From positions 930,001 through 994,000 of the forward strand of contig NZ_CP045455.1 in assembly GCF_030060925.1 (NCBI RefSeq): a DNA stretch of 64,000 nt, in the 5' to 3' direction. Shown piece by piece: positions 1-64,000 of the stretch. The translations under genes were made by a program, and so were the position numbers. How positions within the stretch are numbered: position 1 is the first letter of the stretch; the number at the start of each line of letters is the position of its first letter. The DNA comes from Spiroplasma sp. SV19 (GTDB lineage: Bacteria > Bacillota_I > Bacilli_A > Mycoplasmatales > Mycoplasmataceae). The notes beneath the pieces were generated by a model. The model saw only the letters and a list, made by a program, of their open reading frames with translations, was not told the origin of the DNA and did no database searches.

Positions 1-554
1 AAGTTCCCAAGATCTGGATAAACTGCTAATCACGGTGAAGGTACTGCTTTTTTTAAAATTAAATATTTAGTAATTGTATTTAAAAAAGGATCATCCATAG
101 TTTCTAATGCTAACATAACACCATAACGGTTTGCGATTGCTAACCCTTTTTGTAAATTTTTTAAAAAATTTGCTGCTGTCACATCAGTTTTTTGTTCATA
201 ATATACATCATAACCAGCGAGTTGAATAATTCGAACTCCCAACTTAACAGCTAACTGAATGCATTGCTCTAGTAATTGTAAAGAATAATCTTGGATTTGT
301 TTGTCCAAACTTCCTAAGGGGTATTTTCGTTGGGCAGAAAAACAAATTGAACGAATTTTAACACCAGTTTTTGCTTGTAAAAAATTAATTTCAGTAATTT
401 CCTTCTCTGTTCATTCTAATCGTGCTAAGCGTACCTCTGATTCATCAATTGATAATTCAATAAAATCAAACTGATATTTTTGGGCAAGAGCAAATTTTTT
501 TACTCACGGAACTGGAGGTAAGGCCTTTTCATAAATGCCAAATTGATTTTTCAT
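1..554 (-). CDS. ulaE: L-ribulose/L-xylulose-5-phosphate 3-epimerase UlaE-like, 3' end outside window
   Basis: Probable L-xylulose-5-phosphate 3-epimerase of ascorbate catabolism, a TIM-barrel sugar epimerase. The protein begins MKNQFGIYEKALPPVPW and reads through UGA (Trp) codons, including one at 30-32, to the window edge. Family features seen are the N-terminal GIYEKALP, the strand VRIIQLAGYDVYYE, the acidic LALETMDDPF and the SPWLAVYPDLGN metal/substrate region. The start lies two bases after the ulaD stop and has only a weak ribosome site, which suggests translational coupling. About 185 residues are visible; the family is usually about 285. The assignment rests on both sequence and operon position. 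Confidence 0.87.
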
Positions 555-556
555 GA

Positions 557-1207
557 TTATTGTCATTTCGTTTGCAACTGTTGTTGAAAACTTAAAGCTG
601 CTTCACGAGGATCTGCTGCATCTCGAATTGCCCGACCAGCAATAACAATATAAATTGGAAAGGCAGTAAATAATGCTAAATCTGTAATTTCAACTCCTCC
701 AGTAAGAGTAACTTTAAAACCTAAAGCAACTAACTGGGTAATCTTATCAAAATCAGCAGCTCCTCACTGACTTCCGGCTGCTTGCGCATCACGTGAACGA
801 TGATAAACAACTTGTTCAACCCCAACTGCTCGTCAAGATTTCGCTTGTTCAAAATCCCATTGCCCTGTTAATTCAATTTGCATATCTTTTTTAGCTGTTT
901 TTGCTAGTGTTACAACATTTTTAATCGTAGCAAGATCAGCACAGCAAATTACGGTAATAATATCTGCTTTCGCCGTGAAAAGCATTTCCCCTAAAATTTT
1001 TCCTGCATCAGCAATTTTTCCATCGGTTAAAACAATTTTGTTGGGATAACATTCTTTAATTGCTGTTATTGCGCGTTTTCCTTCAGCACATAATAAAATA
1101 GTTCCCACTTCAATTACATCAACAATATCTCCGACCATTGTAAGAGTGGTCATTGCCTCTTCTAAGGTTAAACAATCTAAGGCAATTTGCAATAATGGTT
1201 TTTGCAC
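557..1207 (-). CDS. ulaD: 3-keto-L-gulonate-6-phosphate decarboxylase
   Basis: Decarboxylates 3-keto-L-gulonate 6-phosphate to L-xylulose 5-phosphate; belongs to the orotidine-phosphate decarboxylase superfamily. 216 residues, the usual UlaD length. Visible motifs are the N-terminal LLQIALDCLTLEEA, the catalytic-strand region LTDGKIADAGKIL, and the C-terminal phosphate-binding GGVEI and IVIAGRAIRDA. I chose GTG at 1205-1207 because GGAGGAATTAAT precedes it directly; the ATG further upstream lies before that ribosome site. The frame contains UGA tryptophans. The gene sits between ulaC and ulaE with very short gaps, as in ula operons elsewhere. Confidence 0.92.
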
Positions 1208-1220
1208 ATTAATTCCTCCT

Positions 1221-1703
1221 TTAACGAACATACTTCATATAGTCAATTGTTTTAATAATTTTTAATACTTCTGTCACACTTTTAGCTGCAATGATTTGCT
1301 CAATAATAGTTTGCTTTTCAAAAATTGCGACAATTTGTGGCAAGGCAATACTTAGATGGGTGTCCGCATCAACTGCCGCAAAACCAATTAATAATTCAAC
1401 TTCTTGATTATTTGAAAATTTTACTGGTTGTTGAAGCGAAATTAAACTAAACGAATTCTTTAACACTCCATCTTCAGGACGAGCATGCGGCATTGCTAAT
1501 TTGGGCGCAATAATATAATATGGTCCCATTTCCTTTGTATTCGCAATGACATGATCTGCATATGCTGCTGTTACAGCCTGACTTTTTTGTAAAGGCAGAA
1601 AACATTTATAAACAGCCTCTTCTCAGGTTTGAGCAGTTTGCTGTAAACAAATTGAATTATTTTCTTGCAATGAGGTTAGAAAATCAACATTATTATGAGA
1701 CAT
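1221..1703 (-). CDS. ulaC: Ascorbate PTS enzyme IIA
   Basis: Cytosolic EIIA component that takes phosphate from HPr and passes it to UlaB. 160 residues, beginning MSHNNVDFLTSLQE. The phosphorylated histidine is His73 in the motif IIAPKLAMPHARPEDG, typical of the mannitol/fructose-type EIIA fold of UlaC. The start overlaps the end of ulaB by 11 bases, so translation is probably coupled. A UGA tryptophan near residue 27 would cut the protein in the standard code, so the full gene extends upstream of the obvious standard-code frame. Confidence 0.91.
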
Positions 1704-1980
1704 TAGGTTTTAAGTTCTTTGCTAACGATTCTTTGATTGCTACTTCATCTAATAAATTTTCTAACCCAATAACTGTTGATGATAATTCGTCTAAGTCATC
1801 TTGTAAATAAGTTGAGCATAAAACAATATCAAAGTTATTGCCAATTCCTTTGGCTTCACTAACCGAGGCTGTTTCCACAGTTCCTTCAATTCCTAACTCT
1901 GTTAAAACTTGTTCAACTTTTATTTTAATAATCATTGATGAACCCATTCCGTTTCCACAAGCACATAAAATTTTTATCAT
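1693..1980 (-). CDS. ulaB: Ascorbate PTS enzyme IIB
   Basis: Cytosolic EIIB component that phosphorylates ascorbate during uptake through UlaA. 95 residues with the P-loop-like active site CACGNGMGSS; Cys8 is the expected phosphocysteine. I take the ATG at 1978-1980 because AAGGAAG lies about 9 bases upstream; the in-frame GTG three codons earlier sits on top of that ribosome site. The gene lies 24 bases after the ulaA stop and overlaps ulaC. Confidence 0.92.
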   Translation of the reverse strand: MIKILCACGNGMGSSMIIKIKVEQVLTELGIEGTVETASVSEAKGIGNNFDIVLCSTYLQDDLDELSSTVIGLENLLDEVAIKESLAKNLKPNVS

Positions 1981-2004
1981 TATTATCACTTCCTTTTCTG
2001 TTAA

Positions 2005-3754
2005 TTAATTTTCTTTTAACGGTTTTTTTATTTCAATTGTCTGTTTACGAAACGAAAATTGTCTTGTTAATCATCGTTTTAATGGCGGTACTTGTTCAGA
2101 ACTAGTTGTTGTTAATTGTGCAATTAACAAGAAAACCAAAACAATAACTATTACCATATAAGGGGCAACATCAACACCACTAATATTAATTAACATAAAA
2201 ACTGCTGCTCATAAGATATTTCAATCTCACATTCCAATATAACCAGTTTGAAAAATCCCCCCAGTCATTTTGACAGCAAGAAGCGCCCCAAAAACCATAA
2301 TAATTCCCGACAAAAACGGTAGGGTTAAACAAGCTTTTCAACCCCCACTAGCATTAGCATATAAACCAATTGCTCCATTGTCAAAGAACATTGGAATAAA
2401 TCCAACCATAATAACAACATTAAATGCATTAAAATTAGCAACTTGCCCCAAAATAATAATCAAGGCAATCCCCAAGAAATTTCCAATTGCTCCTGCTAAG
2501 AAACCAAAGACAACAGATTTTTCACCAAAAGCAAAAGTACCAGCAATATCAATTGCAACTACCGCACCAGGAATTAATTTTTTACTAATTCCAATAAATG
2601 ACTTTTGTAATTCAACAACAAACATTCTAGCTCCTAACATTAAAATTTGCAATGAGGCCACAATTTCTAAGGATAATCCTAAAATTTGAATTAATCAAAA
2701 TTTCCCTAAAAATTGATTCATCCCCCCCCCCAATTGAATTAGTAACTAATGTGTTAAAAGCTGTTTGATTAGTTGCATATAAAATAATAAATAATGTTCC
2801 AAAAAAGATTAACATTAAAATAGATGAAGAAAAGATATTATCATGGAATATTTTTAACCCTTTTGGTAATTTCATTTCTTCAGCGGAACGAATTTCTTTT
2901 CCTTTGCGAGCAAATAATTTTCCACTCTGATATGCAACTCAAACCCCAAGCATTTGTTGATGTCCAACAGTAAAACCAGCATTTTTTGTTACTTTCTCAC
3001 TTGGAGCATATGCTAAATTAGAAAATACTCCTCAGTATAATCCCATCAAAATGCCACCAATAATAATTGTGACAATTTGACGACTAGATGAATCAATAAT
3101 TTTGCTAAACATCATTAAATATAACACAACAGTTAATGTGGCTGCTTGTTGAAACATAATATGTCCTGTAACATTAATTGACCGAACATTAGTAATTCGT
3201 TTGAACATTACTAAAACAATATTGACAAATAAGCCAATTAAAACAATATAACTTACCATTGATACTAATGTTCCTAACATTGCATTGGCTTGTGTTCATC
3301 CCATATAAGGATCTAATAATATTGCTGATGAACCAATTTCAGCTCCAAAGGCAACCATTAACGGTTTTGATATTCCCGTTAAAATATAAGCTCCAATTTG
3401 TAAAATTAAATACCCAATGATTGCTTTCAAACTACCCGATAAAGCATCATATCATTTTTTCTTTTGTAATAAGTAACCAAGAAAAGTAATAATCCCAATT
3501 AAGATTGATGGAACGGCTAAAATATTATTAACTAAAGCATCATAAAAAACTCACTTTAATCAAATCGGATGACCAGTCCCCAATGCGACAGCAATAAAAC
3601 AAATAACCGCTAAACCAATAATAATTCATGTAATCAAAGTTGCTGATCATAAGCGTTTTTTTGGTTTTTGAAGATGTTTAATCCCCGCTAAATCATCATC
3701 AAGGTCATTTTTATTATCTGGTGGTGTTACCTTTGTTTTATCTTTTTTTGACAT
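2005..3754 (-). pseudogene. ulaA: Ascorbate PTS permease (EIIC), frame broken at a G10 tract
   Basis: Membrane EIIC that carries ascorbate across the membrane. The N-terminus has a hydrophilic start MSKKDKTKVTPPDNK followed by about ten hydrophobic segments. As read, the frame fails at a run of ten G (C at 2722-2731 on the plus strand): translation stops at 2627 after about 375 residues. With nine G the frame continues ...GGGMNQFLGKFW to a TAA at 2005-2007, giving 582 residues with intact membrane segments. The downstream part is well preserved, which argues against old decay. It could be a phase-variable tract, a recent mutation or a read error. The gene follows the lactonase gene by seven bases. 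Confidence 0.87.
2722..2731 (-). repeat. Poly-G(10) tract inside ulaA
   Basis: Ten consecutive G on the coding strand encode Gly-Gly-Gly within ulaA. Nine or twelve would keep the frame; ten breaks it. G/C runs this long are rare in such AT-rich DNA, so the tract stands out as a possible slippage site. Confidence 0.9.
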
Positions 3755-3761
3755 TTTTTAA

Positions 3762-4754
3762 TTAACGTTTTGTAAGATCAAACGCTAATGCAACTTGCGG
3801 ATTGTTAATCAGCATATCATCAATTGCTGCTTGATTAACTCCTAGTTGTTTCAATAATGGGACAAAATGTGTTAAAAGGTAAGCAATACCATAACTAAAA
3901 TAACCTCGTGTTGCCGAATACGCTGCTTGATAATAAAAGCGACCAGCATCCATTGCTAATAAGAGCTGTTTTTGATATCCTTGGTCACATAGTCATTTAA
4001 TGTTTTCTGCTAAAACACTATCTGGGAAATATTTTACTCGGTCAGGACCATCAAATGCAATAAAGACCCCTAATTGTAAAATTTTTTCATAATAATAACG
4101 GTCTGGATTTTTATTCAGATGACTCAAAATAATTTTTTGAGGAGCAACGTCTAATTCAATTAAGAAATTAACAACCTCCCATCCCATTGTTCCTAATTGA
4201 GTATGAATTAAAATTGGCACTCCTGTTTGATGATAAGTTTCAGCTGCAATTCGTAGTGCTTTTTGTTCTAAGGGATCGATAACACCATAACTTGTTCCAC
4301 ATTTAATTATTCCTGCTTTATTGGAAACTCGTTCAACAACTGGCCCATTATAAGAATGTTGATCCATTCCTTCTTCAATTTCAGCAATCATCATTGGCAC
4401 AATTTTTTCCTCTGCAACAGTTTTTAATCATGATGAATATTTATCATAAAACTTTGCCTTATGAAAACCAGTACTCATAATGATGTGAGCTTTTCCCTTA
4501 AAGGCATTGGCAATTTCAAGCATTCTTGTAACATCTCGCCCAACATTTGGGGGATCCATTACTACCATTGTTTTTCCACCAGCTGCTACAAAGTTTGCTA
4601 ATTCTTGTTTTGCTGCAGCAACATCTAACATTAAAAAATCAATATGTTCATGCATTTCTGGACCACCATTTTTAATTAAATGATCATGGCAATCCGTAAT
4701 GCCCATTTCCGTTGGCGCAATATCGCCTAACACGGTACGTACAAAATTTTTCAT
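3762..4754 (-). CDS. Phosphotriesterase-like lactonase of the ula operon
   Basis: Amidohydrolase-fold metal-dependent lactonase of the phosphotriesterase-like family, 330 residues. The metal-binding start is GITDCHDHLIKNGG (HxH). Further motifs are the bridging-lysine region AGIIKCGTSYG, the histidine strands PILIHTQLG and IILSHLNKNPDRYY, and the late aspartate LLAMDAGR. Mycoplasma relatives encoded beside ula genes were shown to hydrolyse phosphorylated pentonolactones. Here it probably opens L-ascorbate 6-phosphate or a related lactone in place of UlaG, which is an inference from position. It is the first gene of the operon, with AAGGAG well spaced before ATG. Confidence 0.85.
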
Positions 4755-4803
4755 TTTATTCTTCTCCTTTCATTTACATTTAAACACACGAAAAAGGAAA
4801 AAA

Positions 4804-4809
4804 ATTATA
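4804..4809 (-). promoter_or_regulatory. -10 element of the ula operon
   Basis: Perfect TATAAT on the minus strand about 50 bases upstream of the lactonase start. No good -35 is seen at the usual spacing, which fits a regulated promoter. Position only; not proven. Confidence 0.5.
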
Positions 4810-4834
4810 TTAAAGTTAAGCAAAAAATATGTTT

Positions 4835-4864
4835 AAAAAATAAAACGACTTTTATTCAAAGTCG
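4835..4864 (-). terminator. Intrinsic terminator after the HTH regulator gene
   Basis: CGACTTT / AAAGTCG stem (4846-4852 with 4858-4864) overlaps the regulator stop codon and is followed on the minus strand by TTTTATTTTTT. It separates the regulator transcript from the ula operon. Confidence 0.75.
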
Positions 4865-6437
4865 GTTAATGCTTCTCTAATTTGACTCATTTTTTGACCA
4901 GTTGTTAAACTACTTGCAATAATTTTTTTAATTAATGTTAATTTTGCTTTTGCATTTTTCCCAACTGACATATCAGTTGGGAAAAATGATAAGTTTAAGT
5001 AAAATCCCTTATTTTCATCAGCAATTTGATAATTATCACTCAATTTCCAATAATCTTGATATTTAACCTTATGAGTTTGATAATATTTTCAATTGATAAC
5101 CTTGATAATTTCAAAGTTAGGAAATAATTCATTAATTTTTAAAATTAGAACATTAATTGTTCCGCCCTTATTATTTGTAATTAAAATACTTTTTTTATTA
5201 ATTGTTTGAATAGGATATTTCACAATATAAGGTAAAAACTGTAATGTTAAATCATATTGTTTACTAGTATTTAATGGGCAAAAACAATTTGTTCTACATC
5301 TCTTGTTAATTCTTTTAATAATATAAAAAATTGGTAATATTGTTCATTGCTAGTAATAATTTGGAATTTAATTAATCCCGAGTAATCAAAAATTAAATTT
5401 GAATCTTGCAAGTGACGTTGTCAATGAAGATAGTTCATAATTTGAAGCATTAAAGAAGAAGTGTTTAACTGATAATTAAGATCCGTTAATTTTTGAAAAA
5501 TTTTTTTTAAATAAGTCATAATTTCAATTAATTCAGGAATTTGTGTTTCACAATTAATTAACTGCCGTGGTGATGAAAAAAACTGCGCCAAATAAAATAA
5601 TTCATATTCTTCATTTACAAAGGAACAATAAAAATGTTCTCTAATTGCAATTAGTAAGTTCGAAGCTACTTGATAACAAGATTGTTGTTTAATAAAATTA
5701 AGAGTATCTTCCCCCACAGTAATTTTTGGAACATCGACTGTTGTTTGGTTTCAATACAATAAAATAAAAATAATGAAGGTAATTGTCTTTGCTTCCATAT
5801 TAATAAATTCCAAAGTGGCATAGTAAGTAAGAACTAACTTTTCTAATTGCGAATAAACTTCAGCAGGTGATATTTTTTGAAATGATGGTAAGTTAGTAAA
5901 TAAAAAGTTGCGGATTAAACTAAAATTATCTAAGTTAATTAAAATAATACTAATATTAACAATTAACTTGCGTAAACTAAATTCATCACAATCATAAAAA
6001 TAGCCTTTTTGTTTATTATTAATAATATTTTTTATCCCAAAATTTGATGACAAAAAATATATGCAATTTTGTACATCTAAATAAGCCGTATTAATTGAGA
6101 CATTAAAAATTTTCTTAATATCCTCTAATTTTAGTGGTCCTAACAAAAGCAATAATAATGCTAATAAAATTGCTCGTTCCTTTGCACTTAAAAAAATTTT
6201 ATTAACAATATCCAGTTGATCATATTGAAAAATAATTGTTTCAATTTTACTAAAATTATAAACCCGAGGATTAATTTGAGAAATATGATTGTTTTTTAAA
6301 AACAAATTTAGATGCTTTAAATGATAATAAAAATCACCACGTGTAAATCCCAATTGGTTAATTAAGTCATTAACACTTTTTCAACCATGATTTAATCTAA
6401 TTTGATTTATAATTTTAATATCTTTAGTATCTAACAT
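4852..6437 (-). pseudogene. HTH transcriptional regulator beside ula operon, frameshifted
   Basis: Probable Mga/BglG/LicR-like DNA-binding activator; target presumably the ula operon next door (inference). Starts MLDTKDIKIINQIRLNHGW after GAGGAGGGAAA. It has one N-terminal HTH (about 1-45) and a second around residues 115-140 (LEDIKKIFNVSINTAYLDV), followed by GYFYDCDEFSLRKL, a pattern typical of these regulators. I see no clear PRD or EII domains, though divergence could hide them. As read it ends at 5271 after 388 residues. One extra T in the T5 run (A at 5280-5284 on the plus strand) would carry it to 4852, giving 528 residues. Confidence 0.7.
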
Positions 6438-6614
6438 TTTCCCTCCTCAATTTTTATTTTAAAATAAAGGCTTTAAATTTTTCTATTTTCAATTTAATAT
6501 AACCGTGCCAAACCCCACTGCGATAATTGTTGACAGTTCACTTTACTATTATCATATTTCTGGCAATTAATAACTTTTTTTAGTGTTAGTTAATAATTCT
6601 GCCTCTTTTATTTT

Positions 6615-7958
6615 TTAGTCCTCATTAATCTTTGCTAGAACAACATTCAGTACATCAACACTTTTGGCAAATGGTGGTGAATACGGTAAATCTAAATACT
6701 CAATCTCATTAATTTTAGTTTTTGTCCAAATTAATGGAATTAGAGCATTGATTCTTAAAGTAGCTTTATTATAACCAAAAATTTGTGCTCCCAGAATAAT
6801 TTTTGCTTTTTGATCATAAATAATCTTAACTGTAACTGGCTTAGCATCAGCAACATAATGAGTATGATCAGTTCCGGTAATGACCACTTCTTTAGCAGTA
6901 AAACCATTTGCAATTGCTTGTTCTTTCGTATACCCTGTTCGAGCAATTTCACTATCAAAAACTTGAATAATAGCAGTTCCAATCGCGCCTGGAAAACGAT
7001 CTTTTTTTCCAGCTAAAATATTACCTAAAACCTTACCATTTTTTGCAGCAACAGTTGCTAACGAAATATAATGTAAACTATCATCAATCACATTTTTTGT
7101 CATAACACAATCGCCAACAGCATAAACATCTTTAATATTAGTTTCAAATTGGTCATTAACTAAAATTGCCCCAAAGTTGTTCATTTTTAAAGTTGTCTCT
7201 TTTAAAAAAGCAGTATTTGGCATCACTCCAATTCCAACCAAAACTAAGTCTGCTGAAATCTCTTCTTCAGATGATAATTTAATTTTTGTTACTTTATTAT
7301 TCTTAACAATAAATTCTGTTACTTTAGCGTTTGTCTTGATTTTAATTCCCTTATTTTCTAAATCTGTTACTAATAATTGTGCAATGTCTTCATCAATTAA
7401 TTTTCGTGAAACTCATTTATCGGCTTCAATTAATGTAATATTTTTCCCTGCCAAACCAAAACTTTCACAAAATTCTAACCCAATAAAACCACCACCAATA
7501 ATAACAACATTTTTAATTGTTGCTAAACTATCACGAAGGGCGACTGCTGCTTCTAAAGTTGTTCCAGTAAAAACATTTGATGCTGCCTCTCCGGCCAAAT
7601 TTAATTTGCGTGGTGTCGCCCCAACACTAATGATTAATTTATCATAAGTATCAATAAATTCTTCCTTTGTTTCCAAATTAATGCCATAAACTGTTTTTGC
7701 TTCAAAATCAACTTTTGTTATTTCACATCCAGTTTTTACAAGAATCCCATTATTCTGAAATTGTTCAGCAGTTCGTGCAATCATACTTTCTGGCTTATCA
7801 AAATGTTTCCCAACATAATAAGGGATTCCACAACTACCCAACGATGGATATTTTAATTTTTGATAAGCAACAATTTCAACATCATCTTTTAAAATTCGTT
7901 TTAACTTACTAACTGCTGTCATCCCAGCCGTTGAACCACCAATTACAATTACCTTCAT
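6615..7958 (-). CDS. nox: FAD-dependent NADH oxidase / CoA-disulfide reductase family protein
   Basis: Flavin disulfide-reductase fold enzyme, 447 residues. The N-terminal FAD motif is VIVIGGSTAGMTA and the redox-active cysteine lies in YPSLGSCGIPYYVG, as in water-forming NADH oxidases and CoA-disulfide reductases. An NAD-binding motif NVVIIGGGFIGLEFCE comes mid-protein, and the second FAD motif is NIKDVYAVGDCV. In mollicutes this enzyme regenerates NAD+ and removes oxygen; CoA-disulfide reduction is the alternative. The ribosome site GTGAGGGAC precedes ATG. It is transcribed alone. Confidence 0.85.
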
Positions 7959-7990
7959 TTTTGTCCCTCACTTTCTGCTTTGTTACTAAT

Positions 7991-7996
7991 ATTATA
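7991..7996 (-). promoter_or_regulatory. -10 element for the NADH oxidase gene
   Basis: TATAAT on the minus strand about 33 bases before the start codon and downstream of the preceding terminator hairpin. The -35 is weak. Confidence 0.45.
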
Positions 7997-8010
7997 ACCT
8001 TTCTATTTTA

Positions 8011-8038
8011 AAATAAAAATAAAGGTAGAACCTTTATT
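8011..8038 (-). terminator. Intrinsic terminator after the symporter gene
   Basis: Nine-base-pair stem AATAAAGGT / ACCTTTATT (8018-8026 with 8030-8038), loop of three, followed on the minus strand by TTTTATTTT. It overlaps the stop codon of the symporter gene. Confidence 0.85.
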
Positions 8039-9575
8039 CTTGTTTTGACTCTTTTTTTCTGTTTTGTTTTCGCCGTAAGCGGGATCATTTAAAAAGAATT
8101 AACTCTTCATTATCTAACGAATTTGTTAATCGGGCTGCAATGGTTGTTGCTTGTAATCCTCCACAAACATTGACAGCTGTTCGACCCATATCAAATAAAC
8201 CATCTAACGCTCCAATAATCGCATAAACAGGAACATATAAGGACCCTAAACCAAGCCCTCCCAGGACACCGGCTGTGACAACACTAGCTGTTCCTGGAAC
8301 ACCAGCAATTCCTAATGATGCAACAACAACAACAATTAAAGCAATAAAGAAATTAGCAACTGTTAAATCAAATAAACCTGCTGTTACAATAAACGAAACA
8401 ATAATCCCTGCTTGCACACCAGCACAAGCAGTTAAACCCATTGTTGTTGTTAACGGTGCTGAAATCCCAACTAAATTTTCTTTTACTTTTATCTCATCTT
8501 TCAAAACTTCCATTGTTAAAGGTAACGTTGCATTAGAAGATTGCGTTGTAAACCCTTGGATTACTGGTTTGATGGCAAATTTTCATCATTTAAATGGATT
8601 AATTCCAGATAATGTTAATAATAATGAATGTCAAATCAAGGCAACTATTAGACATAAGTAACCAACTCCGATTACAATTCCAATTTGTGCTAAATATCCA
8701 ATTGGACGCGAAATAATGGCATAAGTAATCATTGACATTACTGCATAAGGCATTAACTTAATAATGAACATTAAACATGACATTATCACTGTTCATCAAC
8801 GGTCAAATCCATCTCGAATTTTTTGCATATCCTCTGGATGTTTTTTTGATGATTTTTTAACCGCAAGGCCAATTAATCCCGCCACTACCATTACTGGAAT
8901 AATTGCCCCCAAAAAGAAGGGTGCCACAAAGTTTGAAGGAACATAATCTCAAATAATTTCTGGTAATGGTTTTGATGCAGTTTTATCATAACTACCACTT
9001 CCCGAAATCGTAAAGCCATTCCCAATGTTAAAAGCAATTCCAATAAATAACGTAATAATAAACATTGCCGCAACATTTAATAATAAAATCGCAATAGTAA
9101 TAATTGTTCCTTTTTTTGACGCTGCATCTTTGCCTGGTTTTGACACTGCTCGCGCAATTGCTAAGAAAACAACTGGAACAGTCATTAATAAAATCGCATT
9201 TAAAAAGAGCATTCTAAATAAATTAACTCAAATTGAAAATTCATGAACTCATAAAACATAAACATTATTTGGAATTGGATTTTTAGGGTCATTCGGATTT
9301 GGAATTGTTGGGTTAATCATTGAACCTGATGGATCAGTTGTATTATATGGGAAACCATTAATTGCTTGAACAGTAATTCCAAAAACTAAACCAACTGCCA
9401 GTCCTAATAAAACACGGAAAATAAAGCGCATTTTTGTTTTTTTAATTCAAAATCATAATAAAAGCATCATCCCAAAGAAAAGAACAATGCTAACAAGTGA
9501 TTGCCAAGTTGAAATCGATAAAAAATCATGCAAAGGATTACTATTATCTGAACTATATAATAAATTGAAATACAT
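8034..9575 (-). CDS. Dicarboxylate/amino acid:cation symporter (DAACS family)
   Basis: Sodium- or proton-coupled glutamate/aspartate/C4-dicarboxylate transporter of the GltP/GltT family, 513 residues. A long N-terminal part is followed by multiple membrane spans. Family signatures are the serine-rich hairpin FTTQSSNATLPLTME, the binding-site segment SLGIAGVPGTASVV, and GLFDMGRTAVNVCGG, which corresponds to the D-x-x-R-T-x-x-N-V motif of the substrate site. A loop of about 35 residues near residue 85 is rich in Pro and Asn. The basic tail is KWSRLRRKQNRKKESKQE. It is a single-gene unit with its own terminator. Confidence 0.88.
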
Positions 9576-9613
9576 TTGAAGCACTCTCTTTCTTGAAATA
9601 AATTAGTATTTAA

Positions 9614-9619
9614 ATAATA
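9614..9619 (-). promoter_or_regulatory. Extended -10 for the symporter gene
   Basis: TGGTATTAT on the minus strand (TGn plus TATTAT) about 40 bases before the symporter start. An extended -10 of this kind can work without a clear -35. Confidence 0.5.
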
Positions 9620-9682
9620 CCATAAAATAGTCGGTGATTCATTTGAAAAAGAAGGCAAAAAATATTAAGATTCTATAAATAA

Positions 9683-11536
9683 TTATTTATGTTGTTTCTT
9701 TAGTTTCTTTTCTGTTTGCTTTGCTAATAATTGGACAGATACTTCTGTTTTTATTAAAATTTGTTCTTCTGGTGTTAAATATGTTAACGTACTAATAGTT
9801 TTCCCATAATCTTTAATATGATCAATATTATTCATTGCCTGATAAATTACTTTTATTTTAATTGTTCCATATTTTATTTTTAAGAAACGATAGTAGGTTC
9901 CTACTAATCCAATTATAACAAAAACAATAACCCAAATAAATAAAATACCCATATTTTTGACAATTTCAGTTTGATACTGACCAATACCAATACTTGTTGG
10001 GGAAGATAACCCATATATTATTGTTCCAATATTATGTAAACCATAACGGAATGGTGATATATATGATAAAACATCAAAAAATTTATTTTGCATAAAGGAT
10101 GGGAAGGTTCCTCAACCAGCTGACAAATTAATGATTAGATAAATAACAGCAATAAAACGACCGAGCATTTCATCTGGAATTGCTAACCAAATCGAACAAA
10201 TAATAATATTGAAAAGTGATCCTAAAAAGAGCATTCATAACCATAATAAAGCATAAGCAGGGCCAATTTGACCGAAACCTAAAATTAATAATGAAAGCAT
10301 CATCACCGTGACTTGAATTCAGGATGTACATAACATTAGTAATAATTTACTAAAATAATGTTGATAAGATAATGTGTATTTGGTTCTACCCTTACGATCA
10401 TAAACAAATGTTTGTGTTAACGCTCCAACTCAAACACCAATTAACATAAATAATTCGCCTAAACCAATCCCATATTTATTATATTGATAGCCTTGCACTT
10501 TATAGGGAATATCAATAATACTTCCAACATCTTTCAAATGTTTCCCTAATTCATCACTATTGGTAAAATATTGATCTTTACTAACAACATTTTCTGATCC
10601 AAAAATAAATTGCACTATGGGTCCTTTTACTAATCCAAACACTTTTAATAACGAAATAATAATTTTTCCCTGCGCTGAAGTCAATTCACCCTGATTAACT
10701 AAATTATTTGTTTCATTAATTAAATTATCTGTCTTAATACTTTGAACATAATCATTATAAGTCGTACGATTTACTGTCCCATCCGGATTAGATAAAATAG
10801 TATACAACATTGGCAAAATTAATTGCGGTACCGCTTCTCGAACAAAACTTTCTCGTAAATTAGTGAAGGTTGTAGCAAAATAACCAATTAAAAAATTTTG
10901 TTTATAGGTCGCTCACAAATTAATCGGATTATTGCCCATTCACCTAACATCTGTTAAAAATTGATCATGGTCAAATACTGGATTAGCAATGTTTTTTAAA
11001 ATATTAATTAAGTGGACGGAATAATTTTCAGGAATTCGCAATTGAACTCAATATTTGTCAATTGGATTAAAATTAGTATCTTTATTTTTTAAATAATCTA
11101 ATTTCAATGTAATAGTACTAACATTAATTTTAACATTATTATGTTCTTTATCATAATAACTTGGACCAGTAACAGCATTATCACTAACACTTGTAAAACG
11201 AGCAATTTTACCTTGTTTAGCTGCAGCAACACAACTTGCTTCATCAGTTGCATTAACATACTGAATATCTGTTCCATTTGCAATTGATTGATCATCAACA
11301 CTTTTAGGTTTATAAACTACACATAAGTTTGCATCACGATTAACAATTGCCATTGGAATTTGATCTGTTTTAAGAAATGGATTTCAAAAAGCCCAAACAC
11401 AAAAGAAACCATATAAAAATGGCACAATACAAATTGCAACAAATTTTATAATTCGTTTCTTATTTTTAACTGTTTGCTCCTGCCATTCTTTTTTAAAGAT
11501 TTTTTTAAAAGTTGGCAATTTATCTTTGTTATCCAT
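9683..11536 (-). CDS. YhgE/Pip-type membrane protein, copy 1
   Basis: 617 residues. One N-terminal membrane segment (FVAICIVPFLYGFFCVWAF) is followed by PMAIVNRD, the hallmark of YhgE/Pip and ABC-2-permease-like proteins. A large extracytoplasmic domain follows (about residues 50-340), then five or six C-terminal membrane spans with the motifs GLGELFMLIGVW and AGWGTFPSFMQ. The C-terminus is basic. Relatives serve as phage-infection proteins or in export of proteins or small molecules; the function here is unknown. It starts at ATG after AAGGAGGAAAG and lies 21 bases after its paralogue, so the two probably form an operon. No ATPase partner is adjacent. Confidence 0.75.
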
Positions 11537-11557
11537 AACTTTCCTCCTTAACAATAA

Positions 11558-13591
11558 TTATATTATGCTATCACGGTCCTCTTCTTCTGAATCAATCAAA
11601 TAACCTTTTGCTTTAATTTTTTTAATTTTATATAAATATTTTGGATTTCTTGTCTTATCAAATTTTGCTTCCATCCGCTTTATCTTCTTATTCTTTTGTT
11701 CTTCAAATGTTTCATGATGATTAATTAAAACTTGTTCTTTTACTATTTCAACTTCTTGCTCACTTAAACCATTTAAAGTACGATAAACATTTTTATTAAT
11801 ACTAATATTATTTTTTACAAACACATTTTTTAATACTTTTATGTCAAAAGTTCCATATTGTTCTTTTTGTCGTCATAAATAAGTTAAACTTAAACTAATT
11901 ATTACTAGAATTGGGATCCAAATTAATAATATCCCCATATTTTGCAAGATTTCAGTTTGATATTGTATTAACGAACCTTCTCCCGTACCAATTCCATAAA
12001 TAATATTTCCCATACCATGGATGGCATATTTGAAAGGAGTCAAAACGGAAACAACATTAAAAAAGCCTGCTTGCATAAATGATGGGAAGGTTCCTCAACC
12101 AGACGTTAAATTCAAAATTAAATAAATAACAATCAAATACTTTCCAACATCACCATCAGCCGGGGCAAATCAAATGGCATGTTCAATAATGGTAAAAATA
12201 AGACTGCATAGCAATAGTCAAAGATATAATAAAGCAAAACTAGTCCCCAGTTTACTATATCCTAATAGTGCTAATGAAATCGCTAAAATTGTTGTTTGAA
12301 TTATTGTTGTAATTAACATTAATAATAATTTTGAAAAATAATGTTGATACCATTTGGCTCGTTTTATCCGACAAGTACGGTCAAAAATAAACGTTTGCAT
12401 TAACACACCAACTCACATCGCAATTGCAATAAAAAATTCTCCCAAACCAATGCCATATTCACCATATTGATAACCTTGAATATGAACTGGAATTTGAAAA
12501 ATTGATGAATTTAAACTTGTTCAATCACGAATTACTTGTTGTGCTTTTTCACTATATTGGGTTCAAGTAACATGCGCATCTAAATCAGGAAAAATCTCAC
12601 GGACAAAATCATCAAGAAATTGTTTCCCAGTTGTTTCAATTAATTCCAAAACTTTTTTAGTAATATCATAATATTGTGGATAATTATCTTGAACATAATT
12701 TAAAACTGCTCTCCCAATTGGGGTATTTGGACCAATTAATAGTAAAATATTTTCTAAATAATTACTAAAATCACGTCCTGTTAAATAATGCACATTAGTT
12801 GTTTCATCTCATTTTGCAAAAGCTCAGAACATTGAAGTGCCTAAAACCTCTGGTAAAGTTGAATGGACCAACGCTGTTTTAATTTGTGTAAAAGTATATA
12901 AAACTTGGCCAGCTAAAAAGTTTTGTTTATATGTTGATCAAAACTGTGGCATATTATTAATCAAAAAATCTAAACTTTTGACAACTTCTGTTGGACTATG
13001 GTTGCCAACTGCTCGCATTAATTTAAAAATATTTTCCGTGAATCCACGACTAACTTGCAATTGAGCTCAATATTTGTCAGCTGGTTTAAAGTTAGTTTCA
13101 TCTCCTTGTAAATAGTTTAATTTAATTGTCATTCCATTTTGTTCTAATTCTAATGATTTTGCATCGGCATTATAAAATTTATTATTAGTTACTGATAAAT
13201 TAACCATACTATCAAAGCGATATTGTAGTTTATAAATATTTTTATCAATATTCGGATTATTATTAAATCATTCTTTACTTTTTTCTTGACAAGTTGAAGC
13301 ATTATTAACATGCAAATATTCCACAAATGGTGATGTTAACAAATTATTTTCATCAGTACCAGTTTTTTTAACGGCATAAGCCACACAAGGAGGATTATCA
13401 TTATCAACAATTGCCATTGGAATACTGCCAATTTTAGTTAATGGATTTCAAAAAGCTCATGAACAAATAAAACCATACAAAAAAGGTACAAAACAAATTA
13501 AGATAAACTTAATTATTTGTAGCCGACTCTTCCCTATTTTTTCTTTTGCTTCTGTTTTAAAAACATTACTAAATTTTGGATTCTCTAACAT
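11558..13591 (-). CDS. YhgE/Pip-type membrane protein, copy 2
   Basis: 677 residues, a tandem paralogue of the downstream gene. The architecture is the same: the N-terminal span FILICFVPFLYGFICSWAFW, then PMAIVDND, a long outer domain with DKYWAQLQ also found in the sister (DKYWVQLR), and C-terminal spans with GLGEFFIAIAMW and SGWGTFPSFMQ. It differs by a longer cytoplasmic tail (about 100 residues) rich in Lys and Glu. The outer domains are much more diverged than the membrane parts. The ribosome site AAGGGATGA precedes ATG. Function unknown; transport or surface-complex assembly is possible. Confidence 0.75.
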
Positions 13592-13651
13592 AATGTCATC
13601 CCTTAACTTTTTTACTGTTCTTTACATCATTTTAATTCTACACGAAAAAAG

Positions 13652-13681
13652 AAAAAATACTTATTTTTATAAGTATTTTTT
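13652..13681. terminator. Bidirectional-looking terminator after rpsR
   Basis: Thirteen-base-pair perfect stem AAAAAATACTTAT / ATAAGTATTTTTT with a four-base loop. On the minus strand it overlaps the rpsR stop and is followed by TCTTTTTTC, so it ends the rpsF-ssb-rpsR transcript. Confidence 0.85.
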
Positions 13682-13904
13682 AATCAATAACAAATGGTAA
13701 TAAAGCCATTTGACGTGCTCTTTTAATTGCGGTTGCTAACATTCTTTGGTTTTTAGCTGTTGTTCCAGTAACTCTTTTCGGCAAGATTTGGCCATTACCA
13801 GAAATAAATTTTTTTAATAATTCAATATCTTTGTAATCAATATATGTTATTTTATTTTTTGTAAAATAACATTGTTTTTTAAAACGTTTAAATTTTGGAT
13901 TCAT
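13680..13904 (-). CDS. rpsR: 30S ribosomal protein S18
   Basis: 74 residues with the S18 core: [20 protein letters not shown], then [30 protein letters not shown]. It binds the platform of the small subunit next to S6. It is the last gene of the rpsF-ssb-rpsR operon, an order conserved across Firmicutes and mollicutes, and starts 18 bases after the ssb stop. Confidence 0.97.
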
Positions 13905-13922
13905 TTTTTGTTTCCTTTCTTT

Positions 13923-14372
13923 TTAATCTCACAAAATTGCGTCATCACCATCAAAACTAATACTATCATTGTTATTATTTTCTTGTGACTCTGTTTGATT
14001 GAAAGAAGTCATATTGTTAAAATCATTAGATTCTGGAGCTGGAGTCGCCATATTAGCAATTGTCCCTGCTCCTCTTGAATCTAAAAACGAAACATTGTCT
14101 GCAACTACTTGCATAATTGTTGTCATTTGTCCATTAACATTATCTGTTCTTGTTTGTAAACGGCCATCTAAAGCAATTAATGAACCTTTTTTTAAATAAC
14201 GGGCCATATTTTCTGCTGTCTTATTTCAAACAAAACATGAAATAAATGATGCTTGATCATTAAAATTATTATTTACTGCCAAGGTAAAAGCCACAAAAGG
14301 TTTGTTATTAACAGAATTTTTTAATTCTAAATCACGTGTTATTCTTCCTACTAATGAAACTCGATTTAACAT
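13923..14372 (-). CDS. ssb: Single-stranded DNA-binding protein
   Basis: 149 residues. The N-terminal OB-fold (about 1-105) starts MLNRVSLVGRITRDLELK and includes FISCFVWNKTAENMARYLKKG and the strand GSLIALDGRLQTR. A flexible Asn/Ser-rich linker follows, ending in an acidic tip SFDGDDAILWD, comparable to the acidic SSB tail that recruits repair and replication proteins (canonical D-D-x-P-F). The penultimate tryptophan is UGA-coded, so a standard-code reading would lose the last two residues. It sits in the S6-S18 operon. Confidence 0.96.
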
Positions 14373-14392
14373 AACTCTTTCACTCTCCTCAA

Positions 14393-14476
14393 TTATTCTT
14401 TTGCTTCAACTGGTTTTACTGTTTTAGGTTCGTCACCACCAACACGTTGTTCATTACGTTTATAATAATCTGGTTT
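14393..14476 (-). other. In-frame former C-terminal tail of S6
   Basis: Twenty-seven sense codons directly follow the rpsF TAA in the same frame and end at TAA 14393-14395, just 20 bases before ssb. The composition (Lys, Asp, Glu, Arg; KPVEAKE end) resembles the charged S6 tails of other mollicutes. It is seen in sequence; that it was once translated is an inference. Confidence 0.6.
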
Positions 14477-14842
14477 TTAATTTCCTGGTTTACGGTCACG
14501 GTCTGGCTTATCATTCTTAACTTCTGTTTTTGCATAAACAGTTGATTGAATATATCCTTTTTCTTTTTCAGTATTAATTACTAAAATTCGTAAAACATCT
14601 TGCTCAATGTGACTAATACGAACAAACTCATCAATATTTTCTGAGGTTGTATTAACAATTAATACACCATAATATCCTTTTGTTTTCTTTCTAATAGGAT
14701 ATTCTAAAGGTCTAACCCCTCATTTCCCGTGTTCTTCAATTTTTCCACCATTAGCTTCTAAAATTTTGTGTAGACGACCTTCTAATTCGTCTAAATTAGT
14801 TGCTTCTGGATTTAAGATATACATAATTTCATACTTACGCAC
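14477..14842 (-). CDS. rpsF: 30S ribosomal protein S6, shortened by an in-frame TAA
   Basis: 121 residues with the S6 fold: YEIMYILNPEATNLDELEG, GVRPLEYPIRKKTKGYYGVL, EQDVLRILVI. It starts at GTG after GGAGGAAAATAAA. The stop at 14477-14479 is followed in the same frame by 27 more sense codons (KPDYYKRNEQRVGG...EAKE) and a second TAA at 14393-14395. This looks like a longer ancestral tail cut by a nonsense change, or a base-call error. The S6 core ends before this point, so function should be intact. Confidence 0.93.
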
Positions 14843-14866
14843 TTTATTTTCCTCCTTTTGGTCTAG

Positions 14867-14879
14867 GTCCTATTCGGAC
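14867..14879 (-). promoter_or_regulatory. Leader hairpin of rpsF, possible S6:S18 site
   Basis: The leader contains GTCC-GAATA-GGAC 25-37 bases upstream of the GTG start. Many bacteria carry an S6:S18-binding hairpin with a CCG element at this place for feedback control. The CCG is present here, but the full consensus is not verified. Confidence 0.45.
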
Positions 14880-14923
14880 AAGGAGCTAATAATCATCATT
14901 AAAGCATTATTAACTCGACCTAA

Positions 14924-14952
14924 ATTATACCTTATATTGGCTATAATTGTAA
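14924..14952 (-). promoter_or_regulatory. Promoter of rpsF-ssb-rpsR
   Basis: TTACAA (14947-14952), 17-base spacer, TATAAT (14924-14929), read on the minus strand about 80 bases upstream of rpsF. Close to the sigma-A consensus. Confidence 0.75.
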
Positions 14953-14955
14953 GGT

Positions 14956-15642
14956 TTATTTACCTAAATTTAATAATTTTAAATCCTCTGGATAAGTTAT
15001 TTTAATATTTTGCTTTTCTCCTAGTATTGTATGAATCTTTGTTTTTTTAGCAAATAATTCAACTAAATAACTATCATCATAAATTATTTTGCTATTTTTG
15101 GTACGAAAATATTCTTCATAAACATTATATAATAATGTTGTTGTAAAGACTTGTGGTGTTTGAATTGTAAAATACTCATTCCGATTAATCGTTTCTTCAA
15201 CAAGGTAGTTATTAACCTTTTTAAGTGCTTCTGTTATTGGCAACATTGGAATTAAAACTTCATAATTCTTTTTGCAAAAAGTTTGATTTAATTTATTAAC
15301 AAGATTTAAACTAACAAAACAACGAACACCATCATGAATCATCACCATCTCATTTTTGATCTTATGATTAATTAAACAATGATAAATTGTATCAACTCGT
15401 TCACGACCACCCATTACAAAGTGAAGTCTATGATCTTGATAATTTTTCTTTCCTAAAAAATTTAATATTTTACCGTTAACTCCAACAATAATTTCCGTGC
15501 AAAAAGGATCACTTAAAAATAATGCTAATGTCTTTTCAATAACTGTATTAGTATCATTAATTTTATATAATAATTTATTCTCTTTTTGGTTAAACCGCGA
15601 TGAATTCCCTCCCGCGACAATAATTACAGTATAATTTTTCAT
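14956..15642 (-). CDS. ispD: 2-C-methyl-D-erythritol 4-phosphate cytidylyltransferase
   Basis: Third enzyme of the MEP isoprenoid pathway; joins CTP and methylerythritol phosphate. 228 residues. The CTP-binding N-terminus is VIIVAGGNSSRF with a following Lys-rich loop. Further IspD motifs are MGGRERVDTIYHCL, VMIHDGVRCFVS, TIQTPQVF and DDSYLVE. The start codon directly follows the TAG of the AsnA-like gene upstream. ispE lies about 41 kb away in the same window, supporting a working pathway. Confidence 0.9.
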   Translation of the reverse strand: MKNYTVIIVAGGNSSRFNQKENKLLYKINDTNTVIEKTLALFLSDPFCTEIIVGVNGKILNFLGKKNYQDHRLHFVMGGRERVDTIYHCLINHKIKNEMVMIHDGVRCFVSLNLVNKLNQTFCKKNYEVLIPMLPITEALKKVNNYLVEETINRNEYFTIQTPQVFTTTLLYNVYEEYFRTKNSKIIYDDSYLVELFAKKTKIHTILGEKQNIKITYPEDLKLLNLGK

Positions 15643-16647
15643 CTATAAAATATCAATTCCATTTTTTGCTGCATATTCTAAAAAATCATCACTTCAAACT
15701 GAAGCAATCACTTCACCAATATGTTGTTTCTCTAACAAAAACAAATCTAACTGTGATTTATAAAGACCGAACGATAAGGTTACTGGGAGTTCATCTGTTG
15801 CTACTTTTGCATCATATTCTGTTTTTAATTTAATTGTTTCTTTTGTTATAGCGAGCTGTTCTTTTAAAACATCACGGTTAACACTAGCAGCACAATAACC
15901 AAGACAAATTGCTTTTTCTAAAATAAAATCATAAACAAAAATTTTGGCATATAATTCTCAATTAAAAACATCTTGGGACTCACTAATCTCAATCGTATTA
16001 TTAGTAATAATTTTTTTTAAACCATATAAAATTGTCGCCCCATGTTCTCGGGTATAACGATTTAAACGTTCTTGATGACTTAATAAGCGCATCGCTTTTT
16101 GCAATTCAGAATGGCTTGTTCAATTTAGTTTTTTACCAAATTTTTTATTTAATCGTGGAAATTTTAATAATAAAATATCTTCAACTTCAGTAATAATATT
16201 AATTACTTTATCAATTGTTTCTTGAATTTTTAATAATGTAATTTTTTTCTCATCTAATAATAAATCAAATCCAATTTCACTAAAAGTTACAGCCTGACTA
16301 TTTGATTGTTTAATATCACGGCGAAGAACCATTGCTGTGGTTAAAATTCCTTCATTTTCATCTAATTCATAACGAACAATTGCACTTCTTCGTCATTTAT
16401 TGTGCGATTGTAAAATTTCACCAACTAAATTACTTGGTGAAATATCAAAGTCAATTGGTCGTTCTGTCATTTGAAAGTCATCATTTAATCCTTTTTCCGC
16501 ACTACTAATTAAAGGTGCATCAACTTTTAAAAGATTAAATTGAATAATAAGACGACGAACCAACTCACGTTTCACTAAACTAATTGCTTCTACTGTTTCT
16601 CGTAATGTTAAAATTGAACTATATCCAATTTGGATATCATATGCCAT
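15643..16647 (-). CDS. asnA: AsnA-like aspartate--ammonia ligase homologue with altered catalytic residues
   Basis: 334 residues, aligning by eye along the whole AsnA (class II synthetase-like asparagine synthetase) fold. The N-terminal helix and LIQFNLLKVDAPLISSAEKGLNDD match, as do the middle ENEGILTTAMVLRRD and the C-terminal HIGEVIASVW. Two conserved AsnA regions look changed. The RAPDYDDW stretch is not recognisable, and the motif-3 segment G-x-G-x-S-R reads LSFGLYKSQLDL, with Gln where Arg is expected. It may therefore be a diverged or regulatory relative and not an active ligase. It lies between ispD and lysS. Confidence 0.68.
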
Positions 16648-16655
16648 ATAATCAC

Positions 16656-18158
<1,503 letters not shown>

Positions 18159-18174
18159 TTTAACTCTCCTTTTA

Positions 18175-19164
18175 TTATTTACCAAAACTATTATTATTAT
18201 AATAGTCAATATATTCATTAACAAGCGTTTTTAACTCAAATATTGTATTTATTTGTGTTGCTCGTGTTTTATAACTTGTTGCCTCTGGTTTTCCTTTAAA
18301 ATAAAATGCTAAATTTTTCCGCATTTCACTCGCCGCAACACGTTCTCCTTTTAAATTTAATAATAATTCAGCATGACGGAAAATAATACTTTGTCATTCA
18401 TCTAATGATGGCTGCTCAATTTTTTCCCCCGTATCAAGAAAATGTTGAATTTGCTTAAAAATTCACGGATTTCCTTGCGCACCTCGTGCTAACATAATTG
18501 CATCACAACCTGTCTCATCTAACATTCGTTTAGCATCTTCGCAACTAAAAACATCACCATTACCAATTACAGGAATACTAACACTTTCTTTTACCTTTTT
18601 AATTCAACTTCAATCAGCTTTTCCTGAATAAAATTGATTACGCGTGCGAGCATGTACTGCAATTGCTTTTGCTCCGGCCTGTTCACAATACTTTGCAATT
18701 TCAACACAATTAATATTTTCTTCATCTCAACCAATGCGAATTTTAACAGTTACTGGTTTACTAATATTTTCAACCACCGCTTTAACAACTTCATAAACAC
18801 GACGGGGATGTTTTAGCAAAAATGAACCTGCCTGTGATTTAATTGCAATTTTGGGTGCTGGACAACCCATATTAATATCAATAATATCACAGTCACTATT
18901 TTGATCAACATATTTAGCTGCTTCAACAAATGTTTCAACATCAGTTCCAAAAATTTGCATTGAGATTGGGTGTTCTAATTTATTTACTTTAATCATTTGT
19001 AAAGTTCGTTCATTACGTTGTAAAACTGCTTTATCACTAACCATTTCTGCATAGACTAATCCTGCACCTAATTCATGACAAATAATTCGAAATGCCTCAT
19101 TCGTAATTCCTGCCATTGGTGCTAAAAAAACTTGTCCTTTAATATCAATATTCCCTATTTTCAT
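18175..19164 (-). CDS. dusB: tRNA-dihydrouridine synthase (DusB-like)
   Basis: FMN-dependent reduction of uridines in the tRNA D-loop. 329 residues. The TIM-barrel N-terminus is VFLAPMAGITNEAFR, and the active-site cysteine is Cys101 in DINMGCPAPK. Further motifs are KSQAGSFLLKHP, VTVKIRIGW and AIAVHARTRNQFYSG, then GNGDVFSCEDAKRML and MLARGAQGNPWIF. It starts upstream of lysS in the same direction, which is the common DusB context in low-GC bacteria. Confidence 0.93.
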
Positions 19165-19253
19165 CTCTTTAATTCCTTCTTTAATTAATAGTCATTAGGT
19201 AAATCTTAATAAAAAAATATTATAAATTCAATAAAATAAAGTTATTTTTAATA

Positions 19254-22200
19254 TTAATTAGTAATTTCTGTTACACGTCGTTTTTTAATTGAATTCATTG
19301 CCATAAATCATGATGTTAATAAAATAATAGTAATAATAACTAAAGCAATTAATGGTCCTTTAATATCAATTGGAATATTTAAAACAATTTTAAAGAGCTT
19401 GTAAATTAAAATTCCAAGTCCTTGCCAAATTAGGATTGAAGCAAACCACGCCATAATAAAGGCAACGACAACCCCAATAACATAACTACCCATTACAACA
19501 AAGTTAATCTTGCGATTATTATATCCAATTGCTTTCATTGTTAAAATAATTGGAATTAATTCATCAATAATAACCATTACTACAACTACTAATAAGATTA
19601 AAATAATTAATGCCACTAATAATTCAAACATTAACATTGAACTGTTCATTTTTGTTAACATATCATCAACTGAAGTTCGCAGAATATTTAATGGGAGAAT
19701 ACCAAAATCATTTCTTCCTGATCCCGCTTTTGTACTAATTAAAGTAGCAGTTACGGTTTTAGTATTAATGTTAAGTAATGCATCTCAAATTGATTGATTA
19801 TGTTTCGCAGCAATTGCTAAATTATTCCCAATAAATTTTAAATTTTGAATTGATTTTGCCATGTTTTTTAAATCAATTTTACCCCGATACATTTTTTGCT
19901 GCGAATACAAACCATTGTAAACATTTTTCTCTGGCTGATTTGGATCAATTGTGTTTGCAATAAATAAATTATGCATTACATTGTCATAACTAGTATAAAT
20001 ATCGTCAGTAACAGTATTATTTTTAATAACCCCAACAACTTCAACTTCAACACTAGTTTTATTTGGTGTCTCTGTTTTTACTTTAAAAATATCACCAGTT
20101 TTATAATTAGCATTTCGTGCTAATTTGTAGGAAATTAATCCTTTAATTTTATTTGGCGTATTTGTTGGTTTAAAAATTTCAGCAACTTGTTGTTGGGAAA
20201 TTCCGGTTCAATTTAAGGCATTATCATAATAACCTCCAACATTGCCATTATTATTAAGTCCTTTAATTGTCATCCCTGGTTCATCAAGATTACTATCTAA
20301 AATAACTGGTAATGAATAAAAAGTTGTTTCTTGGTTGGGATTGTATCAAAAATCATTAAAGGTTACAACTGAATTAGCACCATCATCCAGCATAATGGCG
20401 TTTAACATTAAACTCATTAAATTTGGATAAGTATTTGGGTCAAATTTATTTTGAGTAAAAGTATTGTTAACACTCATTACAGTAAAGATTGTTTTTAAAT
20501 CTTTTAGATACAAGTATTGATTATTACCGTTTTGATCTTGAACGTCATAGCTTTGCAGTAAAGCAATATATTGTTGTCCTGCAGTTGGTGAAGTTGGATC
20601 AATTTTAGTAAAAGCCTCATGAAAGTTTGCTGCGGTCTGATTGGTTTTTGTAATATCACTAACATTATGATAAGTTTTAAATTTAAAATCATACTGTTGA
20701 TATTCTTGGTCACTAATAACTAACTGACCATTTTTTTGACCATTACCATTAATTCGTGGAAAATTATTAAATGTTAACGTATGATCTAATTTGCTATTTA
20801 ACATATTAAACATCCCACCAGTAATTGATTTGGCAACATCTGTTGCTCCTAACATTAAAATCAACAATAGTGATGAAAAGAAAAATAAAATAATTGTTAA
20901 AGCAAATTTCCCTTTATTTCGAGAAGTAAAGGCAAGTTGCAAACGCCAGGTAAATGCTTTACCGCGTTTTGACAATGATCGTGATATTATCCCAGCACGT
21001 ACTGTTTTATGACCTTTTGCAACATTATTTACTAATGATAGAATTGGTTCTTTAATATATAAAAAGGTTGTAATATATGAAGCAATTGTAAAGAAGATGG
21101 GAACAATTACAAAGATTATTGTCATAAAACCTCATCCAGCATAAACCTTATCATAACTAATTGTTACCAGTGTTTCAAATTGACCATACATGTAAATTTG
21201 CAATGGAATGGAAAGTAAATATCCTAAAATTAAACCACCCATAATTGTTAATAGTGTTTTAATAGTAAAAATTCAAACCAACTCACTAGTCCGATATCCC
21301 AATGCTTTAAAAATTCCCAATTGTTTTCTTGTTTTGTTCATTTCTTTTTTCATTACAAAACTAATAAAAATAAATGCTAAAATAATCATTCCAATTCCTA
21401 GGATAGTATAAATTGTTGTTGTTACTTTCATTGAACTAATCTTTGAAACTGGTCCTAATGAATCATATGCCGTTAAAACCCCACTACTTGCTAAATAAAC
21501 TGATTTATCGAAATTATTTTTTTGAGCAAAAGCATTTCGCAAAGTAACAAATGATGAATTATTTAAAAAATTAATTTTTTGGTTGATACCAAAATTAAAA
21601 CTTTTTGGTTTATTTTGATTTAATCAAACATTTTGATACATTTTATTTAAGGTATTATCATTAACAAAAACAGCAGCATATTTAATGGGGTCCCCCATCA
21701 TTGAAAAATAATCCGCTTGTGATAAAGTATCTACTTTTGTTCCAAAACCGCTAATAACTGGATTGTTTAATTCGGGAACTAATGTTCCTAAAACGTAAAA
21801 ATTAATTTTATCATTTAAATGATAATTATTGTCCTTTGCAAATTTATCAGTAACAACAATTTTATTGTCCTGGGTTTTATTGTCTCCTTTTAACATAACT
21901 AAGTTATCAATTCATTTTCCTAAAGTGGGATTAATTTTTTTAGTTCCACTCGTAATATAATAATAACCATCTGGTGCAATTGCTGTTGGCGTTGCGTATG
22001 ATTCATAATAAAATTCTAGATCAACTGATAAGGCAAGTTGATTTTGAAAGGTTTCTATAATTTTACTATTAACATAATACGAAGCATCATTATAATAATT
22101 TTTTACTGTGTCTTTAAAAATATCATTAAAAACTTCACTAGCTAATAATGTTTTCCCCCCATAACTAAGGTTAGTTGGTGTTTCTGTTCATCAAAAATAA

Positions 22201-22598
22201 TTGTTTAAAATATTTTTCAAATCTTCTCCCCATGCTAATTGATTTTCAACATTGCCAATTGGATCATTATCTTTATTTTTTAAAGCATCATAACCAACTT
22301 GTGATAGAATTCCTAATTGATTTGGACCTTTAATTGGTGCCAAGTTATAAGCTGTTGACTCAGCAACAAAATAATTATAAGTAAACTCATTTTCAAATTT
22401 ACTTGGTGAACTAATTAAACTATAATTTCAAGTATTTGCTTCTTGATTAATGCTTTTGTTTTTGCCCGATAATTGTAGCGGTGATGCTAAAATCCCAATT
22501 ACTGCTAAAGATAAAATTGTTACAAATAAAATTAAGCCTAATGATTCAACTCATTGTTTAAGATAGGTTCTAATATAACTTTTTAAAACTTTTTTCAT
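19254..22598 (-). CDS. Large FtsX/MacB-type ABC transporter permease
   Basis: 1114 residues. N-terminal span (VESLGLILFVTILSLAVIGIL), a long outer domain to about residue 365, then three spans (SSMKVTTTIYTILGIGMIILAF and following) forming the first FtsX module with the KQLGIFKALGYRTSELVW coupling-helix motif. A second span (ALTIILFFFSSLLLILMLGATD) starts the second half, again with a large outer domain. The C-terminal FtsX module carries ILTMKAIGYNNRKINFVV. Typical of mollicute exporters for lipoproteins or peptides; substrate unknown. The ATPase gene lies upstream on the same strand, separated by a small membrane-protein gene. Confidence 0.83.
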
Positions 22599-22643
22599 CT
22601 TTCTTCCTCTTTTCTTAAATTTTTATTAAAAAATAAGAAAAAA

Positions 22644-23495
22644 TTAATTTCGTAAAGTTAGTTTTCAACCATTAATAATGATTTTTGTCTCCTTAATACT
22701 ATTGTCATTTTGGGTTAATAACAATGACTCACATTTTTCATCAAGATTATATTCATCATTCAGATTAACTTTACTATTTTTATCATTAGTTAAATTATTA
22801 AGATAAATTAAAAAAAAGTCCATTGTATATGTTGTTGCTAACGTTTTTACAGTTGCTTGTTGCATTTTCAGTAGGAAAAAAAGTGTTTTTTCCATTTTAT
22901 TAGTACTAATCTTTGCAATTACCTTCTGTAATAAATTTAATAAACATAACTTTATCATTAATAAAAAGATAAGCACAAAACATAATACTAAGATACTACG
23001 CAAAATATTAGTTAAAACATTAAATAAAATGAAATGTAAAAAATAATTAATAGTTTTTAATGATACTAAAAATGTTCATGGCGTTAGAATTAGAAATAAA
23101 ATAATTAACAAAATTGTTTTTGCAATTAAAAAGAAAAAATTGTTTCGAGCTAAAATAGCAATAATTCATAAAATCCAAGTTGGAATAAAGAAATATCAAA
23201 AATATGTGTGCAATAAAAAAATCACGCTTTCAAATTTTATTTGTGCAAAAAAGAGACTGATATTAAGAAGACAAAACACAATGATAAAAATAATATGAAA
23301 AAAATAATTTACTTGGCTAACATTTTGGTTTTTATAATTATTAAATTTAAAAGCACGCTTGGAATTAATTAATACAGTAACTCCTGTGATAATTAAAAAA
23401 GAAGCAATGTAAAAAATATAATTACCAACATTATAATGGAAGGTATTATTTTCTGAAATTATTTTTTGATTAATACAATCTTGATAAATTCCCAT
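22644..23495 (-). CDS. Multi-span membrane protein of unknown function in the ABC locus
   Basis: 283 residues, not recognised. The N-terminal half has about six hydrophobic segments, for example VGNYIFYIASFLIITGVTVL, IIFIIVFCLLNISLFFA and TILLIILFLILTPWTFLV. The C-terminal third is soluble, rich in Asn, Asp and Lys (NLTNDKNSKVNLNDEYNLDE). I use the ATG at 23493-23495; an in-frame GTG three codons earlier is closer to AAGGAA and is a fair alternative. It lies 45 bases upstream of the permease, so it may be an accessory subunit (inference). Confidence 0.65.
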
Positions 23496-23543
23496 TATTA
23501 GCACTGTTCCTTTCTTTTTTCTACTTTCAAACTATTTATATTT

Positions 23544-23549
23544 ATTATA
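23544..23549 (-). promoter_or_regulatory. -10 element upstream of the membrane protein gene
   Basis: TATAAT on the minus strand just after the terminator of the ABC ATPase gene and about 48 bases before the membrane protein start. No clear -35. Confidence 0.4.
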
Positions 23550-23550
23550 A

Positions 23551-23592
23551 TAAAAAAATCTATAAAACGCTATTATTAACGTTTCATAGATT
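23551..23592 (-). terminator. Terminator of the ABC ATPase gene
   Basis: Thirteen-position stem with one mismatch (23557-23569 with 23580-23592), followed on the minus strand by TTTTTTTA. It overlaps the stop codon. Confidence 0.8.
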
Positions 23593-24526
23593 AAGACCAG
23601 TCAATTTCACTTGGTTTTTTGGGATTTGTATTTTTTTTAATTTGATCAATTAATCCATTTCGAACATGAATAACTGTATTTGCAATATCCGCAATATTTG
23701 GGTTATGAGTAACAATAATAACTGTTGTTTTATATTTTTTGTTAACATCAACTAAAATCTCAAGTACTTTTCGACCCATTTCTTCATCTAAAGCCCCCGT
23801 TGGTTCATCACCAAACAAAATATCTGGATTTTTTGCTAATGCTCTAGCAATTGAAACCCGCTGTTGTTGACCACCTGACATTTGGTGTGGATATTTGTTC
23901 ATTTGTTCTTCCATCCCAATTGTCTCAAAAATATCTTTAATTGTCATATCTTTGTTCTTATTTTTACTTAGGTTTTCACCAACTTCTGCATTTTCTTTGG
24001 CAGTTAAATTAGTTAATAAGTTATATTGTTGAAAAATAAACCCAACATTATCTCTTCGGAATTTTGTTAAATCAACATCTTTTAATAAAGACAGATTATA
24101 ACCAATAACAAAAACATCACCACTTGAAACTTTATCTAATCCTGAAATAATATTTAGTAATGTTGTTTTCCCTGACCCAGAAGGTCCTAAAATAACAATA
24201 AAGTCTCCTTTTTCTAATTTTAAATCAATTCCTTTTAAAACTGGTGTTTCAACTTCTCCTGTAATATATGATTTTTTAACATTTACTAGTTCAATAACAT
24301 ATTTACTTGTATCTGGTTCTATTCCGGTTGTAGAAATTACTTCCCCTTTTAAAATTCGTTTTGAATATAATTTAGTTTGTTTTTTTTGTTCTCTTAGTTT
24401 TTGTTTAAATTCTTTAACTGCAGTATAATCGATTTTCTCTTTTTTTTCTTTTGGTTCTTTTACTTTAGATTGCTTTCCTTTAGTCTTTGTTTCTTCTGTA
24501 TTAGGTGTTTTTCCCATTTCAGCCAT
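23591..24526 (-). CDS. ABC transporter ATP-binding protein, MacB/LolD type
   Basis: 311 residues. A Lys/Glu-rich N-terminal extension of about 75 residues (KTKGKQSKVKEPKEKKEK) precedes a standard ABC domain. It has Walker A LGPSGSGKTTLLN, the Q-loop FIFQQYNLL, signature MSGGQQQRVSIARALA, Walker B ILFGDEPTGALDE and switch histidine VIIVTHNPNIAD. The YNLLTNLTAKEN stretch is typical of the MacB/LolD/FtsE branch that pairs with FtsX-type permeases such as the large one downstream. I chose ATG at 24524-24526 behind GGGGAGG. Confidence 0.9.
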   Translation of the reverse strand: MAEMGKTPNTEETKTKGKQSKVKEPKEKKEKIDYTAVKEFKQKLREQKKQTKLYSKRILKGEVISTTGIEPDTSKYVIELVNVKKSYITGEVETPVLKGIDLKLEKGDFIVILGPSGSGKTTLLNIISGLDKVSSGDVFVIGYNLSLLKDVDLTKFRRDNVGFIFQQYNLLTNLTAKENAEVGENLSKNKNKDMTIKDIFETIGMEEQMNKYPHQMSGGQQQRVSIARALAKNPDILFGDEPTGALDEEMGRKVLEILVDVNKKYKTTVIIVTHNPNIADIANTVIHVRNGLIDQIKKNTNPKKPSEIDWS

Positions 24527-24590
24527 TTTGTTTTTTCCTCCCCTGGTAAATATCACATTACATTTTGCAATTAATTTTTATCATAGTAAT

Positions 24591-24620
24591 ATAATAACAA
24601 AATTATTTTAATTTTATCAA
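24591..24620 (-). promoter_or_regulatory. Promoter of the ABC ATPase gene
   Basis: TTGATA (24615-24620), 18-base spacer ending TGT, TATTAT (24591-24596), minus strand, about 65 bases upstream of the start codon. Confidence 0.65.
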
Positions 24621-24640
24621 CTTATTTATATTTATTAAAA

Positions 24641-25510
24641 CTATTCTTTTAATAAACTTTTTAAATCAGCAGCTTTAATAGTATATTTTTTACGACAAAA
24701 GTCACATACAATTTCAACTTCACTATTTTTTTCTAAAATTTCATTTAATTGTTCATCACCTAATAATTTAGCTGATGCCAAAGCTTTTTCATATGAACAA
24801 CTGCATTCAAATGTCACAGAATCAGTTTCTAATACTTTTGCATTTTCATCAATTAATTTAAAAATATTAGTTAAATCACTTTCGGCAATTAATTTATGAC
24901 TAATACTTTCTAAATTGCCAACTTTTTCTTCTAAATAGTCAATATCTTCATCATTGTGTTCTGGTAATAATTGCGCATAAAAACCAATCGCTTTTGCAAT
25001 TGTATTATCATCATTCATTTTAATTGAACAAGCAATAATCGATTTAATTTGTTCACTTTGTGCTAAATAATAAGTAAAATCTAAATTAATTTCTCCAGAA
25101 ATCAATTCAATTTGCCCAGAAAAACTATCTTTCATTCCCAAGTCTTTCATCACTCGTAAATAACCATCAGTTCCTACGACTTGTGAGATCACGTTCTGGC
25201 TGCGATCAATTTGTTCAACATCAAATTGTGGATTTCCACAAAAGGCACGAACTTTATGACCAGTATATTCCGCCATAATTGTTCCGATTGGTCCATTTCC
25301 ATTAATAATAGCTGTCATTTTATCAGTTGCATTTTTCATGTCACTACCAATTAAAATTGTTGCTAAGACAACTCTGGACAAAGCAATTGTTGCTAACGGA
25401 TTAGTTTCATGTAATTTAATAATATTGTTTAGCGATTCAGTTGCATCCACAACAGTCATTTTTACATTGTGGGAATTACTAATTGCCTTAATTACTTTAT
25501 CTTTATTCAT
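24641..25510 (-). CDS. hslO: Redox-regulated chaperone Hsp33
   Basis: Holdase chaperone switched on by oxidation of four zinc-bound cysteines. 289 residues. The C-terminal switch is present as FECSCSY (CxC) and IVCDFCRKKY (CxxC). The N-terminal core carries ATIALSRVVLATILIGSDMK and INGNGPIGTIMAEY. I use the ATG at 25508-25510 after GAAGGAGTTTGATAAA; the longer frame upstream lacks a ribosome site. Adjacent to ftsH, another protein-quality gene, but with a terminator between them. Confidence 0.95.
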   Translation of the reverse strand: MNKDKVIKAISNSHNVKMTVVDATESLNNIIKLHETNPLATIALSRVVLATILIGSDMKNATDKMTAIINGNGPIGTIMAEYTGHKVRAFCGNPQFDVEQIDRSQNVISQVVGTDGYLRVMKDLGMKDSFSGQIELISGEINLDFTYYLAQSEQIKSIIACSIKMNDDNTIAKAIGFYAQLLPEHNDEDIDYLEEKVGNLESISHKLIAESDLTNIFKLIDENAKVLETDSVTFECSCSYEKALASAKLLGDEQLNEILEKNSEVEIVCDFCRKKYTIKAADLKSLLKE

Positions 25511-25546
25511 TTTATCAAACTCCTTCATAATTCTGTTCACCCTGCA

Positions 25547-25575
25547 ATTATAGTACAACTACTTTTAAAAGTAAA
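25547..25575 (-). promoter_or_regulatory. Promoter of hslO
   Basis: TATAAT (25547-25552) with a TTTACT-like -35 17 bases upstream, minus strand, about 37 bases before the hslO start. Confidence 0.55.
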
Positions 25576-25577
25576 AT

Positions 25578-25604
25578 AAAAAAGTAGGGGGTAATTTCCT
25601 ACTC
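25578..25604 (-). terminator. Terminator of ftsH
   Basis: AGTAGG / CCTACT stem (25583-25588 with 25598-25603) followed by TTTTTTATTTTA on the minus strand, overlapping the ftsH TAG. Confidence 0.75.
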
Positions 25605-27620
25605 TTTGTTATCTGATTCTTTATTTTTTTCTTCTTCAGGATGATCTTTTTTGCGTTCTTTTGGTTTAACTTCTAATATTTCACCTTTTGCTTCTTTCTC
25701 CTTATGTTTAGCTGCTCGTTCTTTTTCCCCAATTACTTCATCTGGAACTTTATTATATTTATTGATGTATTCAATTTGTTCAGCAGTAATTGTTTCTAAT
25801 ATTTTTAAACTTTCAGCAATTAAATCTAATAAATCACGATTTTCTGAAATTAACGCCTTTGCTGTAACATAACAATCATCTAAAATTTTACGAACCTCAG
25901 TATCAATTTTTGCCGCAACATCTTCTGAATAACGTTTTGTTGCCCCCGTATATTCATCTTTTGGCGATTCAAACTGTACTAATCCCAGTGAACTCATTCC
26001 ATACTCAGTAACCATATGACGAGCAATGTTTGTGGCTTTTTCTAAGTCATCGTGCGCTCCTGTTGTTATTTTTGTTTTTCCAAAAATAATTTCTTCTGAA
26101 GCACGTCCCCCTAAGTAACCAGTAATTGTTGCATATAAGTTTTCTTTACTATGGAACATTGTTTCCTCTTTTGGAGTCATAATTGTATATCCACCAGCTT
26201 GTCCCCGTGGAATAATTGTAACTTTTTGAACTTTGCTAGCTGCTTCTAATTTTAAACCAATTAATGCATGTCCTGCTTCATGATATGAAACAATATCTTT
26301 ATCCATTACTGAATATTTACGTGATTCTTTTGCTGGTCCCCCAACAACACGATCAATCGCTTCATCAATAATATTAATTGTAATAATTTTTAAATTCTTA
26401 CGAACACATAAAATTGCTGCTTCGTTTAACACGTTTTCTAATTGTGCTCCTGAAAAACCAGGCGTTCTTTCTGCAATTCGTCTAAAATCGACTTCTGTTG
26501 AAACAGCTTTATTGCGAGCATGTAATTTTAAAATTGCTTCACGTTCATTAATATCTGGTAATGAAATTTGAATTTGGCGGTCAAAACGACCAGGTCTTAA
26601 CAACGCTGAATCTAAAACATCAACACGGTTTGTTGCTGCCATCACAATAACTCCAGTATTAGTACCAAAACCATCCATTTCAACTAATAATTGGTTTAAT
26701 GTTTGTTCATTAGCACCACTCCCAATTGAAACGGTTCTTTTTCTCCCAACAGCATCAATTTCATCAATAAAGATAATACATGGTGCTGCTTTTTTTGCTG
26801 CAATAAACATTTCACGAATTCTTGAAGCACCAACTCCAACAAACATTTCCTCAAATTCAGAACCTGAAATCGAGAAGAATGGTACTCCCGCTTCTCCAGC
26901 AACAGCTTTTGCCAATAAGGTTTTCCCTGTTCCTGGTGGTCCTTCCATTAAGACTCCTTTTGGAGCACGAGCTCCCATACTTGAATATTTTTGTGGGTTT
27001 TTTAAGTAATCAACTAATTCCACTAATTCTGTTTTTTCTTCATTAATTCCAGCAACATCTGAAAACTTAACTGTTGATTGAATTTGACGAGCTTTATTTT
27101 TCCCCATTGAGAACGGATTTGCACCACCCATTCCACCAGACATTTTTGACAATCGCACAACCATAAAGACAGCAACTCCCATTAATAGTAACCAAGGAAT
27201 TAACTGAATTAACATTGCTTGTCATACTGGTACAAATTCACGGTCAATTGAAACAAGACCACCTTTTAATTTAGTACCGAAGTTTTTATCTCAAGTATTT
27301 TGAGGTTCCCCTAGTGGATAAGAATAATTGTTAAATCCTTCGCGATTTCATTCTGAACTATAACGAACAGTTTTTGTAACACCATTTTCAACATACTTAA
27401 TAACACCTGACATTACAACACTATTACCACCAACTTCAGCCTTAATAGTGATTTCATCAATATCTTTATTGTTATACTTTTGCGTATTACCGATTGTTCT
27501 CATATCACCTTCACTAATTTTTGAAACATCTGATCGTGTTCATAACACAATTGTTAAAATAATCAGACCAATAAAAATTAATGAACTTATAATCGCAAAT
27601 CACATTCTTTTTTTATTCAT
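25599..27620 (-). CDS. ftsH: ATP-dependent zinc metalloprotease FtsH
   Basis: Membrane-anchored AAA+ protease for damaged and unstable proteins. 673 residues. Two membrane spans (about residues 7-28 and 136-155) flank an outer domain. The AAA module has Walker A GPPGTGKT (about 227-234), Walker [12 protein letters not shown] and the second region of homology [20 protein letters not shown]. The zinc site is [11 protein letters not shown]. The tail is very rich in Lys and Glu. The start is ATG at 27618-27620, ten bases after GAGAGG; an in-frame ATG two codons upstream is too close to it. Confidence 0.97.
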
Positions 27621-27691
27621 AATCATTTCCTCTCCATTAAGACTTTGAAACCAATCTTTTTAAGTCATTTAGATAATGACCCAATTCTAAA

Positions 27692-28997
27692 CTATTTTAT
27701 CATAAAAAAAAATAAATTGTGTTTTTCCGGTCAAGTATTATTAATAAATTTATTAATCTTCAAATTAACCAAATTGTTGACATAAACAAGTTGTTTTTGA
27801 GCATCTACAATAAAATAACTTTTCCGAGCTAAAAGTGGCACCTTATTCTTAATGAACCATCTGTTTAAAGGTGTTTTGGCAAGAATTACTTTTTGTAAAA
27901 AAAGGACATCATTTGTAATTGTTAATGGAAATTGATTAGCTGTTATTTTAAAAACATAATTATTTTTTGTTCCTTGCGAAATTATCTTGTCTTTTCATTT
28001 AAGAGGAAAAAATGTTGCTGGGGTGATTTTAACAGTTGTGGGTTGTAGAATATTATTATTAATAATTTCAACATTATCGTATGATTTAACTAAAGAATAA
28101 TCATTATTGACTTTAATAATAATATTAGGCTTGGAACTTTTTAGTTCTTTAATTATTTCATTTAAAAATTTTCTTTTTTATTACTAATTAACTGAACAAG
28201 ATTATTCATCTTGAAATAATTAAAAATAATGATCTTTTGTAATTGACTATTATTAATAATATTAAAGTTAGCAACATTAATTTGCCCAAAATTATCAATT
28301 AAATAATTTTTGCCATTAATTTTAATTGTTCATTTTCATTATTTTTTCGATTAATTTCTAACAACATATCTTGCAAATTAATTTGTTGAATTTCATTGCG
28401 AATAATATTACGATTATAAATTCCTAAAATATTAGTTGAATCAATTGCATAATTAATTTGATTATGAAATAAATACTCAATAATTTCTTCTCTCGTTATT
28501 TTTAACATCACTCGAATTATTTTGACTTTAGAACCTAATAACTGCGAATGATAATAACTAATTTCATTTAAACCATAATGTTCAACAATTCCGTTGCGTT
28601 GTTTTTGGAGAATATATGTTTCAATATGATCAGTTAAATTATGGGCAATTAAGACACCCTGACAATGATGTTTTTTACTAATTTGCAAAAAGAAATCATA
28701 ACGAATATCACGAGCAATATTTTGAAAATTATGCGAAATTGTTTGATACTGTTGATAATCAGCTGCTGTTACTTTTTTGACATAAACTTTAATATTTCGC
28801 TTTTTGCAATATTCAAGAACAATTTGTTCATCATGATCACTGTCTGCTCGTTTTTGATAATTTATTAAACAAACAATAAAATTATTAATATCTAATTCAG
28901 GATTGTGATAAATATTGTCAAGTAAAAACATACTATCTGGTCCTCCCGATACCCCAATAACATATTTTTCATTACGATTTAAAAGTTTATCATCCAT
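27692..28997 (-). pseudogene. tilS: tRNA(Ile)-lysidine synthetase, two frame breaks as read
   Basis: Makes lysidine at C34 of tRNA-Ile(CAU), needed to decode AUA. The PP-loop is VIGVSGGPDSMF near residue 15. As read, the first frame ends at 28299 (232 residues). One extra A near 28330 restores EKWTIKINGKNYLIDN, and another in the A6 run near 28180 restores KKRKFLNEIIKELK, giving 435 residues to TAG at 27692. Both breaks look like lost bases in A-runs and the flanking protein is intact. Because the gene is normally essential, assembly error is the simplest reading. ATG 28995-28997 follows AGGTGA. Confidence 0.85.
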
Positions 28998-29006
28998 TTT
29001 AATCAC

Positions 29007-29729
29007 CTATTTTCGAAATAATTTTAAAACTGCATTACTATATTGATTATCACTATTATGTACTATAATTGGTTTTTCAATAATAATACCCTCACCGCCT
29101 TGAAACCGTGCTTCAATTAAAACATTATTTGCCTCGCTTTCTTGAAACGGATGAATAAATTGCAACCGTTTAATATTAAAACCATATTTAGTTAATAAGG
29201 AAGTAATTTCAAATAATCTTGTTGTCCGATGAATCATTGCAAAATAGCCACGATTAGCAATTAATTTTTTTGCGGCAAAAATAATATCTTCTAGTGTTAA
29301 AGTTACTTCATGTCGGGCCGGAATTAATAGCTTGTTTTTTTCATTTAATTTTGATTCACCAATTTTAAAAAACGGTGGATTACATAAAATCAAATCATAT
29401 TTAAAATTAGCATTTACCTTAATATATTCTTTAATATCATCATGCACAATTTTAATTTGAGTGGTTTTCTGGTTTAGCAACACATTTTCTTCTGCTAACT
29501 GTACTGCCTCTTGTTGTAATTCAATTCCAGTAATTGTTGCTGAAGTTAATGTTGATAAAATTAATGGAATCGCAGCATTATTAGTTCCAATATCAAGAAT
29601 TTTTTTAGTTTTAGTATTTAAAGTTACAAACCGAGCCAATAAAACAGTATCTAATGAAAAATTAAACATATCTGTTCGTTGGTTAATTTTAATCCCTTCA
29701 TAATCTAATAAATCATTTAAAACTTTCAC
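29007..29729 (-). CDS. tRNA1(Val) adenine-N6 methyltransferase-like protein (TrmN6/YfiC family)
   Basis: 240 residues. SAM-binding Rossmann fold: motif I ILDIGTNNAAIPLIL, acidic end of strand 2 ATITGIELQQ, then LNQKTTQIKIVHDDIKEY, and catalytic motif IV DLILCNPPFFK (NPPF, typical of adenine-N6 amino methylation). The relatives methylate A37 of tRNA-Val. The start is GTG at 29727-29729 behind CGAGGTG; upstream in-frame codons lie inside holB. It sits one base after the holB stop, an arrangement common in Firmicutes (tmk-holB-yabB neighbourhood). Confidence 0.85.
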   Translation of the reverse strand: MKVLNDLLDYEGIKINQRTDMFNFSLDTVLLARFVTLNTKTKKILDIGTNNAAIPLILSTLTSATITGIELQQEAVQLAEENVLLNQKTTQIKIVHDDIKEYIKVNANFKYDLILCNPPFFKIGESKLNEKNKLLIPARHEVTLTLEDIIFAAKKLIANRGYFAMIHRTTRLFEITSLLTKYGFNIKRLQFIHPFQESEANNVLIEARFQGGEGIIIEKPIIVHNSDNQYSNAVLKLFRK

Positions 29730-29730
29730 T

Positions 29731-30567
29731 TTACACCTCGTTATATAAATCAATCATTCCCTTTTCTAACACTAACTCCTTATTTAAATTTTCTAACAAT
29801 AAATTAGCAATCGTATAAGAAATTTCAATCAATCTGGTATTTTTATCATTTAGTTTTTTAATTAAAGATTGATCTGTAATTTCATATTTCGCTCATTCTT
29901 TTCTTTTTAAAATATTCGCAATTTCTAAAAAAAGTTGTGAAGATTCCAAATGATTATAACCGTTTAATTGACGAATATGAATAAAATTATTTTCTGGTGT
30001 ACTGGCAAAATTTCTAAAAAAGGTTTGAATAAACTTAGTTTTAAAGTTATCAATATCTAATTCGTTAATTGTATTTTCTAAAATAACATTTAAACAACGT
30101 GATTTAATTGTATCAATTACTTTTGTTCTGTTTGTTGTTAATAAAAAAGCATACGTATTTTTACTTGGCTCTTCTAAAAATTTCAGTAAAGAATTAGCCG
30201 CTTCTAATGTTAATAAATCTGCACCATTGATAAGATACACTTTAATCCCTGTTTGTTCTAATGCAGAATAGCTAAAAGCTTGAATAATTTCTTGAATCGT
30301 TTCTTTTTTAATTGTTGTTTCAAAATCACCACCAATTTTTAAATCATAATAAGTTTTATTATTAATACGTTGACAAGTCTCACATTGACAATCAGAGTCT
30401 TTTTTTTCTTGACACAATAAAAATTTAATGATTTCAATTGCAAAAGTTTCTAATTTAATTTTATTATTACAAGAAATTAAAAGCTGATTTGATAAATTAT
30501 TTTCTAAAACTAAATTTTTGAATAACGCAATTTTTTCTGCATCACTCGATGAAAATAAATTACTCAT
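29731..30567 (-). CDS. holB: DNA polymerase III delta' subunit
   Basis: Clamp-loader subunit, 278 residues, shorter than the usual 320-330. It resembles the DnaX N-terminus but lacks a proper Walker A. Zinc-finger cysteines are CQCETCQRINN; other motifs are KVYLINGADLLTLEAANSLL, KFLEEPSKNTYAFLLTTN and the SRC motif TIKSRCLNV. Its start overlaps the end of tmk by eight bases, and the tmk-holB order is conserved in low-GC bacteria. Confidence 0.88.
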
Positions 30568-31204
30568 TTTCCTTATCCTTTATTCTTTGAATTATTTCAT
30601 CAACATAATAATAAACCTGTTCTAAAACTTCGTTAACTAACTTACGAGCATCAACTACTTTAATTCGGTCAGAATGTTCACTAATTAAAACTTGATACCC
30701 TTCATATACTTTTTCATGAAATGATTTTTGCTCCAAGTCTAAGCGATTCATTTCATTTTCATTTCTAATTTTCATTCTTTCATTGGCTATTGATGGTTCA
30801 ATATCAAAAAATAAAGTTAAATCTGGTTTTGTTGTTCCTAAAACAATTGATTGTACTTCATCTAATGTCCGAATGCCTAAACCACGAGCATAACCTTGAT
30901 AAGCTGATGTTGAATCCATAAAACGATCACAAATAACAATTTTTCCTTCTTTTAACGCTGGTAAAATATCTTCCATAACATGTTGTTTTCGTGCCGCAAT
31001 ATATAATAAAGCTTCTGTTCAAGGATCCATTCCTAAATTATGTTTGCTTAAAATAACATTTCTAATTTGTTCAGCAATTTCATTACCTCCTGGTTCTCTT
31101 GTTAAAACAACCTGGTACCCTTTTGAACGTAGTTTCTCTTTTAGTAATTTTGAAATTGTTGTCTTTCCAGAACCATCAATTCCTTCCAATGTTATAAACA
31201 ACAT
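30560..31204 (-). CDS. tmk: Thymidylate kinase
   Basis: Phosphorylates dTMP to dTDP. 214 residues. P-loop [14 protein letters not shown] near residue 7, the DR(Y/F) motif [19 protein letters not shown] and TREPGG substrate loop are all present. A UGA tryptophan lies around residue 62. Starts 19 bases after recR and overlaps holB. Confidence 0.97.
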
Positions 31205-31223
31205 TATTACACCCTCTCTGTTC

Positions 31224-31805
31224 TTAAATATCTTTTCTACCTTCTAACGCTTGTTTCAAAGTTACTTCATCAACATAATCTAACGAACCTCCAATTGGAA
31301 TTCCTCGTGCTAAACGTGATATTTTCACATTAAAAGGCTGTAAGACTGTTTTTAAGTATTGTGCTGTTACTTCACCTTCAAAAGTAGCACCAACAGCAAT
31401 AATAACCTCTTTTATAATTTTATCATTCATTCGAGATTCTAAAACAGGAAAAGTTAATTTATCTGGTGTAATTCCATTTTTAACATTAATTTCGCCATTC
31501 AAAACATGATAAACACCATTAAAAACTTTTGTTGCTTCAATTTTTGTTGCATCAAAAAAATTACTGACAACACAAAGCTTTGTTTGATCACGTAAATCAT
31601 TTTGACAAAATAAACAAATATTATTTTGCATTAATGTTGAACATCTTGGGCATTGATGAAAATTGTCTTTTATTTCCTTAAAAACATTCTCTAACGAATC
31701 AAATAATGCTGGCTTAATAATTAACTTATTAAAAATTCTTTCTGCCACTTTTTTACCAACACCTAAAGTAGTTTTTAGTTCCATAATTAATTCTTCATAA
31801 GTCAT
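31224..31805 (-). CDS. recR: Recombination protein RecR
   Basis: Recombinational repair protein that works with RecO at gapped DNA. 193 residues: N-terminal helix-hairpin-helix, a four-cysteine zinc finger [16 protein letters not shown], a TOPRIM domain ([15 protein letters not shown]...), and the C-terminal [20 protein letters not shown] motif. It follows dnaX, the standard dnaX-recR pairing. Confidence 0.95.
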
Positions 31806-31823
31806 AATTAAGTCTCCTATAAA

Positions 31824-33899
31824 TTAATCAATTATCTTAATATTATCAAAAATTTGTTTTCCTGTCTCTAGTCGATCTTTATGATCATCATAATTATCAA
31901 TTTGTTTAACTAATAAATTCTGATAAAATTCTTCCACATCTGTTAAAGTTGCTTCTGGCAATTTATTTGCTTGTCGAATTTTAACATAATCATCACGAAC
32001 ATTATTTCATTCACTTTCACTTAAAGCAATGATAACAAAATCAAAATCAAATGCTTGAAATACTTTATTACGAAACTCTCAATCACACATTTCAAAACTA
32101 ATTCAATTCGCTTCTGGTTTAGTATTTGTTACAATAATTACACCTTGTTCTGATCCGGCAGCATATTTAACATCATAAAAACTAATTAATTTATCTAATT
32201 GAACAACTTTCCCTTTTTCATTAATTAATTCCATAAACTTATTTTCAAACTTTTCTCGTTCTTCTTTATTAGCTTTAATTAAAATATTAAAAATTTGGTT
32301 AATTGAATAATTAATGTTACTAAGTTCATAAATATTAATTTTATTTTTCATATCATCACGATACTTATGTAAATCAGTAATACCTTCTAACTCTTTTGCC
32401 GGCGGTGTTTGTTCTAATTCAGTTGGAAAAGTACTTTCTTGTTCGCTACCTTTGTTATCATTAAACTCTGGAATAACATCTTTTGTACTTGCTTTGGGCA
32501 TTGATGCTACTGGCTGTGAAAAGGGACTATTGTTTAATTCTTCATCATCAAATAATGAAAAATTCCGAAATAATGGCTGTGAACTTGGGATCTTTTTTTC
32601 TGATTGTTGCTCAATATTAACAACATTTTTTTCTTCAACTTGCTGAGACTTTGTAACTTCTTCAAAATTGTTTAAAGTATTATCAGAATTATTTTCCATT
32701 ATTTCTATATTTTTAGTAATTATTTTTGAACTATCTGTCTTATTTCCCCCACTTTTTTTATCGTTGATGTCAACAGTAAGATCACTTAATTCTAAACCTT
32801 CTAAATTTTTAACGTTACCTTCGAACATTGCTAAAGCTTTTAATAAGATTAATTCAAAATACATTTCTTGTGTTCTATTGCTACGCATTTTAGTTGATGC
32901 TTCCGTAAATAAATCAAGTAGTGTTAATAACTCTTTTGATGTTAGTTTGTCAGCAAATATTTTTGCTTGACTTTCTGATAATAAATTTAAGAAAACAAGA
33001 TTCCCTGTTTGTTTATATTCAAAAACTTCTTTCAACAGATCTAATAGATTTAATGTTAAAATTTCAAAATCAGAACCAGCCTCATAAATTTTTTTACTAG
33101 TTAATAAGACTTCTTCTGTTTTATATTCTAAAATATTTTTCAATAATTTTAACTTAACATTTTTTGAAACCGTTGCAAAAATAATATTAACACTTTCTAA
33201 AGTAATATTACGATCAGAAAACATGATTACTTGTTCTAGAATACTTAACGAATCACGAGCACTTCCATCCGCCAAAATTGCAATCTCTTTAATTGCAACT
33301 AAATCATAATTGATTCCTTCTTGTTGTAAGATTGCAATTATGTTATTTTCTAATTCAACTTTTGGGATTTTACGAAAATTATATTGTTGGCAACGTGAAA
33401 TAATTGTGGCTGGAATTTTGTGACTCTCTGTTGTTGCTAAAATAAACACAACATGTTGCGGTGGTTCTTCTAATGTTTTTAACAAAGCATTAAAAGCCGA
33501 ATTAGTTAACATATGAATTTCATCGATAATGTAAACTTTATATTTTGCCATTGTTGGTAATAGCTGGACATTATTTCGAATTTCTCTGATTTCATCAACA
33601 CCATTATTTGAAGCTGCATCAATTTCAAAAACATCGACTGCGCCCCCACGATTAATTTCATTACAACTTGGACAAGTATTGCAAGGATTACCATTATCTA
33701 AATTAGTACAATTAATTGCTTTGGCAAATATTTTTGCAATCGAAGTTTTCCCTGTACCACGTGGACCAGAAAATAAATAAGCATGTGAAAAAGTATTATT
33801 AATAATTGCATTCTTCAAAGCTTTTCTAATTTCAACTTGACCAACAATTTTGTCAAAAGTATTTGGTCGATATTTACGATATAACGAAATATAATCCAT
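31824..33899 (-). CDS. dnaX: DNA polymerase III gamma/tau subunit
   Basis: Clamp-loader motor. 691 residues. Walker A LFSGPRGTGKTS, four zinc-binding cysteines (CTNLDNGNPCNTCPSC), Walker B VYIIDEIHML and SRC-type TIISRCQQYNF. A long low-complexity linker (about 370-510) rich in Asn, Ser and Glu precedes a C-terminal domain with several UGA tryptophans. The stop is TAA at 31824-31826, not the earlier UGA. I chose the ATG at 33897-33899 behind GGGGGGTAAAG. No slippery-sequence frameshift site was recognised. Confidence 0.93.
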
Positions 33900-33960
33900 T
33901 TCTTTACCCCCCATAATTTATTATTAACAATTTTATTTTACTCCTTTAATTGAAAATATT

Positions 33961-34404
33961 CTATCTTAATTGTTCAAAGAATTTTTTCATTAAATCTTGG
34001 AACATTATATTCTCATCATGTTTTCGAACATGGTGAACTTTCATTTTTGATAAGTCAAAAGTATGATTTGATTTCACAAAACCAAATTTTTCATTTGATA
34101 AATAGTAATTAATAACTTTAATTCCTGAATTAATTATTGCTCCCAAACACATCATACATGGTTCAACAGTGACTCAAATTGAACAATCACTAATTTTATT
34201 TGTTCTTTTTTTGCGACAAGCCTTATTTAAAGCATAAATCTCAGCATGTGTTGTAACTGAGTTCTTTGTTGTTTTGTTATAACCGATTGCAATAATTTTA
34301 CCTGTTTGATCAACAACTAATGCAGAAATTGGAACATGTTTCTTCTTATATGCTCGTTGTGATAATTTATATAATTTATTAAAAATTAGTTCGCTTTTCT
34401 TCAT
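33961..34404 (-). CDS. tadA: tRNA-adenosine(34) deaminase
   Basis: Converts A34 to inosine in tRNA-Arg(ACG). 147 residues with the zinc-dependent deaminase motifs TTHAEIYAL (HAE) and TVEPCMMCLGAI (PCxxC). The longer frame upstream overlaps the SRP RNA gene, so the ATG at 34402-34404 behind GGGTGAG is the likely start. It is downstream of the SRP RNA, as in many Firmicutes where tadA, ffs and dnaX are neighbours. Confidence 0.93.
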
Positions 34405-34426
34405 AAACTCACCCTTATCATAAAAA

Positions 34427-34508
34427 ATGTCATTACACATAGTCCTTAGTCTTATGGCTGCTACCTTCCGGTCCTGACCAGTTTCAAATGTAACTATTGT
34501 AATGACAT
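34427..34508 (-). ncRNA. ffs: Signal recognition particle 4.5S-type RNA
   Basis: 82-nt small SRP RNA on the minus strand. The 11-bp closing stem is ATGTCATTACA / TGTAATGACAT. The apical domain has the Ffh-binding core GGTCAGGACCGGAAGGTAGC, with the GGAA tetraloop and asymmetric AGCAGCC/CAGG loop. T-rich sequence (TTTTTT) follows the 3' stem and probably ends transcription. Confidence 0.95.
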
Positions 34509-34513
34509 AAATA

Positions 34514-34522
34514 ATTATAACA
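34514..34522 (-). promoter_or_regulatory. Extended -10 promoter of the SRP RNA
   Basis: TGTTATAAT on the minus strand ends six bases before the first base of the RNA stem, the expected distance to the transcription start. Confidence 0.7.
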
Positions 34523-34563
34523 TATATTTTTTACTTAACTATGTTTTTATTAAAATAGTCAAA

Positions 34564-34579
34564 TGTTTCACGTGAAACA
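34564..34579. other. parS-type centromere site 1
   Basis: Perfect 16-bp palindrome TGTTTCACGTGAAACA, identical to the conserved bacterial parS (ParB/Spo0J) sequence; the symmetry extends to AAATGTTTCACGTGAAACATTT. It lies in the gap between serS and the SRP RNA, about 8.6 kb from oriC. Confidence 0.88.
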
Positions 34580-34611
34580 TTTATATAGTTGGAAGTGTTA
34601 CCACCTTAAAA

Positions 34612-34627
34612 TGTTTCACGTGAAACA
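34612..34627. other. parS-type centromere site 2
   Basis: A second exact TGTTTCACGTGAAACA, 48 bp from the first, embedded in a 30-bp perfect palindrome (34605-34634) that overlaps the serS stop codon. As RNA it could also form a hairpin ending the serS transcript, but there is no clear T-run. Confidence 0.88.
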
Positions 34628-34629
34628 TT

Positions 34630-35901
<1,272 letters not shown>

Positions 35902-35914
35902 TTTTGGGTTCTCC

Positions 35915-40381
<4,467 letters not shown>

Positions 40382-40454
40382 TCAAAATATATTAAAAAAT
40401 ATTTTATTATTTTTAGTGTCTAATTTTACCCTGTAAAAACTTATAAAATATAAA

Positions 40455-40500
40455 AATAAGAGATTAAATTTTTATTTTTAATATAATTTAATCTCTTATT
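40455..40500 (-). terminator. Terminator of dnaA-dnaN
   Basis: Sixteen-base-pair perfect stem AATAAGAGATTAAATT / AATTTAATCTCTTATT followed by TTTATATTTTA on the minus strand. It separates dnaN from gyrB; the rest of the 235-base gap is AT-rich without other clear signals. Confidence 0.85.
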
Positions 40501-40541
40501 AATACTATTTTTATCATTTAAATTGTTTATTATGCTAATTT

Positions 40542-41663
40542 TTAATATGACCGAATTGGTAAAACCAATTGTTGTAATGATTCATCCTCACTTGCCATAA
40601 TAATTAATGGTTTTGTCTCATCAATCATTTTAATAGTAATTTCTTTTGTTTTAAATGCTTTTAAAGCATCCAAAATATATTTTGAATTAAAAGCAATTGT
40701 TTGATCTGAACCTTCAATTTTAAATTCTTTAATTTCCTCTTCGGTATTTCCAATTTCTTGAGTAAATGATGTAACTAAAACTTTTTGTTCCTTAATTTTT
40801 AATGTTACAATTGTTGTCATTGCTTCATTTGATAAAACACTAGCTCGTTCAATAATTTTAATTAATTCCCGATTATTAATTGTTAATGAAGTATTAAAGG
40901 TTTCTGGAATAACTTTGCTTGTATCAGGATATTTTCCTTCAATAATTTTTGTTTGGACAATTGTATTATTAATAATAACACTAACTGATTTATCTGTAAT
41001 TTTCATTCTAATTTCTTGATCATTTTCGGAAATTAATCGCCCAATTTCATTAATAAACTTTCCGGGAATAATAACATCAAAATCATAACTATTATTATAA
41101 CCAATTTTTTTACATGACAAACGGAATGAATCCGTTGCTGTAATTACTAATTGTTTATTACTCTGATCAGTTTTAATATTCAAACCATTAAAAACAATTC
41201 TTTTTTCTTTTTCGCCAATTGCAAAACTTGTCTGTGAAATAATTTCTTTCAATAAAGCACTAGTAAAAATTATTTCTTTTCCTTCGGTATCAAATGATAA
41301 ATGTGGATAATCAATTGCATTTAAAGTATTTAAAATTGAATCAAAATTATTTGCCTTAATTTTAATTAAACTACCTTCTACTGCTTCTAAAGTAATAAAA
41401 TCATCTTCAATTTTACGAATTACTTCAATAATAAATTTATTTTTTATTAAGACATTTCCAATTGATTTAATAACTAAATCATTTCCTACTAATATCTCTG
41501 ATTTAATTGATGTATCACCATCAGAAGTTGTAAAAGTAATTTTATCTTTTTTAACTTCAATTAAAATTCCTAATAATGATGGAATTAATGTTTTTTGAGA
41601 AATTATCCGACTTACTTTTAATAACTCATCTAATATTTTATCTCTTTTAATGCTTACAATCAT
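40542..41663 (-). CDS. dnaN: DNA polymerase III beta sliding clamp
   Basis: 373 residues, the usual clamp length, with three repeated clamp folds. Recognisable stretches include [42 protein letters not shown] and the C-terminal ending [11 protein letters not shown], matching the canonical (M)P-x-R. It lies downstream of dnaA, with one or two DnaA-box-like sites in the gap. Confidence 0.97.
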
Positions 41664-41754
41664 GTTGTTACTCCTTACTAAACATATAGTATACTTAAAT
41701 TATATACTATTGTTAAAAATTGTTTTTTATTTATTATTATTATAATGTAGAAAA

Positions 41755-41816
41755 TGTGGAAAACTTTGTAAAGTTTTGAATAATATATTTTTTCCTAAGA
41801 AAAAAACGGTGGAAAA
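41755..41816. other. DnaA-box sites in the dnaA-dnaN gap
   Basis: TGTGGAAAA at 41755-41763 matches the box type seen upstream of dnaA; GGTGGAAAA at 41808-41816 differs by one base. The gap also has a run of TTA/TTAT repeats (about 41723-41744) that could unwind easily. Confidence 0.6.
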
Positions 41817-41823
41817 CATTGTG

Positions 41824-43176
41824 TTATTTTCCTTCAATTTTTTTACGAATTGTATTTACTAAATGCTTAAATTCTTTATTTGTTGTAATTTGTGATTCAA
41901 CTTTTTTAACGCTATTCATTACTGTTGTATGGTCTTTTCCCCCAAATTCAGTACCAATTCTTGTAAAAGGGTCGTCTAATAATGTTCGACAAAAATACAT
42001 TGCTAATTGACGAGCTTGCATTACATTACTGACTCGTGATTTGCTCATCATTGCTTTCACAGTAATATTATAGTTATCAGCAACAATTTGCTTAATTTTT
42101 TTAGGGGTAATCTTCTCATTATTTTGTAAAGGAGTATTTTTAAAGGCTTTTTCAACATCAGCTAATGTAATAATTTCATCTGGTTTTTTATTCATAACTG
42201 CTAAAAATAATAGTCGCTTAACTGCTCCTTCTAATTTTCGAACATCACTATTAAAATTTAGGGCAATAAACTCTAATGATTCTTCAGAAAATAATGCTAA
42301 ATTATTTTGATATTTTAATTTTTGTTCTAATATTTTAAGTGCGGTTTCAAAATCGGGTGAATCTAAACCAATACTTAAACCATATGAAAATCGCGAAATA
42401 ATTCTAGCTTCAAAACCACCAAGATCATCAGGATATTTATCTGAAGTAATAACAATTTGTTTGTTTTTTTCAATATATGAGTTAAAAATATGGAAAAATA
42501 ATTCATTAGTTTTATTTCGTTTTGCTAATAACTGAATATCATCAATTAACAAGCAGTCATAAATATCATATGATGTTTTAAAAGCCTCAATAATTTCATG
42601 GCCTTGATTTAAGATATCCATTGCAATTTTTCCAAATTCATCAGCTTTTAGATATTTAACACGGGTATTTGTTTTATAAATTTCAGTAACTTTATTTTCA
42701 ATGGCATGCAATAAATGGGTTTTTCCTAATCCAGAGTCTCCATAAATAAACAACGGATTTCATTTTTTTCCCAAATCTAAAGCCACAGCCAAAGCTGCCT
42801 GCATTGCTTCACGGTTAGAATCCCCACGAACAAAGTTTTCAAAAGTATAATTCTCATAATAACTATTATTATTGTTTTCTTTTAAAGTATCAATATTGTT
42901 AATGACAGATGCTTGTTTATTAATATTTTTTTCTAATTCAAAAGAAATGTTATATTCAATTCCAGTTAATTTCTTTAAAATGTTTTTAATTTTATCATTT
43001 AATCCTGCTTCAAAAACCCCAATGGCAATTTCTGATTTTGTTGTAATTAAACAATTATTATCAGACACGGTATATAAGTTAGTATCACTAATGTAATAAT
43101 TGTAAATTTCAGGCGAAACTGATTCATCACGGGATAGAATTTCTTTAACCTCACTTCATAATTCTTTTGTGTTCAT
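41824..43176 (-). CDS. dnaA: Chromosomal replication initiator DnaA
   Basis: Opens oriC and loads the helicase. 450 residues. N-terminal domain I, then an Asn-rich linker (about 88-103). The AAA+ core has Walker A IYGDSGLGKTHLL, Walker B DCLLIDDIQLL and sensor IISRFSYGL. The C-terminal DNA-binding helix-turn-helix carries the signature FGGKDHTTVMNSV. GGAGATGAAATA precedes ATG. The gene points away from oriC. Confidence 0.98.
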
Positions 43177-43425
43177 TATTTCATCTCCATTAGTTTTTAT
43201 CTTATTAATTATAAATAAAAGATGTGGAAAAGTACCAAAAAATAATTTAATTTCAAGAATACTAATGGTTTTCCACATATAATATTTTTCTATTTTTTCA
43301 TAAAAGTCTTATTTTTAAAGGATAGTTTTATCTTTTTCCACAATATTAACATTTTTTATGATTTAAAATTTTTCTTTGTGGAAAACAAGTTAAATTCAAA
43401 TTTTACTGCCGCTTTTTTTATTTTT
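43177..43425. other. oriC: Chromosomal replication origin oriC
   Basis: Gap between divergent dnaA and guaB with four exact DnaA boxes of the type TGTGGAAAA: 43223-43231 (+), 43269-43277 (-), 43334-43342 (-), 43377-43385 (+). They are arranged in two inward/outward pairs about 46-65 bases apart. The DNA between them is extremely AT-rich (stretches of T and A at 43283-43330) and may be the unwinding element. Gene order and strand switch support the origin. Confidence 0.88.
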
Positions 43426-43429
43426 TTGT

Positions 43430-43444
43430 TATAATCAATATAAT
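43430..43444 (+). promoter_or_regulatory. guaB promoter -10 region
   Basis: Two overlapping candidates: TGTTATAAT ending at 43435 (extended -10) and TATAAT at 43439-43444. Both would start transcription shortly before the riboswitch aptamer. Confidence 0.6.
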
Positions 43445-43465
43445 TTAATACTACAATAATATATT

Positions 43466-43532
43466 TTCCTATATATGCTAGAAATATGGTCTGGTGTCTC
43501 TACAGTTAACCTTAAATTAATTACTATAGGTC
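43466..43532 (+). promoter_or_regulatory. Guanine-type purine riboswitch aptamer
   Basis: Three-way junction: P1 CCTATA / TATAGG; P2 GCTAGA / TCTGGT with loop AATATGG; J2/3 GTCTCTAC; P3 AGTTAA / TTAATT with loop CCTTAAA; J3/1 ACT. Loop residues for the L2-L3 kissing contact (GG with CC) are kept. The discriminator position is C, so guanine (not adenine) is expected. J2/3 has C where the family mostly has U48, a flipped-out base. Confidence 0.85.
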
Positions 43533-43575
43533 TTAATTTGTTTTTAATTTATTAAGACCATGTTTCTTTTATTCA
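43529..43575 (+). terminator. Riboswitch expression platform / attenuator
   Basis: GGTCTTAAT (43529-43537) pairs with ATTAAGACC (43551-43559). Its 5' arm overlaps the 3' strand of aptamer P1. The T-tail is moderate (ATGTTTCTTTTATT). Ligand-dependent attenuation of guaB is the expected output. Confidence 0.7.
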
Positions 43576-43606
43576 ATTTTGTATTAAATCTTTTGGAGGA
43601 AAAAAC

Positions 43607-45052
43607 ATGCAAATTAAAAAATCCTATACCTTTGATGATTTATTATTAGTTCCACAAAAATCTGATATTTTACCTTATCAGATTGATTTAAGAACTAAAA
43701 TAACAAAAAATATTGAATTAAATATTCCTTTTTTATCTTCAGCAATGGATACTGTTACTGAATCAAAATTAGCTATTGCAATTGCTCGTGAAGGTGGAAT
43801 TGGAATTATTCATAAAAATTTATCAATTACTGAACAAGCAGCAGAAGTTGAAAAGGTAAAACGAAATGAATCAGGTTTTATTATTAATCCAATAACTTTG
43901 AAACCAACAATGACTGTGCAAGATGCTGAAGACATTATGGCACAATATCGTATTTCAGGGTTACCGGTTGTTGACGAAGAAAATAAATTACTAGGAATTA
44001 TTACAAATCGTGACATTCGTGCTTGTCATGATTTATCAGCGCCAGTTGCTGACTTTATGACAGTAAAAAATTTAATTACAACGCATGAAAAAATTAATTT
44101 AGAGCAGGTAAAAGCAATTCTATTAAGTAATCGAATTGAAAAATTGCCGATTGTTAACGCGAAAAATATTTTAAAAGGATTAATTACAATTAAAGATATT
44201 AATAATCGTGATGAATATCCTAATGCTTGTAAAGATGATCAAGGACGGTTACGTGTCGGTGCTGCCGTTGGAATTGATGAAAGTACTTTGCCACGAGTTG
44301 AAAAGCTTGTTGCTGCCGGTGTTGATGTAATTGTTGTTGATTCTGCTCATGGTCATAGCCAAGGGATTATTGCTATGGTTAGTAAAATTAAAAAGAGTTT
44401 TCCAACATTGGAACTTATTGCTGGAAATGTTGTGACAGCCCAGGGAGCATTAGATTTAATAACTGCTGGTGCTAATGCGATTAAAGTAGGAGTAGGCCCA
44501 GGGAGCATCTGTACCACTAGAATTGTGGCTGGGGTGGGCGTGCCCCAAATTACTGCTATTAATGATGTTTATGAAGTATGTGCCCCAAAAGGAATACCGG
44601 TTATTGCTGATGGTGGCATTAAATATTCTGGTGATGTTGTTAAAGCTTTAGCAGCAGGTGGAGCTGCGGTCATGATGGGATCAGTTTTTGCGGCAACTCT
44701 TGAAGCACCAGGAGAAGAAATGATTGTTGAAGGTAAAAAATATAAAACATATATGGGAATGGGTTCATTAGCAGCAATGAAAAAGGGCAGTGCTGATCGT
44801 TATTTCCAAGATAAAAACCGTAAATTAGTACCTGAAGGGGTTGAAGGACGCGTTTTATTAAAAGGAAAACTAAGTGATATTCTTTTCCAATTTATTGGTG
44901 GATTACGAAGTGGTCTTGGTTATTGTGGTGCGAAAAATATTGCAACTTTACAAAAAACAGCGCAATTTGTGGAAATTTCAAATAATGGTTTAAAAGAATC
45001 ACATCCACATGATATTGCAATTACAAAAGAACCACCAAATTATACAAAATAG
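43607..45052 (+). CDS. guaB: Inosine-5'-monophosphate dehydrogenase
   Basis: Converts IMP to XMP, the committed step to GMP. 481 residues. TIM barrel with [17 protein letters not shown] at the start, two CBS domains (about 93-200), NAD/IMP loop DSAHGHSQG, active-site cysteine in [17 protein letters not shown], the [17 protein letters not shown] phosphate site and flap [19 protein letters not shown] precedes ATG. A guanine riboswitch in the leader links expression to purine supply. Confidence 0.98.
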
Positions 45053-45056
45053 AATT

Positions 45057-45105
45057 AATATTAAGACCTGATTTTTTAAAGAATCAGGTCTTAATATTTT
45101 TAAAA
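45057..45105 (+). terminator. guaB terminator
   Basis: Seventeen-base-pair stem AATATTAAGACCTGATT / AATCAGGTCTTAATATT (45057-45073 with 45082-45098) followed by TTTTAAAA. Strong intrinsic terminator. Confidence 0.85.
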
Positions 45106-45119
45106 AAATGTTATTTTAA

Positions 45120-45148
45120 TTGATATTTCTTTTTAATTCATATATTAT
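45120..45148 (+). promoter_or_regulatory. Promoter of rpmH-rnpA-yidC
   Basis: TTGATA (45120-45125), 17-base spacer, TATTAT (45143-45148), 45 bases before rpmH. Confidence 0.7.
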
Positions 45149-45192
45149 TTATATGATGTCTTAATAATTTGTATCATAAGGAGGTGTTAGTA

Positions 45193-45327
45193 ATGAAAAG
45201 AACATGACAACCAAGTAAAATTAAACACAAAAGGACACATGGCTTTCGAGCAAGAATGCAATCAGCATCAGGACGCAAAGTTTTAAGTAGAAGAAGAGCG
45301 AAAGGAAGAAAAGTATTATCAGCTTAA
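45193..45327 (+). CDS. rpmH: 50S ribosomal protein L34
   Basis: 44 residues, starting [20 protein letters not shown] and ending [12 protein letters not shown], the full L34 signature. Trp5 is encoded by UGA. The ribosome site AAGGAGGTG lies ten bases upstream of ATG. First gene of the conserved rpmH-rnpA-yidC-khpB-mnmE order near oriC. Confidence 0.97.
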
Positions 45328-45369
45328 TTTAGTTGATAACATACTTTATTTTTCTATTTGTGGAAAAAT

Positions 45370-45687
45370 GTGAAAAAAAAATTTATTGTTAAAAAGAATT
45401 ATGAATTTCAAAAAATAATAAATAATCGTTCTTTTATTAAAACTAACACTTATTTTATCTATTTTAAAAAAAATGACCTTAATTATCACCGTTTTGGAAT
45501 ATCTGTGGGTAAAAAATTAGGGAATGCTGTTGTTAGAAATAGAGTAAAAAGACAAATTAGAGCTATGCTATCATTTGATTTTTCAACACCAGAAGGTTAT
45601 GACCAAATCATTATTGTTAGAAAATCATATTTTAGTAATAGCTATTTAGTTAATAAAAAAATTTTATTAAACCAAATCAAAATGTAA
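45370..45687 (+). CDS. rnpA: Ribonuclease P protein component
   Basis: Protein cofactor of RNase P, tRNA 5' processing. 105 residues from GTG. Motifs: NYEFQKIINNRSFIKTN, FGISVGKKLGNAVVRNRVKR (RNR signature) and QIIIVRK. I chose GTG 45370-45372 as the start because the following VKKKFIVKKNYEF matches the family N-terminus; no ribosome site is visible and TTG at 45358 is possible. A DnaA-box-like TGTGGAAAA (45359-45367) overlaps the 5' end. Confidence 0.93.
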   Translation: MKKKFIVKKNYEFQKIINNRSFIKTNTYFIYFKKNDLNYHRFGISVGKKLGNAVVRNRVKRQIRAMLSFDFSTPEGYDQIIIVRKSYFSNSYLVNKKILLNQIKM

Positions 45688-45702
45688 AAAGGGGGCGTAA
45701 TA

Positions 45703-46980
45703 GTGAACTATCGTGATTATATTTTCTCAGATGGGAAAAGAACACGAAAACCTTGATATTCAATTGCCTGAAAATGAACAAAATTAGTTTTGTATCTTTT
45801 TTTAATTATATCAATGTTGTGAGGCTGTGGACAAATGATGGTTCCTAAGTATGGAACAGCGCAAATTTTAGATGTTTCTGGCCAACGAGTATATAAGCCA
45901 GGAGTTTTCTTTGAAATTATCTTAGGAAAAACTAATGTCGGAAAAGAACACTTTTTTCATTTTGAAAATGGACAATTATTTGAATACCCTTACTTAGCTA
46001 TTAGAACATGAGCTGATGCTTTTGTAAAAACAACGTCACCATTTTATGGCTGCTTTGTTTTTCCAGTTGCCTGAATTTTAGTTAATTTAATTTATGGATT
46101 TGGTGGGTTAGATAATGGTGCTGGGATCATTGGAGCTCTTTTCTTAACTTCATTAATTGTTCGGTTAATTACTTTAATGTTTAGTTGAAAAGCCCAGCGG
46201 AATCAAGATAAAATGCAGTTAATGCAGATTAAGCAAGCAGAAATTCAAGCAAAGTATAAAGGATCAAAAGACCCTGCTGCTAAACAAAAACAACAAATGG
46301 AAATGATGCAATTATATCGTAAGGAAGGGGTTTCTCCCTTATCAACGATTGGTTCTTCATTTTTATCAATCCCATTTTTAATTGCGATGTATACTGTTGT
46401 TCGTGCAACCCGCGAGTTAAAAATGGCAACAATTGGGCAAATTTCTTTAATTGAAAAGCCCTGAGATATGATTACGAGTGGGAATTATGTTTATTTAGCA
46501 TTATTATTCGTTTATTTACCAATCCAAGTTCTTTCAATGATTTTACCAACAATTTTAAATCTTCGCAAAACAAAAGTTATCACAAAAGAACAGAAAAAAG
46601 CCCGTAAACGTCAGTTTATTATGCAAGGGGTAATGATTATTGTTTTCTTTGTAGTTACGATTTCGATTGCGTCTGGGGTTGCTATTTATTGGATTTTCTC
46701 GGCGGTAATTCAAATTTTACAAACATTAGGGTTTCATTTTTTACGAGTTAAAAAAAGAGGCAAAAAAAATAAAAATAGTGAATCAGTATGACAAAAAATT
46801 AAAAATTTATTTGTACGTAAACCAAAGTTAACAACAATTGGTAACGTGGAAGTTGTTGAAGTCACAAAAACAAAGCCAAAAACATCAAGTGAAACGAATA
46901 AAGTTTCTTATAATCCAATAAAAACAAAACCAAAAAAATCAAAATTCTCTTTACATAATAAAAAGAAAAATAAAAAATAA
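45703..46980 (+). CDS. yidC: Membrane protein insertase YidC/OxaA
   Basis: Inserts proteins into the membrane. 425 residues from GTG behind GGGGGCGTAATA. The N-terminal span ends in LWGCG (Cys42), a lipobox-like site. The Oxa1 core has five spans; the cytoplasmic hairpin is NQDKMQLMQIKQAEIQAKYK, then MQLYRKEGVSPLSTIG and the late span SIASGVAIYWIFSAVIQI. The tail (about 70 residues) is highly basic, as in species whose YidC contacts the ribosome. Several tryptophans are UGA-coded. Confidence 0.94.
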
Positions 46981-47567
46981 TGCTTTTTGTTAAAAAATTT
47001 AAGTCACAAAAAAAATTTAAAGAATTTTTAAATAATTCCGATAAAAACTATTTTTATAAAACAGAATTATTTACAAAAAACATTTTTTTTGAGCGATTGC
47101 ATGTAACTCTGTTTGAGATTAATGATATTATTTCTTTTTGTGAGGAGCGTTTAAAAATTATTATTGAAGATATCTTATTGTCAAAGGATTGTGAGATGTC
47201 TTTTTCGTGTCATAATAGACAAATTCTAATTATGTTAGATGTTAAAGATTTGAATTTGAATTTCAATATTTTTGAATTTATTTTAATTTTAGAAAATTTA
47301 TTACATACATATATTAGTCGAAAATTTCAAAATGATTTTAAAATTACAATTGGTTTTAACTATAGTGAAGCAATGCTCCTTGAAAGTCTTCGAAAAATAG
47401 CTAATAAAGTTCTGTTATCACAAAAAGATTATATTTTGCCGGTTATGAATAAGAGTCAACGCAAATTAGTTCATAAGGGTATTTTAAAGTTTCAAAACTT
47501 AATTTCAAAATCAATTGGACCAGAAAATGCCCGTCAAATTATTATTAAATATAGCACTAAAAAATAA
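46980..47567 (+). CDS. khpB: KhpB/Jag-like RNA-binding protein with R3H domain
   Basis: 195 residues. Position directly after yidC, with stop and start overlapping (TAATG), is that of jag/khpB. The C-terminal part contains LLSQKDYILPVMNKSQRKLVH, where the R-x-x-x-H pair defines R3H domains, and ends GPENARQIIIKYS. The middle region is a degenerate KH-like segment; the N-terminal Jag domain is short and divergent. The partner KhpA is not in this window. Role in RNA binding is inferred from family. Confidence 0.75.
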   Translation: MLFVKKFKSQKKFKEFLNNSDKNYFYKTELFTKNIFFERLHVTLFEINDIISFCEERLKIIIEDILLSKDCEMSFSCHNRQILIMLDVKDLNLNFNIFEFILILENLLHTYISRKFQNDFKITIGFNYSEAMLLESLRKIANKVLLSQKDYILPVMNKSQRKLVHKGILKFQNLISKSIGPENARQIIIKYSTKK

Positions 47568-47592
47568 AGAGTATTTTATTTTCTAAGTTTGA

Positions 47593-47598
47593 TATAAT
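47593..47598 (+). promoter_or_regulatory. Extended -10 of mnmE
   Basis: TGATATAAT ends 28 bases upstream of the mnmE ATG, with GAGGAG between. The -35 is weak. Confidence 0.5.
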
Positions 47599-47626
47599 TT
47601 AACAAAACAAAGAGGAGTTTTAAAAA

Positions 47627-48970
47627 ATGTTTGAAGATACAATAGTTGCTCCAGCAACAGCAATGGTAAAACAAGCAATTTCAATTATTCGTATGTCAGG
47701 GTCTGATAGTTATAAAATTATTAATAAAGTTTTTTCAAAAACTGTGGTTCCTAATGGAAACCAGGTTTGCTATGGTTATTTAACTGATAATGGTGAAACA
47801 ATTGATCAAGTTATTTTAGTTTGTTTTGCAAGTCCAAATTCATTTACTGGTGAAGATATCATTGAGATTAATTGTCATGGTGGTGTATTAGTTACTAATA
47901 AAATTATTAAGTTGTTATTAAAAAATGGTGCCCGATTAGCTAACAAAGGAGAATTTTCGCAACGAGCTTTTTTAAATGGGAAACTTAATTTGGTACAAAC
48001 TGATGCGATTAACGATTTAGTTAATGCCACAAATGATACGAGTGCTAAAATGGCTTTAAATAATTTACAAAATAAGAATACGCACTTAATTAGTGCTTAT
48101 CGTGATGAATTATTAGATATTATTGCTAATATTGAAGTAAATATTGATTATCCTGAGTATGATGGGGTGGGTGATTTAACAACACAAGAATTGAATCAAC
48201 GATTGTTTATTTTAGAACAAAAAATTAATGATTTAGTTAAAATTAGTAAAGTTGGGAAAATTATTAATGAAGGAATTAATGTTTTAATTCTTGGTAAGCC
48301 AAATGTTGGAAAATCATCATTATTAAATGCTTTAATGAATGAAGATAAAGCGATTGTTTCAGAGATACCAGGAACAACTAGGGATATTGTAGAAGGAAAA
48401 ATTAATTTAGGACCATTAACATTAAACATTATTGATACTGCTGGGTTACGTGAGACAGTTGACAAAATTGAACAAATTGGAATTGCAAAGGCCCGCCAAC
48501 AAGTGGAAAATGCTGATTTAGTTTTAATTGTTGCTGATAATTATTTAGATTTAGTTGAATTAGATTCTGATGTTGAAGCATTAATAAAGAACAAAGAGTA
48601 TTTATTAGTTTTAAACAAAATTGATTTACCAAATGTTAATAAACCAGAGTTAAACCAACAGTTAGTTACCATTTCTGCTTTAAACCGGGATATTAAAGCA
48701 TTAATTGATAAAATTTTAATATTATATAATACTGACCATCTTATTAAGGATGATCAGTTGGTTTTATCTAACATAAAACAAATTTCTTTGTTAGAGAAGG
48801 TAGCAAATTCAATAAAAAGTGCATATAATAATAATACGAGTGGATTTCCAGTTGATATTATTAATGTTGACTTACATGAGGCTTGGGAATTATTAGGTGA
48901 GATTCTAGGTGAAAATTATGAAGATGATTTATTGACAACAATTTTTAGTAGATATTGCCTAGGAAAATAG
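47627..48970 (+). CDS. mnmE: tRNA modification GTPase MnmE
   Basis: With MnmG makes cmnm5U34 in tRNAs. 447 residues. The N-terminal folate-binding domain starts EDTIVAPATAMVKQAISIIRMSG. The G domain (about 220-380) has G1 LGKPNVGKSSLLN, G2 EIPGTTRDIVEG, G3 DTAGLRE and G4 LNKID. The C-terminal catalytic cysteine motif is RYCLGK (family CIGK). An extended -10 and GAGGAG lie just upstream. Confidence 0.97.
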   Translation: MFEDTIVAPATAMVKQAISIIRMSGSDSYKIINKVFSKTVVPNGNQVCYGYLTDNGETIDQVILVCFASPNSFTGEDIIEINCHGGVLVTNKIIKLLLKNGARLANKGEFSQRAFLNGKLNLVQTDAINDLVNATNDTSAKMALNNLQNKNTHLISAYRDELLDIIANIEVNIDYPEYDGVGDLTTQELNQRLFILEQKINDLVKISKVGKIINEGINVLILGKPNVGKSSLLNALMNEDKAIVSEIPGTTRDIVEGKINLGPLTLNIIDTAGLRETVDKIEQIGIAKARQQVENADLVLIVADNYLDLVELDSDVEALIKNKEYLLVLNKIDLPNVNKPELNQQLVTISALNRDIKALIDKILILYNTDHLIKDDQLVLSNIKQISLLEKVANSIKSAYNNNTSGFPVDIINVDLHEAWELLGEILGENYEDDLLTTIFSRYCLGK

Positions 48971-48979
48971 GAGGAAAAT

Positions 48980-49750
48980 ATGCAAGGAATCTTTGATACA
49001 CATTGTCATTTAATGTCACATGAATATGAAAACGAAGAAACTTCAGCAATTATCGCTGATGCGAAGATTAGTGGAGTTTATTGGCTTAATAATGTTGGAT
49101 ATGATTTAAAATCAAGTAAAGCGGCAGTTCGCCATGCAATGCAATATGATAATGTTTTTGCAACAATTGGAATTCATCCTACCGATGTTGCTAAATATGG
49201 TGTGACAGATTTAACAAAATTAGATCAGTTATTAAATAGTGATAAGGTGATTGCTGTTGGTGAAATTGGATTAGACTATTATCATAAAAATGTTTCATCA
49301 GATTTGCAAAAACATTGATTTATTAAACAACTTGAATTAGCAAAGGAACACAACCTTCCTGTTGCCGTTCATTGTCGTGATGCTTATGAAGATTGTTATG
49401 AAATATTAAAAACGGAAAAAATTAAAAATGGTTTGATACATTGTTATAATGGAACAATTGAAATGGCAGAAAAGTTTTTAGATTTAGGATTTTATCTTTC
49501 TTTTGCCGGAAATATTACTTTTAAAAATGCTAACCAATTACGTGAAGTTGCTAAAATGGTACCTTTAAATAAAATTTTGGTTGAAACAGATGCGCCATAT
49601 TTAACTCCGGAGCCATACCGTGGGAAGAAAAATTATCCTAAATTTATTATGTATACAGTTAAAAAGTTGGCAGAAATAAAAAGTATGCCTGTTGAAGAAA
49701 TGATTCGTATTACAAATAAAAATGCCCGTAAATTATTTAACCTTGAATAA
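48980..49750 (+). CDS. tatD: TatD family metal-dependent DNase
   Basis: 256 residues. Metal-binding residues typical of TatD: FDTHCHL near the start, AVGEIGLDYY, VAVHCRDAYED, LIHCYNGTIE and VETDAPYLTPEPYRGKKN. A UGA tryptophan near residue 113 (DLQKHWFIKQ) would split it in the standard code. It follows mnmE by nine bases with GGAGG and is probably co-transcribed. The family acts in 3'-5' DNA/RNA trimming and repair. Confidence 0.93.
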
Positions 49751-49791
49751 TTTTTAAATTAAATAAACTTTATTATTTAATTTAAAAATTA
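49748..49791 (+). terminator. Terminator of mnmE-tatD
   Basis: Nineteen-base-pair AT-only stem (49748-49766 with 49773-49791) starting on the tatD stop codon. Very AT-rich, so it is listed with the second hairpin beside it. Confidence 0.65.
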
Positions 49792-49795
49792 TAAT

Positions 49796-49827
49796 AAAAA
49801 AATATTAGTGAAAACTAATATTTTTTT
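49796..49827. terminator. Bidirectional terminator between tatD and the mreB cluster
   Basis: Stem AAAAAAATATTA / TAATATTTTTTT with an eight-base loop; gives a T-run on both strands. Lies between convergent tatD and mreB genes. Confidence 0.85.
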
Positions 49828-49835
49828 ATTTTGAT

Positions 49836-50894
49836 TTATTTTCTTTTTTTACCTAATGATGATAATAATCCTTTTTCTTGGAAATTATACAACCCATTTT
49901 CGATGTTTTTCTTAATTGTTTTTTCGAAGATTTTTGTTCCTTCAATAACACAATTTAATGGATCTGAAGCAGTTTTTGTTGGTAATTGGAAGATATCAAA
50001 GAAGTATTTATCAATATTTCTAATTAAAGCTCCTCCACCACAAACTGTAATCCCATTTCTCATAATGTCTCCTGCTAATTCAGGTGGTGTATTTTCTAAT
50101 AGTTCAATTACTAAGTCTGTAATTTTAGAAAATGCATTTAATAAGACATTTCTAATTTCTTCTGAAGAGATTTTTGCTTCTTTTGGTAATCCTGAAACAA
50201 TATCACGTCCATAGATTTGTATTGATCTTTCGTTATGATATTTAACTAATGAACCAATAAATTTCTTAACATCTTCAGCTGTTTTTTGCCCAATAGCAAT
50301 GTTGTATTCTGAACGAATGTATTTACGAATATCATCATCAAAGTGGTTTCCGGCAACTTTAATTGATCTTGAAACTACGATATCACCTGATGAAATAATA
50401 GCTAAATCAGTTGTTCCTCCACCAATATCAATGATTAAGTGTCCTTGAGGCAATTCAATGTTAATTCCTGCCCCTAAAGCAGCCATTTTAGCTTCTTCTT
50501 CGATAATAACTAATTCAGCACCCATTTCTTTAGCAACATTTTTTAAAGCTTCTCTTTCAAGTTCTGTAACTCCACTTGGACATGCCAATAATACAATAGC
50601 ATTTTTTCAAATGTTCATCATTTTCATTCTTGAAAAGATGTGTTTTAATAAATCTTGTGCAGCTTCCATGTCTGCGATAACTCCATCTACTAATGGTGTT
50701 ACCATTCTAATATCTCCGTGTGTTTTTCCAACCATATCATAAGCAGCTTTTCCTAAAGCAATTAAACTGTTAGTTTTATTGTTATAAGCCATTAATGATG
50801 GTTCATTGTAGACTACACCTTGTCCTGAAACATATGCTAAAACATTAGCAGTTCCTAAGTCAAGAGAAATAAATGGTCTAGTTTCTGGTCTCAC
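49836..50894 (-). CDS. mreB: MreB bacterial actin paralogue A
   Basis: 352 residues. Actin-fold ATPase: phosphate-1 loop SLDLGTANVLAYVSG, catalytic Glu in VIIEEEAKMAALGAG, phosphate-2 IDIGGGTTDLAIIS, and adenosine motif NGITVCGGGALIRNI. Most similar in this window to paralogue D (shared LVDGVI-D-AAQDLLKHIFSR and ACPSGVTELER). The C-terminal tail LLSSLGKKRK is basic and could touch membrane lipids. The start is GTG behind AAGGAGG. In Spiroplasma, MreBs form the internal ribbon that drives helicity and kinking motility. Confidence 0.95.
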
Positions 50895-50965
50895 GTTTGT
50901 TTCCTCCTTAACAAATTTAATAACTATTCATAGTTATATTAATAATAACTTATTAATAGCCTATT

Positions 50966-52012
50966 TTAGTAATTTAATTCTTTTACATGCATTGATTCTA
51001 ATCTTAAGATATCAAAGATGTCTGATTCGAATTTTTTAGTTCCATTAATAACGGCTAGTAATGGTTGTTCACCAATTTTTGATGGTAATTGTAATGTATC
51101 TGTAAAGTAACGGTCAATTCCTTTAATTAAAGCTCCACCTCCACAGATTGTAATTCCATTTCGGAAAATGTCTCCTGCTAATTCAGGTGGTGTTTCTTCT
51201 AACACTTGTACTGTTAGGTCAATAATTCTTGATACTGGTACTTTTAATACCTCTCTGATTTCTTCAGGTGTTACTTCGATTTCTCTTGGTAATCCCGAAA
51301 CTACATCACGTCCGTAAACTTTCATTCTTCTTTCATCAGGATATTTTGATAATGATCCGATTTCAATTTTAATTTGTTCAGCTGTTTTTGATCCGATTTC
51401 TAGACCATATTGTGAACGAATGAATTTTTGTACTTCATCATTGAAGTAGTTTCCAGCAACTTTAACTGATTTAGATAATACGATATCTCCTGAGGCCATA
51501 ACAGCAATATCTGTTGTTCCTCCACCCATGTCAACAACTAAGTTTCCAGCAGGTTTGTAAATATCAACCCCTCCACCTAAAGCAGCCATTTTAACTTCTT
51601 CTTCAACAAAAACTTTAGATGCTCCTAAGTTCATTGCAATTTTTTTCAATGCAGCTTTTTCTAATTCAGTAATAACTGATGGACAAGCCAATAACATAAT
51701 TGAATGTTTTAATTGTTTTGTAATACGTAGTTTTGTGAAAATATATCTTAATTGTGCTTCTGTGGCACGAATATCTGTAATAACTCCGTCAACCATTGGT
51801 CTAACAATACGAATTGACTTGTTTCCTTTTCCAATCATTTTGTAAGCTTCTGCACCTACAGCAATAATTCTGTTTTCTTTAATTTTGTAAGCAACAATTG
51901 AAGGCTCATTATAAACGATCCCTGAACCTGAAACATATACTAATGTATTAGCAGTTCCTAAGTCCATAGAAACGAAAGCTGGTTTTTTTGTGCTATTATT
52001 AAATAAAGCCAT
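50966..52012 (-). CDS. mreB: MreB bacterial actin paralogue B
   Basis: 348 residues, beginning MALFNNSTKKPAFVSMDLGT. Phosphate-1 SMDLGTANTLVYVSG, catalytic Glu VFVEEEVKMAALGGG, phosphate-2 VDMGGGTTDIAVMAS, adenosine loop NGITICGGGALIKGI. Catalytic residues are all present, so ATPase activity is expected. It differs from A and D in a distinct subgroup sequence (RATEAQLRYIFTKLRITKQLKHS) and ends RLESMHVKELNY. AGGAGG and ATG are clear. Exact SMreB number is not assigned here; the pair MreB2/MreB5 is the likely subgroup. Confidence 0.95.
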   Translation of the reverse strand: MALFNNSTKKPAFVSMDLGTANTLVYVSGSGIVYNEPSIVAYKIKENRIIAVGAEAYKMIGKGNKSIRIVRPMVDGVITDIRATEAQLRYIFTKLRITKQLKHSIMLLACPSVITELEKAALKKIAMNLGASKVFVEEEVKMAALGGGVDIYKPAGNLVVDMGGGTTDIAVMASGDIVLSKSVKVAGNYFNDEVQKFIRSQYGLEIGSKTAEQIKIEIGSLSKYPDERRMKVYGRDVVSGLPREIEVTPEEIREVLKVPVSRIIDLTVQVLEETPPELAGDIFRNGITICGGGALIKGIDRYFTDTLQLPSKIGEQPLLAVINGTKKFESDIFDILRLESMHVKELNY

Positions 52013-52132
52013 GTAATTTTGTCCTCCTGTTTCTTCTTAAATTTATTTAGTTAGATTAATATATTTGATTAATCAATAAAAATGAATTGCAATTCTATAT
52101 TTGATTGTAAATAAAGAATACAATACAAATTA

Positions 52133-52141
52133 ATTATAACA
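52133..52141 (-). promoter_or_regulatory. Extended -10 of mreB paralogue B
   Basis: TGTTATAAT on the minus strand, about 120 bases upstream of the start codon; the long AT-rich leader between is otherwise featureless. Confidence 0.5.
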
Positions 52142-52184
52142 TATTTTTTTAACATTTTTTTCAAAATTATTTTCAGCATTAATT

Positions 52185-52919
52185 TTAATAGCGATTAGTA
52201 TTAATGTTTAAAGGAACAATGAAAGTAGGGGACATAATTGTTAAAACTCGAATTAACGTATTAACTAAATTTTTAATTCGTTGTTTTGCTTCTTCAATTG
52301 GTAAAAAATAGGGGATTAATTTTAAATACTTAACTTCAACAGTTTCTTTATAAAAAGTAGTATATTTCTTATCTATTGTTTCAATATATCTTTCAATATC
52401 ATTTGTTGTTTTATATAAATATTCAATTTTAATCGCGGATTGTTCACGACTGTATTGATATTTAAAAATTTGGCTGTTTTCTAAGATAATAACGGGGTTA
52501 TAAATCGTCATATAGATAAAAAATGTTTTTAAGTCTGTGATGTTTATTTTACCAGCTTGGATACTATTAATTGTGTAATAAAATCAATTACTATCAATTT
52601 CCTCAATATCTGTTGTATTGGGATAAGGTCAAGCAATGCCACTATTATTATTTAGTAATTGATTTCATGGTTTGTCAATGTTTAAATGCCCTGATGAAGT
52701 TAAAATTTGTTGAATAAATCAATATGAAAAGTAAGGATCATTAATGGTTTTATCAGTATTAAAGACTTCACCAAAGATTGGTTGATCAGTTTTTGAAGTA
52801 TAACTTCAACTTGCGAATGATTGACGGATTCTAACATCAATTGTGGAACAACTAACAACAGTAGTTGCTGTTGTTGCTGTGATTGTAAATGTTGTTAAAA
52901 ATAATAGTAGTTTTTTCAT
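52185..52919 (-). CDS. Putative lipoprotein inside the mreB cluster
   Basis: 244 residues, family not recognised. A signal peptide MKKLLLFLTTFTITATTATT is followed by VVSC, a lipobox with Cys24 as the lipid site, so it should be anchored on the outer face of the membrane. The mature part is rich in Asn, Thr, Tyr and Trp (some UGA-coded), with patterns such as DIERYIETIDKKYTTF and a hydrophobic stretch near the C-terminus (TLIRVLTIMSPTFIVPL). It lies between two mreB genes on the same strand. A role with the cytoskeleton is only a positional guess. Confidence 0.72.
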
Positions 52920-52974
52920 TCTTGCTTCACACCTTATATACTGTTATTTTATCATTTTTAGAAAAATTATGGTC

Positions 52975-53002
52975 ATAAAAAAAGATAAACAAATGTTTAT
53001 CT
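52975..53002. terminator. Terminator of the MreB3-like gene
   Basis: AGATAAAC / GTTTATCT stem (52983-52990 with 52995-53002) with T-runs on both sides; overlaps the stop codon. On the minus strand it is followed by TTTTTTTATG. Confidence 0.75.
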
Positions 53003-54055
53003 ATTTTTTTTATTTTCTTCAATTAATCCATCTCTAATTTTTTTCTCATATGCAATGCACCCATCAATAACAGATGTTTCAGCATTTTTAGCAATACGAA
53101 CTGGAATTTGGAAATAATCTGATAAAAATTCTTTAATTCCTGCAATTTGCCCACAACCACCAGTAACTAAAATACCGTTGGCTACAGCATCCCCGGCTAA
53201 TTCAGCGGGTGTTTGTTCTAGCACTTCAGTTATTAATTGTGTAATTGATGAAAAAACACTTACTAATAATTTTCTAATTTCTGAATCTAAAATTTCCGTT
53301 TCTTTTGGCATTCCTGTCACAACATCTCTTCCAAAAATAATCATTTTTTTGTTTTCTTTTGTTTTGTATAATGATCCAATTTGTTTTTTGATTTGTTCTG
53401 CTGTTACAACTCCAATTGAAATTGTGTGTTTAGCACGGATATATTTTAAAATTTCTTCATCGATATAATTTCCCGCTGTTTTAATTGATTTACTTTCAAC
53501 AATTCCACCAGCTGAAATAATAGCGCAACTTGTTTTACCTCCACCAATGTCTAAAACAAAAGTTCCTTTTGGTGCAAAAATGTTTTCCCCGGCTCCTAAA
53601 GCGGCCATTAATGAATCTTCTTCAATTTTAACAAAATCTGCACCAATATTTTTACACATTTTGATTATTGCTCGTTTTTCTAAGTCTGTAACATTTTTTG
53701 GACACGCAATTAAAACAATAGCATTCTTTCATAAGTCAGTTACCTTTGCCTTTTTTCCTATTTGTTGAATGAATTCTTCAGCAATAGTTAAATCTGTAAC
53801 TGCTCCATTACGTAATGGTGTATAGATTTCAATTTTATCATGAGTTTTCCCAATTAACTTTTTAGCATCATCTCCTAATGCAATTAGTTTGTTGGTTCCA
53901 ATTTCATATGCCATTACTGATGCTTCGTTGAAAATAATACCTCTCCCTGCAACATAAGCAATCGAATTTGTTGTCCCTAAATCTATAGCGATAAATTTAC
54001 GAGGTGGCTTTGGTGAGATGTTGAATGTATTTTTCAATACGTCTGATATTGCCAT
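52997..54055 (-). CDS. mreB3: MreB3-like actin paralogue lacking ATPase residues
   Basis: 352 residues, the most divergent of the four. The phosphate-1 loop AIDLGTTNSIAYVAG is normal. The catalytic Glu is Asp (KIEEDSLMAALG, Asp147) and the phosphate-2 loop reads LDIGGGKTSCAII, with Lys174 where the other copies have Thr. The adenosine loop is also altered (NGILVTGGCGQIAGI). These two changes match those described for Spiroplasma MreB3, which does not hydrolyse ATP well. An N-terminal extension (about 20 residues) carries a possible membrane helix. Likely a structural subunit. Confidence 0.9.
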
Positions 54056-54223
54056 CTTTAAAATGTCTCCTTCCGTTTATTGCTTCGTTAAAAACATAGC
54101 AATAATAATTAACATAATAATTTTCTTAAATATCAAACCTCTTAATTGCAATAAAAAATTCAATATCAAGTAATTTTATTATATAAAATCCAGAGTAATT
54201 TGCAATTAAAAACAGCAATTTAA

Positions 54224-54246
54224 TTTTTTTTTTTTTTTTTTTTTTT
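54224..54246. repeat. Poly-T(23) tract
   Basis: Twenty-three T in a row on the plus strand (A on the minus strand) in the gap upstream of the MreB3-like gene, 170 bases before its start. Longest single-base run noticed in the window. The remainder of the 54056-54284 gap is AT-rich without other clear signals. Confidence 0.95.
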
Positions 54247-54280
54247 ATTCCATTTTGATATATTTTACTCTCTTTTTTAG

Positions 54281-54310
54281 AAAAAAAAGTATATTTTTAA
54301 ATATACTTTT
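54281..54310 (-). terminator. Terminator of mreB paralogue D
   Basis: Twelve-base-pair stem AAAAGTATATTT / AAATATACTTTT followed by TTTTCTAAAA on the minus strand. Confidence 0.8.
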
Positions 54311-54315
54311 AATTT

Positions 54316-55365
54316 TTATGCAATTTTGTATTCATTTGCTTCAAGTAATTGGATTCTTTCAATTACAGCCCCTAAGTTTTTTTCATATGTTTTAGCGCCA
54401 TCAATTACACACATTAATGGATCATTTGCAGCTTTTACTTTTAATTGGAAAATTGATTCAAAATATTTAACAATTCCACGAATTAATGCTCCCCCACCAC
54501 AAATTGTGATTCCGTTTCTAATAACATCTCCTGCTAATTCAGGCGGTGTTTGTTCTAATACTTCAACTAATAAGTCGGTAATTCTTGAGAATGGTGCTAA
54601 TAAAACATTTTTAATTTCTTCAGGTTTAATCATTACTTCCCGTGGTAAACCGGTGATAATATCACGTCCAAAGGCACGAACTGGTTTTTCATTAATTATT
54701 TTAACTAATGCTCCAATTTCTTTTTTAATTTGTTCGGCAGTTCTAATTCCAATTAAAACATTATACTCGGCACGAATGTATTTTTGAATTTCTTGATCTA
54801 AGTGTTTTCCAGCAACTTTAACTGATTTTGAGATTACAATATCTCCTGCTGAAATAATTGCTATATCAGTTGTTCCTCCACCAATATCGATTACCAAGTT
54901 TCCTTGTGCTAACCCGATGTTTAAACCAGCTCCTAATGCTGCTAATTTAACCTCTTCTTCCACTAAAACGTGACTGGCACCCATATCTTTTGCGATTGCT
55001 TTTAAAGCACCACGTTCTAATTCTGTAACTCCACTTGGACATGCTAATATTACTAGAGAATTTTTTCAAATTCCTGATAATTTTAATCTACTAAAAATGT
55101 GTTTTAACAAATCTTGGGCAGCATCCATATCAGAAATAACGCCATCAACTAATGGTGTTACCATTCTAATATGTTCATGTGTCTTTCCGACCATTTTGTA
55201 TGCTTCATTTCCTAAGGCAATTAATGAGTTACTTAAGGTGTCATATGCCATCATTGAAGGTTCGTTATAAACAATTCCTTGTCCTGAAACATATGCTACT
55301 GTATTAGCTGTACCTAGGTCTAGAGCTAAAAACGAGTAATCTTTTCCAAATTTATAATTAGCCAT
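54316..55365 (-). CDS. mreB: MreB bacterial actin paralogue D
   Basis: 349 residues, beginning MANYKFGKDYSFLALDLGT. Phosphate-1 ALDLGTANTVAYVSG, catalytic Glu VLVEEEVKLAALGAG, phosphate-2 IDIGGGTTDIAIISA, adenosine loop NGITICGGGALIRGI. Catalytic residues intact. Closest to paralogue A, so A and D probably form one SMreB subgroup (the MreB1/MreB4 type). It is the upstream-most mreB gene and shares a short divergent promoter region with rnmV. AGGAGG precedes ATG. Confidence 0.95.
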
Positions 55366-55425
55366 ATTTCTTTTTGCCTCCTACTCCTATATTTAAAATT
55401 TATCATTATTTTAATATAACAGTCT

Positions 55426-55439
55426 AGTATAATTATACT
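55426..55439. promoter_or_regulatory. Overlapping divergent -10 elements of mreB D and rnmV
   Basis: The 14-bp palindrome AGTATAATTATACT contains TATAAT on both strands (55428-55433 plus, 55432-55437 minus). It lies between the divergent mreB and rnmV genes, so both promoters may compete for the same spot. Confidence 0.6.
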
Positions 55440-55491
55440 ATAAAATTGTGATAAATTAAACCAAAAAGATTTTTATGGGGGAAAAGCGACA

Positions 55492-56010
55492 GTGGGAACA
55501 TTCATTATTGTAGAAGGCAAAACTGATGCAACAAAATTAAAAAGTATTTTTCCGGGTCTTAAAATAATTGAAACTGGGGGGAGTGGAATTACAACAGAAA
55601 AATTAGAGTTAATTAAAAAAATTAGTTTACATAATAAAGTAATAATTTTTACCGATCCTGATTATCCTGGTCAAAAATTACGGCAAATGATTAGTGATTA
55701 TTTAGATAATAATTGTTTGCATGCTTTTATTAATAAGAGTGATGCTATTAAAGGAAAAAAAGTGGGTGTTGCTGAAGCTTCTGTGGTAGCAATTAAAAAT
55801 AGTATTAATAATTTAATTACCTTTCGTAATGAAAATAAAGATAGTTTATTATGACCTGATTATATTAATCTAGTTGATTCAAAGTTAAAACGACAAAAAA
55901 TTATTAATTATTATAATTTAGCACCCACTAATAATAAAGCAACATTTAAATGCTTAAATTATATGAATGTGACAAAGCATGCTTTAATTAAGATTTTAGA
56001 GGAGAAATAA
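55492..56010 (+). CDS. rnmV: Ribonuclease M5
   Basis: Matures 5S rRNA. 172 residues with a TOPRIM domain: IIVEGKTDATKLK (catalytic Glu), ETGGSGI and IFTDPDYPGQKLR (DxD). KKVGVAEASVVAI is also typical. GTG start at 55492 after GGGGGAAAAG. The stop is TAA at 56008-56010 because an internal UGA is tryptophan. It is followed by rsmA two bases later, the conserved rnmV-rsmA pairing. Confidence 0.93.
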
Positions 56011-56012
56011 GA

Positions 56013-56867
56013 ATGATAAAAAAACAAAACCAGGAAATGTTGGCAGAAGGGATTATTGCAAAAAAAAGTAAGGGTCAAAATTTTTTAACAAATTCTTACT
56101 TTATTAATAAAATTGTTGATAGTGCCTTTGAATTATCAAAAACTAATATTTTAGAAATTGGTCCCGGAATGGGTGCTTTAACTAATGAAATTTTAAAAAA
56201 AGCAAATAAATTTGTTTGTGTTGAAGTTGACCCGGATTTAGTAAAATATTTGACAATAAAATTTCAAAATCAAAATTTAAAAATTATTGAAGCAGATATT
56301 TTAACTCTTGATTTAGAGACCTTATTTGTAACTGATTTTCCGGATGATAATCCAATTAGTATTATTTCAAATCTTCCTTATTATATTACTTCGCCAATCA
56401 TTTTTAAGTTATTAAAAATAAAAAATCCAAAAGTAAAAGAAATTATTTTGATGATGCAAAAAGAAGTTGGTGAACGAATTATGGCTCAGTCAAATTCAAA
56501 GGTGTATAATAATCTCTCTATTGTCTGTCAATTTTATAGTGATATTGAAAAAGTTTGTTTTGTTGGCCGAAATAATTTTGTTCCTGCTCCTAAAGTTGAT
56601 AGTGTTGTTTTAAAATTTAAATTAAATCGTAAATATCCTGATTTAAAAAATGAGGAAGACTTTATTATGTTTATTCGTGCAATGTTTGCTACAAAGCGGA
56701 AAACAATTTTAAATAATTTGGCAACAATTCTTCACAATAAGACATTGGCACAAGACATTTTATTAAAATTAAATTACTCTCTAACTTTGCGATCAGAAAG
56801 TTTGACCTTAAATGATTTTTATATATTATATAATGAAGTTAAGCAAAATGAGAAAGAAGGGCAGTAA
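56013..56867 (+). CDS. rsmA: 16S rRNA (adenine1518/1519-N6) dimethyltransferase
   Basis: KsgA family, 284 residues. KKSKGQNFLTNSYFINKIV at the start, SAM motif I ILEIGPGMGALTNE, acidic VCVEVDPDL, and catalytic motif IV ISNLPYYITSPI. The C-terminal helical domain contains FVPAPKVDSVVL. Last base overlaps the ispE start. Confidence 0.96.
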   Translation: MIKKQNQEMLAEGIIAKKSKGQNFLTNSYFINKIVDSAFELSKTNILEIGPGMGALTNEILKKANKFVCVEVDPDLVKYLTIKFQNQNLKIIEADILTLDLETLFVTDFPDDNPISIISNLPYYITSPIIFKLLKIKNPKVKEIILMMQKEVGERIMAQSNSKVYNNLSIVCQFYSDIEKVCFVGRNNFVPAPKVDSVVLKFKLNRKYPDLKNEEDFIMFIRAMFATKRKTILNNLATILHNKTLAQDILLKLNYSLTLRSESLTLNDFYILYNEVKQNEKEGQ

Positions 56868-57610
56868 TGCAAATTAGATCATATGGCAAATTTAATTTAA
56901 CATTAAAAGTTTCTCGGAAAAGTAGATTAAAGAAAATGCACCGCATTCAAAGTATTATTTTTCCCTATAAATTAGAATATGACATGGTTGAGGTGTTATC
57001 TTACCAAGGACAGCAAACAATTTTTACTTGTAACAGGAAAGAACTTGATTGAAAAAATAATACTGTTTTAGATGCATACCATAAGTTTGTTATGATGTTT
57101 CCTAAATTTAAAGCAGTTCCTTTACATATTAATTTAATTAAAAAGACAACCATCGGCTCAGGGCTGGGGTATTCGGCGAGTAATGCTGTTGCTCTTATTA
57201 AAATCATTTGTAATTTTTTTAAAATCAATTATCATTCAAAAAAAATTAAAAAATTAATCAAAAGTCTTAGTTCAGATGCTTTATTTTTTTATTTAGAAAA
57301 GCCAGCAATTATTTCTGGTTATGGTAATAAAATTACTTATTTAACCCCGAACCAAATTAAAAAATATGAAATTGCTAATCTTAAAGTTATTGATTCAAAA
57401 ATTTCATCAATAACAAAAGATGTTTATCAAGAATTTGATTATAATTATCAATATTATAAAACAAAGAAAAATATTAATATTTACTATAATATGCTGCAAC
57501 AACCGGCTTTTAAAATTAATCCAAAGTTAAAAAAATTTTATTTAGCCTTAAAAAAAGAACACCAAAATGTTATGTTATCGGGTAGTGGAGGTGCCTTTTT
57601 AGTATGATAA
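56867..57610 (+). CDS. ispE: 4-diphosphocytidyl-2-C-methyl-D-erythritol kinase
   Basis: GHMP-family kinase of the MEP pathway. 247 residues, shorter than the usual 280-300. N-terminal SYGKFNLTLKV corresponds to the family AKINLxLxV. The ATP loop is TTIGSGLGYSASNAVALI, C-terminal loop VMLSGSGGAFLVW. The variant ATP loop (GLGYSAS for GLGGGSS) and short length show divergence. Two UGA tryptophans, the last immediately before TAA. It starts inside the rsmA stop, the order seen in Firmicutes. Confidence 0.88.
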
Positions 57611-57646
57611 TATAGTTTTAAAGTATATTTTAAAATTAATTTAGGC

Positions 57647-57652
57647 TATAAT
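57647..57652 (+). promoter_or_regulatory. -10 element of polA
   Basis: TATAAT 25 bases before the polA ATG, with GAGGAG between. No strong -35 at the right spacing. Confidence 0.5.
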
Positions 57653-57677
57653 TTAACATAAATGAGGAGATTGTAAG

Positions 57678-60284
57678 ATGAATAAAGTATTGTTAATTGA
57701 TGGAAATGCTCTACTTTTTAGAGCATTTTATGCTACGGCTTATAATGGTGAAATGCTAAAAAGTTTGGATGGAACTCCAACTAATGCAGTTTATGCTTTT
57801 GCTAATATGCTAAATAAAATTTTAAAGACAAATAATTATTATAGTGTTGTTGTTGCTTTTGATAAAGGAAAAAAGAATTTTCGTCATGATTTATTAGCTG
57901 ATTATAAAGATGGCCGTAGTAAAACACCAGAAGAATTAATTGTGCAATTTCCAATTGTAAAAGAATTTTTGGATAGTTATCACATTCCATATTTAGAACA
58001 AGAAGGTTATGAAGCGGATGATTTATTAGGATGTTTGGCTCAACAAGCTGAAAAAGAAAATTTTTATGTTGATATTTTTTCAAGTGATAAAGATTTATAT
58101 CAATTAATCAGTGATAAAACAAATATTTTAGTTCCGCGTCAAGGTGATACCGCTGATGTTATTGATAAGACTGCTTTAGCAGAAAAATGAGAGATTAAAC
58201 CAGTGCAAGTTCCTGATTTAAAAGGATTAATGGGTGATCCCTCTGATAATTTAAAAGGAGTTCCTGGTGTTGGGGAAAAAACAGCAATAAAATTAATTAA
58301 AGAATATCATTCAATTGAAAACTTATATGCCAATATTGATAAAATCAAAGGGGCATTACAACAAAACTTATTAAATAACAAAGCTGTTGCATTATTATGT
58401 AAAAAAGTTGCCACAATTTTTTGCGATATAAATTTAAAGCACTTTGCTTTTACTCCATTTCAACCAAATGATGATGTTTTGATGCAATTTTATTTAAAAT
58501 ATAATATGAATTCTTTTATAACAAAATTATTTAATAAGCAAGATGATTTGCAAAATTCTGAGTTAACAGTTGAAATTATTGAAGCATGAAAAGAAGAATA
58601 TGATGAAGATAATACTACTGTTTATTTGGAATTATTTGATGAAAATTATCATATTTCAGAAATTATTGGTTTTGGCATTGTTAATTCAAAAGGAATTTTT
58701 TATTTTGACTATATTCATGCTAAACATGATAAATTGTGACACCAGTTTTTACATAATCAAAAATATCAAAAAATTACTTACCATGCTAAAAGTTTAATTG
58801 TTGCTTTGGCTCGGGACAATATTGTTGTTCAAAACATTACTTATGATATGATGTTAGCTGGTTATGTCTATAATTCTAATGCAAAGAATACTCTAGATGC
58901 TTATATTAATTTATTTGAGAAAAAACAAATTTTAACTGATGATTTATTTTATGGGAAAGGGGTTAAAAAACAGATTCCAGCTGATATGGTTAAACTAAGT
59001 CAGTTTATTGGTCAGAAAGCGTTTTATATTAATAAATTGCAACCAAAAATTATTGAATTATTAAAAACTAACAAACAATATGATTTATATTATGACATTG
59101 AGTTGCCAACAGCTTTGGCATTAGCACGAATGGAAATTAATGGAGTAAAAGTTGATCACCAAGAGTTAACAGCCCAGACATTACGAATTGAGAAAATTGT
59201 TCAAGAATTAAATGATGAAATTAATGCAATTGCTCAAAAAGAAATTAATCCTAATTCGCCAAAACAAGTTTCTGAATTATTATATTGTGATTTTTCTTTA
59301 CCTGATCGAAAAAAAGGCTCAACAGCCCAAGAAGTTTTAGAAGAAATAAAAGATAGTCATCAAATTATTCCTAAAATTTTAGATTATCGTAAATATCAAA
59401 AGTTATATTCAACCTATCTGAAAGGAATGGAAAAATATATTTTTAATGATGGGAAAGTACACACCATCTATAAACAAACTTTAACCAATACGGGGCGTCT
59501 TTCTTCGGTTGAACCAAATATGCAAAATATTAGTATTCGTGATGAAGTTCAAAAAGAAGTTCGAAAAATCTTTGTTGTTTCAACAACTGATAATATTTTG
59601 TTATCTTGTGATTATTCTCAAATTGAATTAAGAATTTTAGCTCATATGTCAAAAGATTCTGATTTAATTACAGCTTTTAATAATAATGAAGATATTCATA
59701 CTAATACGGCAATGAAAATTTTTAATTTAACAAAAGCAGAAATCACACCTAAGATTCGGCGTAGTGCGAAAGCTGTTAACTTTGGTATTATTTATGGAAT
59801 TAGTGATTTTGGTTTGGCAACTGATTTAAATATTCCTGTTTATAAGGCAAAAGAAATTATCAATAATTATTATCAGCAATTTCCAACAATTAAAGCTTTT
59901 ATTGATAGTCAAGTTGAGTTTTGCAAGCAAAATGGATACGTTACAACCATCTTTAATCGTAAGCGTTATGTTCCAGAAATTAATGATCGTAATTATATGC
60001 AACGAGAATTTGGCAAGCGAATTGCAATGAACATGCCAATTCAAGGTAGCGCGGCTGATATCATTAAGATTGCTTTAAAAAATATTGATCAAGAATTTTT
60101 AAAATTAAATTTAAAGGCAAAAATCATTGCTCAAATTCATGATGAACTAATTTTTGAAATTCCACAAAATGAATTAATGCAAGTTGAAACAATTGTTAAA
60201 ACTTTAATGGAAGATTCAACAGCGTTAGATGTTAAGTTATTAGTTGATATGAAAACAGGCTTTAGTTGATATGATTTAAAATAA
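57678..60284 (+). CDS. polA: DNA polymerase I
   Basis: Repair and Okazaki-fragment polymerase. 868 residues. The N-terminal 5'-3' exonuclease (about 1-290) has LLIDGNALLFRAFYA, EGYEADDLLG, SSDKDLYQL and the GDPSDNLKGVPGVGEKTA helix-hairpin-helix. The middle region (about 300-460) lacks the DxE motif of a proofreading exonuclease. The polymerase has motif A LLSCDYSQIELRILAHM, motif B RSAKAVNFGIIYG and motif C AQIHDELIFE. Four or more UGA tryptophans, so standard-code frames break it into pieces. Confidence 0.97.
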
Positions 60285-60286
60285 GA

Positions 60287-60841
60287 TTAAATTATATTAA
60301 CATTTTTTATGCCATAATTTTTATGACTTCGATTTTGGCCATAATTTGTTGTGACTTGACATGGTAAGATTCCTAAGTATTCCATCCCCATTTTCAGCAT
60401 AGCACGTTCTGAACTAGTATTTTCAATATCACATTCAGCAAAAACTCATTTTAATTGCATTTTTTTAAAAGCTAAGGTAATAACCGCTTTCCCTGCTTCA
60501 ACAATATAGCCGTTTCCTCAATATTTTTTATTAACAATATATCCCATTTTTGCATTTGGCATAATTGAATCTAAGCGTAAATCAATAATTCCAATCATTT
60601 GGTGGGTATCTTTTAGTTCTAAAGCTCATTTTCCTAGTGGCTGATTTAAAAAGAGTTGTGCAATGATGTTTTTTGTTTCTGCAATATCTTGGTGGGGAGG
60701 CCATTCTAAAAATTTTATGTTTTCAATATCTTTACTATATTCAAAAATATTATCAGCATCTGTTAAAGTAATTGGACGTAATATCAAACGTTCAGTTTCA
60801 ATAATCTTGTTTTGTTCTAAAATTAAATAGTATTTTTGCAT
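60287..60841 (-). CDS. GNAT family N-acetyltransferase
   Basis: 184 residues. RimJ/RimL-type acetyltransferase: ETERLILRPITLTDADNIFEY at the N-terminus, WALELKDTHQMIGIIDL in the middle, and the acetyl-CoA motif region MGYIVNKKYWGNGYIVEA. Conserved ENTSSERAMLKMGMEYLG follows. The substrate (protein N-terminus, antibiotic or small amine) cannot be told. It runs convergent to polA with only two bases between stops. AAAAGGAGG precedes ATG. Confidence 0.85.
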
Positions 60842-60904
60842 AACGAGTCCTCCTTTTAATTATTGTATCTAAAAATAATTTTAACATATGATTTTTAAAT
60901 AGAA

Positions 60905-60940
60905 ATTAAAAAAATACTAATTATTCATTAGTATTTTTAT
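60905..60940. terminator. Terminator after the coiled membrane protein gene
   Basis: Twelve-base-pair stem AAAAATACTAAT / ATTAGTATTTTT with T-runs on both strands (60910-60921 with 60927-60938). Ends the 60949-61799 gene. Confidence 0.8.
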
Positions 60941-60948
60941 TATATATT

Positions 60949-61799
60949 TTATTTCTCAAGCATTTTCTCAATTTTACTAATATTAAAATTTTGATTATAT
61001 ATTTTTTCAAAATCAACTCTAAATTTTTGAGTAACAGTTAACAAATCTGCTTTTGCTTGTTCGTTATCAACGCTATTATCAATTTTTTCAAAATTTGTAA
61101 TCATTTCATTTGCTAAACTGATAAATTTTTTTCTAAACTATTAAAAATAATTGTCTGATATTTTGTTGAAATAATTGTTTGAATTTCATCTGTATATTTT
61201 ATGACATCTTTAGTTTTAATTAATTCAAGAATATTTTGATAAACAATAGGCAAATAAGTATTACAAATAAAATTAATTGTTCGTTGACGAAAATCTAAAA
61301 TTCATTGAGTATAATATTCATCAGAAACATCATTGATAATTTCTCATTGCTCATTTAAAGCTTCCAAATTAGGAATAATAAAGTGGTTTGTAATTTCTGA
61401 AAAAATATTTGTTATTAATAAATTTAAGTTGGTGTCAATTAAATAAGCAATTAATGGGTGATATTTTTTATCGCTTGCTTTCACTAACATTTCAATAATG
61501 TTGGCATAATCACTTTCAAAAAGATCTAAATTAAAAACAATTGTTGTTTGCAATGTTTTAACTTCGTATTCGTTTGTTAAATTAGTAAAATATTTGTTGT
61601 AAAAAGGACGATTAACTGATTTCTCTAATAGTAAATGGCGGTGGCGGTCATTGGGTTTGTCAACAGTTATTTTACGGTCAACTGTTCGTTCTTTTTTGAA
61701 TTTTGCACTTCTAATTCGATACATAATTGGGACATAAATAGCAATTCCAAAGATGATAATAACACTAATAACTAAAATAGTAATTCCTCATTCTGGCAC
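60949..61799 (-). pseudogene. Single-span membrane protein of unknown function, frameshifted
   Basis: Not recognised. Starts at GTG (61797-61799) behind GGAGGGAAAAT. An N-terminal span (ITILVISVIIIFGIAIYVPI) is followed by a basic stretch (RIRSAKFKKERTVDRKITV) and a long mostly helical cytoplasmic part. As read it ends at 61113 after 228 residues. One more A in the A7 run (T at 61126-61132) gives FISLANEMITNFEKID... to TAA at 60949 and a total of 283 residues. Topology (span first, basic stretch after) suggests the bulk faces the cytoplasm. Confidence 0.6.
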
Positions 61800-61824
61800 A
61801 TTTTCCCTCCTAACTCTTAATTCT

Positions 61825-61830
61825 ATTATA
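61825..61830 (-). promoter_or_regulatory. -10 element upstream of the single-span protein gene
   Basis: TATAAT on the minus strand 26 bases before GTG; -35 unclear. Confidence 0.45.
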
Positions 61831-61957
61831 TCTTAATGTTTCTAAATTGACGTATAATTACAATACAATATTTTAAACAAGTTAGGTTTTATTTTTTTTG
61901 AGATAATTACGATTTTTGCTATATATTAATAGGTAAAAAATGTAATGTTTTATGTTT

Positions 61958-62590
61958 TTAATTATTTAGACAATTTCCTGTATCATCTGTTGTTGTACAT
62001 TGTGTTTGGAACATAATAAAGACAATATTTTCAACGCTTTTTGTTTCAGTATTATATGTTGCAAATGCACCATCTTGTCAAGTTCCGTTTTCGCTTGCGA
62101 ATCGTTCATCGTTTCCTTGATTCATATGAACATCGTGAACCCCATCAATAGGATCACCATAGCTCATTCCTCATACACCAATTCGATATTTTGAATTATT
62201 TAATGTTGGGGTAACAATTTGATTAAATAATGTTTCTAGTTCACTTGGTTGTTCTTTTTCAACATAGGGCAAAATATTGATGTAATTATAATCAAATAAC
62301 TTTCCTTTTAAATAATCTAAACAGTATCCATTTTTTCCTCGTGTTAAATTGGTATGAACTGTATCATCTAAAGTAAAACAACGATCAACTATATCGTTCT
62401 GAAAGTTTTTACTAACAAAATATAAAACATCATGTGGTTTAATTCGTGAACGAACATTTACATTAACGGTATATGATTGCTCATTTTTATCAATAACCCT
62501 CAAATTGAAGTGGGTACTATTTTCCTTAGGATAACAGTCGGTTAAAATTCCTTTTAAAAAAACATAATTATTTTTTTTCATACTTATCAT
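61958..62590 (-). CDS. YukJ-like DUF2278 family protein
   Basis: 210 residues. The N-terminus (NNYVFLKGILTDCYPKENSTHF) is followed by YTVNVNVRSRIKPHDVLYFV, and the C-terminus has the conserved PIDGVHDVHMNQGNDERFASENGTWQDGAF pattern (VHDVHMNQGN). These are features of DUF2278/YukJ proteins, whose role is unknown. The His/Asp/Asn cluster in VHDVHMNQGN could be catalytic or metal-binding (inference). Ends NCLNN. Two close ATGs (62590, 62581) are possible starts. Genus-level distribution is not known to me. Confidence 0.75.
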
Positions 62591-62757
62591 ATCCTTCCTA
62601 TATTTTTAATCTATATGTTATTTATAAAAGATATGTTTATTTTATGAAAATTTTTTTTAAATTACTATTAATAATTTTTTATATCAAATTATTTGCACAT
62701 TGATTATAAATAATCGTCAATTATTTGCTTTCTTAATAATGTTCTTAAATTAACATC

Positions 62758-62786
62758 TTGATTTTTATAAGATATAAAAATAAAAT
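62758..62786 (+). promoter_or_regulatory. Promoter of mutM
   Basis: TTGATT (62758-62763), 17-base spacer, TAAAAT (62781-62786), 30 bases before the mutM ATG. Confidence 0.6.
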
Positions 62787-62815
62787 TAAATTATTCATAA
62801 GAAAGAGGGAACAAT

Positions 62816-63649
62816 ATGCCAGAATTACCAGAAGTAGAAACAGTTCGTCGAATTTTAACAAAATATGTCGTGGGGAAAACAATTACTGATTGTCAAATTT
62901 TTTGAAATAAAATAATAAAAGCGCCAGCTGATTCAAAGCTTTTTATTAAAGAAATCGTTGGTCAGAAGATTAATCGAATTGATCGGATGGGAAAACATTT
63001 GCTTTTTATTCTTGATGATTATGTTCTAATTAGCCATTTACGAATGGAAGGAAAATACTTTTTTACTAAAAAAGATGAACCAGGAGAATGACAACATATT
63101 ATGGTTCTATTTGAACTTGATCATCAATTTCAATTACGTTATCATGATACAAGAAAATTTGGAACAATGCATTTATATCATAAAAGTGAATATTTACAAC
63201 AAGCACCATTAAATAAATTAGGATATGAACCATTTGATGCACGTATTACTGTTTCATACTTAAAAAATGCTTGGCAAAATAAATCACAGCCAATTAAAAC
63301 AACATTATTAGAACAAAATGTCGTTGTTGGGATTGGTAATATTTATGCAAATGAAATTTTATTTGCTTCAAAAATCCATCCCGGTGAAAAAACTAAAAAT
63401 TTAACAGATCAAGATTATCAAAATATTATTGATAATACAAAAGTTGTTCTTCAACAAGCAATTAATGAAGGAGGAACAACCATTGCGACTTACCATCCTG
63501 AACCAGGAATGGATGGCAAATTTCTTCAACAATTAAAAGTTCATGGGCGGAATAAAATGGAGTGTTTTAATTGTCAAAATAAAGTTGATAAAATTTTTGT
63601 TAATGGTCGTGGGACTTATTATTGTAATTATTGTCAAAAATTAAAATAA
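62816..63649 (+). CDS. mutM: Formamidopyrimidine-DNA glycosylase
   Basis: Removes 8-oxoG from DNA and cuts the abasic site. 277 residues. Catalytic N-terminus MPELPEVETVRR (Pro2, Glu3 after Met removal), LISHLRMEGKYFF with Lys60-region, helix-two-turn-helix NVVVGIGNIYANEILF, and a C-terminal zinc finger CFNCQNKVDKIFVNGRGTYYCNYC. Two UGA tryptophans in the N-terminal third. GAGGGAACAAT precedes ATG. mutM normally follows polA directly in related genomes; here three minus-strand genes separate them. Confidence 0.96.
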
Positions 63650-63804
63650 AAAAAGGCATTCCTTTAATAAGGAGTGCCCTTTAGAAAAAACTATGAAAAA
63701 ACTATTTACTAACGGATACCTATCTTTGGGTATTACCTTTTAGGAGGCCCATCCATCAGGTAATGATAAGTTATGTTTGTTTACTATATGTTGCCATATA
63801 GTAA
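63648..63804 (-). ncRNA. Probable small RNA with exposed CCUCCU, unknown family
   Basis: No open frame of note. On the minus strand: a -10 TGTTATTAT lies just upstream. The RNA would start with the perfect hairpin TTACTATATG-GCAA-CATATAGTAA (63781-63804). A stem ATTACCT / AGGTAAT (63758-63764 with 63732-63738) encloses a 19-base loop containing CCTCCT. It ends with a GGCACTCCTT / AAGGAATGCC hairpin followed by TTTTTTT. About 155 nt. It matched none of the RNA families I could recall (SRP, RNase P, tmRNA, 6S, T-box, TPP). Confidence 0.62.
63655..63678 (-). terminator. Terminator of the small RNA
   Basis: GGCACTCCTT-ATTA-AAGGAATGCC hairpin with one C/A mismatch, followed by TTTTTTTATTTT on the minus strand. 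On the plus strand it could also slow mutM transcripts, but its T-tail there is weak. Confidence 0.8.
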
Positions 63805-63808
63805 CTTC

Positions 63809-63817
63809 ATAATAACA
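63809..63817 (-). promoter_or_regulatory. Extended -10 of the small RNA
   Basis: TGTTATTAT on the minus strand; its end is five to seven bases from the first base of the 5' hairpin, the normal distance to a transcription start. Confidence 0.5.
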
Positions 63818-63945
63818 TAGGATTTTAAAAGCGGAACAAAATTTTGGCAGATTATTATTTTTTAGTTTTTTTTTTGGTAAATTTTGGTAAATTAAATAAA
63901 CTTAAGAAAATACTTTGTTTTAAGCGATTTTTTAAATAAAAAGTT

Positions 63946-63951
63946 TATAAT
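63946..63951 (+). promoter_or_regulatory. -10 element of the gene at the right edge
   Basis: TATAAT 38 bases before the last ATG of the window; AGAAGGGAC serves as ribosome site. Confidence 0.5.
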
Positions 63952-63988
63952 AATAATGTGAGATTTTATATTTAGAAGGGACAAAATT

Positions 63989-64000
63989 ATGGGACAAAAA
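63989..64000 (+). CDS. 5' end of an unidentified gene
   Basis: ATG GGA CAA AAA (M-G-Q-K) behind AGAAGGGAC and a -10 element; only four codons are visible. Too short to name. Confidence 0.5.

Follow-up and report, generated by a model that had tools for sequence, protein, structure and literature searches.

Two exact copies of the 16-mer TGTTTCACGTGAAACA in Spiroplasma sp. SV19 almost certainly form the parS cluster, or chromosomal centromere, of a ParABS system of the Soj/Spo0J type. They lie in the window, by which we mean the whole 64-kb stretch of DNA analysed. The assignment follows from the combination of exact, unique and paired sites, a matching ParB, and the co-occurrence of ParB with the 16-mer. 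Spiroplasma sp. SV19 very probably segregates its chromosome with standard bacterial machinery that was lost in smaller mycoplasma relatives. The initial annotation had predicted ParB-based segregation, which is supported at the sequence level by intact parA and parB genes, parS-type residues in ParB, and the association between the 16-mer and ParB. The wall-less helical cell named in that prediction follows from the genus Spiroplasma, and the description of the subject as little studied is fair for parS. In the literature that could be searched, we found no paper characterising a Spiroplasma parS, and among those papers the element is apparently uncharacterised at the DNA level. The predicted centromere would be complete and very small (two sites in 64 bp, none elsewhere), in a wall-less bacterium from the order of the minimal-cell lineage.

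The parS pair and the probable replication origin

Both sites are located in one intergenic region, between serS (serine–tRNA ligase, 34630–35922, minus strand; TIGR00414, 554 bits) upstream and ffs (bacterial small SRP RNA, 34421–34511, minus strand; Rfam RF00169, 63.4 bits) downstream. In the direction of transcription serS precedes the SRP RNA gene, and we therefore refer to the serS-proximal copy at 34612–34627 as site 1 and to the SRP-RNA-proximal copy at 34564–34579 as site 2. The 16-mers are exact at both positions, so the perfect pair reported between these genes is confirmed, with starts 48 bp apart and 32 bp between the sites. A perfect 30-bp palindrome, CTTAAAATGTTTCACGTGAAACATTTTAAG (34605–34634), is centred on site 1; it spans the serS stop codon (34630–34632), as the initial annotation had noted, and is a possible serS terminator hairpin. 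Site 2 is centred in a perfect palindrome of 22 bp (34561–34582).

The probable oriC is the region upstream of dnaA (41824–43278, minus strand), at 43180–43420. It contains four DnaA-box-like TTTTCCACA motifs, at 43223, 43269, 43334 and 43377 (span 43223–43385), and the GC-skew minimum was found at 43740. Both the motifs and the skew minimum agree with the previously given distance of about 8.6 kb between the parS pair and oriC. The window thus holds two exact copies of an origin-proximal, TGTTNCACGTGAAACA-type parS 8.6 kb from oriC. A purine riboswitch aptamer (43449–43546, plus strand) directly upstream of guaB (IMP dehydrogenase, 43607–45052) adjoins the probable origin.

A search of the complete 1,456,516-bp genome (a single contig) returned only the two exact copies of TGTTTCACGTGAAACA near oriC, against approximately 0.0004 copies expected from base composition, and we rejected a chance match. 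Exact copies are confined to the origin, not spread at random far from it. No further site with one mismatch was detected elsewhere in the genome. The next-best match was a single site with two mismatches, and matches with three mismatches were scattered; in all, 16 genomic sites lay within three mismatches of the 16-mer, compared with 8 for the reversed-pattern control.

ParB, its partners and their distribution in the order

The genome has a single ParB_N match, at ~726.6 kb (113.6 bits), within an intact 296-aa ORF. This ORF overlaps a 259-aa ParA ORF with the Walker motif KGGVGKTT, which places parAB at about 726–728 kb, and the chromosome therefore encodes an intact ParB-family protein with a ParA partner. 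A methyltransferase-like ORF precedes parA-parB; we take it to be rsmG, the usual neighbour of parAB, which would make this an rsmG-parA-parB cluster. The closest solved relative of ParB was B. subtilis Spo0J (6sdk, E 1.8e-60), followed by Noc (E 1e-48), and ParA was of the ParA/Soj type, with the ParA-family protein 8ray ranked first and the segregation protein 1wcv next. ParB carries a helix-turn-helix (HTH) as well as the motifs GERRSRA (GERRxRA, CTP-binding) and ENIQR (ENxQR). SMC N- and C-terminal segments were found at 616.8–619.7 kb, and ScpB is encoded at 453.7 kb. In S. eriocheiris, ParB has been detected by proteomics (PMC5988712).

We also surveyed 198 genomes of the order, 64 with ParB and 134 without. 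The exact 16-mer occurred in 52 of the 64 ParB-containing genomes and in 0 of the 134 others (Fisher p 1.6e-36, a value that overstates independence because the counted species are related). Its reversed-pattern control gave no match in any of the 198. The other 12 ParB-containing genomes carry versions of the 16-mer with one or two mismatches; in finished genomes, several of these lie around coordinate 9 kb. One of the 12 (G052) has the variant pair CGTTTCACGTGAAACA and GGTTTCACGTGAAACA in the serS-ffs gap, with a spacing of 63 bp. Matches with one or two mismatches in family members lacking ParB were scattered and look like chance occurrences. Four sister-genus genomes (G109, G153, G126 and G079) encode, beside the chromosomal ParB, an additional short ParB_N protein, in open frames 135–140 aa long.

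SMC and ScpB were retained in all six ParB-lacking family genomes tested. The relatives that we infer, from family, genome size and genetic code, to be of the Mesoplasma/Mycoplasma type have lost ParB and parS together and kept SMC. The reported absence of the ParABS system from Mycoplasmataceae (PMC4368675) agrees with this joint loss. By its serS protein, which shares 93% identity with the Spiroplasma poulsonii sequence and 83% with the one from S. phoeniceum, the host itself belongs to the citri/poulsonii group of Spiroplasma.

The parAB genes are not beside oriC: in SV19 they lie 238 kb from parS. Among relatives this distance varies between about 10 and 568 kb, with 67–568 kb in the other members of the same genus measured and ~40 kb in the sister genus. 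Unlike parAB, the parS pair keeps its place between serS and ffs across the Spiroplasma-type genera. The remote position of parAB is unusual, yet compatible with a chromosomal ParABS system and not disqualifying.

Alternative readings and the palindromic arms

We considered whether the sites might bind a nucleoid occlusion protein of the Noc type rather than a ParB of the Spo0J type, because the top NCBIfam model for ParB was nucleoid_noc, although its 236.6 bits fell below the cut-off of 315. As reported by Jalal et al. (PMC7383237), the residues at positions 173, 179, 184 and 201 of Caulobacter ParB set the choice between parS and NBS, with R173 and G201 conserved among ParB proteins and Q-K-K-R present in Noc. 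The equivalent residues in the Spiroplasma protein are R-T-T-G, and all 27 ParB proteins compared (that of Spiroplasma and 26 from the order) retain the specificity R and G. We rejected the Noc reading on these residues. The closer match to Spo0J, the pairing of parB with parA, and the site sequence, which is that of parS, argue in the same direction and leave it very unlikely. That the palindromes are terminator hairpins only, with a coincidental resemblance to parS, would account for their location at the end of a gene and for the good RNA fold of the region (z −6.55, 101 nt). However, the central 16-mer shows little or no variation between genera and the arms are variable, the exact 16-mer is confined to genomes with ParB, and only ~0.0004 exact copies would be expected. 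A coincidental match is already contradicted by the association with ParB, and we regard this explanation as extremely improbable.

It is a different matter whether the parS sites, being a centromere, also form the apex of intrinsic serS terminator hairpins, so that in Spiroplasma one element would serve as both. We hold this reading tentatively, with the balance somewhat against it. A perfect extra arm of at least 6 bp flanked the core at 29 of 68 sites in Spiroplasma-type genomes, compared with 3.7% for mispaired flanks, in which left and right flanks from different genomes were combined. When right flanks were permuted within the genus, the observed value gave p 0.0002 in the host's own genus, and 0 of 5000 permutations reached it in the larger sister genus. 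The arms vary between species and yet stay complementary, as in CTGCAA...TTGCAG (G115) and CCGCAA...TTGCGG (G082). The same holds for three close sister-genus species, where the arms differ (TATAAAT...ATTTATA, TATCAAAT...ATTTGATA and TATGAAAA...TTTTCATA) and all are complementary. In 29 of 34 genomes, site 1 is located 3–11 bp past the serS stop, and the filter used picked up no separate terminator in any of them. In the remaining five it is 19–31 bp from the stop, and a hairpin with a T-run lies in between in G138 and G052 (and, by eye, in G026). Ordinary hairpins are present directly at the end of serS in some of the relatives that lack ParB (e.g. L215, L216, L219 and L221). In SV19, the hairpin at the serS stop was calculated at −14.5 kcal/mol with its flanks and is followed by UUUU; its sister-genus orthologues have a strong T-tract, with site 1 typically followed by 7 T in 8.

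Against the dual role, the T-run after the core in SV19 is only TTTT, and a consensus terminator scan of the window flagged neither site. Site 2 lacks a following T-run in many genomes, and matching arms could also arise via templated correction of quasi-palindromes. Nevertheless, with arms that remain complementary across species and site 1 sitting where the serS terminator would be in those 29 of 34 genomes, parS may also act as a terminator hairpin. On the simplest reading, the serS terminator of most Spiroplasma would have parS at its tip. We found no relevant literature on parS inside terminators. If the dual role is real, a single element would place ParB/SMC and end serS transcription, and RNA polymerase would be prevented from transcribing across the ParB loading site; the covarying arms make this sharing of one DNA element by centromere and terminator a testable possibility.

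Long complementary arms around parS were also observed in L186 and L190, from another family of the order, and in L195, from another family of the class, where the arm holds a T-run and is terminator-like; these cases suggest that the merger of centromere and terminator may be recurrent. In three sister-genus genomes (L027, L033 and L179), perfect arms of 18–20 bp surround one of the two parS sites with no T-run after them, and such lengths exceed what a terminator needs.

Some genomes have a single parS. In G094 (L016), the left flank matches that of site 1 in its relative G082 and the right flank that of site 2, and the intervening 56-bp repeat unit is missing. G195 (L192) and G153 (L191; compared with G109) show a similar pattern, and the single-parS genomes look like deletions between two direct parS repeats. 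Their arms have lost complementarity (on average 4.2 of 10 positions pair, with 4.6 expected). The start-to-start distance of the pair ranged from 25 to 74 bp among the Spiroplasma-type genera, with no 10.5-bp rhythm obvious by eye.

Comparison with known segregation systems

By analogy with the protein family, each parS would be a nucleation point for ParB (Spo0J), which would form a closed, CTP-dependent clamp there and spread by sliding along adjacent DNA. The role of ParA (Soj) would be to separate ParB-DNA complexes after origin replication, and an origin loaded with ParB would be expected to recruit SMC-ScpAB as well. ParB binding, CTP switching, segregation and SMC loading are all attributed to the Spiroplasma system from what is known of the family.

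The SV19 system resembles Soj-Spo0J-parS of B. subtilis in the consensus of the parS 16-mer, the origin-proximal sites, the parA-parB pair and SMC-ScpB, and in a ParB orthologue with the GERRxRA and ENxQR motifs and the R..G specificity residues. It differs in having only two sites, 32 bp apart in a single intergenic region, in the position of parAB 238 kb from the origin, and in the wall-less cell that it would serve. The Noc/NBS system shares with it a ParB-fold paralogue family; the Spiroplasma DNA sites, however, are parS and not NBS, and the protein has R-T-T-G in place of Q-K-K-R.

In Mycoplasma mycoides and JCVI-syn3A, SMC is retained, as in the ParB-lacking genomes of the family tested. 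Syn3A is without ParB and parS (PMC8339304), in agreement with the joint loss described above, whereas the Spiroplasma genome keeps both. Since ParB and parS have gone jointly whereas SMC and ScpB were kept, the two kinds of genome provide a natural setting for comparing SMC function in the presence and in the absence of loading by ParB.
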